The position numbers and the translations under genes are program-made. Shown piece after piece: positions 1 to 64,000 of a stretch of 64,000 bases of DNA (positions within the stretch are counted from its first letter, which is position 1; each line of letters starts with the position of its first letter). The notes under the pieces are model-generated. The model saw only the letters and a list, made by a program, of their open reading frames with translations, made no database searches and was not told the origin of the DNA. Source of the stretch: Mucispirillum schaedleri ASF457 (GTDB taxonomy: Bacteria; Chrysiogenota; Deferribacteres; Deferribacterales; Mucispirillaceae); contig NZ_CP097562.1 in NCBI RefSeq assembly GCF_000487995.2, positions 1,361,001 through 1,425,000 of the forward strand, read 5' to 3'.

Positions 1-958
1 TTTCTATTGCTTTTGTTACATCAGGGTTTTGCTCTAAATATATTCTTGCATTGACTTCGCCTTGACCCAGTTTTGTATCATTCATAGAAAACCATGCCCC
101 CGATTTCTGAATAATACCCCCATCAACAGCCATACCTAAAACAATGCTTTCATTTGATATACCTTTACCAAAAAGCACATCAAACTCTGCTTTTTTAAAT
201 GGCGGCGACATTTTGTTTTTTACTACTTTTACAGTGATTTTATTTGCAACAACCTCTTCTTTTTCTTTTACCTGATTGCCTTTTTTAACTTCCATTCTAA
301 CTGAGGCGTAAAACTTTAATGCATTACCACCGGTAGTAGTTTCTGGGTTGCCAAACATAACACCAAGTTTCATACGAGTTTGATTTATAAATACAAGACA
401 TGTTTTTGATTTATTAACAATAGCAGTTAATTTTCTTAAAGCCTGACTCATAAGTCTTGCCTGCAAGCCCATATGAGAATCACCCATATCACCTTCTATC
501 TCTGCTTTTGGAGTAAGAGCAGCAACAGAGTCTACAACTATAACATCAATAGCACCACTTCTAACAAGTGTTTCAGTTATTTCAAGAGCAGATTCTCCGT
601 TATCTGGCTGTGATACAAGCAGGTTATCAGTATCAACACCAATTGCACCAGCATAGGCTGGGTCAAGAGCATGTTCTGCATCAATAAATGCTGCTACACC
701 ACCCATTTTTTGTGCTTCTGCAATAATATGAAGTGCTATTGTTGTTTTACCACTTGATTCTGCACCATATATTTCTATTATCCTGCCTCTTGGAACTCCA
801 CCTATCCCCAAAGCAATATCAAGGGATAATGCACCTGTTGGTATAACAGGTATTTTTTCATCTGGTTTATCACCTAAACGCATAAGAGAGCCTTTGCCAA
901 AATCTTTTTCTATTTTGCCAAGAGCAAGTTCTAATGCTTTCTTTTTATCGCTGTCCAT
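1..958 (-). CDS. recA: Recombinase RecA (3' end outside the window)
   Basis: RecA coats single-stranded DNA and catalyses homologous pairing and the SOS co-protease reaction. I translated this by hand because the gene runs off the left edge. The product starts [20 protein letters not shown] and contains the Walker A motif GAESSGKTT, the segment [10 protein letters not shown], the Walker B-like [12 protein letters not shown], and the loop region [32 protein letters not shown]. About 319 codons are visible, so only the acidic C-terminal tail of roughly 30 residues should be missing. The start at 958 has a strong GGAGG ribosome binding site. The 74-bp gap to leuA upstream could hold its own promoter. 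I see no obvious LexA-type operator, though the LexA site of this lineage is unknown to me. Confidence 0.98.
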
Positions 959-1032
959 TGTGCCTCCAAAGTCTTTTTACTAATTTAATAATCTGTATAA
1001 GCGATATGTTGTATCACATAAATTAAGATACT

Positions 1033-2556
1033 TTATTTTTCTATTCTGCTGATATAGTTATTAAGTGCATTAATATATGCTTCCACAGATGCTATCAATA
1101 CATCAGTAGAATATCCTTTGCCAAGCACTTCTATACCGCTTGATGCAAACTCTGCTATAACAGTTACTTCACCTTGAGCATCTTTTCCTTGAGTTACTGC
1201 ATTAATTTTATAATTTTTAAGCCTGCCGTCACAGCCGGATATTCTTTCAACAGCTTTAAAGGCAGCATCAACTGGACCTTCACCAGTAGAAGAGTCAGTT
1301 AATATTGTGCCGTCATCTTTTTTAAGCCTGAGTGTTGCTGTTGCTATAAGACTTGAGCCACTGTTAAATCCAACATAGTCAAGTTCATAATATTTTTTAG
1401 CATCACTTAATTTACCTAAAATTATAGCTTCTAAATCTTCATCAAATATTTCTTTCTTTTTATCTGCCAAATCTTTAAAAGCGGAAAATGCTTTTTCCAG
1501 ATGTTCATTATCTAAATTATATCCCATCTCTGCAAGCCTTGTTTTAAATGCTGCTCTGCCTGAGTGTTTGCCAAGCACAAGTGAATTTTTCATGATACCC
1601 ACACTTTCTGCAGTCATTATCTCATAAGTAGTGCGTTCTTTTAACACCCCGTCTTGATGTATGCCTGATTCGTGGGCAAAAGCATTTTTACCAACAACAG
1701 CTTTATTTGGCTGCACATCTACACCAGTTATGCTTGTTATCATTCTGCTTGTTTTATATATTTCTGTTGTATTTATTGTAGTTTCTATATCTTTATAAAA
1801 ATCTTTCCTTACATTTATAGCCATGCATATTTCTTCAAGAGCAGAGTTTCCTGCCCGCTCACCAATACCATTTATAGTGCATTCTACCTGGTCTGCACCT
1901 GCTCTGATAGCAGCGAGTGAGTTTGCAACCCCCATGCCTAAGTCATCATGGTTGTGAGTGCTTAGCACTACTTTATCTATATTTGCAACATTATTTTTTA
2001 TTCCAGAAAAAAGTGCATATATTTCATCAGGCATAATATATCCAACAGTATCTGGCAGGTTAATTGTGCCAGCACCTTCTTTAATAACAGCATCTATTAT
2101 CTGGTATAAAAAGTCAGGGTCGCTTCTTAAAGCATCTTCTGCACTAAACTCTACATCGTCACATAAGTTTCTTGCAAAACGGACAGCTTCGCGGGCAAGC
2201 TCAACAACTTCTTCCCTTGATTTTTTCAGCTTATGTTTCATGTGTATATCAGATGTTGCAATAAATGTATGTATCCTTGGACGAGCTGCATTTTTTGTAG
2301 CTTCATACACTGCTTCTATATCTTTTTTATTAGCACGGGAAAGTCCGCATATACTGGAATTTTTTACAAGTGATGATATTTTCTGCACAGCTTCAAAATC
2401 ACCAGATGATGATGCTGGAAAGCCTGCTTCTATTACATCTACACCAAGTCTTTCAAGCTGCAGTGCAAGGCGTATTTTCTCATCAGTAGTCATACTAAAA
2501 CCCGGACACTGTTCACCATCCCTTAAAGTTGTATCAAAAAATATTAATTTACGCAT
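1033..2556 (-). CDS. leuA: 2-isopropylmalate synthase
   Basis: This enzyme condenses acetyl-CoA with 2-oxoisovalerate in the first committed step of leucine synthesis. The 507-residue length fits the long bacterial LeuA form with a C-terminal regulatory domain. The N-terminal TIM barrel begins with [15 protein letters not shown], which carries the metal and substrate residues, and [11 protein letters not shown] supplies the metal-binding Hx[13 protein letters not shown] is the linker motif typical of LeuA rather than homocitrate synthase. The last 120 or so residues, with [15 protein letters not shown], match the LeuA allosteric dimer domain, so leucine feedback is likely. Citramalate synthase is a related alternative, but the TLRDGEQ and HESGIHQDG pattern favours LeuA. 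The gene lies 19 nt downstream of pssA and may share its transcript. Confidence 0.93.
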
Positions 2557-2575
2557 TATTTACTCCAATTTAATT

Positions 2576-3370
2576 TTACTGCTGATTTCTTTCTGCTGTT
2601 TTTTGTTTACCTTTTATCAGTTTATAGCAGGCAAGAAGCAGACCAAGAGTAATATATACACTAATCATCACAAATGATACTACTTCAAAATAAAGCACTA
2701 AAATAGATATAAAAACAACCATAACTATTAATGCCTGAAATGGACGGGCTTTAAAATAGCTTATTTTTTTAAAGCTGTAAAAAGGCACTGTGCTGACCAT
2801 TAGAAATGCAAGCAGATATATACTTGCAAGGAAAAACATAGATAAAGCTGCTTTCTCTAGATCAAACCCAAGTTTATGTATAAAAAGAACACTTGTTGCA
2901 ATAAATGCAGCAGCTGCAGGGATTGGAAGCCCTACAAAAAATACATTGCTTATCTTGCTGCTTTGCACATTAAAACGAGCAAGTCTTAATGCACCACAGG
3001 CAACAAATAAAAATACTGCCACAATACCCAGCCTGTCAAAACCTTTTAAAAGCCATTCATAAACAAGTATAGCAGGTGCCACACCAAATGAAACCATATC
3101 ACAAAGAGAGTCCAACTGCACACCAAAATCACTTGTGCCGTTTACAATGCGGGCAACCTTGCCATCTATACCGTCAAAAAAAGCTGCCAGCAGAAGAAAA
3201 TATGCTGAATATACAAAATTATCCCCTTCTACTATCCTGCTTCCTACTGAAAGCATAATAGAATATATCCCGCATAAAAGCCCCATAATAGTAATAAAAT
3301 TTGGCAGTATAATATTTCTGTTGCGAAGTGTCATATTTAATTTGCCTGATTTTTCAGAAAACATACTCAT
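2576..3370 (-). CDS. pssA: CDP-diacylglycerol-serine O-phosphatidyltransferase
   Basis: This inner-membrane enzyme makes phosphatidylserine from CDP-diacylglycerol and serine. The CDP-alcohol phosphatidyltransferase signature is complete: in FFDGIDGKVARIVNGTSDFG followed by VQLDSLCDMVSFG, the D-G-x2-A-R-x8-G-x3-D-x3-D spacing places the metal-binding aspartates. Several hydrophobic helices surround it, and the 264-residue length fits the membrane-integral (type II) family. psd lies 20 nt upstream, so substrate and product enzymes of the phosphatidylethanolamine pathway are co-transcribed, with psd first. The start could alternatively be the methionine 13 residues in (MTLRNRN). I kept the longer form because nothing rules it out. 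Confidence 0.93.
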   Translation of the reverse strand: MSMFSEKSGKLNMTLRNRNIILPNFITIMGLLCGIYSIMLSVGSRIVEGDNFVYSAYFLLLAAFFDGIDGKVARIVNGTSDFGVQLDSLCDMVSFGVAPAILVYEWLLKGFDRLGIVAVFLFVACGALRLARFNVQSSKISNVFFVGLPIPAAAAFIATSVLFIHKLGFDLEKAALSMFFLASIYLLAFLMVSTVPFYSFKKISYFKARPFQALIVMVVFISILVLYFEVVSFVMISVYITLGLLLACYKLIKGKQKTAERNQQ

Positions 3371-3390
3371 TCTTTTACCTTGATATACTT

Positions 3391-4008
3391 TTAGTCATTA
3401 AATTTAGCAATAATACTTTCGCCGGCTTTTACTTCATCATCAATTTCTACTTGAATTGTGGCAGAAAGTGGGAAGTAATGGTCTACACGAGAAGAAAATT
3501 TAATCATACCAAACCTGTCCCCAGTTGCCATTAAATCGCCCTCTTTAACATAGCTGACAGTTCTTCTTGCCACAAGTCCTGCAACCTGCACAGCAATAAC
3601 TTTACCATATTTTGTATCAAATGTAATAATATTTCTTTCATTAATGATAGATGCATCTTTGCGGCTTGCATTCACAAATTTTCCTGCAATATGTTCAATA
3701 GAAGTAACGGTGCCTGTAACTGGTGTTCTATTAACATGAACAGAAAATACATTCATAAATACACCAACTTTTTTATATTTTTCACCTTTAAACTCTACTT
3801 CTTCTACTTCTACTACTTTACCGTCAGCAGCAGATACAGCAATATCCTGCTCAATAGGTGTATTTCTTTCTGGGTCTCTAAAAAACCATAAAAATAGTGC
3901 AAGCAGCAGCAAAGATACAGTAACCCATATAAACCAAGGAATAATATAAAATAAAATAGTTGCAACTAATGCACTTATAATAAACGGATATCCTTCTTTT
4001 GCAATCAT
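3391..4008 (-). CDS. psd: Phosphatidylserine decarboxylase, short form
   Basis: Psd decarboxylates phosphatidylserine to phosphatidylethanolamine using a pyruvoyl group made by self-cleavage. The 205-residue length, two N-terminal membrane segments (about residues 8-42), and the motifs FFRDPERNTP, ADGKVVEVEE and FMNVFSVHVNRTPVTG identify the short, archaeal-like Psd class. The cleavage region reads MIKFSSRVDHYFP. In this family the serine that becomes the pyruvoyl group is normally preceded by glycine (FGSRVD); here residue 172 is serine. Pairing with pssA supports a working enzyme. An insertion sequence lies just upstream of the start, so the promoter must sit in the short 4009-4068 stretch or be supplied by the IS. 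Confidence 0.92.
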   Translation of the reverse strand: MIAKEGYPFIISALVATILFYIIPWFIWVTVSLLLLALFLWFFRDPERNTPIEQDIAVSAADGKVVEVEEVEFKGEKYKKVGVFMNVFSVHVNRTPVTGTVTSIEHIAGKFVNASRKDASIINERNIITFDTKYGKVIAVQVAGLVARRTVSYVKEGDLMATGDRFGMIKFSSRVDHYFPLSATIQVEIDDEVKAGESIIAKFND

Positions 4009-4068
4009 AATAACCTCACATTAATATAGTTATGCTAATATATCATAAAATAATTGTTGTAGCAATAA

Positions 4069-4095
4069 ATTTTACAGATTATATGCAGTTTTGTT
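4069..4095 (+). repeat. 27-bp direct repeat, left of the insertion sequence
   Basis: This 27-bp segment, starting attttacagattatatgc and ending agttttgtt, recurs identically and in the same orientation at 5190-5216. The two copies bracket the insertion sequence. It is longer than the target duplications usually made by IS3/IS481-type elements. Confidence 0.85.
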
Positions 4096-4146
4096 TCTTA
4101 ACTAACAGGACAAATGTTACACTTTTAGTAAAAAATAAATCTTAAC

Positions 4147-5085
4147 TTAATATAAATCAAGCAATAATTTATTTTCAATAACAATCTCATATGGAGATTT
4201 AAAATTTAAGCATGTTTTAGCAGTATTATTATATCTATCTTCATGCTGTTTAAGAGCCTTAATTAATTCATCTTTGGAATAGAATTTATTATTTGCATAT
4301 AAAATTTTTCCATCCTCTCTATGACTTCTTTCCACCTTTCCATTCTGCCAAGGTGAATAAGGTCTTATTCGTTTAATAGTATATCCTTTCTTTTCAGCTG
4401 TCTCTTCAAAATAGCTTTTCTTGTTTGTAACTTCCTTATCATTTACAAACTCATAGCCATTATCCACTTGAATTGTTTTTAGTGGAAAGCCAAATTTACT
4501 TTCCAGTTCGTCTAAAAACTTACCTGTTTCAAATGTGCTTTTTTCTTCTACTATTTCTAATACTCTCATTCTGCTGTATTCATCTATCGCTGTTATCTGA
4601 TAATATTTTTTACCATAGCTGGAAAACATTATACATTCCTGTGGAACATATTTTATATCTATCTGAACCTTGTCGCCTATATACTGACCTGTTATTGGTT
4701 CATATCTTGTATAGCTCTTTTTTGACTTGTTTAATGACTTTAAGCCTTTCTTCCTTATCTGCATACACATACTGCCAAAACTACGATTATAACCAATTTC
4801 TAGAAGTCTGACATATACCTCCGCATTACCATACAAACCATGCTCGGCATATGTGTTAAATATTAAATCAAGCTCTTCTTTACTATGCTTATTTGGACTG
4901 GTTCTTGGTCTACGACTTTTAAAAGATAAACTCTGAACTGTTCCATCATATTTCTTTAAATGCCTGTATACAAACATACGGTTCACTTGATATTTGCGGG
5001 CTGCTTTCGTTGCTCCTTTTTTTAATGCATACTCACATAACCGTTGACGAAATCGCATTTCTTCTGTTATTATCACTTTATTCAT
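4147..5085 (-). CDS. DDE transposase of the insertion sequence
   Basis: This transposase should cut and join the ends of its own element. Residues 1-60 form a helix-turn-helix region (GATKAARKYQVNRMFVYRHL), followed by a second HTH-like segment and an rve-type RNase H catalytic core. The catalytic acids appear in order: D in VQIDIKYVP, D in IQVDNGYEF, and E in NGKVERSHRED. The C-terminus, RYNNTAKTCLNFKSPYEIV, is typical of IS3/IS481 transposases. The 312-residue length is full size with no internal stop. It has an AGAGGT ribosome binding site immediately upstream, within one arm of a perfect inverted repeat that may limit translation from read-through transcripts. Confidence 0.93.
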   Translation of the reverse strand: MNKVIITEEMRFRQRLCEYALKKGATKAARKYQVNRMFVYRHLKKYDGTVQSLSFKSRRPRTSPNKHSKEELDLIFNTYAEHGLYGNAEVYVRLLEIGYNRSFGSMCMQIRKKGLKSLNKSKKSYTRYEPITGQYIGDKVQIDIKYVPQECIMFSSYGKKYYQITAIDEYSRMRVLEIVEEKSTFETGKFLDELESKFGFPLKTIQVDNGYEFVNDKEVTNKKSYFEETAEKKGYTIKRIRPYSPWQNGKVERSHREDGKILYANNKFYSKDELIKALKQHEDRYNNTAKTCLNFKSPYEIVIENKLLLDLY

Positions 5086-5089
5086 TGTG

Positions 5090-5147
5090 ATACCTCTTAG
5101 TTTAGTTTAGTTTTTTGCTTAATTTTATACTATATACTAAGAGGTAT
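5090..5147 (-). promoter_or_regulatory. Inverted repeat over the transposase ribosome binding site
   Basis: Two perfect 12-bp arms, atacctcttagt at 5090-5101 and actaagaggtat at 5136-5147, flank a 34-nt AT-rich spacer. On the minus strand the proximal arm contains the transposase ribosome binding site (AGAGGT, 5-6 nt before ATG). The spacer holds a TATAAA-like -10 element. A transcript starting inside the spacer would lack the distal arm, whereas one entering from outside would fold and hide the site. On the plus strand the same stem ends in a T-run and could act as a terminator. Confidence 0.6.
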
Positions 5148-5189
5148 TTTTTTATACTTATTTTTGTAACATATGTCTCATAATCTTAC

Positions 5190-5216
5190 ATTTTACAGAT
5201 TATATGCAGTTTTGTT
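5190..5216 (+). repeat. 27-bp direct repeat, right of the insertion sequence
   Basis: This is an exact copy of 4069-4095. The next bases are cttataac against tcttaact after the left copy, so similarity may extend weakly. The copy begins 10 bp outside the right terminal repeat of the insertion sequence. Confidence 0.85.
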
Positions 5217-5327
5217 CTTATAACTTTATAAGTTTGGTTGTTAATGCAGGGATTTTATATAAAATAGGATATTTTATTATTTAAAGGTATTTATTAGATA
5301 TATAAATGATTTAAAACTTATCTATTT

Positions 5328-5585
5328 TTATGGAAACATCTCTTTAAAAAATGATTTTTTCTTTAATTCTTTTGCTGCTGTTTTTTCTTTGCTTTTTTCT
5401 AGCTTTTTACTTTCTGCACTGCTTTCAGATATATTCATATTTTCTCTTGGCAGTTCATGAAGTGAAACAGATATTTCATTTTTATCTATTTCTGCTATTT
5501 CTGATAATATTTCCTGCATGCTTTTTATTAACTTTTTCTTCTGTGCCTGACTTATACTTGGTAAGTCAACTGAAATATGTGCCAT
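5328..5585 (-). CDS. Small tautomerase-like protein of unknown function
   Basis: The 85-residue product begins MAHISVDLPSISQAQKKKLI and continues with a helix and a beta strand (EISVSLHELPRENM). This resembles the beta-alpha-beta fold of 4-oxalocrotonate tautomerase-like proteins. The catalytic N-terminal proline of that family is absent: residue 2 is alanine. The last 30 residues are a lysine/glutamate-rich tail not found in the basic fold. The gene starts 3 nt after the ftsK stop and is probably the last gene of the long operon beginning at 16125. I do not assign an enzymatic role. Confidence 0.6.
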   Translation of the reverse strand: MAHISVDLPSISQAQKKKLIKSMQEILSEIAEIDKNEISVSLHELPRENMNISESSAESKKLEKSKEKTAAKELKKKSFFKEMFP

Positions 5586-5588
5586 ATA

Positions 5589-8135
5589 TTACCTTCTAAT
5601 AACTTTCCTTGGTTTTGCAGTGCCATCACTTGGCTCTAATATACCGCGGGCTTCCATCATTTCAACAATGCGGGCAGCCCTGTTATAGCCTATTTTAAAC
5701 ATTCTTTGTATCATAGATATTGATGCAGTGCCTTTATCCATAACGGCATCTACTGCCTGCTGATAAAGCACATCCTCATCTTCATCTTCGCCTGCTGTGC
5801 CATTTTCTCGCACTTCCTGCACCATAGCCATATTATATTCTGGCTCTCCATACTGCTCATGAAGATACTCTACAATAGCTCTTACTTCATCATCTGATAC
5901 AAATGCACCATGTATGCGAAGTGCATCACTTGTGCCCGGTGGAATAAAAAGGCTGTCCCCCATGCCTAAAAGTGTATCTGCTCCATTCTGGTCTATTATT
6001 ACACGAGAATCATTTTTCTGAGATACTTTAAATGAAAGCCTTGCAGGCATATTTGCTTTAATAAGCCCTGTTATTACATTTGTAGTAGGTCTTTGTGTTG
6101 CTATTATTAAATGTATCCCGACTGCTCTTGCCATTTGAGCAATACGAGCAATAGACATTTCTACATCTTTTCCAGCAACCATCATTAAGTCTGCAAATTC
6201 ATCTACTATAACTACTAAATAAGGCATTTTCTCTGCCTGCTCATCATCTTTTATTATTTCATTATAGCCATCTAAATTTCTAACTTTTTTCTCTGCAAGA
6301 AGTGTATATCTTCTTGTCATTTCAGCAACTACATTTTTTAATACACTTGCTGCAAGCCTTGTATCTGTTACAACTGGTGCCATTAAGTGTGGTATCCCAT
6401 CATATATACTTAATTCTACCATTTTTGGATCTATCATTATAAATTTTACTTCATCAGGGGAAGATTTATATAAAATAGAGCAAATCATAGTATTAATGCC
6501 AACAGATTTACCACTGCCTGTTGTGCCTGCTACAAGTAAATGTGGCATTTTACGAATATCAGACATATATGGTCTGCCTATAACATCTTTTCCTAATGCA
6601 ACAGTAAGCGGAGATTTGCTGTTTTTAAACTCACTTGTCTGCAATAACTCTTTTATAGATACTGACTGCCTGTTTTTATTTGGTATCTCAATACCTACTG
6701 CATTTTTACCGGGAATAGGTGCAATTATCCTTATAGATAATGCACTCATACTTAATGCTAAATCACTTTCAAGAGAAGCAATTTTTGAAACTCTTGTTCC
6801 AGCAACAGGCTCAAACTCAAACATTGTAACAACAGGTCCCGGCTGTATTGCTCTTACTACACCAGAAATGCCAAAATCTAAAAGTTTCTGAGTTAAAATA
6901 TCACCTTGAGCTTTCATTTCCTCAGCACTGGCAATATATATATTATTAACAGAGTCTTTTAATATGCTTAAAGGTATATTATATAAGGTAATAAAAGCTT
7001 TTTTAGCTGTTTCCATTTCTCTTATTTCAATATATTCATCTTCTAATGTTTTAACTTCATTTTTATCTGTGCTGTAAGCCTGCTTAATTAAAGGCTCTTT
7101 ATATTCTATAACTTTTTCTTCCAATTCTTCAACTGGTGCAGTTTCTTCTTCTACATATTCTTTTATCTCGTTTTCAAAATGGATAGTTTCCTTTTCCGGC
7201 TCAATATCTATAATATAATTATTATCATCTTTTTCTATTAAAGTTTCTTCTGAACTGTTTAAAAATTTAATATTAGATATTGCTTCAAGTTCATCTTTAT
7301 CAAGCAGCTGTTCCGGCTGTTTTTCATAAAGCTGTAAAGAAGTAACTGAATTTTCTATGTTTTCTGCCTTTTCTTCTTTTTCCCTTTTAAATAATGATGT
7401 TATTCGGTTGATTAGTGATGGTTTTTCTTCATATTCTTTATCATATATTTCTTTATCATCTTCTATATATTCTTCTTTTTTATTTTCTCTATTAAACAGA
7501 CTTTTTATAAAGAGTATAAACTTTTTAATATATGTAAAAAGCATTCTAAATCCATATCCCATATCTGAAAAAGATATAGAAAAAAGCAGCATACTAAAAG
7601 CTACTGTAATAAATGAAAATACAATTATTCCACCAACTCTGCCCATAAACGAAAGTATAAAGCTGCTGCCAAGAGCACCTAATGTTGCCCCAGATGGCTG
7701 TTTAGTAAAGTAAAAATCCATCCCGCCAATAAGCCCGCTTATGATTGCAATGTTTATTATTACACCCATACCATATATAAAGCCTAAAATAGGGGAAAGC
7801 ATAAAGGTAAGCCCTTTTTTATACCTGTATAAAAGCACTGATATATATATGGAAAGAAATGGTATAAATAAAGCAGTCCAGCCAAAATAAAGCCCTAGAA
7901 AATCTGCAGCATAAGCTCCCGCCTTGCCAAAAAGATTTTCTGCTCTAACATCGTTATATTTTGAAAACTCTATTGTTGAATATCCCGGGTCCTGCTCAGA
8001 ATATGAAAGCAGGGAAAGCATAAAAAATACTGCTATTAACCCAAAAAAAAGCAAAAGAATATCGCTTGATATTCCTTTATCATTTTTATCCTGCTTAACT
8101 GTGTTTTTCTTTACAGTATTTTTGCGTTTGTTCAT
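5589..8135 (-). CDS. ftsK: DNA translocase FtsK
   Basis: FtsK pumps chromosome termini across the closing septum and activates dimer resolution. The N-terminus has four to five membrane helices (about residues 22-190). A charged, glutamate/lysine-rich linker follows (about 210-380), then the alpha/beta RecA-like motor with Walker A GTTGSGKS and Walker B-type LVVIVDEFADLMM. The C-terminal winged-helix gamma domain (YQQAVDAVMDKGTASISMIQ onward) reads chromosome polarity signals. At 848 residues it is a normal SpoIIIE/FtsK size, with a shorter linker than the E. coli protein. Its start overlaps the uppP stop by 4 bp. Confidence 0.96.
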   Translation of the reverse strand: MNKRKNTVKKNTVKQDKNDKGISSDILLLFFGLIAVFFMLSLLSYSEQDPGYSTIEFSKYNDVRAENLFGKAGAYAADFLGLYFGWTALFIPFLSIYISVLLYRYKKGLTFMLSPILGFIYGMGVIINIAIISGLIGGMDFYFTKQPSGATLGALGSSFILSFMGRVGGIIVFSFITVAFSMLLFSISFSDMGYGFRMLFTYIKKFILFIKSLFNRENKKEEYIEDDKEIYDKEYEEKPSLINRITSLFKREKEEKAENIENSVTSLQLYEKQPEQLLDKDELEAISNIKFLNSSEETLIEKDDNNYIIDIEPEKETIHFENEIKEYVEEETAPVEELEEKVIEYKEPLIKQAYSTDKNEVKTLEDEYIEIREMETAKKAFITLYNIPLSILKDSVNNIYIASAEEMKAQGDILTQKLLDFGISGVVRAIQPGPVVTMFEFEPVAGTRVSKIASLESDLALSMSALSIRIIAPIPGKNAVGIEIPNKNRQSVSIKELLQTSEFKNSKSPLTVALGKDVIGRPYMSDIRKMPHLLVAGTTGSGKSVGINTMICSILYKSSPDEVKFIMIDPKMVELSIYDGIPHLMAPVVTDTRLAASVLKNVVAEMTRRYTLLAEKKVRNLDGYNEIIKDDEQAEKMPYLVVIVDEFADLMMVAGKDVEMSIARIAQMARAVGIHLIIATQRPTTNVITGLIKANMPARLSFKVSQKNDSRVIIDQNGADTLLGMGDSLFIPPGTSDALRIHGAFVSDDEVRAIVEYLHEQYGEPEYNMAMVQEVRENGTAGEDEDEDVLYQQAVDAVMDKGTASISMIQRMFKIGYNRAARIVEMMEARGILEPSDGTAKPRKVIRR

Positions 8136-8920
8136 AAGAATATAACCACTATTAAACCTAATATCAGGCAGTATATGGCAAAGAATTTAAGCTGTGCACT
8201 TCTAATAAACGCCATCATTATTCCTATCACTATAAAACCTGATATAAAAGCCGCTGCCATTCCTGCTCCATATGGAATAAGCATATCAACATTTGTTATT
8301 GCTGCATCCTTAATCTGTAAAATCATAGCCCCAATAATGGCAGGCACTGAAAGCAGAAATGAAAATTCTGCTGCCTCATCTCTTTCTATACCAAGCATAC
8401 AGCTTACAGCTATTGTTGTGCCGCTTCTTGATATGCCGGGAGTAACTGCAAGCCCCTGTGCAATGCCTACCATAAAACTTTTGCCTGCTGTTACCCTGTC
8501 CCTGCCGTGAAAATTATCTGATATAACTAAAAGGATAGATGTTGCAATTAATGCATATCCTACAAAAACTACTGTTTCAAAGTATGCAAGGACATATTTT
8601 TCAAATGCAAGCCCTATTACTGCTGTAGGTATTGATGCAATAATGATACCCCATAAAAATCTTTTATTTTCAAAATAATCTTTTTGAAACCGTTTAAAAA
8701 ATATGCCAAAGAATGCTTTAATTACTAGAAATACACGCCTGCGGAAATAGATTAAAACAACAAGCAGTGTGGCTGCATGCAGCATTACATCAAAAAGCAT
8801 ATCTGGTGATTCAAAGTCTAATATATGTTTTCCTATTGCTAAATGCCCTGAACTGCTTACTGGTAAAAATTCCGTCAAACCTTGCAAAATTCCTAAAATT
8901 ACTGCACTTACTATACTCAT
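8132..8920 (-). CDS. uppP: Undecaprenyl-diphosphatase
   Basis: UppP (BacA) is an integral membrane phosphatase that recycles undecaprenyl diphosphate to the monophosphate carrier used for peptidoglycan and LPS precursors. The two signature motifs are present: LTEFLPVSSSGHL near the N-terminus and PGISRSGTTIAVS in the middle. Multiple hydrophobic helices fill the 262-residue length. It overlaps ftsK by 4 bp and starts 2 nt after the RNase J stop, so the three are translationally close. Overexpression of this family gives bacitracin tolerance; nothing here suggests special regulation. Confidence 0.95.
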   Translation of the reverse strand: MSIVSAVILGILQGLTEFLPVSSSGHLAIGKHILDFESPDMLFDVMLHAATLLVVLIYFRRRVFLVIKAFFGIFFKRFQKDYFENKRFLWGIIIASIPTAVIGLAFEKYVLAYFETVVFVGYALIATSILLVISDNFHGRDRVTAGKSFMVGIAQGLAVTPGISRSGTTIAVSCMLGIERDEAAEFSFLLSVPAIIGAMILQIKDAAITNVDMLIPYGAGMAAAFISGFIVIGIMMAFIRSAQLKFFAIYCLILGLIVVIFL

Positions 8921-8922
8921 TA

Positions 8923-10572
8923 TTATACTGCTCCATTATGTGTATTTATTATGCTTATAAACGGCCGCCTGTTGAATCGCTTTTTAAAAAATCTTTTAAC
9001 AGTCTGTTCTGTATATTCGCTGAATTCTATTTTCTGATTTATTCCACTTTCTTCTATTTGACTGTATTCTATAATTGATTGTTTTAATATATTTATATAT
9101 TCTTTTTCAATAGAAAATCCAATTAGCTGTATAATTATATCATCTTCTTTAATATTTTCTACATTTTCTGCACTATTAACTACCACAACTGCCCCATTAA
9201 TTGCAAGTTTTTTTCTTTCCTTTAATCCATCAGAAGTTAAAAACTCTTCTGTATTTAAATCAACATATCTTTTGCCTGCTGGTATTTCCTGCATTTCCTT
9301 AAAACTGCCATTTTCAAAGATTATCTTATTACCTGATAAAAAGAAAATAATATTTTCATCATGCATTCCATAATCTGCTGCAAGTTTTTTATGCTTTACA
9401 AGATGCTGCACTTCCCCATGGATTGGCACTAAATATTTTGGCTTTAAAATTTTTAATAAAAGCAGAGCATCTTCTTTTGCCGCATGACCTGAAACATGTA
9501 TAGGCAAATCATCTGCTGTTATTACTGAGCCTCCTTTTGCATATACATTATTCATAATATAAATAAGTCTGTGTTCGTTTCCCGGAATTATTCTTGATGA
9601 AAATATAAAAGTATCGTTTTTTCTTACTTTTATATTTGAGTAATCATTTTCTGCTATTTTTGTTATTACACTTACCCCTTCACCCTGAGAGCCTGTTGCT
9701 ATAAAGCATATTTTATTATCATCAAGTTTTTCTACCTGTTTTCTTGATATTAGTATATCATCATTAAAAGAAAGCCTGCCGTGTTTTCTTGCTGTATCTA
9801 CATGTTTTATCATTGAAGAGCCTTCAAGTGCAACCTTTCTGCCATATTTTTCTGCCGCATTAAATACTGTCTGCAATCTTTCTGTATTAGATGCAAAAGT
9901 AGTAAAAAATATCCGCCCAGAAGCTTTTTTAAATACTTCTTCTATGCCTTTTGTTACCTGATACTCCCCCTTAGTAAAGCCGTTTTTTATAACATTGGTA
10001 GAATCTGCCATCAGCAAATCTATGCCATCTTTTCCAAAACTTATAAACTCTTTTAATGGAAAAGGTGTGCATGTAACAGGGGATGAATCTATTTTATAAT
10101 CTGATATATGCACCACTTTAAATTCTTCTGCAATTTTAAGCATAACTGCATAAGTGCCATGTATTGAATGGCTTATGGGATATGCTGTAATTTCAAAATC
10201 ACCCCATTCAAAAGACTTAAAGTCTTCTATATATATTTGATTAACTGATATATTATGTTCATCAAGCCTTTTATTAAGTATATCCCAAGAATATCTGCCG
10301 CAGACTACTGCAATATCTGGATATTCTTTTATTAAATAAGGCACTGCACCGATATGGTCTTCATGAGCATGAGTTATTATCAGCATTATTTTTTTATATT
10401 TTATGGTTTCTATATAGGAAAAGTCTGGAATAATAAGGTCAACACCTATTTCATCGCTTTTAGTAAATTTAACACCGCAATCAACAATTACTGCATATCT
10501 ATCTGTTTCATAGATATACATATTCATTCCTATCTCTCCGACACCGCCAAGGCTGGAAACAGATATTTTCAT
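8923..10572 (-). CDS. rnj: Ribonuclease J
   Basis: RNase J is a metallo-beta-lactamase-fold nuclease with 5'-to-3' exo- and endonuclease activity in mRNA decay and rRNA maturation. The metal motif ITHAHEDHIGAVPYLI is intact. The beta-CASP portion shows MADSTNVIKNGFTKGEY, FFTTFASNTERLQ and IHVSGHAAKEDALLLL, which carry further metal and phosphate ligands. The 549-residue length matches the family, including the C-terminal dimer domain. No RNase E gene is seen in the window, so RNase J may be a main decay enzyme here. It overlaps ispF by 1 nt. Confidence 0.95.
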   Translation of the reverse strand: MKISVSSLGGVGEIGMNMYIYETDRYAVIVDCGVKFTKSDEIGVDLIIPDFSYIETIKYKKIMLIITHAHEDHIGAVPYLIKEYPDIAVVCGRYSWDILNKRLDEHNISVNQIYIEDFKSFEWGDFEITAYPISHSIHGTYAVMLKIAEEFKVVHISDYKIDSSPVTCTPFPLKEFISFGKDGIDLLMADSTNVIKNGFTKGEYQVTKGIEEVFKKASGRIFFTTFASNTERLQTVFNAAEKYGRKVALEGSSMIKHVDTARKHGRLSFNDDILISRKQVEKLDDNKICFIATGSQGEGVSVITKIAENDYSNIKVRKNDTFIFSSRIIPGNEHRLIYIMNNVYAKGGSVITADDLPIHVSGHAAKEDALLLLKILKPKYLVPIHGEVQHLVKHKKLAADYGMHDENIIFFLSGNKIIFENGSFKEMQEIPAGKRYVDLNTEEFLTSDGLKERKKLAINGAVVVVNSAENVENIKEDDIIIQLIGFSIEKEYINILKQSIIEYSQIEESGINQKIEFSEYTEQTVKRFFKKRFNRRPFISIINTHNGAV

Positions 10573-11060
10573 TAAGCTCCCTTAATCAATATTGATGAGG
10601 CAATGGCAGCTATTCCTTCCCCTCTGCCTGTAAAGCCCATTTTTTCTGTAGTTGTGGCTTTTATTGTTATAGATGTGGTTTTTATACCCATAATTTCAGC
10701 CAAAACTCTCTGCATCTCTGGTATGTATGGCATAAGTTTTGGTTCTTGAGCAATCACTTCTGCATCAATATGAGAAATACGCCAGTCATCATAGTATATC
10801 ATTTCAGCCACACGCTGCAAAAGTATTTTAGAATCTATATCTTTATACTCATCATCATTATCTGGAAAAAGCATACCTATATCTTTTCCAAAAGCAGGAC
10901 CTGCAAGACTGTCAATGACTGCATGTATTAATACATCTGCATCACTGTGCCCTAAAAGACCTTTACTGTAAGGTATCTCTATACCGCCTAAAAAAAGTTT
11001 TCTTGTTTCATCAAACTTATGAGCATCAAAACCTATTCCACACTTAATATCCATAATCAT
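10572..11060 (-). CDS. ispF: 2-C-methyl-D-erythritol 2,4-cyclodiphosphate synthase
   Basis: IspF closes the cyclic diphosphate in the non-mevalonate (MEP) isoprenoid pathway. The zinc-binding DAH is in GIGFDAHKF, and LLGHSDADVLIHAVID and FPDNDDEYKDIDS supply the active-site loop. The tail ATTTEKMGFTGRGEGIAAIA is typical. The 162-residue monofunctional form is present with no fused IspD. Isoprenoid supply fits with uppP two genes downstream. The gap to the M16-like gene upstream is 11 nt. Confidence 0.96.
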   Translation of the reverse strand: MIMDIKCGIGFDAHKFDETRKLFLGGIEIPYSKGLLGHSDADVLIHAVIDSLAGPAFGKDIGMLFPDNDDEYKDIDSKILLQRVAEMIYYDDWRISHIDAEVIAQEPKLMPYIPEMQRVLAEIMGIKTTSITIKATTTEKMGFTGRGEGIAAIASSILIKGA

Positions 11061-11071
11061 ACCATTAGTAT

Positions 11072-12367
11072 TTATTTTTCTTCTTTTTCATTTTCTGGTT
11101 TTAGTATGTATACTGCTTTTGGAGTTTTAAATATTTCTGCTGCTTTTAAAAGTGCATCTTTATTAATATGTTTTAATGTATCAACATATTTTTCATAATA
11201 ATCTGCACCAAGCCCCATTGTTTCATAAAATGCCATTACCCATGCCAGACTGCCATTTGACTGTGTTTCCATAAGTGATGAGCCTATTATAGATTTTCTT
11301 GCTTTTTCTATTTCTTCTTCTGTTATTGTTTTATCAAGATTTAAGTTGATTTCATCTATTTTATTTATTGCTGATTCTACATTTTTATAATCAAGCCCCA
11401 TAGAAATAAAAAATCTTGAAGAACAGTATCTTGTTGGATAGCCTGCTCCAACAGCATAAGCATAGCTTGAATTTTTACGGATTTCTGTAAAATATCTGGA
11501 ACTCATACCACCGCCAAGAATATCTGTAAGCACTTTTAATGCAGCATAATCATCACTTCCTGCATCTGGTGCAGTATAACCTACATATACTTTTGCCTGC
11601 TGTATTCTAGAATCTACTACTTCCTGCCTTCTTTCTTCTAAAATAGCAGAATTGCTGCAGTCATATACATAAGGATATCCTTTATCAAGTTTAGCAATAG
11701 TTGAGTTTAATGAAACTTCAAGCCCCTTATCAAAATTACCAGCTATCACTGCCACAATGTATGATGCTTTAATATTATTTTTATAATAATTTTTAATATC
11801 TTCAAATGTTATTTTTTCAACACTTTCTACCATACCTTCCACAGGCATTTCATAAGGGGAGCCTTTAAATGCAAGAGCCATAAACCCATTTTGTGCAATT
11901 AAATTTGGGTTATCAAGTGAAGTTCTAAGCTCATCTATATGCTGCATTTTTTCTCTTTCAAAAATATCTTCCTTAAATTCTGGAGCTGCTAAAAAAGCTG
12001 CAAAATCGTTATATACTTTATCTATTTTATCACTTGGCACAGAAAGCCTTACTTCTAATGCAAATGGTGAAACTTTTGCACTAACACTTCCGCCGTAAAA
12101 CTCTACTGTTTCTAATACTTTATTACTTTTTACCCATACTCTGCTGAAAAGTGAGCCTATACCATTGTTTTCTTTATTTTCAGCAAATAAGCCGCCTTTT
12201 ATCATTAATTGTATAGTAACTGTTTTTGTAAAATCTCTATGTTTTGTTAAAACTGCGGCACCATTATTTTCTGCCATCTTACTGCCTCCTGAAAGGAATA
12301 CCATAACTGTCATATTTGCAAGCACTAAAAGCACTATAACTATTATTAATATATTCAGCTTCTTCAT
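11072..12367 (-). CDS. M16 peptidase-like protein lacking the zinc motif
   Basis: The protein starts with a signal-anchor helix (residues 4-26) and then has the layout of an M16 (insulinase/processing-peptidase) family member. Recognisable parts are the QLMIKGGLFAENKENNGIGS core, a region like REKMQHIDELRTSLDNPN, and the C-terminal half with AYAVGAGYPTRYCSSRFFIS. Where active members carry HxxEH, this one reads S-L-F-S-R (residues 72-76), so both histidines and the glutamate are gone. M16 proteins often work as pairs of one active and one inactive chain; no active partner is in the window. It is probably periplasmic or membrane-anchored, co-transcribed with purN and ispF. Confidence 0.8.
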   Translation of the reverse strand: MKKLNILIIVIVLLVLANMTVMVFLSGGSKMAENNGAAVLTKHRDFTKTVTIQLMIKGGLFAENKENNGIGSLFSRVWVKSNKVLETVEFYGGSVSAKVSPFALEVRLSVPSDKIDKVYNDFAAFLAAPEFKEDIFEREKMQHIDELRTSLDNPNLIAQNGFMALAFKGSPYEMPVEGMVESVEKITFEDIKNYYKNNIKASYIVAVIAGNFDKGLEVSLNSTIAKLDKGYPYVYDCSNSAILEERRQEVVDSRIQQAKVYVGYTAPDAGSDDYAALKVLTDILGGGMSSRYFTEIRKNSSYAYAVGAGYPTRYCSSRFFISMGLDYKNVESAINKIDEINLNLDKTITEEEIEKARKSIIGSSLMETQSNGSLAWVMAFYETMGLGADYYEKYVDTLKHINKDALLKAAEIFKTPKAVYILKPENEKEEK

Positions 12368-12370
12368 AAT

Positions 12371-12982
12371 TTATTTATCCAATACTCCTACTTTTCTGCC
12401 AGATACTTTAAGCCTGCCCGCTGCATATAATGCAACAGCTTCTGTATATGCAGTATGTTCCTGCTCTAATATTCTGGCAGATAATGTATCTTCTGTATCA
12501 TTATCATATACAGGAACTGTTTTCTGCAGAATTACAGCACCGGTATCCATACCACAGTCTACAAAATGAACTGTGCAGCCTGAAACTTTTACACCGTAAT
12601 CTAAAGCCTGTTTTTGAGCATGAAGACCGGGAAAAGAAGGAAGTAATGCTGGATGAATATTCATAATCTTATTTTTATATGCTTCTACAAGCTCACTTGT
12701 TACTATCCGCATATAGCCTGCCAAGCATATTAAATCAATATCATATTCTGCAAGAGCATCTATAATTTCTTTATCATACTCTTTCCTGTCATCTCTGTTT
12801 TTTGATGGTATAATAATTGTTTTTATACCAGCATTTGCTGCATATTCAAGCCCTTTTGCATTTGGGTTATTTGAAAATACAACTGCTATGCGGCAGTCTT
12901 TTAAAGCACCATTTTCTATATTTTTAAGCAGAGCAAGGAAATTGCTCCCCCTGCCTGAAATAAATACTGCTATATTAATCAA
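12371..12982 (-). CDS. purN: Phosphoribosylglycinamide formyltransferase
   Basis: PurN transfers the formyl group of 10-formyl-tetrahydrofolate to GAR in purine synthesis. Motifs: ISGRGSNFLALLKNI for the phosphate loop, the LAGYMRIV segment, and NIHPALLPSFPGLHAQKQAL containing the catalytic histidine. DCGMDTGAVILQ carries the active-site aspartate. The length of 203 residues is normal. It overlaps purM by 8 bp, and the next gene starts 3 nt later. The folD gene near 50 kb makes the formyl-folate precursor this enzyme depends on. Confidence 0.96.
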   Translation of the reverse strand: MINIAVFISGRGSNFLALLKNIENGALKDCRIAVVFSNNPNAKGLEYAANAGIKTIIIPSKNRDDRKEYDKEIIDALAEYDIDLICLAGYMRIVTSELVEAYKNKIMNIHPALLPSFPGLHAQKQALDYGVKVSGCTVHFVDCGMDTGAVILQKTVPVYDNDTEDTLSARILEQEHTAYTEAVALYAAGRLKVSGRKVGVLDK

Positions 12983-14039
12983 AATCTATCCCTTTTATTT
13001 TAACTGTATTGTCACCTTTTACTGCTTTACCTATAATAAATGCTTTTTCACCAGCATCTTGTGCCGCTTTTATTACATTATCTTTATCTTCAGGTGATAC
13101 AACAAATATATAGCCCACACCCATATTAAATACACGATAAAGCTCATGCTTATCAATATCAGAAACTTCTGCAAATCTTTTAATAACTTTTGGCATTTCC
13201 ATAGCTGATACATCAATCTCTGCAGAAATATCTTTTGGCAGAACTCTAGGTATATTATCATAAAAACCGCCGCCAGTAATATGCACCATACCTTTTACAT
13301 TAACTTGACTTACAACTTTCTGCACTACTTTTGCATATATTTTTGTAGGGATAAGCAGGGCTTCTGCCACTGTTACATCATCATAAAAAATATCCGATGC
13401 TTTATATCCCTTATCATTAAATAATACATTTCTAAGCAGGGAATAACCATTACTGTGGAAGCCTGAACTGGAAATACCAATAATTACATCACCATCTTTA
13501 ATAGATGAGCCGTCTATTATTTTTTTCCTGTCAACAATTCCTACTGCAAATCCTGCTAAATCAAAGTCTTTATTAACATAAAGCCCGGGCATTTCAGCAG
13601 TTTCACCGCCAAGTAAAGCACAGCCTGCATCTTTACAGCCTTTTGAGACTCCAAGCACAACATCTTTCATAGTTTCAGGTATTAATTTACCAACAGCCAC
13701 ATAATCTAAGAAAAATAATGGTTTTGCACCAGTTACAAGCAGGTCATTTACACTCATTGCAACTAAATCAATACCCACTGCATCATATTTTTCACTCATT
13801 AAAGCTACTTTTAGTTTTGTGCCGACACCATCTGCACCAGAAACAAGAACAGGCTCTTCCATATCTTTAAATTCTGCCAGACTGAAAAGCCCTGCAAAAC
13901 CGCCTATACCACCTATCACTCCATTTATTTTGGTGCTGTCTACTGATGATTTAATAAGTGAAATAAACCTGTTACCTTCATCAATATCAACTCCACTTTG
14001 TCTATAACCTGTTTTCTGTGTTTCACCATGCCTACTCAT
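12975..14039 (-). CDS. purM: Phosphoribosylformylglycinamidine cyclo-ligase
   Basis: PurM closes the imidazole ring to give AIR, an ATP-dependent purine step. Recognisable motifs are GVIGGIGGFAGLFSL, VSGADGVGTKLKVA, ALLGGETAEMPGLY and IGISSSGFHSNGYSLLR. The C-terminal half has KGMVHITGGGFYDNIPRVLP. Length 354 is normal. The first codons overlap the response-regulator stop by 8 bp, linking purine genes to that regulator. The methionine used gives a slightly long N-terminus (MSRHGETQKTGYRQSGVDID), which is common in the family. Confidence 0.96.
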   Translation of the reverse strand: MSRHGETQKTGYRQSGVDIDEGNRFISLIKSSVDSTKINGVIGGIGGFAGLFSLAEFKDMEEPVLVSGADGVGTKLKVALMSEKYDAVGIDLVAMSVNDLLVTGAKPLFFLDYVAVGKLIPETMKDVVLGVSKGCKDAGCALLGGETAEMPGLYVNKDFDLAGFAVGIVDRKKIIDGSSIKDGDVIIGISSSGFHSNGYSLLRNVLFNDKGYKASDIFYDDVTVAEALLIPTKIYAKVVQKVVSQVNVKGMVHITGGGFYDNIPRVLPKDISAEIDVSAMEMPKVIKRFAEVSDIDKHELYRVFNMGVGYIFVVSPEDKDNVIKAAQDAGEKAFIIGKAVKGDNTVKIKGIDFD

Positions 14040-16125
14040 CGTTTTTTAACCTTTCTATTTCTTCTTTAATATATTTTTCTGCTATTGCAGGCACAATATT
14101 TCTAACAATGTCTTTCATATTAGCTGCAATAACTTCTTTTACTGCTTCTTCAAGAAAATGTTTATCTATTGCATTTCCAAGCATTGCTATAATTTCATCT
14201 CTGCTGATAGTAACAGTTATCCCGCCAAACCTGCCAGATGTTTCAGGGCTGTATTCTTCAGCCTGTTTAACTTCTGTCTGCTGAATATTTGCAGGCTCCT
14301 GTTTCATTTCTTCCTGCACTGAAAGAGAAGTTTCTTCTAATGCTGTATCTTCATTTACTTCTGCGGCATCTTCTGCTTTAACTTCTGGCATATCAAAAGA
14401 TGTATCTTCTGCACTTTCTTCAATAGTTTCTTCACTTAATGGCTCAACAGGTTCTTCTGCAATGTTTTCTTCTTCTGTTTTTTCATTTTCTATATCAAAT
14501 GCTTCTTCTGATGGCATTTCTGAAAGCTCATCTGTAGCATTTTCTTCAGATAAATCTTCTTGAGACTGTTCCTGAATATCTAAATCCTGCATATCATCTT
14601 CCACAGCAGTTTCATCCGCTGTATTTTCATCAAGCATTACAGGTGCTTCTTCAGGCTCAACTTGTTCCTGTATTTCAGTTTCTTCCTGCACTGGTGCTGC
14701 AGCAGCTTCTTCCTGCAAAGCATTATCAATTAATTCATTATCTTCTACTGCTTCTTGATTTTCTGCCAAGCTTTCTTCTGATAAATCTACATGTGCTTCT
14801 TCCATCTGCATATCGGCAGTATTTTCTTCCTGTGTAGATGGTGTATCTGAAAGCCAGTCATCATCGTCAACAAGTAATGTTTCCTGTTCTTCTGTTTTTG
14901 CAGGGGTATTATCACTTACTTCCTGCATTTCTTCACTGCTTGTTTCATTAATAGAGTTTTCGTCTGAAAGCTCTTCTATATTTTCTGTTTCCTGTGCCTG
15001 AATGTTTTCTATATCTTGACTATCCTGCATTTCATCAGTTGAAATATCATCAACTTCTGGAAAATCTGGAAATTCATCAAGCATTTCATTTTGGCTTATG
15101 TCATCTATTTCTTCTAAATTGTCCTGCATGACATATTCATCTGAAATATCTGCAGCATCATCAATATCTGGCAATACTGGGTTATGAACTGCTGTAATAT
15201 TATCAGGAATTTCTATTTCTTCATTATTTTCTGGTGCAGTTTCTTCTGATATTTCTTCTGTTAATGATATATCTTCATTATCTGCACTATTTTCTTCTGC
15301 TTCAGGAATATTTAAAACTTCTTCATTGTTTTCTGTTTCAATAGTTTCTTCTTCATTTTGTATGACTGGTTCAGGCTCTAAAACAGGCTCTTCAAATGGT
15401 GCTGCTTCTGCTGTATCATCAAGAGCAGAATTTTCTGTTTCTTCATTATTATTTTCTATAACTGTGCTGGTATCTTCTTCCAGACTTTCTTCAATGACTT
15501 CATTTTCTGCTGTGCCACTGCTTTCTTCTGATTCTTGTGATGAGTTATCAAGTTCTAATGATGGAGCAGCAGTATCTAAATCTTCAGCATATCCGTTATC
15601 TGTTAAATCATCAGGCTGCACTTCTTCTAAATTTTCTAAATATTCTTTTTTTGAAAGTCCATCTATAACATCACCAGTAGTTAAAGATGCTGTTGGAGTA
15701 ATATAGTCATCATTATCTCTGGCAAAATCTGCTTCAGCTATTTTTTCAACAATACCTGCAGGCATCATATCTGCATCAGATGATAATTTTTCATTTAATG
15801 ACTGAGAATCAAAAGGCTTAACAAGATAATCATCTGCACCTGTTTTTTCCAAATCACTCTCATCAAACCTGTCAAATGCACCTACAAGAAGTATGATATA
15901 TGCTGATGTCTGTGCTGTTTTCAGCTCCTTAATGTATTCTGAGATAACAATATTATCAAGCTTATTATCAAGCAGAATATAATCATACTGCTCAGACTGC
16001 ATTTTTAAAGCTGCATCTTCTTTGGAAAAAACTTTAACAATGTCATACCTGTCTACATCAATAGAAAGGTCAATCACTCGGTGTATTGTAACACTGTCAT
16101 CAATAAGAAGAACTTTACTTTTCAT
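14032..16125 (-). CDS. Response regulator with very long acidic linker
   Basis: Residues 1-120 are a CheY-like receiver: D9-D10 form the acidic pocket, D53 in ILLDNKLDN is the phospho-acceptor, and the lysine of YLVKPF is conserved. No Ser/Thr is clear at the usual switch position (LLVGAF). Residues of about 130-620 are a disordered glutamate/aspartate-rich region full of EE and SEE repeats. The last 70 residues (RFGGITVTISRDEI onward to KYIKEEIERLKNDE) are a basic-acidic helical domain. There is no DNA-binding or catalytic output domain, so signalling is likely through protein contacts. It is the first gene of the long purM-to-ftsK operon. Confidence 0.75.
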   Translation of the reverse strand: MKSKVLLIDDSVTIHRVIDLSIDVDRYDIVKVFSKEDAALKMQSEQYDYILLDNKLDNIVISEYIKELKTAQTSAYIILLVGAFDRFDESDLEKTGADDYLVKPFDSQSLNEKLSSDADMMPAGIVEKIAEADFARDNDDYITPTASLTTGDVIDGLSKKEYLENLEEVQPDDLTDNGYAEDLDTAAPSLELDNSSQESEESSGTAENEVIEESLEEDTSTVIENNNEETENSALDDTAEAAPFEEPVLEPEPVIQNEEETIETENNEEVLNIPEAEENSADNEDISLTEEISEETAPENNEEIEIPDNITAVHNPVLPDIDDAADISDEYVMQDNLEEIDDISQNEMLDEFPDFPEVDDISTDEMQDSQDIENIQAQETENIEELSDENSINETSSEEMQEVSDNTPAKTEEQETLLVDDDDWLSDTPSTQEENTADMQMEEAHVDLSEESLAENQEAVEDNELIDNALQEEAAAAPVQEETEIQEQVEPEEAPVMLDENTADETAVEDDMQDLDIQEQSQEDLSEENATDELSEMPSEEAFDIENEKTEEENIAEEPVEPLSEETIEESAEDTSFDMPEVKAEDAAEVNEDTALEETSLSVQEEMKQEPANIQQTEVKQAEEYSPETSGRFGGITVTISRDEIIAMLGNAIDKHFLEEAVKEVIAANMKDIVRNIVPAIAEKYIKEEIERLKNDE

Positions 16126-16712
16126 TATATGCCCTCGGAAAGTTATATTATAAGTAATAGTAACATATCATTATATAAGAAAAAAAGCAAATTTTATTTA
16201 TTAAGACAAGCGAAAAAATACATTTTTTTGATATAATCATTGTATTATAGTGTAAAAAATTACAAGTCTTATCTATGATAGTGCAGGCTTATAAATATCA
16301 CAGCTTATGATTATGTATTGTGAAATATTTAGCTGCTAAACTCAATAAGTTAAGCATATTATAAAGCACTGCAATATGTATCATTTATATTTTTCGCATT
16401 TAAAAAATCAGGCTCAAAATGACATATAGTGCGAAAACAGCATGTCAATACTGAGCTTGAAATACAGCGAAGTATCTAAAAATATATATCTTTCTGAAAA
16501 GTTTTTAGTTTAACTGTAAGAAATAAATATAATCTTATTTAATAGGAATATCTGCTGAATAAAGATAAGGTTTTTATTCTGCATATATTTTTGGAGCATT
16601 AAAATATGTATTCATGAGTGAGTATCAGAAAGCAAAATAAATATTAAAATTACTATATATGAAAGCTGCTGCCATTAAATTAATCAGAATAAATGATTAT
16701 ATACTGTTTATA
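16126..16712. other. AT-rich intergenic region upstream of the response regulator
   Basis: This 587-bp stretch has no credible ORF. It must hold the promoter of the response-regulator operon (right-to-left from 16125). It also contains a copy of the dispersed bipartite repeat at 16361-16484. The rest is AT-rich sequence in which I recognise nothing further. Confidence 0.5.
16361..16484 (-). repeat. Dispersed bipartite repeat, locus A
   Basis: Both modules of the repeat family are present in inverted orientation: ttcgcatttaaaaaatcagg-ctcaaaatgac (16393-16423) and tactgagcttgaaatacagc-gaagtatct (16449-16477), separated by about 25 bp. In reverse complement the order matches locus E, but without the GC-rich insert seen there. 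Confidence 0.7.
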
Positions 16713-17735
16713 TTACTTTCTTTTTATATACATAGCATCGCCGTAGCTAAAAAACCTGTAATTTTCCTGCACTGCCCTGTGATAAGCCTGCATAATTAAA
16801 TCATAGCCGCCAAGAACTGATACCATAGCTAAAAGAGTAGATTTTGGCAGGTGAAAATTGGTTATCATATTATCAACTGTTTTAAAGTTATACGGCTCCA
16901 TAATAAATATATTTGAGCTGCTTTCTCCTGCTTTTATTATACCTTTATCATCTGACGCAGTTTCTAATGCTCGGACACTGGTAGAGCCTACTGCTGTAAG
17001 TTTTTTGCCTTTAGATTTTAATAAGTTAATTCTTTCTGCTGCATCTTCTGATATATAATACCTTTCATAGTGCATTTCATGGTCTTCCATATATTCTGTC
17101 TTTACTGGTCTGAAAGTTCCAAGACCTACATCAAGAGTAATCTCAATGACTTCCACCCCTTTATTTTTTAAAGCTGAAAGCAGCTCATTAGTAAAATGCA
17201 GACCTGCAGTTGGTGCTGCTGATGAGCCTGTGTATTTTGCATATACTGTCTGATAATCTGTTTTATCCTGCTGTGTATCCTGCCTGTTAATATACGGAGG
17301 AAGCGGCACATGACCTTTTTCATACATAATCTTTTCTATATCGCTTTCTGCCTGAATAATCCATAAACCGTCCTGCAGTTTTTCAAGCAGAGTAAAATAC
17401 ATACCTTCTGAAATAACTTTGTCCCCCGTCTTAAATTTACCTCGGACAAGACCTTTAAAGTGGGTATTATCAATAACATCAGTAACAAATATTTCTGATA
17501 AACCGCCTGTTACTTTTTTTGCGTAAAGCCTTGCATTTCTCACTTTTGTATTATTTACAACCAAAAAAGATGTATCATCTAAAATATTCACTATGTCGGA
17601 AAAGATATGATTTGTAATACTTTTATTTACTGTATCTACCATCATAAGCCTGCACTTATCCCGCTTGGAAGCAGGATAGAGTGCTATTAACTCTTTTGGC
17701 AGATTATAATCAAATTTATCTACTTTTGTTGCCAT
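16713..17735 (-). CDS. queA: S-adenosylmethionine:tRNA ribosyltransferase-isomerase
   Basis: QueA transfers and isomerises the ribosyl part of SAM onto preQ1-modified tRNA, giving epoxyqueuosine. Recognisable motifs include FDYNLPKELIALYPASKRDK, SSAAPTAGLHFT, LDVGLGTFRPVKTE, AVGSTSVRALETA and NFHLPKSTLLAMVS. The 340-residue length is standard. Its start overlaps the thrC stop by 1 nt, so the two form a thrC-queA pair. No other queuosine gene is visible in the window. Confidence 0.96.
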   Translation of the reverse strand: MATKVDKFDYNLPKELIALYPASKRDKCRLMMVDTVNKSITNHIFSDIVNILDDTSFLVVNNTKVRNARLYAKKVTGGLSEIFVTDVIDNTHFKGLVRGKFKTGDKVISEGMYFTLLEKLQDGLWIIQAESDIEKIMYEKGHVPLPPYINRQDTQQDKTDYQTVYAKYTGSSAAPTAGLHFTNELLSALKNKGVEVIEITLDVGLGTFRPVKTEYMEDHEMHYERYYISEDAAERINLLKSKGKKLTAVGSTSVRALETASDDKGIIKAGESSSNIFIMEPYNFKTVDNMITNFHLPKSTLLAMVSVLGGYDLIMQAYHRAVQENYRFFSYGDAMYIKRK

Positions 17736-19135
17736 TATTTTGCATGCTGAGAAATAAAACTTTTTAAGTCCTGTAATTCAGGCATTATTTTATATGAAAC
17801 TTTCTGCCTTTCTTCTAAATCACGAAGACCATCTGGTATTTCTGGCCATGCACCTAACACTTCATGTATTACATCTGGAAATTTTGCAGGGTGGGCCGTT
17901 GATAGACATACTGTATTATCTGCAACTATATCCATCTGATTTGCAACATATACTCCGCATGCAGTATGTGGGTCTATCATATAGTCTGACTGAGCAAAAA
18001 CTTTTCTTATAGTATCTTTCATGTCATCATCAGATGCTTCCCCTGCAATAAAATCTCTCTGCAGCTGACCTAATAAATGACCTCTAATATCTATCTCTTT
18101 TTCTACCCTTAAAAGCTCCATAGCATCTGTAACTTTTTCACAGTCTCCACCATAAAGATAGTAAAGATACCTTTCAAAATTGCTTGCAATTTGTATATCC
18201 ATAGCTGGACTAATTGTAGGATGCACCCTTTCTATGCTGTAATCGCCAAATTTAACTGTCCTTGTTAATATATTATTTCTGTTAGTTGCTATCATAAGTT
18301 TTGCAATAGGCAGCCCCATTTTACGAGCTAAATATCCTGCAAAAACATTACCAAAGTTACCTGTTGGCACTATAATATTTATTTCATCACCCACTCTGTG
18401 GACAGTTTTAAAATATATCCAGAAATAATATACAGTCTGTGCTAAAATCCTTGCCCAGTTAATAGAATTAACTGCACCAAGATTAAGCTCTTCTTTAAAC
18501 TCTAAATCATTAAATGTGCTTTTCACTAAATCCTGACAGTTATCAAAATTACCACCAATTTCTAAACAGAATACATTAGGCGATTCTGTAGTAGTCATCT
18601 GCATTTCCTGCACATGACTTACTCTGTTTGCAGGATAAAGCATAAAAACATTTATATTTTTCCTGCCTTTTACACCATATATTGCAGCACTGCCTGTATC
18701 ACCGCTTGTTGCACCTAAAATATTAAGTTTTTGACCCTTTTTTGTTAATATATATTCAAAAAGATTTCCTAAAAACTGCAGTGCCACATCTTTAAAAGAG
18801 TATGTAGGTCCATGATAAAGCTCTGCAATACGCATACCTGCAGCTTTTCTTACAGGTATCATATTAACAGTATCATATTTTGCATAGCTTTTTTGAATAA
18901 TAGCCATAAGGTCATTTGATGGAATACCATCCTGATACCTGTTTATAATTTCATAAGCAAGTTTTGTATAAGGAAGTTCAAATAAGTGCTTTAAATCTTT
19001 TTCATTTAAAAGTGGTATTTTTTCAGGTATTAAAAGACCGCCGTCACTTGCAAGCCCCATCATAACAGCTTCTTCAAATGAAAGACCTGATACCCCGCCT
19101 CTTGTGCTTTTATAACGCATATTCTTCTCCTGCAT
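17735..19135 (-). CDS. thrC: Threonine synthase
   Basis: ThrC converts O-phosphohomoserine to threonine with pyridoxal phosphate. The start YKSTRGGVSGLSFEEAVMMG and the PLP-lysine motif HGPTYSFKDVALQFLGNLFE identify the long (E. coli/yeast-like) class. LGATSGDTGSAAIYGVKGRK is the phosphate-binding loop, and NSINWARILAQTVYYF is class-typical. The length of 466 residues fits. It is transcribed from the 424-bp gap upstream. I see no leader peptide or T-box there. The next gene, queA, overlaps its stop. Confidence 0.96.
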   Translation of the reverse strand: MQEKNMRYKSTRGGVSGLSFEEAVMMGLASDGGLLIPEKIPLLNEKDLKHLFELPYTKLAYEIINRYQDGIPSNDLMAIIQKSYAKYDTVNMIPVRKAAGMRIAELYHGPTYSFKDVALQFLGNLFEYILTKKGQKLNILGATSGDTGSAAIYGVKGRKNINVFMLYPANRVSHVQEMQMTTTESPNVFCLEIGGNFDNCQDLVKSTFNDLEFKEELNLGAVNSINWARILAQTVYYFWIYFKTVHRVGDEINIIVPTGNFGNVFAGYLARKMGLPIAKLMIATNRNNILTRTVKFGDYSIERVHPTISPAMDIQIASNFERYLYYLYGGDCEKVTDAMELLRVEKEIDIRGHLLGQLQRDFIAGEASDDDMKDTIRKVFAQSDYMIDPHTACGVYVANQMDIVADNTVCLSTAHPAKFPDVIHEVLGAWPEIPDGLRDLEERQKVSYKIMPELQDLKSFISQHAK

Positions 19136-19381
19136 AATATTATATATCCATAATACTATATATGGAATTTTTTATTACTGCAAGAATAAAATCTAAATAG
19201 ACAATACTGTGCTCTTATATATAAAAAACAGCTGATTTTTATTGCAATGCTGACTAATAGCTGACATCAGCTTTATAAAATTATTACTAATTTTATTTTG
19301 CAGAAGTTTCATATAGTTTTCCATATATTCAAGATTATGTAAATAAAATGAAAATCTGAACTTACCCAAAAAATCTTTTAT

Positions 19382-19432
19382 TGCAATCATTTTGAGCCTG
19401 ATTATAAAAGCAAACAATCTAAATTGTTTATA
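19382..19432 (+). repeat. Dispersed repeat, locus B (single module)
   Basis: The module tgcaatcattttgagcctga-ttataaaagc-aaacaatctaaat matches the TTTTGAGCCTGA half of the dispersed family. The partner module is not clear. The sequence ttttttggataagcc near 19483 recurs at loci C and D and may be part of the same element. Confidence 0.6.
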
Positions 19433-19506
19433 TTACAAGAGTAAATAATACATTTTAATTATATGTTTTTTATATAATAAGTTTTTTGGATAAGCCTATA
19501 TTGATA

Positions 19507-19533
19507 CAAAAACCCGCCTTTATTAAAGACGGG
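19507..19533 (-). terminator. Rho-independent terminator of ndk
   Basis: On the minus strand a 9-bp stem CCCGTCTTT / AAAGGCGGG (one U-G pair) with a 3-nt loop is followed by a run of five T. It lies 26 bp after the ndk stop, in the right orientation. Confidence 0.88.
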
Positions 19534-19559
19534 CTGTTTACAATAATTTATTAAAAAAA

Positions 19560-19976
19560 TTACATTAATTCAATACCAGTGAAGAAGAATGCAACTTCTT
19601 CTGCTGCTGTTTCTGGTGCGTCTGAGCCATGAACTGCATTATTATCAATATTTTTACCGTATAATTTACGGAGAGTATCAGCTTCTGCTGCATCTGGATT
19701 AGTTGCTCCCATTAAAGCTCTCCAGCCTTTAATTGCATCTTCTTTTTCTAAACACATAACTATACATGGACCTGAGCTCATAAAATTAGTTAAGTCATTA
19801 TAAAATGGACGCTCTCTGTGAACAAAATAAAACCTTTCAGCTATTGCTTTTGTCATGTGTATTTTTTTCATAGCTTTAATAGTAAAACCTTCTGCTTCTA
19901 TTCTATCAATAATTTTACCTGCATTTTTTGCAGCTACTGCGTCTGGTTTAATAATTGCAAATGTTTTTTCAAGCAT
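19560..19976 (-). CDS. ndk: Nucleoside diphosphate kinase
   Basis: Ndk equalises nucleoside triphosphate pools by ping-pong phosphate transfer. The catalytic histidine is H116 in NNAVHGSDAPETA, and the N-terminal KTFAIIKPDAVAA and MVLEKEDAIKGWR-like segment (IVMCLEKEDAIKGWRALMG) are typical. The 138-residue length is standard. A good AAGGAG ribosome binding site precedes the ATG, and a strong terminator follows, so it is probably monocistronic. Confidence 0.97.
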   Translation of the reverse strand: MLEKTFAIIKPDAVAAKNAGKIIDRIEAEGFTIKAMKKIHMTKAIAERFYFVHRERPFYNDLTNFMSSGPCIVMCLEKEDAIKGWRALMGATNPDAAEADTLRKLYGKNIDNNAVHGSDAPETAAEEVAFFFTGIELM

Positions 19977-20072
19977 TTATTTCTCCTTGTTTTTATTTAA
20001 ACTGTTTTTGTTATTCTGCTTTTACTATTTTTTTAATATTATTTCAAGGTATTTTAAAAATATCTGCAAAAT

Positions 20073-20414
20073 TTAACCAATAATTACTGCAATAAAGTCC
20101 AGTTTACCATTTTTTGAAGCGATACCATGATATTCCCCTTTATTGCAAAGCATAACATCATTTACAGTAACTTCCACTTCTTTACCATTATCATTATATA
20201 TGCCAGTTCCTTCCGTAATTATATATATTTCTAAATCATCTATATGCTGATGATAACCTATTGCAGAATTTTCATCTAATCTCATGTGATTAAAAGCCTT
20301 TACTGTGCCACTTAATCCTTTTAAAATTTCATAAGGAAAGTTATAAGATACGCCTTTTCCATTTCTTGGAGCAATAGTCTCCATTGGGTTAATAAGTTCA
20401 AATTTAGTAATCAT
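20073..20414 (-). CDS. Small cupin-domain protein
   Basis: The 113-residue protein is a single cupin barrel. Motif 1 is GYHQHIDDLEIYIITEGTG, with histidines and glutamates in the metal-binding positions, and motif 2 is CNKGEYHGIASKNGKLDFI. Such proteins bind a metal and small ligands; many are isomerases or oxygenases, but the substrate cannot be read here. An AGAGGT site lies 7-8 nt before the ATG. The gene sits directly downstream (in its own direction) of the hairpin-rich tandem array, which therefore lies in its promoter or leader region. Confidence 0.75.
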   Translation of the reverse strand: MITKFELINPMETIAPRNGKGVSYNFPYEILKGLSGTVKAFNHMRLDENSAIGYHQHIDDLEIYIITEGTGIYNDNGKEVEVTVNDVMLCNKGEYHGIASKNGKLDFIAVIIG

Positions 20415-20427
20415 ATATATACCTCTT

Positions 20428-20958
20428 TATACTTTTATTAAAAATTTTATCCTTAAAATTTTTAAACCACGCATTAGCGGGCAAAGCCCTTAATGCTCAC
20501 TAAAGAAGCCACTTCCTGTGGCTTAAAATGCTTTTATATGTCTATATACACTTCTATTAAAAATTTTATCCTTAAATTTTTAAACCACACATTAGCGGGC
20601 AAAGCCCTTAATGCTCACTAAAGAAGCCACTTCCTGTGGCTTAAAATCCTTTTATATGTCTATATACACTTCTATTAAAAATTTTATCCTTAAAATTTTT
20701 AAACCACGCATTAGCGGGCAAAGCCCTTAATGCTCACTAAAGAAGCCACTTCCTGTGGCTTAAAATGCTTTTATATGTCTATATACACTTCTATTAAAAA
20801 TTTTATCCTTAAAATTTTTAAAACACGCATTAGCGGGCAAAAGCCCTTAATGCTTACTAAAGAAGCCACTTCCTGTGGCTTAAAATCCTTTTATATGCCT
20901 ATATACACTTCTATTAAAAATTTTATCCTTAAATTTTTTAAAACATGCATTAGCGGGC
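20428..20958. repeat. Tandem array of ~119-bp units with three hairpins each
   Basis: The string attagcggg recurs at 20473, 20591, 20710, 20829 and 20949, giving unit lengths of 118, 119, 119 and 120 bp. Each full unit has a stem TTAAAAATTTTA / TAAAATTTTTAA with a TCCT loop (first copy 20438-20465), a stem GCATTA-GGGC / GCCC-TAATGC, and a stem AAGCCAC / GTGGCTT with a TTCCT loop. Differences between units mostly fall in loops or keep pairing. A plus-strand ORF spans two units, but unit lengths are not a fixed multiple of three. Confidence 0.9.
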
Positions 20959-21009
20959 AGTTTTAGTGCATTATATTTTTATGCAAGTTCACTTGTCTAT
21001 AAATAATCT

Positions 21010-21282
21010 TTAAAACTCAATATCTTTTGCCTTATATTCCAGCACTCTTATATACTTATCTATATCTTTTTTAGGAATAGTATTTTTTTCAGGCACCATT
21101 ATGACTTCTATTTTTTTATAATAATTCCACATATCTATCTCAATAATATCTCCAGATTTTAGCTGTAATGCAGGTTTAGAATCTCTGCCATTTACTTTTA
21201 TAAACCCTTCATCAGCTGCTTCGTTTGCAACTGTTCTCCGCTTTATAAGCTGAGCTGTTTTTAAAAATTTATCAAGTCTCAT
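21010..21282 (-). CDS. rqcP: S4-domain RNA-binding protein, RqcP/Hsp15-like
   Basis: The 90-residue protein is an S4 domain: MRLDKFLKTAQLIKRRTVAN, GFIKVNGRDSKPALQLKSGD and IIEIDMW match the YabO/RqcP and Hsp15 family. RqcP works with RqcH in adding alanine tails to nascent chains on stalled 50S subunits. In Firmicutes yabO is near mfd and a PrsA-type foldase, and here it follows mfd-ppiC-surA, which supports the RqcP assignment over generic Hsp15. The start overlaps the surA stop by 1 nt. No RqcH gene is in the window. Confidence 0.8.
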   Translation of the reverse strand: MRLDKFLKTAQLIKRRTVANEAADEGFIKVNGRDSKPALQLKSGDIIEIDMWNYYKKIEVIMVPEKNTIPKKDIDKYIRVLEYKAKDIEF

Positions 21283-22238
21283 TATTTTACCTTAAATCTG
21301 TCAGATGCTTTTAATACAATAATGGTTTCTTTATGCTTTTGCAGCCATTCTGTAACAGATTTTGCAAAAAGAGCTTCCCCTATGGCTTCCCTTATTTTGC
21401 TCTCTGTTTCATTATCCATTGTATATTTACTCATAAAATCATCAACATAGCACACTGCCCATAAATTATTGTATTTAAATGGCTCAGTTAAGCCGCCTTT
21501 TTGTGCTTTTTCCAGTGCTTTCTCCATTTCAATAGGCACATAGGTTACATCTACCCAGCCAATATTTCCACCATCTGCAGCACTTACATCAAGAGAGTTT
21601 TTAACTGCCTCATCACTAAAATCTGCACCCTGTTTTATATTCTTTATAATTTTATTTATTTCAGGCTTTGACTGAACAGTTATTAACTTTGTTTTATACT
21701 TATCTTTAAGACTGTATTCATCTCCCTTTTCATCTACCATATTATATATATCTTCTTCTGTAATAACTACCTGCGGCATAAATATCTGACTGCGTATTCT
21801 TGCTTGAATTATCTGTCCCTTAATCTGATAGCGGTATTGAGTTAAACTCAACCCTTCATCAGCTATCATTTTTTCAAACTGCTCTAAACTTACTTTATTA
21901 TTTGCAGCAATCTCACTGACAGCCCTGTCAATCTCTGCATCTGTTACTTTTATGCCTTCCCTTTCTGCAGCTGTCTCCATAATAACTGCTTCTATAAGAA
22001 AATTAAGCACCTGAGATTTATACTGTTCAAGCTGTATGTTTCTTGTTTCTTCATCAGGTATAGAAAGAAGCTTTTTATATGTGGCTGGGTCAAGCCCCTC
22101 AATATCGTAAGAAGTTATTATTTTATTGCCGACATGGGCTTCTATCTTACCTATTACTTCCGCTTTTAACTGATAAGGAAGCATCATTAAGATTAATATC
22201 AGTAAGATATTTAATATCTGCATTTTTGTAAAGTTCAT
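21282..22238 (-). CDS. SurA-like periplasmic peptidyl-prolyl isomerase
   Basis: This is a periplasmic chaperone/isomerase expected to assist outer-membrane protein folding. A signal peptide (residues 1-26, hydrophobic core ILNILLILILMMLPYQ, cleaved near LKA-EV) is followed by a SurA N-terminal helical domain (EVIGKIEAHVGNKIITSYDI) and a parvulin domain with KYKTKLITVQSK and DGGNIGWVDVTYVP. The C-terminal helix is present. The length of 318 residues suggests one parvulin domain rather than the two of E. coli SurA. An AGAGGA site supports this start, which lies 92 bp inside the upstream ppiC-like gene in another frame. Confidence 0.85.
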   Translation of the reverse strand: MNFTKMQILNILLILILMMLPYQLKAEVIGKIEAHVGNKIITSYDIEGLDPATYKKLLSIPDEETRNIQLEQYKSQVLNFLIEAVIMETAAEREGIKVTDAEIDRAVSEIAANNKVSLEQFEKMIADEGLSLTQYRYQIKGQIIQARIRSQIFMPQVVITEEDIYNMVDEKGDEYSLKDKYKTKLITVQSKPEINKIIKNIKQGADFSDEAVKNSLDVSAADGGNIGWVDVTYVPIEMEKALEKAQKGGLTEPFKYNNLWAVCYVDDFMSKYTMDNETESKIREAIGEALFAKSVTEWLQKHKETIIVLKASDRFKVK

Positions 22239-23133
22239 TAATTAATTCCTCTATTTTTTTATCCTGCTCTTTATTATAAAGAGAAAAATGTATTTGTGTT
22301 TTTACATCATCATAATCTATTTTTTTAGACCTGCTGTATTCTTTTACTAAAAATATATGATAACCATACTCACTTTTTACTATATCACTTATTTTGCCGG
22401 GCTTTAATTTAAAGGCTTCACCAAAGATTTCTGGATAATCTGTATCTATAATAAAACCTAAATCGCCACCGTCTTCTTTCTCTGGACCTTCAGAATAGCG
22501 AACTGCTACTTCATTAAAAGCAAGCCCTCTTGTTAACTCTGCCATTGCTTTTTCTGCCACTTGTTTATCAGTTGTAAAAATTTGAAAAATATGTGCTTTT
22601 TTAGACGGCTCTTTTTGGCTGTAATTATCTATATATTCCTTTTTTATTTCATCTTCTTTTATATCTATATTGCTGTTTATCATATCAGAAATAAGTGTTT
22701 CTACCATAAATTTTTCTCTTAATATTTCTGACAAGGCTTTCGCATCAGTATCATAAGAGCCTGAATATACTTTTAAATCCTGAGTGCCTGCCTCTGACAA
22801 AAAACTTTCTGTAACTGCACTTATCTTCTTTTCATCTACTTTAATATTACGACGCTGTGCTTCTTGAAGAAGTAAATTATGCTCTATAAAATTTTTAACA
22901 AGATAATTTTTTACTTCCTGATTTTTGAAATCACTTTCATTCATTTCTTTTAGCACAACACCTGCAAATTTGAAAAAATCATCCGTATATAATGTCTTAC
23001 CATTTATAACTACATAAGCAGTTCTGTTATCTTTTTTGGCATCAATATTTTCTGCATTTTTTTCCTTTTCAAAAAAACTGCACCCTGTTGTAAAAAACAG
23101 TAATAATATTGCCAAAATACTAAACTTTTTCAT
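22147..23133 (-). CDS. PpiC-type peptidyl-prolyl isomerase lipoprotein
   Basis: A lipoprotein signal peptide with lipobox TTGC (Cys18) is followed by a SurA-N-like helical region and a parvulin domain: KKAHIFQIFTTDKQVAEKAM, SEGPEKEDGGDLGFI and KPGKISDIVKSEYGYHIFLV. It should sit in the periplasm, anchored to a membrane, and act on secreted proteins beside the SurA-like protein. Its 3' end overlaps that gene by 92 bp, so its last 30 residues share DNA with the signal peptide of the neighbour. It lies 15 nt after mfd. Confidence 0.87.
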   Translation of the reverse strand: MKKFSILAILLLFFTTGCSFFEKEKNAENIDAKKDNRTAYVVINGKTLYTDDFFKFAGVVLKEMNESDFKNQEVKNYLVKNFIEHNLLLQEAQRRNIKVDEKKISAVTESFLSEAGTQDLKVYSGSYDTDAKALSEILREKFMVETLISDMINSNIDIKEDEIKKEYIDNYSQKEPSKKAHIFQIFTTDKQVAEKAMAELTRGLAFNEVAVRYSEGPEKEDGGDLGFIIDTDYPEIFGEAFKLKPGKISDIVKSEYGYHIFLVKEYSRSKKIDYDDVKTQIHFSLYNKEQDKKIEELINELYKNADIKYLTDINLNDASLSVKSGSNR

Positions 23134-23148
23134 ATACTCTCCTTTTCT

Positions 23149-26100
23149 CTAATCTGCCCTTGAAAGTGTATATAAATCCTGAAAAAAATCTGCTGTTAAT
23201 TTCAATGGTTCTTGTGTATCTGCCACCAGTGAAAGCTCATACTCTGAAATAAATCTATATAATATCTTCCTGTCCTGACTGCATTTTACAATTAATGCAG
23301 GATTTAATTTTGTTTCTTTTGCAAAAGTTACTTTTGACGCTCCAGATTTTGAAAGCATAAGTTTTTCTGCACCAAGCATACTTGCAAAATTTTTAATAAG
23401 CATAATTAAGGAAAGATTTAAAACTTCTTCAGGAAGCTCCCCATAACCTGCCTCTATTTCCTTTAAAAGCTCACCCATACTATTAATATCATAAATATCT
23501 GCAAACCGTCTATAAAAATCAAATCTTATTCGTGGATTTTCTATATAATCTGCTGGTATAAAATATGCAATATTAGAGTTTATCTCTGTATCTGCAATAT
23601 TTGTATACTCCCCTTTCATTTCCTGCACTGCCTCTTCTATCATTGCAACATACAGCTCATAGCCCACTCTAACCACAAAACCTGACTGCTCCGCACCTAA
23701 AATATTGCCAGCACCTCTTAATTGTAAATCATACATAGCTATTTTAAATCCGCTGCCTAAATCAGATAACTGCTGAATAATAGAAAGTCTTTTTTGTGCT
23801 ATACTGTTTAATCTTGCAAAATCATCCACTGCTAAATAACAATAACCACGCCTGCTGCTTCTGCCAACTCTACCCTTTAACTGATAAAGCTGAGAAAGTC
23901 CAAAACGGGCTGCATTATTTATTATAATAGTATTTACATTGGGAATATTAATGCCATTTTCAATAATCGTTGTTGCAACAAGCACATCTATTTCCCCACT
24001 GTAAAAAGATGAAAGGATTTTTTCCATTGTCTTTGCATCCATCTGCCCGTGGGCATAGTCAACTCTTGCAAGTGGCAGCTCTCGTTTTATCTCAATAGCA
24101 GCTTCCTCTATATCCTGCACTCTGTTATGCAGAAAAAAAACCTGTCCGCCTCTTTCAAGCTCTGTTTTTATGGCTTTTATCCTTTCAGATAGTCCTTTAA
24201 TAACTTTAACTACAACAGGCAGCCTGTTTTCAGGTGGTGTTTCTATAATACTCATATCTCTTATGCCTGATAATGAAAGCTGCAGTGTTCTTGGTATTGG
24301 TGTAGCACTTAATGTTAATGTATCTACATTTCTTTTAATTGATGCAATTTTTTCCTTATGGCTTACTCCAAACCGCTGCTCTTCATCTATTATTAAAAGC
24401 CCCAAATCTTTAAATGATAAATCTTTTGATAAAATCTTGTGAGTGCCTATTAATATATCAACTGCACCGTCTGAAATTTTATTAAAAATCTCTTTTGTAT
24501 GCCTGTCTGTTCTAAACCGCGATACAAACTCAATATTTACAGGCAGCCCTTTAAATCTTTCTATAAATGTTTCGTAATGCTGCCTTGCAAGTATAGTAGT
24601 AGGCACAAGCACGGCAACCTGTTTGCTGCATGCAATAGCTTTACATGCTGCACGCATTGCAACTTCTGTTTTTCCAAACCCAACATCACCGCATACAAGC
24701 CTTTCCATTGGTGTTTCGCTTTCCATATCATTATAAACATCATATATAGCAGAAAGCTGGTCTTCTGTTTCTGTATATTCAAAATTTCTCTCAAATATTT
24801 CTATTAAAGAGCCGTCATCAATAAAAGCATAACCTTTCCTTGCCTTTCTTTCTGCATACAAACGGAGCAAATCTTCTGCAATATGTTTTGCACTTTCCTT
24901 TGCATGCTTTTTCAGCTTCTGCCATGCAGAACTTTTTAAACTGTTTAGTTTTGGCTGCTGGTTCTGCATACCTATATATTTCTGCAGCTGACCTATTGAA
25001 TGAAGTGGAACATAAAGCAGGTCATCCCCTTCATACATAATTGATAAAAAATCACCTTCACTGCCTGCAATAGCTATATGTTTTATACCCTGATATATGC
25101 CTATACCATGGTTTACATGAACAACATAGTCGCCTTCTTCCAAATCTGAAAGTTTAGTGTTAAATGCGTCTTTCTTCTTAGGCTTTGGCTTTCTTTTTGT
25201 AAAGCCAAATATATCCATATCAGAAATAACTGCATAACCACTATCTTTATCAATAAAGCCGCCAGAAATATGCTTTCTATATAAAGAAATAGATGCTTTT
25301 TCTATTTCTGAAAGTTTTTTTATTTCTTTTGGGAAAATATCATAATCTCTAAGAAAATCTTTAAATATGCCTGCAAACTTTTCACTTTCTACAGAAAATA
25401 CTATTTTCATATTTTCTTTTAAAAGTGCAAGCAAAGTTTCAGCAGCATTTGTCATGGACTGGTATAAGTTTTTTTTCTCAAATGAGAAGCGTGTCTTTGA
25501 ACTTGCAAAAGTTAACGGCACACTTTCAACACTGTCTGTTATCTCTGATATTATATAAATATCATTTCTTCTTAATTTTTCTACTGCTTCTTTTGCTGTA
25601 ATAAAACTTTCTTTCTGGATAGCATTCTGCACAGATGACTCTATTATGTCATAATATCCATATATGCTGTTCTGTATATTACTCATAAAACATACAGTGT
25701 CATATTTGTCTAAATATTCAAAAATATCTGACTGCTCTTTATTAATATATGGCACAAGCCAGTGGAAGCCTGCAAATTTGCCAAAACTTTCCGCCTTTTC
25801 TTTTAACTCTCCATCTTTTAGTTGTGCTTTGAATTCTTCTGTTGTAATAAGTAAATCTGATACTGGCAGTATTTTTATACCTGTTATTTCTTTTTTCCTT
25901 GTCTGACTGTCTTTATTATATATAAAAATACTTTCTATCTCATCATCAAAATACTCTATGCGGACAGGGTCAATATATCCTGCCGCAAAAATATCTGCTA
26001 TACCGCCGCGGAATGTATATTCACCCGCATCTGTTACAAATTCAACATGGATATACCCAAGTTTATCAAGCTCCCTTTCAAGCTTCTGCATGGGATATTC

Positions 26101-26466
26101 CTTATTTTTTTCTAATGTAATTATGCTTTCTAAAAATTCATTTTTAAAAGGTATTTTTTTAAGCATAGAATATGGAGATAAAAGCAGAATATAATCTTTT
26201 TCATTAATTATATTATAAAGAGTTCTGCTTCTTGCTGCCATTATGGAAGTAAGTGGTCTTGCTTCTTCAAAAGGGTTTTGTGTATAAGATGGATAGTCTA
26301 ATATTTTTAAATCAGAGAACAGCTCTAATTCATTTTTAACACTTTCCATTACAGACTTATTTTCAGGCAGAAAAATAACTAAGGGAACACCTTTCTTCTT
26401 TTTACAACATGCGTAAAAAGATGCTGATGCTCCCCATGCATTATGATATTCAAAATAGTTAGACAT
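23149..26466 (-). CDS. mfd: Transcription-repair coupling factor
   Basis: Mfd pushes stalled RNA polymerase off damaged DNA and recruits UvrA. The N-terminal UvrB-like part shows FPSYT-type LDYPSYTQNPFEEARP and RGGIADIFAAGY. The RNA polymerase-binding CarD-like domain is LEEGDYVVHVNHGIGIYQG. The RecG-like motor has the Walker A VCGDVGFGKTEVAMRAA, DEEQRFGV and TLSATPIPRTL, and the TRG region GGQVFFLHNRVQDIEE. The 1105-residue length is full. It starts 2 nt after gmhA and leads the ppiC-surA-rqcP genes. Confidence 0.97.
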   Translation of the reverse strand: MSNYFEYHNAWGASASFYACCKKKKGVPLVIFLPENKSVMESVKNELELFSDLKILDYPSYTQNPFEEARPLTSIMAARSRTLYNIINEKDYILLLSPYSMLKKIPFKNEFLESIITLEKNKEYPMQKLERELDKLGYIHVEFVTDAGEYTFRGGIADIFAAGYIDPVRIEYFDDEIESIFIYNKDSQTRKKEITGIKILPVSDLLITTEEFKAQLKDGELKEKAESFGKFAGFHWLVPYINKEQSDIFEYLDKYDTVCFMSNIQNSIYGYYDIIESSVQNAIQKESFITAKEAVEKLRRNDIYIISEITDSVESVPLTFASSKTRFSFEKKNLYQSMTNAAETLLALLKENMKIVFSVESEKFAGIFKDFLRDYDIFPKEIKKLSEIEKASISLYRKHISGGFIDKDSGYAVISDMDIFGFTKRKPKPKKKDAFNTKLSDLEEGDYVVHVNHGIGIYQGIKHIAIAGSEGDFLSIMYEGDDLLYVPLHSIGQLQKYIGMQNQQPKLNSLKSSAWQKLKKHAKESAKHIAEDLLRLYAERKARKGYAFIDDGSLIEIFERNFEYTETEDQLSAIYDVYNDMESETPMERLVCGDVGFGKTEVAMRAACKAIACSKQVAVLVPTTILARQHYETFIERFKGLPVNIEFVSRFRTDRHTKEIFNKISDGAVDILIGTHKILSKDLSFKDLGLLIIDEEQRFGVSHKEKIASIKRNVDTLTLSATPIPRTLQLSLSGIRDMSIIETPPENRLPVVVKVIKGLSERIKAIKTELERGGQVFFLHNRVQDIEEAAIEIKRELPLARVDYAHGQMDAKTMEKILSSFYSGEIDVLVATTIIENGINIPNVNTIIINNAARFGLSQLYQLKGRVGRSSRRGYCYLAVDDFARLNSIAQKRLSIIQQLSDLGSGFKIAMYDLQLRGAGNILGAEQSGFVVRVGYELYVAMIEEAVQEMKGEYTNIADTEINSNIAYFIPADYIENPRIRFDFYRRFADIYDINSMGELLKEIEAGYGELPEEVLNLSLIMLIKNFASMLGAEKLMLSKSGASKVTFAKETKLNPALIVKCSQDRKILYRFISEYELSLVADTQEPLKLTADFFQDLYTLSRAD

Positions 26467-26468
26467 TC

Positions 26469-27050
26469 CTAACCTGAAAACCTGCCAAACATTATTTCAT
26501 CTATAAGACCGCATATAATATGGGCACTCATAATATGTATTTCCTGTATTCTTGCTGTTGACTGGTGGTCTACTATAAGAATTTTATCACAAAGACCCGG
26601 CATTTTACCGCCATCTTTGCCTGCAAACCCTATCGTTTTTGCTTCGCATTTGATGGCTCTTTTTAAGCCTCTGATTACATTTTCAGAATTACCGCTTGTA
26701 GATATTCCCCATACCACATCCCCTGAGTTTGCAAGGGCTGATACCTGTTTTTCAAATACTTCATCAAAGGAATAATCATTGCCAACTGCTGTTAAAAGAG
26801 AAGTATCCGTAGTAAGTGCAACAGCTGCAAGCGGCGGTCTTTCCATTACAAAACGGCTTGCAAATTCTGCTGCAATATGCTGTGCGTCTGCTGCTGAGCC
26901 ACCATTGCCAAAAATAAGCAGTTTATTTCCATTTTCAAAACACTCTGCTATTGTTTTTGCTATCTCTTCTATGATGCCTGCATGGTCTAATGCAAACTCT
27001 TTATGTGCTTTTATTGCCTCATCAAACATATCTTCAATATATTTTTTCAT
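26469..27050 (-). CDS. gmhA: Sedoheptulose-7-phosphate isomerase
   Basis: GmhA makes D-glycero-D-manno-heptose 7-phosphate, the first step to the ADP-heptose of the LPS inner core. The SIS fold is clear: LLIFGNGGSAADAQHIAAEF, a phosphate-binding GISTSGNSENVIRGL, and IVDHQSTARIQEIHIMSAHI with the catalytic glutamate/histidine region. The length of 193 residues is standard. The two family 9 glycosyltransferases at 32995-35034 are plausible users of the heptose product. Downstream mfd follows by 2 nt. Confidence 0.94.
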   Translation of the reverse strand: MKKYIEDMFDEAIKAHKEFALDHAGIIEEIAKTIAECFENGNKLLIFGNGGSAADAQHIAAEFASRFVMERPPLAAVALTTDTSLLTAVGNDYSFDEVFEKQVSALANSGDVVWGISTSGNSENVIRGLKRAIKCEAKTIGFAGKDGGKMPGLCDKILIVDHQSTARIQEIHIMSAHIICGLIDEIMFGRFSG

Positions 27051-27132
27051 AATATCTCCTTAGATACATTATAAAATAATAGATATTTTATAAAATAGCA
27101 AGGATTTATATATTATAATGTAAAGATACTTT

Positions 27133-27274
27133 AACTTATCCAAAAATTTTATATTTCAGTTGTTTTGAGCCTGATTTTAAAGACGAAAAATTTATAATTA
27201 TTATATATTGCAAAAGTGCATAGTATATTTAAATATCTTGTTTTTTAGATACTTCGCCTTTAGCTCAGTATAAC
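27133..27274 (+). repeat. Dispersed bipartite repeat, locus C
   Basis: The locus reads ttatccaaaaattttatatt, then tgttttgagcctgattttaa-agacgaaaaat, a roughly 60-bp AT-rich spacer, and agatacttcgcctttagctc-agtataac. The two modules are near inverted complements. The surrounding gap 27051-27429 otherwise holds only an 8-bp inverted repeat AGCTGTAT / ATACAGCT (27287-27329), and the promoter region of gmhA next to 27050. Confidence 0.7.
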
Positions 27275-27429
27275 ATAACTATAATAAGCTGTATTTTTAG
27301 GCAGGTTCAATGGAATAAAATATACAGCTGTCTTACTGTCGCAAATCTCACAAAGTAATATTTTGATAAATATTAATATTTCAAACTAATAGTAAAATAT
27401 ATTTTTCCAACTATATCAGGCTGTAAATA

Positions 27430-27675
27430 TTATTTCTCTATATTACATGCTCCGCCAGCACAGCATGAACCAGCTGGGCAGCATGACGGAGCAGCTGCTT
27501 TTTTATCTGTATTATAAAAACCGCTGCCTGTTAAATGGTATGATGTAACAGAAACTTTTCTCTCTGCCTGTCTGCCGCAGTAAACACATTCTATAGCTCT
27601 TTCGTCATTATTAATACTTTGCATTTTTTCAAAATCTTTACCGCATGTTGTGCAGTGATATTCATATATTGGCAT
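27430..27675 (-). CDS. FmdB-family zinc-ribbon protein
   Basis: The 81-residue protein opens MPIYEYHCTTCGKDFEKMQ, the FmdB/putative regulatory protein zinc ribbon, with cysteines 8, 11, 30 and 33 as metal ligands. SYHLTGSGFYNTD is the usual follow-up. The C-terminal tail is cysteine-rich (PSCCPAGSCCAGGAC) and may bind further metal. FmdB was named in a formamide/amide regulon, but the biochemical role of the family is unclear. It is preceded by the repeat-containing gap downstream and 66 bp from the secreted protein gene upstream. Confidence 0.85.
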   Translation of the reverse strand: MPIYEYHCTTCGKDFEKMQSINNDERAIECVYCGRQAERKVSVTSYHLTGSGFYNTDKKAAAPSCCPAGSCCAGGACNIEK

Positions 27676-27741
27676 AAGTTACCTCACTGATTATTTATTA
27701 AAAAATTAATTTATTACTTTATAAAATTATTGCAATAGTTT

Positions 27742-28230
27742 TTATTCTGTTGCCCCTGCTAAATCTTCACAAACAATATAAACTGGATGCCCAATATATG
27801 TAATAGAACCAACACCATAGCCAATATTGCCGTCAACTGCTCCAAGATTTGCAGCACCCTGATAGTGAGTGTTGACTAAAAATTTACTGCCTATAATGGC
27901 ATTATAGCCTTCTTTTTCTGCTATACTTTTAGCTTCATCTATTAAATCACCTTGATATTTATGCATTACTTTACTGAAATTTCTGTCATTATTAAATTCT
28001 TCTCTTTCTGGTGCACGAAATTCTGTAGTGGAGCGTATAACAGATGGTCTTATTTTAATTATTTCACAGCCTGTTACAGGGTATGTTTCTATAAAAAATA
28101 TACCTAAAAATTCTTTACTTTTATTGTTTGATGCTGCCTCTTTCTGCTCATGCCTGCTGTTTTGTGCCTGTGCATATATGCTGAGTGGCAGCAAACATAC
28201 AAATAATAATGCTGTAAATACTTTAACCAT
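27742..28230 (-). CDS. Secreted protein of unknown function
   Basis: A signal peptide (hydrophobic VFTALLFVCLLPLSIYAQA, cleaved near residue 22) directs this 162-residue protein to the periplasm. The mature part has a charged stretch, then FFIETYPVTGCEIIKI, DLIDEAKSIAEKEGYNAIIG and a glycine-rich NLGAVDGNIGYGVGSITYIG. The pattern of a helix ending in an A-x-A-I-[IV]-G element is reminiscent of YbjQ/DUF74 and RcsF-like folds, but I do not trust this enough to name it. It starts 16 nt after the small gene downstream of hflX. Confidence 0.65.
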   Translation of the reverse strand: MVKVFTALLFVCLLPLSIYAQAQNSRHEQKEAASNNKSKEFLGIFFIETYPVTGCEIIKIRPSVIRSTTEFRAPEREEFNNDRNFSKVMHKYQGDLIDEAKSIAEKEGYNAIIGSKFLVNTHYQGAANLGAVDGNIGYGVGSITYIGHPVYIVCEDLAGATE

Positions 28231-28246
28231 TTGGATACCCCTTTTT

Positions 28247-28615
28247 TTAAATTCCTTTATTTAATGTGCTTTCTCTTATTTCTTTTAATATTTTCCAACT
28301 GCCTTCTTCTAACACAAAATATGATTTTGAATAGCAGTATACAAGTTTATTTTCTTTTAAATCTCTAATTTTTTCTAAAAACAAAATTTCTGCACTTTCA
28401 TTATTATATAAAACTTTATAAATTTCAATAGATTCAGGTATAAACATTTCAACCAGATTATTAAAATATTCTCCATATTTATCACTGCTTTCAAAATAAC
28501 TGCGGAACTCACTATTATGACTGTATATATTGAATATTTTTTCATAATCTTTATTTTTAAAATATTCCAGTCTGTTTTGCAATATATTTTCTGCCTTAAT
28601 CATTAAAGCCCTCAA
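28247..28615 (-). CDS. Small unknown protein, possibly NTF2-like
   Basis: The 122-residue product has no signal peptide. Its layout of three helices followed by strands (YEKIFNIYSHNSEFRSYFES, EIYKVLYNNESAEILFLEKI, KSYFVLEEGSWKILKEIRES) resembles the NTF2-like/SnoaL-type cone fold, in which a final strand carries W-K-I. No catalytic residues can be proposed. The start overlaps hflX by 20 bp, so it is co-transcribed with it. Confidence 0.6.
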   Translation of the reverse strand: MRALMIKAENILQNRLEYFKNKDYEKIFNIYSHNSEFRSYFESSDKYGEYFNNLVEMFIPESIEIYKVLYNNESAEILFLEKIRDLKENKLVYCYSKSYFVLEEGSWKILKEIRESTLNKGI

Positions 28616-30242
28616 TACCCTCTTTAAAAAAATAATAGCCTATTTTATTGAGCATATCATCAAATGATGCCCGCTTAAATGCACTGATATATACTGCATC
28701 GCTGTATTCTTTTCTTATTTCATCTAATTTTTCATCAATTAATTTATCTATTTTATTAAACACAATTATTCTTTCTTTTTCCTGCAAATCCATTTCTTCC
28801 AGCACTTTTTCCACTGATTTTATATGTTTTTTAAAGTGCTTGTCGCTGATATCCACCACATGCAGAAACATATCAGCATTATGCAGCTCTTCTAATGTTG
28901 ACTTAAATGCACCAGCTAAGTTGGCAGGCAAATCCCTTATAAATCCAACTGTATCAGTTACTATAACATCTCTTTCTTTTGGAAACCTTATTCTTTTGCT
29001 GGAAGTGTCAAGAGTTGCAAAAAGCAGATTATCTGCATAAACATCTGATTTAGTAAGGCTGTTTAGCAATGTGGATTTTCCTGCATTAGTGTAGCCTATA
29101 ATAGATACAACAGGTATAGAATTTTTTTCTCTTCTTGCTCTTTGTATGTCCCGTGCCTGCTCTGCCTTTTTAAGTTTGTCGTTTAAAAAAGCAATCCTGT
29201 CATTTATCCGCCGTTTATCTATTTCAAGTTTTGTTTCTCCAGGACCTCTGCCGCCAATACCACCTGTTAACCTTGATAAAGAATCATCTTTTGCACCAAG
29301 ACGCGGAAGAATATATTTAAGCTGTGCAAGTTCCACTCGTATTTTACCTTCATTACTTTTTGCACGCCTTGCAAAAATATCAAGTATAAGCTGAGTTCTA
29401 TCTAATATTTTTAGTTCAGTAAATTCTGAAACTGCTCTTGACTGAGATGGCGATAAACTGTTATCAAAAATAATATATTCTGCACCTGTCATTAGTGCTT
29501 TAATAACTGCTTCTCTAAGTTTTCCCGGTCCTGCCACATATTTTGGATGGATTTCTTTTTTTACCTGCGGAACCCGTGCTATTATATTTACACCTGCACT
29601 TCTTACAAGCTCTTCAAGCTCATCTAAATTTATATCACACTCTTCTTTGCTTTTAAACACACCTGTTAAGACTGCATACTCTCCATCTTTAGATATATGC
29701 ATCTGTTTAGTTTTACGCTGTATTTCATCATCTAATGCTTCAATAAAAAGCGGATAATCTGTTTTTTGATTATATGGGTCGCTGTCTTCTAAATATCCAA
29801 ACTCACTCTGTGATGCATCATTTTCTGGCGGCAAAATATATGCAGTATCTAAAAACAATGGATAGCCTTTATTATTCATAGTGCATGCAGTAACACTGTC
29901 TAGCCTTAAAAGTGCTAAATCTGCCATATCGTCATGGTCTAATTTGTCACCTTTTGGGTGAGTATGGATTAATCTCAGCCCTCTAAGCCTGCCAGAAACT
30001 AATTTAAACCTTGAAAGAACAGGAATCATTATGCTGTCATAACTTCCTGCTAACACATATTCAATGCCGCCTGCTCTGTTTATTAAAAGCCCTAACTGCC
30101 TGCCTGTTTCATAAGAATAAGTACATAACTGCTTTAAAAGGTCAATGGAAATAATATCTGTGCCTTGACTTTTTTTATTTTCAAGCTTTTCTATCTGTTT
30201 TATTATTTTTTGGGAAATTCCCTCTAAACTGCCGTATAAAAT
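28596..30242 (-). CDS. hflX: Ribosome-associated GTPase HflX (probable AUU start)
   Basis: HflX splits stalled ribosomes using its GTPase and ATP-binding domains. The G domain shows GYTNAGKSTLLNSL, DTVGFIRDLP and VFNKIDKL; the N-terminal domain has RVPQVKKEIHPKYVAGPGKL and GIGGRGPGETKLEIDKRRIN. The first usual start is a GTG at 30056, but conserved family sequence continues upstream without interruption: YGSLEGISQKIIKQIEKL and TGRQLGLLINRAGGIEYV. The frame is open back to a TAA at 30255-30257, with no ATG, GTG or TTG in between. An AAAAGG ribosome binding site lies 8 nt before an ATT at 30240-30242, which I take as the start (548 residues). Confidence 0.85.
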   Translation of the reverse strand: MLYGSLEGISQKIIKQIEKLENKKSQGTDIISIDLLKQLCTYSYETGRQLGLLINRAGGIEYVLAGSYDSIMIPVLSRFKLVSGRLRGLRLIHTHPKGDKLDHDDMADLALLRLDSVTACTMNNKGYPLFLDTAYILPPENDASQSEFGYLEDSDPYNQKTDYPLFIEALDDEIQRKTKQMHISKDGEYAVLTGVFKSKEECDINLDELEELVRSAGVNIIARVPQVKKEIHPKYVAGPGKLREAVIKALMTGAEYIIFDNSLSPSQSRAVSEFTELKILDRTQLILDIFARRAKSNEGKIRVELAQLKYILPRLGAKDDSLSRLTGGIGGRGPGETKLEIDKRRINDRIAFLNDKLKKAEQARDIQRARREKNSIPVVSIIGYTNAGKSTLLNSLTKSDVYADNLLFATLDTSSKRIRFPKERDVIVTDTVGFIRDLPANLAGAFKSTLEELHNADMFLHVVDISDKHFKKHIKSVEKVLEEMDLQEKERIIVFNKIDKLIDEKLDEIRKEYSDAVYISAFKRASFDDMLNKIGYYFFKEGIEGFND

Positions 30243-30573
30243 TTTAATATCCTTTTATTTTTTCATATATATACAGGTTTCATATAATTTTTTCAAGGAT
30301 AATTATTATAATATTCGCCATTTTTTATATCTATTTAATATATAAATATAAAATGTCTTTTCAAGAAAATATATACATATATTATTTATTTTATTGAAAA
30401 AATACACTGTGTCATTTTATTTGCTTTGCAATAGAACTGCTTATGAGTTCTCTTTTCAAGATATTTTGCAGGCTGTTTGTTTTAACAATGTTAAGTATAA
30501 AAATTGCGGGCTTAAAATGCCCGCATAATTTGATACTTATTAATTGGTATTGATAGAGATGTTTATAATATTT
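30243..30573. other. Intergenic region upstream of hflX
   Basis: This 331-bp AT-rich stretch should carry the hflX promoter. It holds the terminator of the broken gene to its right (30498-30525). I see no other structure in it. Confidence 0.5.
30498..30525 (-). terminator. Rho-independent terminator downstream of the broken gene
   Basis: A perfect 7-bp stem TGCGGGC / GCCCGCA with a 7-nt loop (30505-30525) is followed on the minus strand by AATTTTTA. It lies about 50 bp after the stop at 30574 and before hflX. Confidence 0.82.
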
Positions 30574-32177
30574 TTATATAATGTCTTCTAATAAAGTATT
30601 TATATTATCGTTTTTGCTTAACAGAGATAAATATTTACTTTTTAAATCAAGCTCAATATTTATTGTTATATTTGTGTATGTATTTATTTCATCTTTATTT
30701 TTCTCACTGAATAATGATTCTAAAAAATCATCTCTGCCATTTAAATTACTGTGTAATTCTTTATGTATTCCTGCCCCCGCTTCTACTCCTATGGCTAATG
30801 TATAATCATTGGCTAATATATCAAGTGATAAATTATTATCCATTGCATATAAATATGCTTTCTCTATATTTTTAGCTGTGCCATATTGGGTTAACAATTT
30901 ATCATATTCTTCATGAGTATAGAATAAGCTTTGCATATATGGTATATCTCCTTCTGGATTATAAAAACATTCACTATATTCATTTATAAAATCCATATCA
31001 AATCTGTAACCATTTATTGTGCCTTTTTCCAAATCCATATTACTGGTATCTATTTTTATATAATCACTTAACCCTAATTCTTTAATTAATTTTGCATCTC
31101 GTTCAAAATTAGAATAAAATGGTATTATTGCATATGGTCTTTGTTGTGATGGAATATCTCCTTCTTTTAGCTCACTTCTTGACATTCCTTTTGCAAAAGT
31201 TAACTTGACTTCTTCAGCCAGTTGAATAAATTCTTTTTTGATAGTATTTAACCCACTCCACTTATTTACACTAGCTGCTTTTATATCATCTATATCTTTT
31301 GTAAACTGTTCTATTCCCTTTATTCCCGCTACCTGTAACACTGGGGCTGAAAAAATATCATATTCTCTTAACAGTTGTTTTTCTTCTTCACTTAATTCTG
31401 ATATAAATTTTTCTACATATTTTTTAAATATTTCTTCACTCTTATTATATGCAAGCTGAATTTCTGATGGATATTCTGAATTAACTTGTGTTCCAAGTTC
31501 TAATGACATAAATATTTTATAGTCTGGATAAATTTTTATAAATTCTTCTTTTGTAAGTCACTTGTCACTATCTTTAGGTAATATCATTATTTCTCCATTT
31601 TCATCTACTTTTCTATCTTGAAACATTGCAGAAGCATCATATCCTAGTCTATTAAACTCTCTTGGTATATAATCTATATAAATACTAATTCCAATATTTG
31701 CTGTTTCTTGACTTACAGAAGGTAGTTTTTTATTAAAGTATCTAAAAGTTGCCCAATATTAAGTGCAGTTTCATTTCCTAATATATTATATATATCATCT
31801 TCTGTAATATCATTTTTATATGCATATAAATCCATTTCTCTTCTTCTTTCAATAGGATTATCATATACATCAATTGAATTATAATATGTATCCATAATAC
31901 TGTATATATATTCTTTAGCTTGTTGTTCTTTAGCATATTTATTGTAGTAATTATAACTAAATGCTGTATATGGTTTATCTTTTAAAAATTCTGATATTTC
32001 TTCATCGCTGTAATCTGATTTATTGACTGTTTCTACTTGTATAGTTTCTTTTGATGTAATATCTACTTTATCCATTTCTGTTTGGTATTTGGCAGATATA
32101 TCTGCAAATGGCAATGTATTATTTTTATAATTACTTTGCAATATCTGTGTATTAGTGTAATTATTATTTATCTGTAT
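30574..32177 (-). pseudogene. Decayed gene for a ~530-residue protein of unknown function
   Basis: Two ORFs, 31713-32141 and 30574-31509, look separate but are parts of one former gene. After LGQLLDTLIK-type sequence the 142-codon part leaves frame at a run of six A. One extra A restores KLPSVSQETANIGISIYIDY and onward to MILPKDSDK, where a TGA (31558-31560) interrupts, and LTKEEFIKIYPDYKIFMSLE continues in frame. Upstream of the nominal TTG start the frame extends to a good AAGGAG site, 6 nt before ATA (32175-32177) where ATG is expected, giving QINNNYTNTQILQSNYKNN. The three lesions suggest decay. The asparagine-rich start is vaguely like Campylobacter flagellar-secreted proteins; that is only an impression. 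Confidence 0.75.
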
Positions 32178-32327
32178 AACAATCTCCTTAATAAAAAGTG
32201 GAATATTTTCCTAGTATATAGTGACTATATCTTAATTCTAGCAAATTCACTGCCAAATGTTATTATTTAAGTGTTATTTCAGCTAATAGATATTGACACA
32301 TTTATACTCTTTTATTATAACTTCACT

Positions 32328-33008
32328 ATGAATGAATACAGCTATATTGAAATATATAAAGATAAAAATATATTAGCAGTGCAGAAAAATCACGGCATAT
32401 ATGTTATACCAGACAGGAAGAATACTGTTACACCGTTAATAGATATTTTAAGGCATGATTATGGTGAAGTATATGTTACTCACCGTCTTGATGCAGGCAC
32501 CGGCGGTTTAATGATATTTGCAAGAAATAAAACTGCTCACAGGCATATATCATTGCAGTTTGAAAAATCTTCTGTTACAAAGTATTATATAGCTGTTACT
32601 GAAAATAAAATAGTTCCCCAATCTTTAATGCTTCCAATTGCTAAATCAAACCATGGAAAATACTCTATTAATTTTAAAAGCGGTAAAAAGGCAGTTACTT
32701 CTTTTTATAATCTTTCATCAAATGATAAAGGTGCATTGATACTTGCCAGTCCTAAAACTGGCAGAACTCACCAGATAAGAGTGCATATTAAAGCATTAAA
32801 AGCTCCACTTTATCAAGATTTTCTTTATAATAAAAAAGTAGATGATAAAAGGCTTACTTTACAGTGCTTTTATATGGGCTTTTTAAATCCAGCAAACGAA
32901 AAATATATCAGCTTTACATCAAATATCACAAATTTTATGCTTCAATATATTAATATGCTTGAATTATCAGAAAAAAGTGTGTATCAATATAACTATGAAA
33001 GCAAATAA
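32328..33008 (+). CDS. RluA-family pseudouridine synthase
   Basis: This family isomerises specific uridines in rRNA or tRNA. The catalytic motif is VTHRLDAGTGGLMIFARN, with the aspartate of HRLD as nucleophile, followed by KYYIAVTENK and TGRTHQIRVHIKAL. It lacks an S4 domain and is short (about 226 residues from the start chosen), so it is close to the RluA/TruC-like minimal type; the target site is unknown. I prefer the ATG at 32328 (MNEYSYIEIYKDK) over the GTG at 32271, since family similarity begins there. It starts the only plus-strand cluster in the left two thirds of the window. Confidence 0.9.
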   Translation: MNEYSYIEIYKDKNILAVQKNHGIYVIPDRKNTVTPLIDILRHDYGEVYVTHRLDAGTGGLMIFARNKTAHRHISLQFEKSSVTKYYIAVTENKIVPQSLMLPIAKSNHGKYSINFKSGKKAVTSFYNLSSNDKGALILASPKTGRTHQIRVHIKALKAPLYQDFLYNKKVDDKRLTLQCFYMGFLNPANEKYISFTSNITNFMLQYINMLELSEKSVYQYNYESK

Positions 33009-34053
33009 TCAATTTAAAAATATACTTGTATTTAACCCTGCTTTTTTAGGGGATACTATAATTACTACACCATTAATTAGAGCACTGCATGTGCTTTATC
33101 CTAAAGCAAAAATATCTTTCTGCATTCGCCCAGAACATGCTGACCTTTTTTATAATATTCCATTTATTAATGAAGTTATTATTTTTGATAAGCGTAATAC
33201 GCATAAAGGGTTTGGCGGACTTTTAAAATTTGTAAAGATTATTTCAAACTATCAGTTTGATTTAATTATTGATTTACACTTGTCACTTCGCTCCTCTACT
33301 TTATTTTCTATGGTAAAAAATACATACATTGTTGGTTTTTCTTCTGCTGTTATGAGCTATCTTTTTAATAAACGGGTTGAGAAAAAGCAGGAACTTTGCG
33401 AAGTAGAAAGAAATCTTATGATATTAAGTGCATTATGTGATGATTTCTCTTTAGAAGATGCTAAAAAAATTGGCGGACCACTTACTGCTTATATTGATAA
33501 GCATTTAAAAGAAAATGCACTTTCTTATTTTGCCGTTTCTGCACCTGATAGAAAAGTTATTGGTATTGCTCCGGGCAGTGTATGGTCAACTAAAAGATAC
33601 CCTGTAGAATATTTTGTTAATGTGGCAGAAGATTTATATAATAAAGGTTATGCTGTAGCATTATTTGGCGGAAAAGATGATAAAGAAAGCCTTGATGAAT
33701 TTGCTTCACTTTTCAAATATCCTTACTTTGATTTTGCATATAAAACATCTTTAAAAGAGCTTCCTGCTATTCTTTCAGCAGTTGATTTGCTTTTATCTAA
33801 TGACAGTGGAGCAATGCATATAGCTATTGCAGCAGGTACACCAGCAGTTGCAGTATTTGGACCTACTGTTAAATCACTTGGTTTTTTTCCATATGATGAA
33901 AAAAGTATTGTAGTTGAAAATAATGATATTAACTGCAGACCATGTGGAAAACATGGTGGCAATACATGCCCAAAAGGTCATTTTAAATGTATGAAAGATA
34001 TTGAGCCTGAAAGAGTTTTAATCGCTGCTCTTTCTATTTTACAGCAGGGTTAA
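32995..34053 (+). CDS. Family 9 glycosyltransferase (heptosyltransferase-like)
   Basis: GT9 enzymes add heptose from ADP-heptose to the LPS inner core. The protein shows ILVFNPAFLGDTIITTPLIR at the acceptor side and IGIAPGSVWSTKRYPVEYF, LLLSNDSGAMHIAIAAGTPAVAVFGPT at the nucleotide-sugar side, a pattern of WaaF-type enzymes. A C-terminal cysteine group (NCRPCGKHGGNTCPKGHFKC) is shared with the next gene and with many WaaF-like proteins. The start at 32995 (MKANNQFKN) overlaps the pseudouridine synthase by 14 bp; an upstream in-frame methionine at 32959 is less likely. GmhA at 26469-27050 supplies the pathway to heptose. Confidence 0.88.
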   Translation: MKANNQFKNILVFNPAFLGDTIITTPLIRALHVLYPKAKISFCIRPEHADLFYNIPFINEVIIFDKRNTHKGFGGLLKFVKIISNYQFDLIIDLHLSLRSSTLFSMVKNTYIVGFSSAVMSYLFNKRVEKKQELCEVERNLMILSALCDDFSLEDAKKIGGPLTAYIDKHLKENALSYFAVSAPDRKVIGIAPGSVWSTKRYPVEYFVNVAEDLYNKGYAVALFGGKDDKESLDEFASLFKYPYFDFAYKTSLKELPAILSAVDLLLSNDSGAMHIAIAAGTPAVAVFGPTVKSLGFFPYDEKSIVVENNDINCRPCGKHGGNTCPKGHFKCMKDIEPERVLIAALSILQQG

Positions 34054-34056
34054 TGT

Positions 34057-35034
34057 ATGAAAGAAATTTTAATTGTAAGGTTTTCTTCCCTTGGCGATAT
34101 TGTTCTGCTGACAGGTGTTTTAAAATATGTAAAAGAAAACATTGCAGAAGATATTGCAATAGATTTGCTTACATATTTCCACTTTGCAGGTGTATTGCAG
34201 GATTATCCATATATTAGGAATATATATACTATCAAAAAAGGGGCTTCTTTAATTGATTTAAATGAAACAGTATCTACTATGCCTAATTATGATGCAGTTT
34301 TTGATTTGCATAATAATATTCGCTCTGCTTTTGTAAGGTTTATTTCTTCCTGCAAAAGCTATGTATATGATAAAAATTCTCTTGGAAGAAGACTTTATGT
34401 AAAAAAAAGATTGTGCCGCTCTAAACTACAGGAACATACTGTTATAAAATATTTTAAGCCATTTATGAAAGCTTTTAAACTGGATATGCCTGATATTGAA
34501 CTGCTGAGACCTTATCTGCCTTTTCCTAATATTGAAAAAAATAATTCATTAAAAAATGCAGTTATCCACCCTTTTGCTTCAAAAGCTACAAAAGAATGGC
34601 CTTTTTTTGCTGAACTTGGATGTATGCTTTCTGATGATGGTTTAAATGTTATATATATTGGCAATGGTGAGATGAATATACCAGCCTGTGCAGATGATAA
34701 AACTGGTAAAGTTTCTCTTTCTGCCTTAATAGAGTTTATTGCTCAGGCTGATGTATTTATTACAACAGATTCAGGGCCATTGCATATAGCTACAGCTTTA
34801 AATATCCCTACAATTGCAATATTTGGACCTACTACAAAAGAACTTGGATTTTATCCACCATTTAAAAATACAAAAGTTATAGAATATGTTGGCTTAAAAT
34901 GCAGACCATGCCATATTCATGGCAGCAGCTGCTGTTATAAAAAACATTTTAAGTGTATGCTTGATATTGGTGTAGAAGAAGTGCGGTATCATGTTAATAA
35001 TATACTTAGTAATAATCCAAAAATGCAGGATTAA
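34057..35034 (+). CDS. Second family 9 glycosyltransferase
   Basis: The 325-residue protein has the same two-domain layout as its neighbour: ILIVRFSSLGDIVLLTGVLK at the start, then VIHPFASKATKEWPFFAEL, VFITTDSGPLHIATALNIPT and a terminal cysteine cluster (CRPCHIHGSSCCYKKHFKC). This is the WaaC/WaaF/OpsX type of heptosyltransferase. Two such enzymes in series fit sequential addition of inner-core heptoses. It begins 3 nt after the upstream stop. Which one is HepI and which HepII cannot be told here. Confidence 0.87.
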   Translation: MKEILIVRFSSLGDIVLLTGVLKYVKENIAEDIAIDLLTYFHFAGVLQDYPYIRNIYTIKKGASLIDLNETVSTMPNYDAVFDLHNNIRSAFVRFISSCKSYVYDKNSLGRRLYVKKRLCRSKLQEHTVIKYFKPFMKAFKLDMPDIELLRPYLPFPNIEKNNSLKNAVIHPFASKATKEWPFFAELGCMLSDDGLNVIYIGNGEMNIPACADDKTGKVSLSALIEFIAQADVFITTDSGPLHIATALNIPTIAIFGPTTKELGFYPPFKNTKVIEYVGLKCRPCHIHGSSCCYKKHFKCMLDIGVEEVRYHVNNILSNNPKMQD

Positions 35035-35037
35035 GTT

Positions 35038-35607
35038 ATGAAATATATATTAACCTTAATTTTAATTATTTTTGCCACAGATGTTTTTGCTCAGAATGTT
35101 TTTAATCCTGTTGTTATTGATGACTATAAAGCCTTAGACACACAAAGTGCCATAGAATATCTGCAAAGAAATTTAAATCCAAAATTTCCTAAAGATACGC
35201 AGATTAATATTGATGATATAGTCCTTTCTGGCGAACATTTTAAAATGATTTCATTTTATTATTCAGAGTATGATGGAACAACTAGGGGAACAAGCCAGTA
35301 TTTTATTTCTTTTTGGAAAGATAATAAAGAATATTTTACATGCACAGGCTCTAATTTGTTAAACATATATAATCCTGTTATTACAGTATCTAATAATATT
35401 ATAAATATAAAAGCATATAAAGTATATAAGCCATTATCTATCTATTATTATTCTTTTATATATAAAAGACCAAACATCTTTTTTCATTCTGTTATGGAAA
35501 TATCCACTGATGGAGATAATAATACTGAAATAAAATACCACTATTCAAGCAGTGATTCACCTGTGAATATTAACTCAATATATGCTGATAAATTAATTAA
35601 AAAATAA
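35038..35607 (+). CDS. Secreted protein of unknown function
   Basis: A clear signal peptide (YILTLILIIFATDVFA, cleaved before QNVFNP) is followed by a 170-residue domain rich in tyrosine and aromatic-flanked strands: FKMISFYYSEYDGTTRGTSQ, YFISFWKDNKEYFTCTGS, and YYYSFIYKRPNIFFHSVMEI. This suggests a beta-rich periplasmic fold. No family is recognised. It begins 3 nt after the second glycosyltransferase, so a role at the cell envelope is plausible but unproven. Confidence 0.7.
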   Translation: MKYILTLILIIFATDVFAQNVFNPVVIDDYKALDTQSAIEYLQRNLNPKFPKDTQINIDDIVLSGEHFKMISFYYSEYDGTTRGTSQYFISFWKDNKEYFTCTGSNLLNIYNPVITVSNNIINIKAYKVYKPLSIYYYSFIYKRPNIFFHSVMEISTDGDNNTEIKYHYSSSDSPVNINSIYADKLIKK

Positions 35608-35690
35608 ATATTTTATCAGGCTAGTCTCTATAATGAGCTATATGGATTTGACTAACTTGTTTTGGTAAGTTCACAGTTAAAGCAAAATAG

Positions 35691-35929
35691 GTCATACTGA
35701 GCCTGAAAGGCGAAGTATCTAGATTATGAAAAATATAATAAATATAAGATATTATTAACTATTATTATAACTAGCAGTAAGATAGTTATAGCAAAGTATA
35801 AGTATATATTTAGTATCTAAAAAATAGACAGTTTAAATATGTTATGCACTCTTATAATATATATAATTTAGATTTTTCGCCTGTAAAATCAGGCTTAAAA
35901 TGACATATATAATAAAATTTTTGGATAAA
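35691..35929 (-). repeat. Dispersed bipartite repeat, locus D
   Basis: Reading left to right: gtcatactgagcctgaaagg-cgaagtatct (35691-35720), about 90 bp of AT-rich spacer, then a second half with tagtatctaaaaaa, gttatgcact, gatttttcgcctgtaaaatc-aggcttaaaatgac and atttttggataaac. In reverse complement it follows the same order as locus C. The rest of the 35608-35933 gap is AT-rich without ORFs; the two flanking genes converge on it. Confidence 0.72.
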
Positions 35930-35933
35930 CCCA

Positions 35934-37520
35934 TTATTTTACATTTTTCTTAATAGTTAATACTCTGCCTGCATAAATATTAGATGATTTTAGTTTATTT
36001 ATACTTTTTATACTTGCAACTGATGTATTAAATTTTTTAGCAATGCTCCATAAAGAATCACCATTTTTTACTCTGTATTTTACATTTGCAACCTGACGGG
36101 ATGATTTTTTTGCAGTATAGCTTACATTAGTATAGCCATCTCTTGTTACCATAATATACTGACCTGGATATATTCTACTTGGTTTTATATTTGGATTTAG
36201 TTTCTGCAAGTCTTTCATGCGCATATTGTGATTATGAGCTATGCCTATAAATGTATCGCCTTTTTTAACTTTATAATATTTTGGGTCTATTTTTTCAAGA
36301 ACTTGTGCAAACATACTATCTATTTTTATGTTACTATATTCTTTTACAGGAATAAATATTTTCCTTGAAGTTAAAAGACTTTCTCTTTTTATACCATTTA
36401 CCCTTGATATATCTTCTTTTGACACATCAAACTTCTGTGCAATTTCTGCAACACTTTCCCCACGCTTTCCTTCATATATTTTATATCTTGCTCTCTCTAT
36501 TGCACTTGCTCTGGCAAGTATTTTTTTTGCTTCATTATCTCTTAAATAAGGCACTCTTATTTTATAAGCATGGGGTGGAGTGATAGGCAGTTTTAATGCA
36601 GGGTTTAAATCACGCATTAATTCATAGCTTACACCAAGCTCATCTGCAAGCCAGTATATGTTAGTTGATGCAGGTGCTTCTATTGTAGAAAAAAGAAGTG
36701 GCATATCAGCAGGCATTGTAAAACCATATTTTAAATAGTTTTTATAAACAATAAGCTGTGCCAAATATTTAGGGACATAATCTCTTGTTTCAAGTTTTAA
36801 AGTGTTTCGGCTTGATATTGCAAAAAAGTCATTTGTATCATGTTTCTGTATTGCTCTTGCCATTCTTCCCGGACCTGCATTATAAGCAGCAAGGGCAAGA
36901 TACCAGTCGCCAAATCTTTCATAAAGTGATTTTAAATATTTTGCAGCTGCTCTTGTTGCTTTTTCAAAATCTCTCCTTTCATCTATCCAAAAATTCTGTT
37001 CCATACCATACATTTTGCCTGTGCCCTGCATAAACTGCCACATACCAGTTGCACCTGCATGGCTGACAGCATGAGTGTTATATCCGCTTTCTGTAAATGC
37101 AAGCACTACTAAATCACTTGGCAGTCCTTCCTGCAAAAATATATCTTTTACAAGATACATATACTTATTAGAACGGTTAAGCCAGCTTTGAGTAGTCAGC
37201 GGCACTCTCTCTGTATAGTATTTTATATAAGCATTTACTCTGCCAGTCATTGCCATTGGAACATTAAATTCTTTAAACTCTTCATAATATGGGGAGTTTT
37301 CTTCTACATCATCTGATGAATATGATGAATATATACTTAAATCAGGCAGTGGAAGTGTGCTGTCATCTATAGCTGTAAATATTTCATAATAATCAGACTC
37401 TTCCTTTACAATATTCCCTGCTTCTCTTATTGTCTCTTTTAACTGCTGATTTGCTGTGCCTGCACAGCTTGTCAGTATAAATGCTCCTGCAAGTATGATA
37501 CTTAATTTAATTTTCTTCAT
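35934..37520 (-). CDS. mltD: Membrane-bound lytic transglycosylase D-like, three LysM
   Basis: MltD-type enzymes cut peptidoglycan glycan strands. The lipobox LTSC gives Cys19 for lipid anchoring. The goose-lysozyme/SLT fold is seen in VVLAFTESGYNTHAVSHAGA, with the catalytic glutamate, followed by TGMWQFMQGTGKMYG and YLALAAYNAGPGRMARAI. Three C-terminal LysM repeats (about residues 345-395, 415-460 and 480-526; YKVKKGDTFIGIAHNHNM, YRVKNGDSLWSIAKKFNTSV) bind glycan. The length of 528 residues is normal. It follows the LpoA-like lipoprotein gene by 15 nt, a fitting wall-synthesis partner. Confidence 0.93.
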   Translation of the reverse strand: MKKIKLSIILAGAFILTSCAGTANQQLKETIREAGNIVKEESDYYEIFTAIDDSTLPLPDLSIYSSYSSDDVEENSPYYEEFKEFNVPMAMTGRVNAYIKYYTERVPLTTQSWLNRSNKYMYLVKDIFLQEGLPSDLVVLAFTESGYNTHAVSHAGATGMWQFMQGTGKMYGMEQNFWIDERRDFEKATRAAAKYLKSLYERFGDWYLALAAYNAGPGRMARAIQKHDTNDFFAISSRNTLKLETRDYVPKYLAQLIVYKNYLKYGFTMPADMPLLFSTIEAPASTNIYWLADELGVSYELMRDLNPALKLPITPPHAYKIRVPYLRDNEAKKILARASAIERARYKIYEGKRGESVAEIAQKFDVSKEDISRVNGIKRESLLTSRKIFIPVKEYSNIKIDSMFAQVLEKIDPKYYKVKKGDTFIGIAHNHNMRMKDLQKLNPNIKPSRIYPGQYIMVTRDGYTNVSYTAKKSSRQVANVKYRVKNGDSLWSIAKKFNTSVASIKSINKLKSSNIYAGRVLTIKKNVK

Positions 37521-37535
37521 TCAGTATTAATCCTT

Positions 37536-39116
37536 TTATCTTGGCAGCGATTCTGTCCCTTCTTCTATTTCTGGCTTAAATTTACCTTTTTCAACAAGTT
37601 TATTACCATCTGCATATAAAAGAACTGGAGTTCTTACTGCATATCCGTTTATTATATCATCAATATTTGTAATGTATTTTCCTGTTTTATCTTTATTAAC
37701 TATTTTATTAATATATGTAATAATATCATATCCTAATGCATTTTCACCACTCATTGGTGTGCCATAAAAGCCTTTATAATCAGTAGATATTCTTATATAT
37801 TCTTCATCACCAGCTAAAAATGCAGCAGTTAATATATATACTCCTCTAAAATATGAACGCTGGTCATTTGTTATATCATACTCTGGAATATAGCTTGTCA
37901 TTACAAGAACATCTTGTATTGTACTGTTTACCTGCCAGTATTTAGCAATAGGTATTATATCAAGTATCTCTTTTTCATCTGCCATAATGATTATTACATA
38001 AGGTCTGTTTTTGTCACTATGTAATATATTCTGCAGCTCTACTTGATACTTGCCTGATGTTTTTACTACATGTGCCTTTTTTCCTTCACTTTTAAACATA
38101 TCAGCAATTATCCTGCCATGTGCTTCATGCTGGTCTGATGTTATGATTACTGCTTTTGGTTTATTTTTTACTATTTTTAATTCTCCAGCAATTTCACTTA
38201 GCTGCAGCCAGTCTACACCAAAGTTTGATTTATGACCACTGATAAACAATTCATAATTATTCAGCCTTAAAAGCATATCTTTTTTACTTTCTTCATCTGC
38301 TGCAAAATCTGTTACTGGTTCAAGCTGATAGTTATTATCATATTTACCCATGCCGTATATCATGCCTGCTGCCACATCATTAAAAATATCACCACCTGCT
38401 AAATTGATTTTTGCATCAGGGTTTATATGTATTTCATCTATCATATCTGCCTGTGACGAAACTGTATCCATATTATCAACAGCTCCACCTATACCCATTG
38501 CATGCAGATATTCTTCATAAGTCATATTATCTGTCATAATAGGTGGTGACTTTTCACCTGCTGTATCTGCTGCTACCTCTTTAAATTTTTCTTTTCCACC
38601 TATTGCAATATTAATACATGTATTTATTTCATTATCATTTGTTACAAGCACCCCAAGCTGATTACAGTATATCTGCATAACACGCATATAAACAGGTGTT
38701 CTTCTCATTTCCTTGATATTGTTTGCCATATTAATGGCTGCCCCTTTTTCACCTTCTCTAATTAAAGATTCCATTTTCCAAAGCTGGCCAAAGATTGACA
38801 TTTCTTCATCAAGATTTTTTGAATTGTAGCTTTTATCAATAAGCAGTCTGCCATAGTTTTTATCACCATAGTATAAATAATATGAGCCTAAAAGAAGTGT
38901 TGCAGAATCAGCAATAAATAAATCAGGATGAACTGTTAATTCTCTTAACTTTACAATATCCTGATTCTGCAGCCGCTTTGCTGCATAATATTCTGGATAA
39001 AATGTTTTACTTGTCTGACCTTTTAAGGCACAGCCATTAAGAATAATAACTGCACTAACAGCTAATAATACAGTAAGTTCGTGTAATCGGCAATTCAATC
39101 CTAATTTTTTCAACAT
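37536..39116 (-). CDS. LpoA-like / periplasmic-binding-fold lipoprotein
   Basis: A long N-terminus precedes the signal helix and lipobox ILNGC (Cys29). The first half of the mature protein is helical repeat-like (ADSATLLLGSYYLYYGDKNY, KGAAINMANNIKEM). The second half resembles a type 1 periplasmic-binding fold: KPKAVIITSDQHEAHGRIIA, YVIIIMADEKEILDIIPIAK, TSYIPEYDITNDQRSYFRGV, GYDIITYINKI. This two-part layout is that of LpoA, the outer-membrane activator of penicillin-binding protein 1A, but similarity is by architecture only. The start has a GCGAGG site and overlaps rsmG by 62 bp. Confidence 0.65.
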   Translation of the reverse strand: MLKKLGLNCRLHELTVLLAVSAVIILNGCALKGQTSKTFYPEYYAAKRLQNQDIVKLRELTVHPDLFIADSATLLLGSYYLYYGDKNYGRLLIDKSYNSKNLDEEMSIFGQLWKMESLIREGEKGAAINMANNIKEMRRTPVYMRVMQIYCNQLGVLVTNDNEINTCINIAIGGKEKFKEVAADTAGEKSPPIMTDNMTYEEYLHAMGIGGAVDNMDTVSSQADMIDEIHINPDAKINLAGGDIFNDVAAGMIYGMGKYDNNYQLEPVTDFAADEESKKDMLLRLNNYELFISGHKSNFGVDWLQLSEIAGELKIVKNKPKAVIITSDQHEAHGRIIADMFKSEGKKAHVVKTSGKYQVELQNILHSDKNRPYVIIIMADEKEILDIIPIAKYWQVNSTIQDVLVMTSYIPEYDITNDQRSYFRGVYILTAAFLAGDEEYIRISTDYKGFYGTPMSGENALGYDIITYINKIVNKDKTGKYITNIDDIINGYAVRTPVLLYADGNKLVEKGKFKPEIEEGTESLPR

Positions 39117-39642
39117 TTAAACCTCGCTTTTCTATTACAGGTAATGCTTCTTTTAACTCTTCATCTAGTCTCTCACCTTTATACATTACCCACTTAGTAT
39201 TTTGTTTTGATATTTGAAAAGAGTTTTTTAAAAGCTCTTTTACAGAAGAAACTCCTCTTGCTGTAATAATATCAAAACTTCTGTCTTTTATATTTTCTAC
39301 TCGTGTATTTAATACTTCAATATTTTTAAGCTCTAATTTTTTTGCTGCCTGTTCTAAAAATATGCATTTTTTGCCTATACTCTCAATAAGAGTAACTTTT
39401 AAATCAGGATAAAAAATACCAAGCACTATCCCCGGAAAACCTCCGCCACTGCCAATATCTGCTAAACTGCCACATGGTGATTCACTTTGCTGAAAATAGT
39501 ATATACTATCATAATAATGTTTCAAGTAAAATTCTTCTCTTTCTTTAATAGCAGTTAAATTTATTTGACAATTTAAATGCAATTCATAAAACTTTTCAAG
39601 TTTTTTTTCTATTATTTCTGTTGTTTTTATTAATTTATCCAT
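39055..39642 (-). CDS. rsmG: 16S rRNA (guanine527-N7) methyltransferase
   Basis: RsmG (GidB) methylates G527 of 16S rRNA; its loss gives low-level streptomycin resistance. The SAM-binding motif is SLADIGSGGGFPGIVLGIFY, with the following DLKVTLIESIGKKCIFLEQA and IITARGVSSVKELLKNSF. The length of 195 residues is typical. It overlaps the end of mnmG by 8 bp, the usual mnmG-rsmG pairing. In many bacteria parA-parB come next; here a lipoprotein and mltD do, although a parS site is nearby. Confidence 0.94.
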   Translation of the reverse strand: MDKLIKTTEIIEKKLEKFYELHLNCQINLTAIKEREEFYLKHYYDSIYYFQQSESPCGSLADIGSGGGFPGIVLGIFYPDLKVTLIESIGKKCIFLEQAAKKLELKNIEVLNTRVENIKDRSFDIITARGVSSVKELLKNSFQISKQNTKWVMYKGERLDEELKEALPVIEKRGLNVEKIRIELPITRTYCIISC

Positions 39643-41500
39643 TATTTCTTTTCTCTTTATTTATTGCAATTTCTAATATTGATACAGCAGATATACTCAT
39701 ACCCGGTATTCTTAATGCCTGCCCCAGTGTTTTTGGTTTAATTTTGCTGAATTTCTCTCTATATTCCCGTCTTAACCCTGCAATATTGCTGTAATCAAAA
39801 TCATCTGGAATTTTTTTATCTTCTAATGATTTATATTTTTTTATCTCTTCTTCCTGCAGGCTGATATATCCTGAATATTTTATTATTGTTTCCACCTGCT
39901 TTGCTGCTCTTCCAGTAAGAGTTGTAAGCTCCATATCATAAATCATATCAATATTTGTTTCAGGCCGTTTTAAAAACTCATAAATGGATAAGCCCCTATC
40001 AAGTGATATATTGTATTTTTCTAGTTTTTCTTTATTATCTTTTAACCTTATAGTCTCATTTCTAAATCTTTCTACTTCATTATATACTTGTTCTTTTTCT
40101 AATATAAACCTTTCATATCTTCTTTTTGATATTAAACCATATTTATATCCGTATTCTATTAATCTGTATTCTGCATTATCTTCCCTTAAATGCAGCCTGT
40201 ATTCCCCACGGGAAGTAAACATTCTGTATGGCTCATCTACACCTTTCGTTATCAAATCATCAGTTAATACTCCAATATAGCTTTCATTTCTTCCAAGTAT
40301 AAATGGCTCTTTATTATCTATTGAAAGGACTGCATTAATACCTGCCATAAGTCCTTGACATGCAGCCTCTTCATATCCGCTTGTGCCGTTAATCTGCCCT
40401 GCAAAATATAAACCTTTTATTATTTTTGTTTCATAAGATGGGTATAATATTGTAGGCTGAAATGCTTCATACTCTATTGCATAAGCCGGACGAATAAGCT
40501 GACAGTTTTCAAGTCCTTTTATAGTTCTGTATGCTTTTATCTGCGCATCAACTGGCAGCGATGTAGAAAATCCGTTAGGATATACTTCATTGCTGCTGCC
40601 ACCTTCTCTTTCTAATATTATTTGGTGTCTTGTTCTTTCTGGAAATTTTGCAATCTTATCCTCCATACTTGGACAGTATCTTGGGCCTATTCCTTTATCT
40701 GCGGAATTATAGTATATGCTTCTATGGATATTTTCTTTTACGATTTTGTGCGTTTCTTCATTAGTATATGTTGCATAACATTTGATTTGTGGAAGCTTAA
40801 AACTTTCATTTTCAAATGAAAATGGTATTTTTTCGCCATCCATTTCATATACTTCTAATTTGGAAAAATCTATTGTGCGTATATCTATTCTTGCAGGAGT
40901 TCCTGTTTTTAATCTAATGGCAGTAAATCCAAGCTCTTTTAATGACTTTGAAAGCTCAATTGATGGCTTTTCATAAGTTCTGCCTGCTGGAAAACTTGTT
41001 TCTCCAATAAACACTTTTCCATTTAAAAATGTTCCTGTGCATATTATGGCTTTTTTGCATTTAAAATCTTCACCCCAGATATTTCCTATGCCATATACTT
41101 CATTGTCTTTTATATAAATTTTTGATGCTTCACCCTGCTTTACTTCCAGATTACTTTGGCTCATTAATGTATTTATCATTCTTATAATATATATTTTTTT
41201 ATCAGCCTGACCTCTTGAGCTTTTTGCAGCAGCACCCTTTTTGCTGTTAAGCATTTGAAACTGTATGCATGCATCATCAATATTTTTAGCTATTTCGCCA
41301 CCTAGTGCATCTATATCTTTTACAAGGTTTCCCTTTGCAAGCCCACCAATTGCAGGGTTGCAGCTCATTTGTCCTATACTGTCTATTGTGGAAGTTAAAA
41401 GCAGTGTTTTTGCTCCCATTCTTGCAGCTGCAAGTGCTGCTTCGCACCCTGCATGCCCACCACCTGCAACTATTACATCATATATTTTTTTAAAGTTCAT
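39635..41500 (-). CDS. mnmG: tRNA uridine-5-carboxymethylaminomethyl modification enzyme MnmG, copy 1
   Basis: With MnmE, MnmG adds carboxymethylaminomethyl to U34 of certain tRNAs. The FAD motif is VAGGGHAGCEAALAAARMG (residues 11-29). Family signatures include QMSCNPAIGGLAKGNLVKDI, DALGGEIAKNIDDACIQFQM, LKTGTPARIDIRTID, GPRYCPSMEDKIAKFPER and GLYFAGQINGTSGYEEAACQ. The 621-residue length and GQALRIPGMSISAVSIL tail are complete. Compared with usual MnmG, the stretch MLNSKKGAAAKSSRGQADK departs from the common SKGPAVR-PRAQADK, which the second copy keeps better. It is followed by rsmG. Confidence 0.93.
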   Translation of the reverse strand: MNFKKIYDVIVAGGGHAGCEAALAAARMGAKTLLLTSTIDSIGQMSCNPAIGGLAKGNLVKDIDALGGEIAKNIDDACIQFQMLNSKKGAAAKSSRGQADKKIYIIRMINTLMSQSNLEVKQGEASKIYIKDNEVYGIGNIWGEDFKCKKAIICTGTFLNGKVFIGETSFPAGRTYEKPSIELSKSLKELGFTAIRLKTGTPARIDIRTIDFSKLEVYEMDGEKIPFSFENESFKLPQIKCYATYTNEETHKIVKENIHRSIYYNSADKGIGPRYCPSMEDKIAKFPERTRHQIILEREGGSSNEVYPNGFSTSLPVDAQIKAYRTIKGLENCQLIRPAYAIEYEAFQPTILYPSYETKIIKGLYFAGQINGTSGYEEAACQGLMAGINAVLSIDNKEPFILGRNESYIGVLTDDLITKGVDEPYRMFTSRGEYRLHLREDNAEYRLIEYGYKYGLISKRRYERFILEKEQVYNEVERFRNETIRLKDNKEKLEKYNISLDRGLSIYEFLKRPETNIDMIYDMELTTLTGRAAKQVETIIKYSGYISLQEEEIKKYKSLEDKKIPDDFDYSNIAGLRREYREKFSKIKPKTLGQALRIPGMSISAVSILEIAINKEKRNNG

Positions 41501-41620
41501 ACATACCTTATTTTACTTCTTTATTTTTCTGTTATTACTTTCAGCTTGTTATTATATCATCTTTTATAAATATCTGCTATATATTTATTTTTGTTTTATA
41601 TATTTTTCCAGTTTATAATA

Positions 41621-41996
41621 TGTTTAAATTATATTTTTTAGATACTTAGCTATATTTCAAGCTCAGTATTGACAATATAGGAACAGAAAGTCCCGTCTGA
41701 AAGTAAGTGACGGGAGTATTTACTGCGACCAAGCATGATTTTTCAAATTCAGGGGTAGCGTCTTTTACTATGCTCCGCTCCAAGTGCAGAAAACGGCTTG
41801 CATTAATATAAACAAGACCCCGTTTTTGCGATGCAAGCATTTTCAGACCAAATAGGGAGGAAGCAGAAATGCATAGCTGGACTGAATTTTTTAATATAAA
41901 TTTATTATATCATTTTGAGCCTGATTTTTAAAGGTGAAAAATCTAAATCATATATATTTCAGCAGTGCATAATATATTTAAATTATCTGTTTTTTA
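41621..41996 (+). repeat. Dispersed bipartite repeat, locus E, carrying an insert
   Basis: The left module (ttttttagatacttagctat-atttcaagctcagtattgac, about 41634-41673) and right module (tcattttgagcctgattttt-aaaggtgaaaaatc, 41909-41943), with its tail gcagtgcataatatatttaa, flank a GC-richer segment of about 235 bp. At locus A the same two modules are separated by only about 25 bp. Confidence 0.7.
41681..41896. other. GC-richer structured insert, candidate RNA or small mobile segment
   Basis: This roughly 215-bp block stands out from its AT-rich surroundings and has no convincing ORF. Complementary pieces include TCCCGTC / GACGGGA (41691-41697 with 41709-41715), AAATTCAG / CTGAATTT (41745-41752 with 41882-41889), GCTTGCAT / ATGCAAGC (41796-41803 with 41831-41838), AAAACGG / CCGTTTT (41790-41796 with 41820-41826) and GCATTT / AAATGC (41837-41842 with 41867-41872). 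The AAAACGG and GCTTGCAT pairs interleave like a pseudoknot. The plus strand ends in a T-run. Strand and function are unknown. Confidence 0.45.
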
Positions 41997-42065
41997 TATA
42001 TGACAATAGTATTATAATATTTTCTTTGAAAACAAGCTTTTAATACCACACTCATATAATTTTGC

Positions 42066-42338
42066 TTATGTTAATCTTAAAATAATTGCAGTTATTAATG
42101 CAGTAATTACTGCAAAGATAAAGCTGTTGCTTTGTTTTTTTCCACGCCAAATATAAGCAAAATTTATCAAAACTAAAAATAATGGTATTAAATAAATATT
42201 TTTAAATCCTGTATCAAAGTATGTTCTTATAACTGCTGATAATGTGCCTGTAATTATGATTAATGACATAGCAAAAAAGAATATAATTTTAACAGCTTTC
42301 CATTTATTTATATTTTTCATATTATAACTATTACTCAT
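42066..42338 (-). CDS. Small membrane protein of unknown function
   Basis: The 90-residue product has three likely membrane helices: AVKIIFFFAMSLIIITGTLS, FKNIYLIPLFLVLINFAYIW and FIFAVITALITAIILRL. A short basic loop (RGKKQS) separates the last two. No family is recognised. It begins about 39 nt after the second mnmG stop, with the parS site in between, and is probably transcribed from the same start. Its small size means it could be spurious, but the helix pattern and frame support it. Confidence 0.55.
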   Translation of the reverse strand: MSNSYNMKNINKWKAVKIIFFFAMSLIIITGTLSAVIRTYFDTGFKNIYLIPLFLVLINFAYIWRGKKQSNSFIFAVITALITAIILRLT

Positions 42339-42351
42339 TGTTTATACATTA

Positions 42352-42367
42352 TGTTTCACGTGAAACA
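42352..42367. promoter_or_regulatory. parS: parS centromere site
   Basis: The sequence TGTTTCACGTGAAACA is the exact 16-bp palindromic ParB-binding site conserved in most bacteria. It lies about 15 kb from the dnaA-dnaN gap, as expected for an origin-proximal centromere, between the second mnmG and a small membrane-protein gene. Confidence 0.93.
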
Positions 42368-42377
42368 TAATATAGTG

Positions 42378-44243
42378 TTATGATTTATTAATTTTATTAT
42401 GCTTATATATTTCAACTGCTAAAACAGAGACTGCGGTTTTTGTAAGTCCCGGTATTCTTAAAGCCTGCCCTAATGTTTTAGGTTTTATATTTTTTAATTT
42501 ATCAGAATATTCAAGCCTAAGACCAGATATATTATCATAAGAAAAATTATCAGGTATAACTATACTTTCAATATCTTCTTTATTGCTTTCTTCCATACTT
42601 TCTATATATCCTGAATATTTTACTTTAATTTCTACCTGCCGTGCTTTCCTGCCACTTAAACCACCACCGGTTAATTTTATAATATCATCATAACTTAACT
42701 GTGGTCTTTTTAATAATTCTTCAGCTTTAAATGACTGGCTTATGCTTACACCAATTTTAGAAAGGTATTCTTCATTTCCACTATTTTTCTTAATAAGTGT
42801 ATTTTTAAGCCTTTCTATTTCATTATTTACTTCCTGCATATCCTGCTGATACCTTTCATATCTTGTTTTAGAAATAAGTCCTAATTTATATCCGTAGCTT
42901 ATCAGCCTTTCTTCTGCATTATCTTCCCTTGTTAAAAGCCTGAATTCACTGCGGGAAGTAAACATTCTATATGGCTCTGTTATTCCTTTTAATACTAAGT
43001 CATCAGTAAGCACACCAATATAGCTTTCATTCCTGCCTAATATAAATGGCTCTTTGTTATCAAGAGAAAGCACTGCATTTACTCCTGCCATAAATCCCTG
43101 CACTGCTGCTTCTTCATAACCACTTGTGCCATTTAACTGACCTCCAAAAAACAAACCTTTTACAAGTTTCGTTTCATAATTATGGTTAAGACCTGTTGGC
43201 TGATATGCATCATACTGCACAGCATAAGCTGGGCGGATAAACTGGCAGCTCTCCATTCCCTTTACTGTTCTGTATGCTTTTATCTGCAATTCCACTGGTA
43301 TAGAACATGAAAATCCATTTACATGCACTTCTTTTGTATTTAACCCTTCCGGTTCAATAACAAGTTTATGTCCTGTTTTTTCAGGGAATTTTAAAACCTT
43401 ATCTTCCATACTTGGACAGTATCTTGGTCCGTTACTTTGCCTTGCACCATTATAAAATAAACTTTTTTCTGCGGCTTCTCTTATAACTTTATGGGTTTCT
43501 TCATTCGTCTGCGTTCCATAACACTTAATCTGTGGTAGATTTATAGACTTAGTTTCTGTAGAGAATGGTATTAGAATATTATCACTGACATACTCTTCAA
43601 GACCATTTAAACTTAGACTGTCAATATGCAGCCTTGCAGGTGTATCTGTTTTAAGCCTTAAAGGTTTAAAGCCTATCTTTTTAAGAGAAAGAGAAAGACC
43701 TGTTGCAGCAGGTTCATACATTCTGCCTGCTTCCATTACTCTATCACCTATAAATATTTCACCTCCAATAAATGTGCCGCCGCATATTACTATTCTTCTT
43801 GCAAGAAAAGTCTGACCGCATGCAGTTTCTACACCACGGACTGCTCTATTTTCCACAAGCACTTCTGTGACTATTCCCTGCTTAACATCAAGAGACGGTG
43901 TATTCATTATAATTGTCTGAAATCTGTTTTTATATAAATATTTATCTGCCTGAGCTCTGCTGCACCATACTGCCGGTCCTTTTCTTTTATTAAGCACTCT
44001 AAACTGAATACCTGTTTCATCAATATTTTTTGCCATTTCGCCGCCAAGAGCATCCATATCTTTTACAAGATTACCTTTACCAATACCACCTATTGCAGGG
44101 TTACATGGCATTAAAGCAATATTATCAATAGAAATTGTAAGCAGTAAAGTATCTGCCCCCATTCTTGCAGCTGCAAGGGATGCTTCACAGCCTGCATGGC
44201 CTGCACCTACAACTATTACATCATAAATTTTTTGAAAATCCAT
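42378..44243 (-). CDS. mnmG: MnmG paralogue, copy 2
   Basis: This second 621-residue MnmG has the FAD motif VVGAGHAGCEASLAAARMG and shared signatures CNPAIGGIGKGNLVKDMDAL, GIQFRVLNKRKGPAVWCSRA-QADK, GPRYCPSMEDKVLKFPEKTG and NGTSGYEEAAVQGFMAGVNA. It is clearly homologous over its whole length to copy 1. It deviates where copy 1 is canonical: IALMPCNPAIGG for QMSCNPAIGG, GGTFIGGEIFIG for TGTFLNGKVFIG, and KTDTPARL for KTGTPARI. So neither copy is fully consensus. It could be redundant, act on other tRNAs or be a non-catalytic partner. It stands alone, without rsmG. Confidence 0.9.
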   Translation of the reverse strand: MDFQKIYDVIVVGAGHAGCEASLAAARMGADTLLLTISIDNIALMPCNPAIGGIGKGNLVKDMDALGGEMAKNIDETGIQFRVLNKRKGPAVWCSRAQADKYLYKNRFQTIIMNTPSLDVKQGIVTEVLVENRAVRGVETACGQTFLARRIVICGGTFIGGEIFIGDRVMEAGRMYEPAATGLSLSLKKIGFKPLRLKTDTPARLHIDSLSLNGLEEYVSDNILIPFSTETKSINLPQIKCYGTQTNEETHKVIREAAEKSLFYNGARQSNGPRYCPSMEDKVLKFPEKTGHKLVIEPEGLNTKEVHVNGFSCSIPVELQIKAYRTVKGMESCQFIRPAYAVQYDAYQPTGLNHNYETKLVKGLFFGGQLNGTSGYEEAAVQGFMAGVNAVLSLDNKEPFILGRNESYIGVLTDDLVLKGITEPYRMFTSRSEFRLLTREDNAEERLISYGYKLGLISKTRYERYQQDMQEVNNEIERLKNTLIKKNSGNEEYLSKIGVSISQSFKAEELLKRPQLSYDDIIKLTGGGLSGRKARQVEIKVKYSGYIESMEESNKEDIESIVIPDNFSYDNISGLRLEYSDKLKNIKPKTLGQALRIPGLTKTAVSVLAVEIYKHNKINKS

Positions 44244-44400
44244 ATAAATCCTTATAAAAAATTTTAATGATTATAATAATTTTTTTTAAGTATTTTGTAA
44301 AGAAATTAATTTATATATTATTCTGTATCATTATGCTTATATGATGTATTGTAATAATGATAATCTATTTCTTCCAGTAATAAATACAAGACTTATCTAA

Positions 44401-44416
44401 TGTTTCATGTGAAACA
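44401..44416. promoter_or_regulatory. parS-like site with one mismatch
   Basis: TGTTTCATGTGAAACA differs from the consensus parS by a single C-to-T in the centre. It lies about 2 kb from the perfect site, on the other side of the second mnmG gene. ParB binding may be weakened. Confidence 0.6.
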
Positions 44417-44506
44417 TTAGATAAAATATTTAAAACAAATATTTCTAAAAAACAATAATATAATATACCTAACATTACTTTAAGAATAAAAAAAATATTA
44501 TAATTA

Positions 44507-44560
44507 TGTCATTTTGAGCCTGATTTTTAAAGGCAAAAAATCTAAATGATATATATTGCA
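44507..44560 (+). repeat. Dispersed repeat, locus F (single module)
   Basis: The module tgtcattttgagcctgattt-ttaaaggcaaaaaatctaaat followed by gatatatattgca closely matches loci C and E. The second module is not found nearby. Confidence 0.65.
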
Positions 44561-44736
44561 ACAGACAGCAGACAAATATGACTAAAAAAACTTATACATA
44601 AAACAAACAATTTGAAAAATATTTAACATAAAAGATAAATAAAAACATTTGCTTTATATATTAAAAAGTTATTATAATATAATATAATATCTTAAATATG
44701 ATAATAAAATTATATAGCACAGGTTAAAGATAAAAA

Positions 44737-45420
44737 ATGAATGAAAAAGAAATAAAAACAGATAGAATGATGGGTCCAGATTCTTATATAATAATAAATG
44801 AGCTTTTAAAAAACAAAATAATAGATGATAAGATAAGAATATTAGATTTAGGCTGTGGCAAAGGTCTAACATCTATATATATGGCAGAAAAATATAAAAA
44901 TGCAGATATTTTTGCAGTAGATTTATGGGTAGAAGCAAAAGATAACTACATATTTTTTAAAGAAAATAATATAGATAATAGAATTATACCATTAAACTGT
45001 GATGCAGAAAAATTACCCTTTGCTGAAAGCTATTTTGACATTATAGTAAGTGTTGATGCATACCATTACTTTGGATTAGAAAAAGATTTTTTTAAATATA
45101 ATATAAAACCATTACTTAAAGAAAATGGAGAAATATATATTGCAGTGCCGGGACTTAAAGATGACTATGAAAAAGTGCCGAAAGAATTAAAATATCACAT
45201 AAGTGAAGAAGACTTTAAATATTTTAAAAGTATAAATTACTGGGAAAATCTTATTAAAAATGATTTAAAGGAAATAGAAGTGTTGGAAATGAAGTGCTTT
45301 GATGAAGCATGGCAAAGCTGGTTAAGCTGTGATAACCCGTATGCAGCAAAAGATATAGAGCTTTTAAAGGCAGATAATGGAAAATTTTTAAACTTAATAT
45401 CTATAAAAGGCAAAATATAG
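44737..45420 (+). CDS. SAM-dependent methyltransferase of unknown substrate
   Basis: The 227-residue protein is a class I methyltransferase. Motif I is IRILDLGCGKGLTSIYMAEK, motif II ADIFAVDLWVEAKDNYIFF, and the D-A-E-K-L-P-F segment (NCDAEKLPFAESYFDIIVSV) precedes the catalytic-side strand. The GGPGSY-like MMGPDSYIIINELL start is seen in small-molecule methyltransferases (ubiquinone/menaquinone UbiE-like superfamily). The substrate cannot be inferred. Its base composition is at least as AT-rich as the intergenic DNA around it, and it sits in a short plus-strand island with an EamA transporter. Confidence 0.82.
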   Translation: MNEKEIKTDRMMGPDSYIIINELLKNKIIDDKIRILDLGCGKGLTSIYMAEKYKNADIFAVDLWVEAKDNYIFFKENNIDNRIIPLNCDAEKLPFAESYFDIIVSVDAYHYFGLEKDFFKYNIKPLLKENGEIYIAVPGLKDDYEKVPKELKYHISEEDFKYFKSINYWENLIKNDLKEIEVLEMKCFDEAWQSWLSCDNPYAAKDIELLKADNGKFLNLISIKGKI

Positions 45421-45431
45421 CTGCTTTAAAA

Positions 45432-45499
45432 TTTGCCCTGTATTTAATTTTATGGTATAAATATACATAAACTATTAAAAAAGTGCCTTACAGGGCAAA
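45432..45499. promoter_or_regulatory. 11-bp inverted repeat between methyltransferase and transporter
   Basis: Perfect arms tttgccctgta (45432-45442) and tacagggcaaa (45489-45499) are separated by 46 nt. The spacer has TATAAA-like stretches. It could be an operator for the transporter gene or a weak terminator of the methyltransferase gene; the second arm is followed by A/T-rich sequence. Confidence 0.45.
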
Positions 45500-45554
45500 A
45501 TATGAAACAAGCAATATAACTTATTGATATTAAAGTATAATTTTAAGGTAAAAA

Positions 45555-46415
45555 ATGTGGATATTATATGCAGCAGCATCAGCAGTATTTGCTGGTGTTA
45601 CAACAATATTTTTAAAAAAGGGAGTGCATACAACAAATACAAATGCTGCACTTGCATTAAGAACAATAGTTATATTTGTTTTTTCTATTATTATAGTTTT
45701 AATAACAGACTCACAAAATCAGATATATACTATTAAAAATAAAACATGGATTTTCTTAATACTCTCAGGTCTTTCTACTGGTGCAGGCTGGTATTACTAT
45801 TATAAAGCACTGCAGTTTGGAAATGTAAATAAAGTTTCCCCATTAAGTAAATCAAGTTTAGTTTTAACTATTCTGCTTTCCTTTATTTTTTTAAATGAAG
45901 AAATAAATGCAGGAAAACTTTTTAGTATAATAGTTATAACTATTGGCACATATTTTATTATAGATTACAAAAAAAGCAAAAGTAAAAATGCTGATAATAA
46001 TAAATGGCTTATATATGCAGTGCTGTCGCTTTTATTTTCTGCACTTACTCCTATTTTTGGTAAAATAGGCATAGATGAAATAGAATCAAATTTAGGAAGT
46101 GCTATAAGAACTTTTGTAGTAGTAATTGCTGCATGGCTTATTCTTTTTATAAAAAAAGACTATAAAGAATTTAAAAATATAAATAAATCAGAAATAAAAT
46201 TTATAATACTTTCTGGGATAACAGGCGGAAGCAGCTGGCTTTTATATTATAAGGCATTGCAGGACGGTGTAACATCAGCAGTAGCAGCAATAGATAAACT
46301 AAGCCTGCTTGTAGCAATAATACTTTCATATTTTATATTTGATGAAAAAATGAATAAAAAAACAGTGCTGGGCTTAATACTAATACTAGCAGGAACAATA
46401 GGACTTGCGTTTTAA
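45555..46415 (+). CDS. EamA/DMT-superfamily transporter
   Basis: The 286-residue inner-membrane protein has ten predicted helices in two EamA halves. Each half ends with the typical pattern: ILLSFIFLNEEINAGKLFSI for the first and AIILSYFIFDEKMNKKTVLG for the second. GAGWYYYYKALQFGNVNKVS and GGSSWLLYYKALQDGVTSAV are the equivalent helix-4/9 segments, showing internal duplication. Such proteins export amino acids or other metabolites; the substrate is unknown. It ends 3 bp before the convergent restriction endonuclease gene. Confidence 0.9.
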   Translation: MWILYAAASAVFAGVTTIFLKKGVHTTNTNAALALRTIVIFVFSIIIVLITDSQNQIYTIKNKTWIFLILSGLSTGAGWYYYYKALQFGNVNKVSPLSKSSLVLTILLSFIFLNEEINAGKLFSIIVITIGTYFIIDYKKSKSKNADNNKWLIYAVLSLLFSALTPIFGKIGIDEIESNLGSAIRTFVVVIAAWLILFIKKDYKEFKNINKSEIKFIILSGITGGSSWLLYYKALQDGVTSAVAAIDKLSLLVAIILSYFIFDEKMNKKTVLGLILILAGTIGLAF

Positions 46416-46418
46416 AAT

Positions 46419-47171
46419 TTACTGTTTATTAAAATTTATAGCTGGAGGTTCTTCCACTAATAACCATTTAAAATAATTTTGATCAATATTAAATACAGAT
46501 TGACCTTCCATTTGCTGTCGTGTAATCCAATTTAAATTATCTTCCTCAATTTCTGATATATCTACAAAAGCAGCCTGTCCATTAAATAAATCAAAATGTA
46601 AGATTAATGTTCTAAAATCTTTTTCAAAAAAAACTCTCTTTGCTTCTCTTACTTTATGCTCCTTTATATCATTTATGCCTTGAAATCCACTTTGCACTTC
46701 TATTCTAAAATTATCTATTTCCAAATCAGCCTTTGGAGTTCTCTTAAAAGTTGTAATATCATCAAAATCATCATCACCAATTTGCTTTATTTTCTTCACA
46801 GGAATATTAAAAATATTAGATATATCACCTTTAAAATATTCACACACCAAATAACCACGCATCCAATTAAAATATACTTCTTCTTTTCTTCTACCCTGAT
46901 TATTAAGTTTATTAAGAATATTATTATTTTTCATAATATTATATGTTTTTACCAAATGTCTATCAAAAAAACCATCTAAACACTCACAAGGTTTATAATA
47001 TATAGCATTTAATGATATGAATATTTTTTGTAATCTATTATTTAGCAAATCAATATAATTATAATCAATTGAAGGAATAATATCTTTTGCACTTAAAAAT
47101 TTTTTAAATTCTTCCCTATTCTTAAAACCAAGTTTAGAACGATAATTTTGAAAATCATTGGTTGTAAACAT
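46419..47171 (-). CDS. Putative type II restriction endonuclease
   Basis: I do not recognise a named family, but position and motif support a restriction enzyme. It starts 5 nt after a DNA cytosine methyltransferase in the same direction. A PD-(D/E)xK-like signature is present: PKADLEIDNFRIEVQSGF, with D149, E158 and Q160 where lysine is usual (D-x8-E-V-Q), following a helical N-terminal half. NWMRGYLVCEYFKGDIS may be part of the DNA-binding region. The gene is more AT-rich than its housekeeping neighbours. The recognition sequence is unknown; it should match that of the adjacent methylase. Confidence 0.7.
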   Translation of the reverse strand: MFTTNDFQNYRSKLGFKNREEFKKFLSAKDIIPSIDYNYIDLLNNRLQKIFISLNAIYYKPCECLDGFFDRHLVKTYNIMKNNNILNKLNNQGRRKEEVYFNWMRGYLVCEYFKGDISNIFNIPVKKIKQIGDDDFDDITTFKRTPKADLEIDNFRIEVQSGFQGINDIKEHKVREAKRVFFEKDFRTLILHFDLFNGQAAFVDISEIEEDNLNWITRQQMEGQSVFNIDQNYFKWLLVEEPPAINFNKQ

Positions 47172-47176
47172 AAATA

Positions 47177-48235
47177 TTATTCTCCTGTAAAATAATTTGA
47201 TATGGATTTTGCCAAAGCAATGCTTAGCAGTGGTGGCACAGCATTGCCTATCTGCAATTTCTTATCACCATCATTTCCAAAAAAAATATAATCATCAGGA
47301 AAACTTTGTAATCTTGCACCTTCTCGTATGGTTAATGCTCTAGAATCTATCGGATGTATACATCTTGAACTGCTAGGGGTAGCAAAATTTCTGGTTATGG
47401 TAGGTGCTGGAGCATGCCACCACATTTTAGCATAAGTATTAGAATAACCTGACTTTGGACGAATATTTTCAGGTAAATCATCCTTAGACTGACCTTCTTT
47501 CAAAGTTTTCATTATTTCTTTCAATTTAAAATTATTATTAGGGCTTATATGCTCGGAAATAATATTTGATTTACGAACAAATTTTAAAAAATCATTATCA
47601 GGCTCATATTTATATTCCTTATTGTTACCATTCTCTCCACTATCAATACTTGGTAAATCACCAATAGCATCTTTTAAGGAAACAAATAATTTATGTGTAG
47701 GTTTAGGAAAAGAAAATGTTTTATTATCTTTTTTTCCTACAATAATCAACCTTTCTCTGATTTGGGGAACACCATATTCTGCAGCATTCAATATTTTATA
47801 ATCAACTATGTAACCAAGTTCAAAAAAAAGTTGTATAATTTCTTTAAAAAGATTTCCTTTATTCATAGAAATCAAACCTTTAACATTTTCAAAAATAAAT
47901 AATTTTGGCTTTAAAATGGATAAAATACGCAAATATTCATAAAAAAGGTTTGCTCTGTCATCCATTTGGCGCTTACCCAAAGTTGAATAACTTTGGCATG
48001 GTGGACCACCCAAAACTATATCTATACTACCATATTTTAAAATATTTTCCTCTTTTATATCAGATATATCGCAGTCAAAAATATCTGTTTTTTTATAATT
48101 CAAAGAATATCCATAAGCAGCTTTCTTATCAATATCGTTTGCAAAAACAATTTGAAATAAATCATTTATTTCAAAACCATAACTTAAACCGCCAATACCA
48201 GAAAAAATATCAACTATTTTTATTTTTTTACACAT
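47177..48235 (-). CDS. DNA (cytosine-5-)-methyltransferase
   Basis: This C5 methylase protects host DNA from the neighbouring nuclease. Motif I is IVDIFSGIGGLSYGF, motif IV is VLGGPPCQSYSTLGKRQ with catalytic Cys80, motif VI is FIFENVKGLISMN (E116-N-V), and motif VIII appears as GVPQIRERLIIVGKK. The C-terminal motif IX/X region (ALTIREGARLQSFPDDY, QIGNAVPPLL) is complete. The target recognition domain between motifs VIII and IX (about residues 195-300) is not one I can match to a sequence specificity. It lies 48 bp downstream of the mnmE start-side operon end. No controller (C) gene is seen. Confidence 0.93.
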   Translation of the reverse strand: MCKKIKIVDIFSGIGGLSYGFEINDLFQIVFANDIDKKAAYGYSLNYKKTDIFDCDISDIKEENILKYGSIDIVLGGPPCQSYSTLGKRQMDDRANLFYEYLRILSILKPKLFIFENVKGLISMNKGNLFKEIIQLFFELGYIVDYKILNAAEYGVPQIRERLIIVGKKDNKTFSFPKPTHKLFVSLKDAIGDLPSIDSGENGNNKEYKYEPDNDFLKFVRKSNIISEHISPNNNFKLKEIMKTLKEGQSKDDLPENIRPKSGYSNTYAKMWWHAPAPTITRNFATPSSSRCIHPIDSRALTIREGARLQSFPDDYIFFGNDGDKKLQIGNAVPPLLSIALAKSISNYFTGE

Positions 48236-48283
48236 ACTTAACCCATTAATTAGTATAATAAATATAGTAATATAATCTACATA

Positions 48284-49639
48284 TCACTTCCCTATGCAGA
48301 ATGAAGAAAAGACTATGTCTAATACTTTTTCAGTATAGTTATCGCCTGTTATTTCTGAAAGCAAATTAATTGCCCTTTCTAAATCAATGCAGAGCATATC
48401 AATAGGATATATGCCAAGAGATAAGTTTATCTTTTCAATGATTTCTTTAATATTTATAAGTATATTATGGTGTCTTTCTGTAATTGCTGCAGCATTTGAT
48501 TTTATTTCATTATCATACAGGCTTGTTTTCTCACGAAGTATTTCTAAAAGCTCATCTATATTTATACCAGTTTTTGCAGAAATATAAATATCTGCCTTAT
48601 CATAAGATTTATTATCAGTAATATCTAATTTATTACCAATAATAATACGGTTAGAGTTTTTAGTATCTTCTAATATATTATAATCTTCTTCTGTTAAAGG
48701 AATAGATACATCAAGCAGTAAAAGAACAATATCAGCAGTTTCTATTTTCTGCCTGCTCTTACCTATTCCTATCTGCTCTATATTCTCATCTGATAAGCGG
48801 ATGCCAGCAGTATCAGTTAAATGGACAGGAATACCGCCAATATATAAACTTTCCTTGATAAAATCTCTTGTTGTGCCAGGGGTATCAGAAACTATTGCCC
48901 TTTCTTCCTTTAAAAAGGCATTCATTAAAGAAGATTTTCCAACATTTGGCTTTCCTGCAATAACTATTTCTAATCCACGATTAGCATTTCTATAACTTTT
49001 ATATGATGAAATAAGGCAGCCTGTAACTGATAAAATATTTTCGCAGTCCTGCTTTAAAACTGGAAGTTCTTCATCAACCGTATCTTCATCTGGAAAATCT
49101 ATTTTTGCTTCCATCACAGCTTTCATTTTTAAAAGCCTGTTTTTTATGCTGTCAAGTTCATATTTTAAAGAGCCTTGCAGCTGATTATATGCAGAATTAA
49201 TTCCTTCAATAGATTTTGCATAAATTAATTCCTGAATAGATTCTGCCTGAGTTAAATCTATTTTACCGTTTAAAAAAGCACGCTTAGAAAATTCACCACC
49301 TTCTGCAGGTCTTATATTTAAAGAATAAATTGCAGAAAGAGCAGCATTAACAAGCACAGGATTACCGTGAAATGATATTTCTACCACATCTTCACCAGTA
49401 AAAGAATGGGGAGCCTTAAAAAAAACTGCTAAAACATCATCATGAAGATTTTCTTTTTTAATATTAAAACGATAAAGGCTTACATAATTTGATTTAATAT
49501 CAGATATATTGATACTTTTGCCGCCTTTTTCCATTAAAGAATAGACCTTTAATGCATCACTTCCTGAAATACGCAGAGTAATAACAGGGCTTGTTACAAG
49601 CGGAGTAATGGGGGCAGCAATAGTATCAGCATTAATCAT
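48284..49639 (-). CDS. mnmE: tRNA modification GTPase MnmE
   Basis: MnmE is the GTPase partner of MnmG in wobble-uridine modification. The N-terminal folate-binding domain is followed by helices and a G domain with IAGKPNVGKSSLMNAFLKEE, SDTPGTTRDFI and LTDTAGIRLSD. The protein ends in FCIGK, the invariant terminal cysteine motif. The 451-residue length is standard. It overlaps folD by 1 nt at the end of the dnaA-gyrA cluster. FolD makes the methylene/formyl-folates that MnmE uses as one-carbon donors. Confidence 0.96.
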   Translation of the reverse strand: MINADTIAAPITPLVTSPVITLRISGSDALKVYSLMEKGGKSINISDIKSNYVSLYRFNIKKENLHDDVLAVFFKAPHSFTGEDVVEISFHGNPVLVNAALSAIYSLNIRPAEGGEFSKRAFLNGKIDLTQAESIQELIYAKSIEGINSAYNQLQGSLKYELDSIKNRLLKMKAVMEAKIDFPDEDTVDEELPVLKQDCENILSVTGCLISSYKSYRNANRGLEIVIAGKPNVGKSSLMNAFLKEERAIVSDTPGTTRDFIKESLYIGGIPVHLTDTAGIRLSDENIEQIGIGKSRQKIETADIVLLLLDVSIPLTEEDYNILEDTKNSNRIIIGNKLDITDNKSYDKADIYISAKTGINIDELLEILREKTSLYDNEIKSNAAAITERHHNILINIKEIIEKINLSLGIYPIDMLCIDLERAINLLSEITGDNYTEKVLDIVFSSFCIGK

Positions 49640-50490
49640 TATAATTTCTCTATCATTTTAAATGCTTTCAAAGTATTCTGCATAAGTGTTGTAATAGTCA
49701 TAGGACCAACACCACCAGGAACTGGTGTAATATAAGAACACTTATCTTTTATGGCTTCAAAATCCACATCACCACAAAGTTTGCCATCTACTCTGTTTAT
49801 ACCAACATCTATAACAACAGCACCATCACGCACAAATTCTTTTGTAACAAATTTAGGCTTTCCTATAGCTGCTACTAATATATCAGCATTTGCACATACT
49901 GCTGCCAAATCTTTTGTTTTAGAATGGCATATAGTAACTGTTGCATTAGCTTTTGTAAGCATAGCTGCAACAGGTTTGCCTACAATATTGCTTCTGCCTA
50001 TTACAACAGCATTTTTTCCTGCTAATTCTATACCATAATCAGCCATCATATTCATTACACCATAAGGTGTGCAAGGCATAAGACAATCTTCACCAATATT
50101 TAAAAGACCAACATTATAAGGATGAAATCCGTCCACATCTTTTTCTGCCTTTATTGCCCTTAAAATAGTTTTTTCATCACATCCTTTTGGCAGTGGCAGC
50201 TGCACAAGTATTCCGTGTATTTTATCATCGCTGTTATATTTATTCACAAGAGCAAGCACATCTTCAGTTGTAACATCAGCACTTATCCTTTCTACAACTG
50301 AATAAAATCCTGCTTCTACTGCTGCTTTTTCTTTTGAATTAACATATACTGAACTTGCAGGGTCATCTCCCGCAAGTATTACTGCAATACCAGGCATTTT
50401 ACCAGTTTTGCTTTTCAACTCTGCTGTTTCTTTTTTTAGATTTTCTCTAAATTTAGCAGATAACATTTTACCATCAAGAATTACTGCCAT
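49639..50490 (-). CDS. folD: Methylenetetrahydrofolate dehydrogenase/cyclohydrolase
   Basis: FolD interconverts 5,10-methylene-, methenyl- and 10-formyl-tetrahydrofolate with NADP. Motifs: SVYVNSKEKAAVEAGF with the catalytic lysine, GILVQLPLPKGCDEKTIL, DVDGFHPYNVGLL, and VIGRSNIVGKPVAAML for the nucleotide site, then ITPVPGGVGPMTITTLMQNT. I place the start at 50490 ([14 protein letters not shown]), where AGGGAGA lies 6 nt upstream. A longer frame beginning at 50538 is unlikely, since it runs into gyrA in another frame. The 17-bp overlap with gyrA remains. It feeds purN with formyl-folate. Confidence 0.96.
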   Translation of the reverse strand: MAVILDGKMLSAKFRENLKKETAELKSKTGKMPGIAVILAGDDPASSVYVNSKEKAAVEAGFYSVVERISADVTTEDVLALVNKYNSDDKIHGILVQLPLPKGCDEKTILRAIKAEKDVDGFHPYNVGLLNIGEDCLMPCTPYGVMNMMADYGIELAGKNAVVIGRSNIVGKPVAAMLTKANATVTICHSKTKDLAAVCANADILVAAIGKPKFVTKEFVRDGAVVIDVGINRVDGKLCGDVDFEAIKDKCSYITPVPGGVGPMTITTLMQNTLKAFKMIEKL

Positions 50491-52945
50491 TATCTTCTCC
50501 CTGCATTTCTTCATTATCGCTGTCATCTTTTGGAACAACAGTAAATGAAACTATTTCATCATCTGATGTATTCATAAGTCTGGTGCCTTGTGTATTTCTA
50601 CCTATAACTGATACTTCAGATGCTGCAATTCTTATTGTTTTACCATTTTTAGTAATAAGCATAATATCATCTTCGTCTTGATGTATATGCCTTACACCTA
50701 CTACAAGCCCTGTTTTAGAAGTAAGTTTCATAAGTTTTAAGCCTTTTCCACCGCGAGACTGCATCCTGTATTCATCCTTATCTGTTCCTTTACCATAGCC
50801 AAGTGATGTTACAGCTAAAAGTGGACTGTCTTCTTCAACAACTTCAGCAGAAACAACTACATCATCTCTTTCAAGAAGTATACCGCGAACACCTGTAGCA
50901 GTTCTTCCCATAGGACGCACATCTTCTACACTAAACTGGATAGTTTTGCCATCCCTTGTAGCAAGAAATATTTTATCATTATCACCTGTTAATAATGTAG
51001 TAACTATCTCATCATTATCTTTTAAGTTGAGTGCTATTATGCCGCTTCTGCCGCTTTTAAACTCAATAGTTTTAACTCGTTTTACAACACCAAATTTTGT
51101 AGCAAAGAAAATAGATTTTGTTTCGTCCTTTTCAGGCAGAGTTAAAAATGATGCTATTTTTTCATTTTCATCTAATGTTAAAAGGTTAGAAATATGTCTG
51201 CCTTTAGAATCTCTTGACTGCTCTGGTATTTGATAAACTTTTAAGAAATGCACTTTACCTTTAGTAGTGAATATAAAAAGGTGGCTTTTATTTGTTGTAT
51301 ATATTATTTCTTCAAGAAAATCTTCATTTTTATTTGCAGCACCTATTTTGCCTTTACCGCCTCTTTTTTGTGCCGTAAAATTATTAAGAAGCGTCCTTTT
51401 AACATAGCCATTATGAGTTATTGTAACAACCATCTCATCATTTGGTATTAAATCTTCATAATTAATATCATCAACACTGTCAGCAATTTCAGTTTTTCTT
51501 TCGTCACCGTATCTTGTTTTAATATCAACTATCTCCTGCCTGATAACACTTATAAGTTTAGATTTAGAGTTAAGTATAGAGTTATAATATTCTATATCTT
51601 TTTTAAGCTGTTCATATTCTTCATTTAATTTATCAATTTCAAGTCCAGTAATTTTTGCAAGACGCATATCAAGTATTGCCTGAGACTGAATTTCTGATAA
51701 ATCAAACCTATCCATTAATGCTTTTTTAGCAGACTGAGTATCTTTTGATTCTTTAATAATTTTAACTACTTCATCAATATTTTGAACAGCTATTCTTAAA
51801 CCTTCAACAATATGCATTCTTTCTTCTGCTTTCATAAGTTTATAGCGTGTTCTTCTAGTAACAACTTCTATTCTGTGGTTTAAAAATTCAGTTAAAATAT
51901 TTTCAAGTGTTAAAAGCTGAGGTCTGCCGCCAACAAGAGCAACCATATTAAAACCAAAGGAAGATTCAAGAGCAGTAAATTTGTAAAGTCTGTTTAATAT
52001 CACTTCTGCTGATTCGCCTTTTTTAATATCTATTAATATTTTAATACCTTTCATACTTGATACATCTCTAATATCAGTAATACCCGGTATTTTTTTCTCA
52101 TTAACAAGCTCAGCTATTTTTTCTACAAGCACAGATTTATTTACCTGATAAGGTATTTCTGTAATAACAATCTGCTCTTTACCGCCTTTAACTTCTATAA
52201 TATCAGCTCTAGCTCTAATTCTTATACTTGCTCTGCCTGTTTTATAAGCATTTATAATATCGCCTTTTCCCATAATAATACCGCTTGTAGGAAAATCTGG
52301 ACCTTTAATAATATTAAATAAGCCTTCTTCAGTATAGTTTTCTTCATCTATCATATAAAGAAGTCCATCCATAATTTCTGTTAAATTATGGGGTGGGATA
52401 TTTGTAGCCATACCAACAGCAATACCAGAAATACCATTTATTAAAAGATTAGGTATTTTAGTAGGAAAAACAGTAGGCTCAGTCATAGAGCCATCATAGT
52501 TTGGCATAAAATCTACAGTGTCACAGTCAATATCTGCCATAAGTTCATCACTAATCCGTGCCATTCTAGCTTCAGTATAACGAGACGCAGCAGCACTGTC
52601 CCCATCTATTGAGCCAAAGTTACCCTGACCAATAACAAGTGGATAACGCATTGAAAAATCCTGTGCAAGACGAACAAGTGCATCATAAATAGCACTGTCT
52701 CCATGTGGGTGAAGTTTACCCATAGTATCCCCAACAATACGGGCAGATTTTTTGTTAGGTTTATTATACTGCACACCCATTTCATTCATTGTATAAAGAA
52801 CACGCCTGTGAACTGGTTTTAAACCGTCCCTTACATCAGGCAGTGCCCTTCCTGCAATAACACTCATTGCATAGTCTAAGTAGCTGTTTTTAAGAGTATC
52901 TTCTATACTTACATCTTGAATATTTTTATCTAACATTTCACTCAT
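50474..52945 (-). CDS. gyrA: DNA gyrase subunit A
   Basis: GyrA cuts and rejoins DNA during negative supercoiling. The quinolone-determining region is [20 protein letters not shown], and the catalytic tyrosine is in [16 protein letters not shown]. The C-terminal beta-pinwheel carries the GyrA box as [13 protein letters not shown], which distinguishes gyrase from topoisomerase IV. Six pinwheel blades can be traced ([20 protein letters not shown] and similar). The length of 823 residues is normal. The acidic tail [17 protein letters not shown] is present. It lies 15 nt after gyrB. Confidence 0.97.
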
Positions 52946-52960
52946 TTATTTTCACCATTC

Positions 52961-55336
<2,376 letters not shown>

Positions 55337-55344
55337 TTATATAT

Positions 55345-56355
55345 TTATTTTATATTTATAACATTTTCAAAATTAAGCCTAGTATTATCAACACCTGTGT
55401 ATAAAACTTGTCTGCTATTTGAAAAAATATTTTTGATAAACTCTGCACGCTTTTTATCAAGAGCAGCTTCAAAGTCATCTAAAAGAGTTATTATACTTAT
55501 TTTTCTATTTTCTTCAATGATTTTTATAAAACTGTATAAACAAAGCAGTATAAAAGTTTTTTTCTGTCCTGTTGAAGAAAATTTTTCTATAATCTTATTA
55601 TCAAGGCACATTTCTATTTTATCACGGTGAATTCCATATAATGATTTTTTAATAAATTTTTCTTTATTAAACAAAGATGTGTTTAAAATGTTACTGGAAT
55701 AATTTATAAATACATTTTCCATGCTGAAATCTAAACTTTTATATAATTCTTTTAGATTTTCATTAATTTCATCAATAATTTTAACCCGTTTATTAGATAT
55801 TTTTTCTGAAAGATATACTATTTTTTCATTTAAAACATCTAAGTATATAAAATCAGATGCTTCTTTGTCAAATTCTGCCTGCTTTTGTGATAAAAGCCTG
55901 TTATAATGTTTTATATCATATATATGTTCTTTATCATAATAAAAAATAAATCTGTCAATAAAGTTACGCCTGTCCTGCTGCTCTTTTGATAAGATGCCAA
56001 GTATATCAGGTGTGTAACATGCTATTGGATGATTATATACATAATCTACTATGTTATCTATATCTTCACCATTTATCATAGTTGTTCTTTTGTTATTAAA
56101 TAGACATACCACATCACTTATAAGTGAACCATCTTTTATTTCGCTTTCTATTCTGAAAAAATCTTTATCAAATGTTACAGCAGAAGATAATGGCTGTTTT
56201 TTAAAGCTTTTTAAACCAAATAATATGTATAATGATTCAAGTATAGTAGTTTTGCCTGAGCCATTTTCTCCTGTAAATAATGTTTCATTACTAAGCTCAT
56301 AAAAAGAGTTTGTATGGTTTCGTATATTTATAAGCCTTAAATTTAATACATACAT
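55345..56355 (-). CDS. recF: DNA replication and repair protein RecF
   Basis: RecF is an SMC-like ATPase that loads RecA at gaps through RecFOR. Walker A is FTGENGSGKTTILESLYILF; the ABC signature corresponds to KKTFILLCLYSFIKIIEE, preceded by SSTGQ. Walker B is the ITLLDDFEAALD segment. The length of 336 residues is slightly short but within family range. Sequence is more divergent and AT-rich than its neighbours, as usual for RecF. It begins 3 nt after dnaN in the standard dnaA-dnaN-recF-gyrB order. Confidence 0.93.
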   Translation of the reverse strand: MYVLNLRLINIRNHTNSFYELSNETLFTGENGSGKTTILESLYILFGLKSFKKQPLSSAVTFDKDFFRIESEIKDGSLISDVVCLFNNKRTTMINGEDIDNIVDYVYNHPIACYTPDILGILSKEQQDRRNFIDRFIFYYDKEHIYDIKHYNRLLSQKQAEFDKEASDFIYLDVLNEKIVYLSEKISNKRVKIIDEINENLKELYKSLDFSMENVFINYSSNILNTSLFNKEKFIKKSLYGIHRDKIEMCLDNKIIEKFSSTGQKKTFILLCLYSFIKIIEENRKISIITLLDDFEAALDKKRAEFIKNIFSNSRQVLYTGVDNTRLNFENVINIK

Positions 56356-56358
56356 TTA

Positions 56359-57471
56359 TTATATTTTATCAATAGATATAGGCACAACTAGGTATCTGTA
56401 ATTATTATCACTTGGAGTAATTAAAACAGGTGAGCGTTTATCACTCATTTCAAGTGTAAAATCTTCTGTTTCAATAGTATTTAGTATTTCATTAACATGT
56501 CTTGCATTTAAGATTATTTCAAAGTTCTCTGTATTAAAGTCTATTATATCTATAATTTCAGAGCCTTCTCCATATATAGTCTCAAGGCTTGACATTTTAA
56601 GTGCAGATTTGTCAAATTCTAATATAATACCCGGTGTTTCTTCGCTTGTAATAGCAGAGACCCTTTTAGATGCTTCTATAAATGATTTCCTATCTATTTT
56701 AGCTTTTACTGGGTATCTTTCATCCATAAACAGCCTGTCTATGTTTTTAACAAACTTTTCTATTAGTTTAGAATAAACTGTAATATTATCTGCTTTAAAA
56801 GAAATCTGTCTTCTGTCAGTTTCTATTTCTATTAATCCTTTATTTTCAAAAACTCTTATAATTTCTGAAACAGTTTTTTTAGGGATATTTACTGTAAAAT
56901 CGTTTGAATATTCTGTATCAAATTTTACAGATGCAATAGCTACTCTCTGCATACCTGTTGCAGATATTTCTAAAACATCTCTGTTTACAATAAACTGGGC
57001 ACCGGTGTATTCAAGTTTTTGAGAATCATTTAATATACAGAATACAGTTCTTTTTAGTAATGTAATTAAATCAGAAGAATTGATTTTAAGATAATATTCT
57101 GGTATTATTTCACCCATAGATGGAAAGTTTTCTGATGGTATAGTAGAAAGTTTAAATTTAGATTTGCTGCATATTACATTTAATCTTGTATCATCATATT
57201 GAAAATCTATCAATGCTCCATCTGGTAATTCTTTTATAATATCTAAAAGTTTTCTGCAGCTTACAGTAATTCTTCCTTCTCTTTCTATATTATGAACTTC
57301 AAAGTTACATGAAAACCCCATTTGATAGTTTGTTGCTTTTATATTAACAGTATTGTTTTCTGCTTCCATATAAATGTTTTGAAGAATATCATTTAAACCT
57401 TTTGGATTAGTAAAACTATTAGCATACTGTAAATATTTTAATATGTCTTCTTTAATAACTGAAAAATGCAT
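56359..57471 (-). CDS. dnaN: DNA polymerase III beta subunit (sliding clamp)
   Basis: DnaN dimerises as a ring around DNA and tethers polymerase III and other partners. The 370-residue protein has three repeated clamp domains with ITVSCRKLLDIIKELPDGAL, LPSEFS-like TIPSENFPSMGEI, and the terminal segment RSPVLITPSDNNYRYLVVPI, which ends near the partner-binding pocket. It lies directly downstream of the oriC-like gap and dnaA. Confidence 0.96.
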   Translation of the reverse strand: MHFSVIKEDILKYLQYANSFTNPKGLNDILQNIYMEAENNTVNIKATNYQMGFSCNFEVHNIEREGRITVSCRKLLDIIKELPDGALIDFQYDDTRLNVICSKSKFKLSTIPSENFPSMGEIIPEYYLKINSSDLITLLKRTVFCILNDSQKLEYTGAQFIVNRDVLEISATGMQRVAIASVKFDTEYSNDFTVNIPKKTVSEIIRVFENKGLIEIETDRRQISFKADNITVYSKLIEKFVKNIDRLFMDERYPVKAKIDRKSFIEASKRVSAITSEETPGIILEFDKSALKMSSLETIYGEGSEIIDIIDFNTENFEIILNARHVNEILNTIETEDFTLEMSDKRSPVLITPSDNNYRYLVVPISIDKI

Positions 57472-57815
57472 AATTACCTCATTAACTATAAGCTTTAAAA
57501 AACTGCTCTGCTTATATATAAAAGTTTGTTATTGTTATTGAGCTGTGGATAACTCAAACAAGTATTAAAAATTATATATTTTATAACAAATTTTATCAAT
57601 AATAAATTGTTACTCTAAACTATCATTTTAGAAAAAATATAATAAAATTTCAAGAATTTTGTTTAAATTTCTTGTAATAATTCAAAAATATTTCAAATTA
57701 ATTATATATTTTACAGGCAGTATAAATGGTGATAACATATATAACTTCATAAATTATTAATAAATAAAATAAATATTTTTAGTAACCTGTGGATAACTTT
57801 TTAATATCTCAAGTA
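57472..57815. other. oriC: Probable chromosomal replication origin (dnaA-dnaN gap)
   Basis: The 344-bp very AT-rich gap has two perfect 9-mer DnaA boxes TGTGGATAA at 57544-57552 and 57788-57796, in the same orientation. The sequence between them is nearly pure A/T (about 57560-57780) and could be the unwinding element. Two boxes are few for an origin, so further weak boxes or a second part elsewhere are possible. It also carries the dnaN promoter region. Confidence 0.7.
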
Positions 57816-59180
57816 TTATCTTTGGAAAACTTTCATTCTGCTTGAAAGTTCTTTTAATGTATTAACTGTATAATCATTATTAGCTGCTATTTCTTTATCT
57901 ACTTTACTTATTGAGTTTTTAATTGTAGAGTGGTCTCTTTTAAAAACAGCACCAATAGAAGCTAGAGATGATGGTGTGTTTTTATAAATAAGGTATATTG
58001 CCATATTTCTTGGTATAACAATATTTACTGCTCTGCTTTTTGACTGCATATCTATAAGTTTTATATTATAGTATTCACAAACAATCTGAATTATCTCATT
58101 AGTAGAAAGCACTCTATCCCTTTGTAAAAAAAAGCTTTTAAGCTCACTTTGAATATAATCAACAGTTATTTCCACATTATAAAGCTGTCCTTTAACAACT
58201 ATTGTATTAATTATGCCAAGTAAATCTCTTGTGCTGTTAGACTTAATATTTTCAGCTACAAACTTAATAACATCATCACTTATATAGTATTTATTAATTT
58301 TTAAATAGTTTCCAATTATAGCTGTTTTTTCATCAACTGATGGTGTGCCTATTTCTACAATTAAACCACTTTGAAAGCGGCTTGAAAGACGCCTGTCTAA
58401 ATCACTTATATCATCAGGAAGTGAATTAGATGTTAATATTATCTGCTTATCATTACTGTAAAGTTTTGAGAAAAGGAAAAAAAACTCTTCCATTGTAGCA
58501 TTACCCTTTGCAATAAACTGCACATCATCAAAAAGCAGCACATCAGCAGACTCATATTTCTCATTAAACTCATTCATTCGTCTTGTAGATAAAGATTTTA
58601 AAAACTCCCTTAAATAAAGTTCACCTGTAATACAGATTACATTTTTTTTAGGAAAATTTATACGCATCTGATTACCTACTGCATGCATAAGGTGAGTTTT
58701 TCCAAGACCTACATCACCATGAATATAAATAGGGTTATTTAATCTTTCAAAACCTTTTGCAGCATTCATACATGCAGCATAAGCAAACCTGTTAGACTTG
58801 CCTGCAACAAATGTTTCAAATGTATACTGCTTGTTTAAAGGCACACTGTAATAATCATTATTATGATTCTGTCTGTCTTCTTTTTCTTCACTTGCACTAT
58901 TGTTAGACTTATCTTTTTCCGATATTGTATTTCCTTTTAATACTATTTTAATATTTGCATCAATATGGTATGCATCTTTTAAAAGTTCTTTAAGATAGTC
59001 TAAATAATGGTCTTCTACCCACATTTTAATATATTTATTTGGAGCTTCCAAAGTGATAGTATTAGCTTCTATAAATACAATTTTAAAATCTTTTATCCAT
59101 TTTACTATTTCTTTATCTGTAACTTTTTCTTTTATTTCATTAAAAATATGCTGCCAAGATTCAGATTTATTATTAGACAT
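57816..59180 (-). CDS. dnaA: Chromosomal replication initiator DnaA
   Basis: DnaA binds DnaA boxes and melts the origin. The domain I start is MSNNKSESWQHIFNEIKEKV, domain II is a charged linker (about residues 95-125), and domain III is AAA+ with IYIHGDVGLGKTHLMHAVGN and LLFDDVQFIAKGNATMEEFF. Domain IV has the DnaA-box helix-turn-helix (FKRDHSTIKNSISKV). I place the start at 59180, where GGAG lies 7 nt upstream; an ATG four codons earlier (59192) lacks this spacing. It lies 20 nt after the beta-barrel gene, so transcription from further upstream is possible. Confidence 0.97.
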   Translation of the reverse strand: MSNNKSESWQHIFNEIKEKVTDKEIVKWIKDFKIVFIEANTITLEAPNKYIKMWVEDHYLDYLKELLKDAYHIDANIKIVLKGNTISEKDKSNNSASEEKEDRQNHNNDYYSVPLNKQYTFETFVAGKSNRFAYAACMNAAKGFERLNNPIYIHGDVGLGKTHLMHAVGNQMRINFPKKNVICITGELYLREFLKSLSTRRMNEFNEKYESADVLLFDDVQFIAKGNATMEEFFFLFSKLYSNDKQIILTSNSLPDDISDLDRRLSSRFQSGLIVEIGTPSVDEKTAIIGNYLKINKYYISDDVIKFVAENIKSNSTRDLLGIINTIVVKGQLYNVEITVDYIQSELKSFFLQRDRVLSTNEIIQIVCEYYNIKLIDMQSKSRAVNIVIPRNMAIYLIYKNTPSSLASIGAVFKRDHSTIKNSISKVDKEIAANNDYTVNTLKELSSRMKVFQR

Positions 59181-59200
59181 ATTTATCTCCATTATGATAT

Positions 59201-60115
59201 TTAGAAAAAGGCAGAAATATCTATTCCTGCAGAATAGCCTATACCTGTGCTGCTGTTATTAAATAACTGTACCTGTTTAGATACATAATTATGACCATCT
59301 ATTATAAATTCCACATAAGGACTTATTCTTACTATATCTTTTATTGTAAGGCTGTATCTAAAACGAGCAGCTATTCTATCTATATAATATTTTTCTTGTT
59401 CACTGTAATATACATCTTTTATAAGGTTTGAAAGTTTATATACATCATTTTCCATTTCAAACTGCAACTGGAAAATATTACTTTTATTTACTCCAAGATT
59501 AAGTGAAAAAAATACATCAATAACAGGCACATATTTAAACTCTATTGATGAAAACTTTAAAAAATCTACCTTAAAGTAAGTTAAAGGAAGCCCAAATATA
59601 ACATTTACACCGGGCTTATTATATTCATATCTTATAACAGGAAGTGGATATCCGTCTAAAAAATCTCTGCTTGTAGAATACTCTATACCTAAATACAGCC
59701 TTGAATAATAAGGCAGTGCTTTTCCTTTTATATTTTCATATTCTGTTACATGCTGAAATATTCTAAAAGCATAAAACACATCAAAATCAAGTAAATTAAG
59801 TGATGTAAAAGGCTTGTCGCTGGCAGATGTTAAACCAAAGCCAGCCCAGTGACTGCCTGCTTTATATCCATAAGTTAAACCAACATGAGATAAAATATCC
59901 TGCCCCAGCACCTGTTTAAATTCATATCCAAACTGATGAGGAGTGCTTGTATGAAGCCCTGACACTTCAATAGTATGTGTATCATAATTTGCAGTATCAA
60001 GCCACCTGTATTTTACATCAAGCCCTTCATAAGGCTTATATAATGCATTAGATGCATAACTGTTAAAATATGTTAATAATATAATAAATAAAAAGAATAT
60101 CTTTTTATTCATCAT
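59201..60115 (-). CDS. Outer-membrane beta-barrel-like protein
   Basis: A signal peptide (MMNKKIFFLFIILLTYFNSY, cleaved near A22) is followed by alternating amphipathic strands rich in aromatic residues: HTIEVSGLHTSTPHQFGYEF, HVGLTYGYKAGSHWAGFGL, YYSRLYLGIEYSTSRDFLDG, AARFRYSLTIKDIVRISPYV, and a terminal strand ending in phenylalanine (IGYSAGIDISAFF). This pattern and the C-terminal F are those of outer-membrane barrels (DUF6268-like proteins are similar in layout). Function unknown. It overlaps the upstream PEP-synthase-like gene by 11 bp and is followed by dnaA 20 nt later. Confidence 0.7.
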   Translation of the reverse strand: MMNKKIFFLFIILLTYFNSYASNALYKPYEGLDVKYRWLDTANYDTHTIEVSGLHTSTPHQFGYEFKQVLGQDILSHVGLTYGYKAGSHWAGFGLTSASDKPFTSLNLLDFDVFYAFRIFQHVTEYENIKGKALPYYSRLYLGIEYSTSRDFLDGYPLPVIRYEYNKPGVNVIFGLPLTYFKVDFLKFSSIEFKYVPVIDVFFSLNLGVNKSNIFQLQFEMENDVYKLSNLIKDVYYSEQEKYYIDRIAARFRYSLTIKDIVRISPYVEFIIDGHNYVSKQVQLFNNSSTGIGYSAGIDISAFF

Positions 60116-61934
60116 CTACCTGAAAAAGAGTATTTTTTTCCACTGCAATATTTTTCAAAAACAGTGGCGCAAACCTTATGCCAGTCCATAAAGGAATATT
60201 ATTCAGCACTGCAAATTCACAGGCATAAGAAAGGGGTGTAACATTTTCTAAAATCATACCCTTTGCATTTTTATAATTTTTAAGTTTTGTAAAAGGCAGG
60301 TTATAAGCTGCAATAATTTTATCTGTATAATCATTAAGGTTTAAATCAGTTTCTACTTTTCCTTCACAGTTAATTCTGTTAAGTCCGTATACTGCAAACT
60401 GCTTAGTATTTTTATATCTTATTATCATATCTTCTGCTATATGAGCAGTATCTGATAAATCATAAGCATAAATTTCCGGCGGCATAAGCTGAGCTGCATA
60501 TCTTTTATTCCTGCATTTTCTAAAATATACAAGCTCTTTTGTTTCTCCAAAAAGAGTATCATGGTAAAGCCTGCGTATCTCATCATGGTCAAGTAAGAAA
60601 ATATCGTTAATATTGTCAATTTTTCCTTTTGCAGCACCAAGTTCACCTGCTTTTAAAAGTGCCTTTTTAGTGTTTACTACAAAGAAAGCCGTAGTTAAAT
60701 ATAATTCATCTCGCATATCTAAAAGCCTGTGCATATTTTTTACAGCTTTTTTCAGTTTAGATTTCCTTGTAAAAAATGGAAGCTTTTTTAAATACATTTT
60801 TAATTTATCAGTGTTTTTTTCCATATTAAATAAAACTGATGCTGTTTCTGACGAAAAATCAAGATAGTCTGGCATTATCATTTCATCATCTTTATAAAAA
60901 ATAGAATTTTCTCTTGTTTTATATACTGCATTTAATACAAATGATATATTTGGAAATTTTTTAAGCAGCATAGACAAATTATTTATAAATTCAATAGTAA
61001 TGTATTCATATATGATAGTAAGCTGAACAGGAATATCATAGAAAGTTTTTTCAGCAATATTATTAATGTTTACTTTTGATGATAGACTTTTAATTTCTTT
61101 TAAAACTTCATCTATCTCATCAAATGATACAGGAAAAAAAGAATGGTTTAGTTTATCCAGCTTAGATATACCCATTTTTAAAAACAGGTTTGGAGAAAAA
61201 ACACGCCTGTATAATGATTTATTTAGTCCTATTGTATGCATCATTTTTTCAAAAGCAGTCATATTTATATATATTCTGCCATCAACAGACACAACAGATG
61301 GCGATGATGTTTTAAGATTGCATGAAGCAAAAATCGGGTTTAAAATATCAGGCAAGTCACTAAAAAGTGAAGTAGTAAAAAATGAACATACCTGCGGAAA
61401 AAAAGAAGAAAAATATCCAGAAGACAGTATAACTTCTTCATCATATACTCTTGATTTACTTTCACTATATTCAGAAGCAGCAAGTGGTCTTGGTATGGTA
61501 TAGTCTCTCATATCATCTTTAAAAGTTTCTTCAATAGGTGCAGCATATTTTATAAAACATTCATCATCTGATAAGAAAATATCCATTTCAAGTGGAGTTG
61601 CTGCCACTCTTTCTGCTTTAAAAATTGTATCAAGCAGAGTATTTATCTCTGCATTATTTAAATCAGGTCTGCCAGTTATATATCTGATATTATCAGAATA
61701 CTGACCTTTCAATATTATAAATTGTATCTTATCTATAACAGCTGTAAAAAAACCAAAGTTATTATTATAATGAGGATATATTTTTATATCTTTTCCAGTT
61801 ATTTCTACAGGTGTATTATGTTCTATATTATTTTCTTCGCCTGCTTCTTCACTGCTTTGAACATCACCATATATTTTTAAACCTGATTTTCTGAGTAGTT
61901 CAAGAATACTTTCTTTTACTGCTGATTCATCCAT
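60105..61934 (-). CDS. Degenerate PEP-synthase/PPDK-like protein
   Basis: The 609-residue product resembles the rear two thirds of PEP synthase/rifampin phosphotransferase-type proteins. Residues 112-134 (ATPLEMDIFLSDDECFIKYA then API) align by pattern with the end of the ATP-grasp domain (P-x-E-x-x-x...Q-A-R-P-I). Residues 175-228 have the linker-type pattern with DGRIYINMTAF. GELGAAKGKIDNINDIFLLD is like the region before the swivelling domain. Residues 557-585 match the phosphohistidine domain (PLSYACEFAVLNNIPLWTGI), but the catalytic histidine of S-H-A-A is tyrosine (Y570). Most of the ATP-grasp domain is missing. It is probably a pseudoenzyme; function unknown. Confidence 0.65.
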   Translation of the reverse strand: MDESAVKESILELLRKSGLKIYGDVQSSEEAGEENNIEHNTPVEITGKDIKIYPHYNNNFGFFTAVIDKIQFIILKGQYSDNIRYITGRPDLNNAEINTLLDTIFKAERVAATPLEMDIFLSDDECFIKYAAPIEETFKDDMRDYTIPRPLAASEYSESKSRVYDEEVILSSGYFSSFFPQVCSFFTTSLFSDLPDILNPIFASCNLKTSSPSVVSVDGRIYINMTAFEKMMHTIGLNKSLYRRVFSPNLFLKMGISKLDKLNHSFFPVSFDEIDEVLKEIKSLSSKVNINNIAEKTFYDIPVQLTIIYEYITIEFINNLSMLLKKFPNISFVLNAVYKTRENSIFYKDDEMIMPDYLDFSSETASVLFNMEKNTDKLKMYLKKLPFFTRKSKLKKAVKNMHRLLDMRDELYLTTAFFVVNTKKALLKAGELGAAKGKIDNINDIFLLDHDEIRRLYHDTLFGETKELVYFRKCRNKRYAAQLMPPEIYAYDLSDTAHIAEDMIIRYKNTKQFAVYGLNRINCEGKVETDLNLNDYTDKIIAAYNLPFTKLKNYKNAKGMILENVTPLSYACEFAVLNNIPLWTGIRFAPLFLKNIAVEKNTLFQVDDE

Positions 61935-62051
61935 TTATATGAAACCTCACATTAATAACTTTAATCTGAAAAAAGTTAGAATAAAAAACTCTGTAAAATA
62001 ATATAAGAAATAACACACTAATTTATATACATATATAATATGAAATATATC

Positions 62052-62082
62052 AGCTGAACTTAATACACATTTAAGTTCAGCT
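62052..62082 (-). terminator. Hairpin downstream of purC
   Basis: A perfect 12-bp stem AGCTGAACTTAA / TTAAGTTCAGCT with a 7-nt loop ends 8 bp from the purC stop. On the minus strand it is followed by GATATATTTC rather than a strong T-run, so termination efficiency is uncertain. The rest of the 155-bp gap should carry the promoter for the next gene. Confidence 0.65.
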
Positions 62083-62089
62083 AATCATA

Positions 62090-62968
62090 TTATTCTGCTG
62101 TTAACAGCCCAGCAATTTCCCTATATCTTTTAGATGTTTCTTTTGATATATTTTCTGGAAGAACAGGTCCCGGAGCCTTTTTATCCCAGTCAAGAGTTTC
62201 AAGATAATTGCGAACAATCTGTTTATCCATACTGTCCTGAATATGACCTGATTTATATTTATCTGCAAACCAGAAACGAGATGAATCAGGTGTTAAAACT
62301 TCATCTATTAATATAACTTCATTTTCATAAAGTCCAAATTCAAGTTTAGTATCTGCAATGATAATGCCTTTTGATAAAGCAAGCTCTGATGCAAATGTAT
62401 ATATTTTAATAGTGTAATCACGCATTTTTTCAGCATATTCTTTGCCAACAATATCACACATTTTTTCATAGGATATACTTTCGTCATGACCTACATCTGC
62501 TTTTGTAGATGGAGTAAAAATAGGTGATGGCAGCTTATCTGCTTCCTGCAGACCTGCTGGCAGCTTAATACCGCATACAGCACCTGTTTTTAAATAATCT
62601 TTCATACCAGAACCTGTAATATAACCACGGACAACACATTCAGCTAAAAGGGGTTTAGCTTTTTTTACAAGCATACTTCTGCCTTCAAGTATATCTTTAT
62701 ATTTATGCACTTCTGCAGGCATCTCTTCTATTTTTGTAGTAATAAGATGGTTTTTTACTATATGAGAAGTTTTGTCAAACCAGAATGTTGAAAGTTCAGT
62801 TAAAACTTCTCCTTTTCCTTCTATACCATTTGGAAGTATTACATCAAAAGCAGATAATCTGTCAGTTGAAACTATTAATAATTTATCATCTAAATCATAA
62901 ATATCCCTGACTTTCCCTCTGCCTATAAGTTTTAAGTCAGGAAATTCTGTTTTCATAACTATATTCAT
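62090..62968 (-). CDS. purC: Phosphoribosylaminoimidazole-succinocarboxamide synthase
   Basis: PurC (SAICAR synthase) joins aspartate to CAIR in purine synthesis. Motifs: [48 protein letters not shown], and the C-terminal [14 protein letters not shown] and [17 protein letters not shown], typical of the longer class of about 290-300 residues. I chose the start at 62968 ([13 protein letters not shown]), preceded by GAGGTG at good spacing; an upstream in-frame ATG at 63040 gives an unusual hydrophobic extension. It is not next to purMN, which lie 50 kb away. Confidence 0.95.
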
Positions 62969-63139
62969 ATATTCACCTCGTAGATTATATTGATAATATT
63001 TTTCTCTGCTAAAATCAAGAAGTATAATTATATAAACCACAATTTTATCTACAAAAAATATAAAAGTGAAAAATTTTTGTATTAAAGATTATTTTTTATG
63101 GGAAAACATAAAATTTTACAAACAAAATAAACTATCCAC

Positions 63140-63168
63140 TTGAAATATTAAATAACTTGGTTTATATA
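63140..63168 (+). promoter_or_regulatory. Sigma-70-type promoter of the Lrp/AsnC gene
   Basis: TTGAAA (63140-63145) and TATATA (63163-63168) are separated by exactly 17 nt. The start of transcription would fall near 63175, about 20 nt before the ATG at 63197 with its GAGGTG site. Confidence 0.55.
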
Positions 63169-63196
63169 TATAGTTATCTGAAAATTGAGGTGATAT

Positions 63197-63646
63197 ATGG
63201 CTCTTGATTCTATAGATGTTCAAATTTTAAATATGCTTATAGAAAATGGAAGAATATCTTATACTGATATTGCTAAAGAAGTTGGTATGAAACCCCCTTC
63301 CGTTATTGATAGAATAAAAAAAATGGAAAGTGATGGTATAATTTATGACTATACTGCGAGAGTAGACTATCGCAAAATGGGTTTTGATATGGTAGCTTTT
63401 GTTGGTATTGTTATGGATAACCCTGTATATATTGATGATTTTGAAAATATTTTTAAAAATGTAGATGAAGATATAGTAGAATGTTACCATGTAACTGGTG
63501 ATTTTACACTGCTTTTAAAAGTAATCACTAAAAATACTAATACATTAGCAGGTATTATCCGTAAATTAAGAGAGCTTCCGGGAGTTGCAAGCACAAACAC
63601 AATATTAGTATTTTCAACTATGGTTAACAGAGTTCATAAAATATAA
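63197..63646 (+). CDS. Lrp/AsnC-family transcriptional regulator
   Basis: The 149-residue protein has the family layout: an N-terminal helix-turn-helix (ALDSIDVQILNMLIENGRIS, SYTDIAKEVGMKPPSVIDRI) and a ligand-binding RAM/ACT-like domain (FDMVAFVGIVMDNPVYIDDF, VECYHVTGDFTLLLKVITKN, LRELPGVASTNTILVFSTMV). Members sense amino acids and form octamers on DNA. The target and ligand are unknown. It is divergent from purC across a 228-bp gap. Confidence 0.93.
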   Translation: MALDSIDVQILNMLIENGRISYTDIAKEVGMKPPSVIDRIKKMESDGIIYDYTARVDYRKMGFDMVAFVGIVMDNPVYIDDFENIFKNVDEDIVECYHVTGDFTLLLKVITKNTNTLAGIIRKLRELPGVASTNTILVFSTMVNRVHKI

Positions 63647-63651
63647 AAAAT

Positions 63652-64000
63652 ATGAAAACAGTATCTGTTATTATACCTGTATATAACAGGACTTTTTCAA
63701 TTAGAGATGCAGTAGAAAGTGTATTAATACAGTCAGTTAAGCCGTCAGAGATAATTGTTATTGATGACGGCTCTTCTTTTGATATGGTTTTATATCTTAA
63801 AAACTATATGCAGCACATCCGTCTTATAAAGCTTAATGAAAATAAAGGCATAAGCTTTGCAAGAAACACTGGCATAAAAGCTGCATGTAGTGAATATATT
63901 GCTTTTTTAGATTCAGATGATTTATTTCTTCCTGAAAAACTGGAATATCAGCTAAACTATATGGCTGAAAATAATTTATATATAAGCCATACTGATGAAT
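63652..64000 (+). CDS. Family 2 glycosyltransferase (5' part only)
   Basis: Hand translation from the ATG at 63652 gives MKTVSVIIPVYNRTFSIRDA, then IIVIDDGSSFDMVLYL, KGISFARNTGIKAACS and EYIAFLDSDDLFLPEKLEY. These are the GT2 nucleotide-sugar site (DDGS) and the metal-binding DSDD motif. About 116 codons are visible before the window ends. It starts 5 nt after the regulator stop and may be co-transcribed. The product is probably a polysaccharide or LPS glycosyltransferase; sugar unknown. Confidence 0.9.
   Translation, partial: MKTVSVIIPVYNRTFSIRDAVESVLIQSVKPSEIIVIDDGSSFDMVLYLKNYMQHIRLIKLNENKGISFARNTGIKAACSEYIAFLDSDDLFLPEKLEYQLNYMAENNLYISHTDE

Follow-up and report, generated by a model that had tools for sequence, protein, structure and literature searches.

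A Predicted Pseudoenzyme Related to Rifampin Phosphotransferase Is Retained across the Deferribacterales and Lies near dnaA in Mucispirillum

Results

PSL Lies in the dnaA Neighborhood of Mucispirillum

The window, a stretch of 64,000 nucleotides of the Mucispirillum schaedleri ASF457 chromosome, comes from a complete, Mucispirillum-type genome assembled as one contig of 2.35 Mb (hereafter G000) and carries, in order, purC, a gene termed PSL, a barrel gene, dnaA, dnaN, a recF-like gene, and gyrB (Table 1). PSL and the barrel gene overlap by 11 nt, with dnaA next, as the initial annotation had it; its spacing of 20 nt, however, holds for the second ATG of dnaA, the first lying 8 nt beyond the barrel gene. 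Because a strong terminator-like hairpin, likely a terminator, follows purC, a transcription unit made up of PSL, the barrel gene, and dnaA probably starts with PSL. Two perfect TTATCCACA DnaA boxes occur in the dnaA-dnaN intergenic region (window positions 57544-57552 and 57788-57796) and are likely part of oriC, while matches to a looser DnaA-box pattern were not above chance across the whole window.

Table 1. Features of the PSL locus, in window coordinates
Feature	Position	Strand	Basis
PSL, gene for a predicted RPH-like pseudoenzyme, 609 aa	60105..61934	(-)	Open frame, NCBIfam, Foldseek, dN/dS, presence in 42/46 genomes of the order
ATP-grasp C-terminal lobe remnant, residues 45-135	61530..61802	(-)	Profile match to RPH-Lm 267-311, fold, Foldseek, alignment columns
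Central body, residues 151-500, counterpart of the RPH RIF-binding domain	60435..61484	(-)	NCBIfam (377-571), Foldseek
R408-D409, aligned with RPH-Lm Arg666-Glu667 in a weak match	60708..60713	(-)	Profile alignment, alignment columns, residue roles (PMC4844700)
Degenerate swivel domain, residues about 538-609	60108..60323	(-)	Alignment columns, fold, profile match; S569 Y570 against family S-H
Predicted outer-membrane beta-barrel, 304 aa	59201..60115	(-)	Structure model, Foldseek; adjoins PSL in 15/15 f1 genomes
dnaA	57816..59192	(-)	Pfam Bac_DnaA, 6e-53
Terminator-like hairpin between purC and PSL	62049..62085	(-)	15-pair stem; RNA fold -23.4 kcal/mol, z -6.2

PSL Is a Selected Gene of the Order Deferribacterales

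The 609-codon frame of PSL is a real gene under purifying selection. A search of 40 relatives recovered it in 37, as a single copy and with an internal stop in one only, and a profile search found it in 42 of 51 genomes of the phylum, all of them Deferribacterales (42 of 46 genomes of the order), and in none of the five phylum genomes outside that order. It was single copy everywhere but in G034, which gave a second partial match. Forty of the 42 frames are uninterrupted; the copies at G024:C136 and G048:C11 each contain one in-frame stop, from early decay or an error in sequencing. In comparisons of the window with four congeners, PSL had a dN/dS of 0.19 to 0.22, against 0.11 to 0.29 for dnaA and 0.06 to 0.16 for the barrel gene, dnaN, and purC, placing PSL on a par with neighboring dnaA at larger distances. 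Full-length frames and a dN/dS of about 0.2 rule out recent decay or a frameshift, and the initial annotation was right that the intact frame speaks against random decay.

Eleven residues (N59, K76, E155, P212, S213, D359, L405, D409, R478, D492, and G585) were invariant in 28 diverse members, and a midpoint-rooted gene tree grouped members by family of the order, as expected for an inheritance that appears old and vertical. That PSL is a functionless, slowly decaying relic would be in keeping with its degenerate motifs, with its absence from four genomes of the order, and with the stops in G024 and G048; set against this are the uninterrupted frames, the dN/dS values, the residues invariant over the order, and a tree that follows the families, and we regard a relic as exceedingly improbable. 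Genome contigs were pattern-scanned with a narrower profile, since the order-wide one was too divergent; the scan matched only records of Mucispirillum and other Deferribacteraceae, and the plasmid collection searched for PSL yielded zero matches. Beyond the phylum, the restriction of PSL to Deferribacterales is thus provisional, as judged from one pattern scan and a plasmid collection.

PSL Belongs to the Rifampin Phosphotransferase Superfamily

The PEP-synthase-like homology first recognized from motif pattern was confirmed at the level of the superfamily. NCBIfam NF004881 (PEP synthase, PRK06241 group) matched PSL residues 377-571 (E 1e-7), with a score of 30.6 bits that lies below the curated cut-off of 883. 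NF004878 was matched by 18 of 28 PSL members (best 2e-7) and the rifamycin phosphotransferase model by four, and a whole-genome search of G000 with NF004878 picked out PSL. Zero Pfam models scored above their cut-off against the window protein; PF00391 (PEP-utilizers) left it unmatched and reached one PSL member at E 0.19, below the gathering score. Searched against the PDB, the window protein gave only chance NAD-kinase matches with phmmer, and a profile of the non-Mucispirillum members gave one weak match, to the PEP-utilizer domain of pyruvate kinase, in register (E 3).

We also compared an AlphaFold model of PSL with known folds. Confidence in the model was moderate (pLDDT 64.5, pTM 0.62, 14 sequences), and Foldseek returned six matches at E < 0.001 from the PDB library, all of them to RPH-Lm, the Listeria enzyme (E 1e-9 to 2e-7, probability 1.00). 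The TM-scores were modest (global 0.23 to 0.42), as expected for several domains, with parts that can move, in a model of this quality, so that any pocket geometry read from it is provisional. Chance homology is ruled out by the agreement of NCBIfam, Foldseek, and the order-wide evidence. PSL shows the overall RPH fold and a sequence relation to it, and its closest relative is rifampin phosphotransferase (with the HpeH/PpsA-type subunit), rather than PEP synthase proper as originally named.

PSL Has Lost the Catalytic Parts of the Superfamily

Catalysis in the PEP-synthase/RPH superfamily centers on the swivelling phosphohistidine, and the motif Q-x-R-P forms the end of the ATP-grasp domain. 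Nearly all of the latter domain is missing from PSL, as the initial annotation had stated; the surviving piece, however, is larger than the residues 112-134 it proposed and extends over residues about 45-135, judged by the RPH-Lm profile match and the predicted fold (strands 48-133, helix 94-111). This remnant was also matched by ATP-grasp folds in Foldseek and includes the invariant K76 and conserved R84 and E108. Q-x-R-P is replaced, with Y130 and A132 in the window protein (register from the RPH-Lm alignment).

Ser569-Tyr570 aligns with the swivel Ser-His in the motif register and, identically, in the pyruvate-kinase PEP-utilizer profile match, which is weak alone (E 3), so that the replacement of the family His by Y570, noted at the outset, stands. 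Across 37 members, position 570 holds tyrosine most often (22), followed by leucine (5), histidine (4), proline (3), phenylalanine (2), and alanine (1). With six different residues in this column, a conserved Tyr570 is ruled out as a functional residue. The four His-bearing members are scattered, and the closely related Mucispirillum species L007 and L008 differ, H to L, at this position; an exchange of H and L between close species is not how a catalytic residue would be expected to behave. Homology, lost catalytic residues, and purifying selection together support PSL as a conserved RPH-superfamily pseudoenzyme with an intact frame, its inactivity being predicted from sequence, although, with His570 in four members, catalysis may formally persist in single lineages.

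PSL might instead still function within a two-component dikinase of the HpeHI, PpsAB, or CreHI type, taking its ATP-grasp function from another protein and carrying phosphate on another residue or on the occasional His. Its architecture is that of HpeH, which supplies the swivel and substrate-binding parts of the HpeHI kinase and has its catalytic His581 numerically close to 570 (PMC12167813), and PPDK_N proteins are indeed encoded in families f2, f3, f6, f7, and f8. However, the H581Q change abolishes HpeH activity (PMC12167813), while the His is gone in 33 of 37 PSL members and close species carry H or L. Moreover, PPDK_N domains were found in none of the 15 genomes of f1, the family of Mucispirillum, including complete G000, and in none of the f4 genomes; f1 therefore offers no such ATP-grasp partner for PSL. 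Elsewhere, the PPDK_N matches were long proteins (mostly 860 to 900 aa) or fragments rather than stand-alone partners, and a dikinase subunit is accordingly very unlikely.

Both the pyruvate phosphate dikinase-sized and the 866-aa PPDK_N proteins kept by other families are missing from f1 and f4 genomes. The protein of about 866 aa (L058-L068, other families) resembles RecA/KaiC in its N-terminal region, as judged by eye; considered as a direct parent of PSL, it differs in its N-terminal start, again by eye. A single G000 protein exceeded the PEP-utilizer cut-off, with its match at chromosome positions 180005-180220 within a 575-aa frame, which has about the length of PTS enzyme I.

PSL Appears to Retain the Substrate-Binding Body

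R408-D409 falls without gaps on RPH-Lm Arg666-Glu667, at an offset of 258, although the match itself is weak (E 0.55). D409 is present in 37/37 members and R408 in 32/37. In RPH, this pair contacts the product phosphate, holds and positions His825, and is needed for the second phosphotransfer, and changing either residue abolishes rifampin inactivation (PMC4844700). Within the swivel domain of PSL, conservation is highest in the loop that surrounds the lost His (35% mean pairwise identity). The pattern of conservation suggests that the binding site has been kept and that the swivel domain is a putatively docked but noncarrying one.

The same residues bear on whether PSL has acquired a new catalytic activity that dispenses with the phosphohistidine and works through the Arg-Asp pair together with K76, R84, and E108. 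Strong conservation of scattered positions, eleven of them invariant in 28 members, would fit such an activity, but a new active-site motif is not recognizable and RPH is the only significant fold match, so that we consider it unlikely.

The Barrel Neighbor Is Confined to One Family

The 304-aa neighbor has a signal-type N terminus followed by 14 long strands (structure model, pLDDT 54), and all Foldseek matches listed for it are outer-membrane barrels or barrel domains; on this model, it really does appear to be an outer-membrane barrel. The gene adjoins PSL, usually overlapping it, in all 15 f1 genomes (Mucispirillum and two sister genera) but stands beside PSL in no family outside f1, with f4 having distant barrel homologs elsewhere in the genome. 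Hence, of the conserved pseudoenzyme with a barrel partner that had been proposed, the pseudoenzyme is retained across the order and the barrel belongs to f1. Among relatives more broadly the frame is likewise kept, whereas the Tyr (22 of 37 members) and the barrel neighbor are not general. The more widespread downstream neighbor, in four families other than f1, is an ADP-ribosylglycohydrolase gene that resembles the barrel gene in length and position. A barrel in disguise is ruled out, the hydrolase being unrelated to the barrel.

PSL lies directly before dnaA in f4 genus g11, one barrel gene away from it in f1, 4 to 9 kb from it in f8, and at unrelated locations in the remaining lineages. 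The dnaA neighborhood may be ancestral, and any functional link to replication is read from gene position alone. One f4 genome has PSL overlapping an upstream CHAD-domain gene (L038:2186-3598 (+)). PSL could, in principle, be a specific partner of the barrel in an envelope module tied to replication via dnaA, given adjacent and mostly overlapping genes throughout f1, a predicted transcription unit shared with dnaA, and the proximity to dnaA in g11 and f8. Yet the barrel accompanies PSL in no other family, its distant f4 homolog lies elsewhere in the genome, and its signal-type N terminus would place it in the outer membrane whereas PSL has none, making this partnership highly doubtful.

An ADP-Ribosylglycohydrolase Follows PSL in Other Families

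In f2, f7, f8, and two f6 genera, the ADP-ribosylglycohydrolase gene lies directly 3' of PSL, at gaps of -11 to +14 nt. The three paired hydrolases tested gave full-length PF03747 matches above cut-off (E 1e-42 to 6e-55), and the metal-binding motifs S/T-D-D-T and G-G-D-x-D-T are kept; the protein is apparently an intact ADP-ribosylglycohydrolase. A profile of the paired clade (E below 1e-150) found it in 13 genomes, directly after PSL in 13 of 13 and never without PSL. Since 29 genomes have PSL without this clade, the two are not obligate partners. The other hydrolases of these genomes, several of them DraG-like and the rest separate paralogs, fall outside the paired clade. Members of that clade (L039, L041, L043, L046, L050, L051, L053, L055, and L057) also have a conserved N-terminal V-S-D-C motif.

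Mapped on the PSL tree, the pairing requires three changes, as would result from a single gain followed by losses in f3 and in some of f6. Because the tree is rooted at its midpoint, it does not distinguish a gain on the other side from a pairing that was already ancestral and then disappeared on the f1/f4 side. On the second reading, Mucispirillum has lost the paired hydrolase. The literature searched describes no pair of a PSL-type pseudoenzyme and an ADP-ribosylglycohydrolase.

Discussion

We favor, as the probable reading, that PSL is a catalytically dead protein of the RPH/HpeH type that binds a ligand and serves as a scaffold or regulator. It would descend from a single-chain RPH-like dikinase from which the phosphohistidine and the greater part of the ATP-grasp domain have disappeared; what persists is the central body that binds substrate, along with a swivel domain left without phosphate to carry. 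A small molecule may occupy a pocket formed by the docked swivel domain and the central domain, in which Arg408-Asp409 is kept. Ancestry, the loss of catalytic parts, selection, retention throughout the order, and the pairing of genes are observed here, and ligand binding, a physical partnership, and a role in regulation are inferred from them. In lineages with the downstream ADP-ribosylglycohydrolase, PSL would probably be its partner, presenting or sensing the hydrolase substrate, whereas in Mucispirillum, where the hydrolase is absent, it would act alone or with another partner.

Because PSL pairs with a hydrolase of ADP-ribosyl bonds, gene order suggests that its ligand or bound protein is ADP-ribosylated or nucleotide-like. 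A more specific proposal, tentative and rather unlikely, is that PSL and its dedicated hydrolase form an unrecognized two-protein system of the Deferribacterales, in which PSL binds a protein or small molecule that is ADP-ribosylated (or N-glycosidic, nucleotide-like) and presents it to the hydrolase, or regulates that enzyme, with Mucispirillum keeping the binding half only, beside dnaA.

PSL would illustrate clearly how an enzyme can become a binding protein: its substrate-binding body would have lasted as long as a bacterial order although both the source and the carrier of phosphate are gone. The fixed hydrolase pairing gives a testable function to a family without a Pfam match, and the genomes that bear PSL include the gut commensal Mucispirillum, with the gene in the dnaA neighborhood there.

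Comparison with Known Systems

In RPH, residues 1-314 form the ATP-grasp domain and residues 327-754 the domain that binds rifampin, and the swivel domain at the C terminus carries His825 (PMC4844700). PSL shares this order of parts with RPH-Lm (PDB 5FBS/5FBT/5HV1), its best structural match: the end of an ATP-grasp domain, a large central substrate-binding domain, and a C-terminal swivel domain. Arg-Asp in PSL is a candidate counterpart of the Arg-Glu pair of the apex subdomain. Unlike RPH-Lm, its ATP-grasp part amounts to about 90 rather than about 314 residues and lacks Q-x-R, His825 is replaced, and identity in the structural alignment is 11 to 12%. With PEP synthase and PPDK (PF01326, PF00391), PSL shares superfamily membership by profile match, but it reaches no Pfam cut-off and differs in domain order, the His domain being central in those enzymes (PMC4844700).

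The paired hydrolase resembles the PF03747 proteins DraG and ARH in its full-length match and metal-binding motifs, while, unlike the DraG-like hydrolases of the same genomes, it forms a separate clade, at about 26 to 32% identity, that always occurs with PSL. HpeH, PpsA, and CreH, the subunits of two-component aromatic dikinases that bear the swivel and bind substrate, are like PSL in having no complete ATP-grasp domain, a substrate-binding body, and a swivel motif near the C terminus. They keep the catalytic His and have a separate ATP-grasp subunit (PMC12167813), whereas PSL has lost the His, retains a piece of ATP-grasp domain in its own chain, and, in f1, occurs in genomes without a PPDK_N protein. 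In functional architecture, HpeH is the nearest to PSL.
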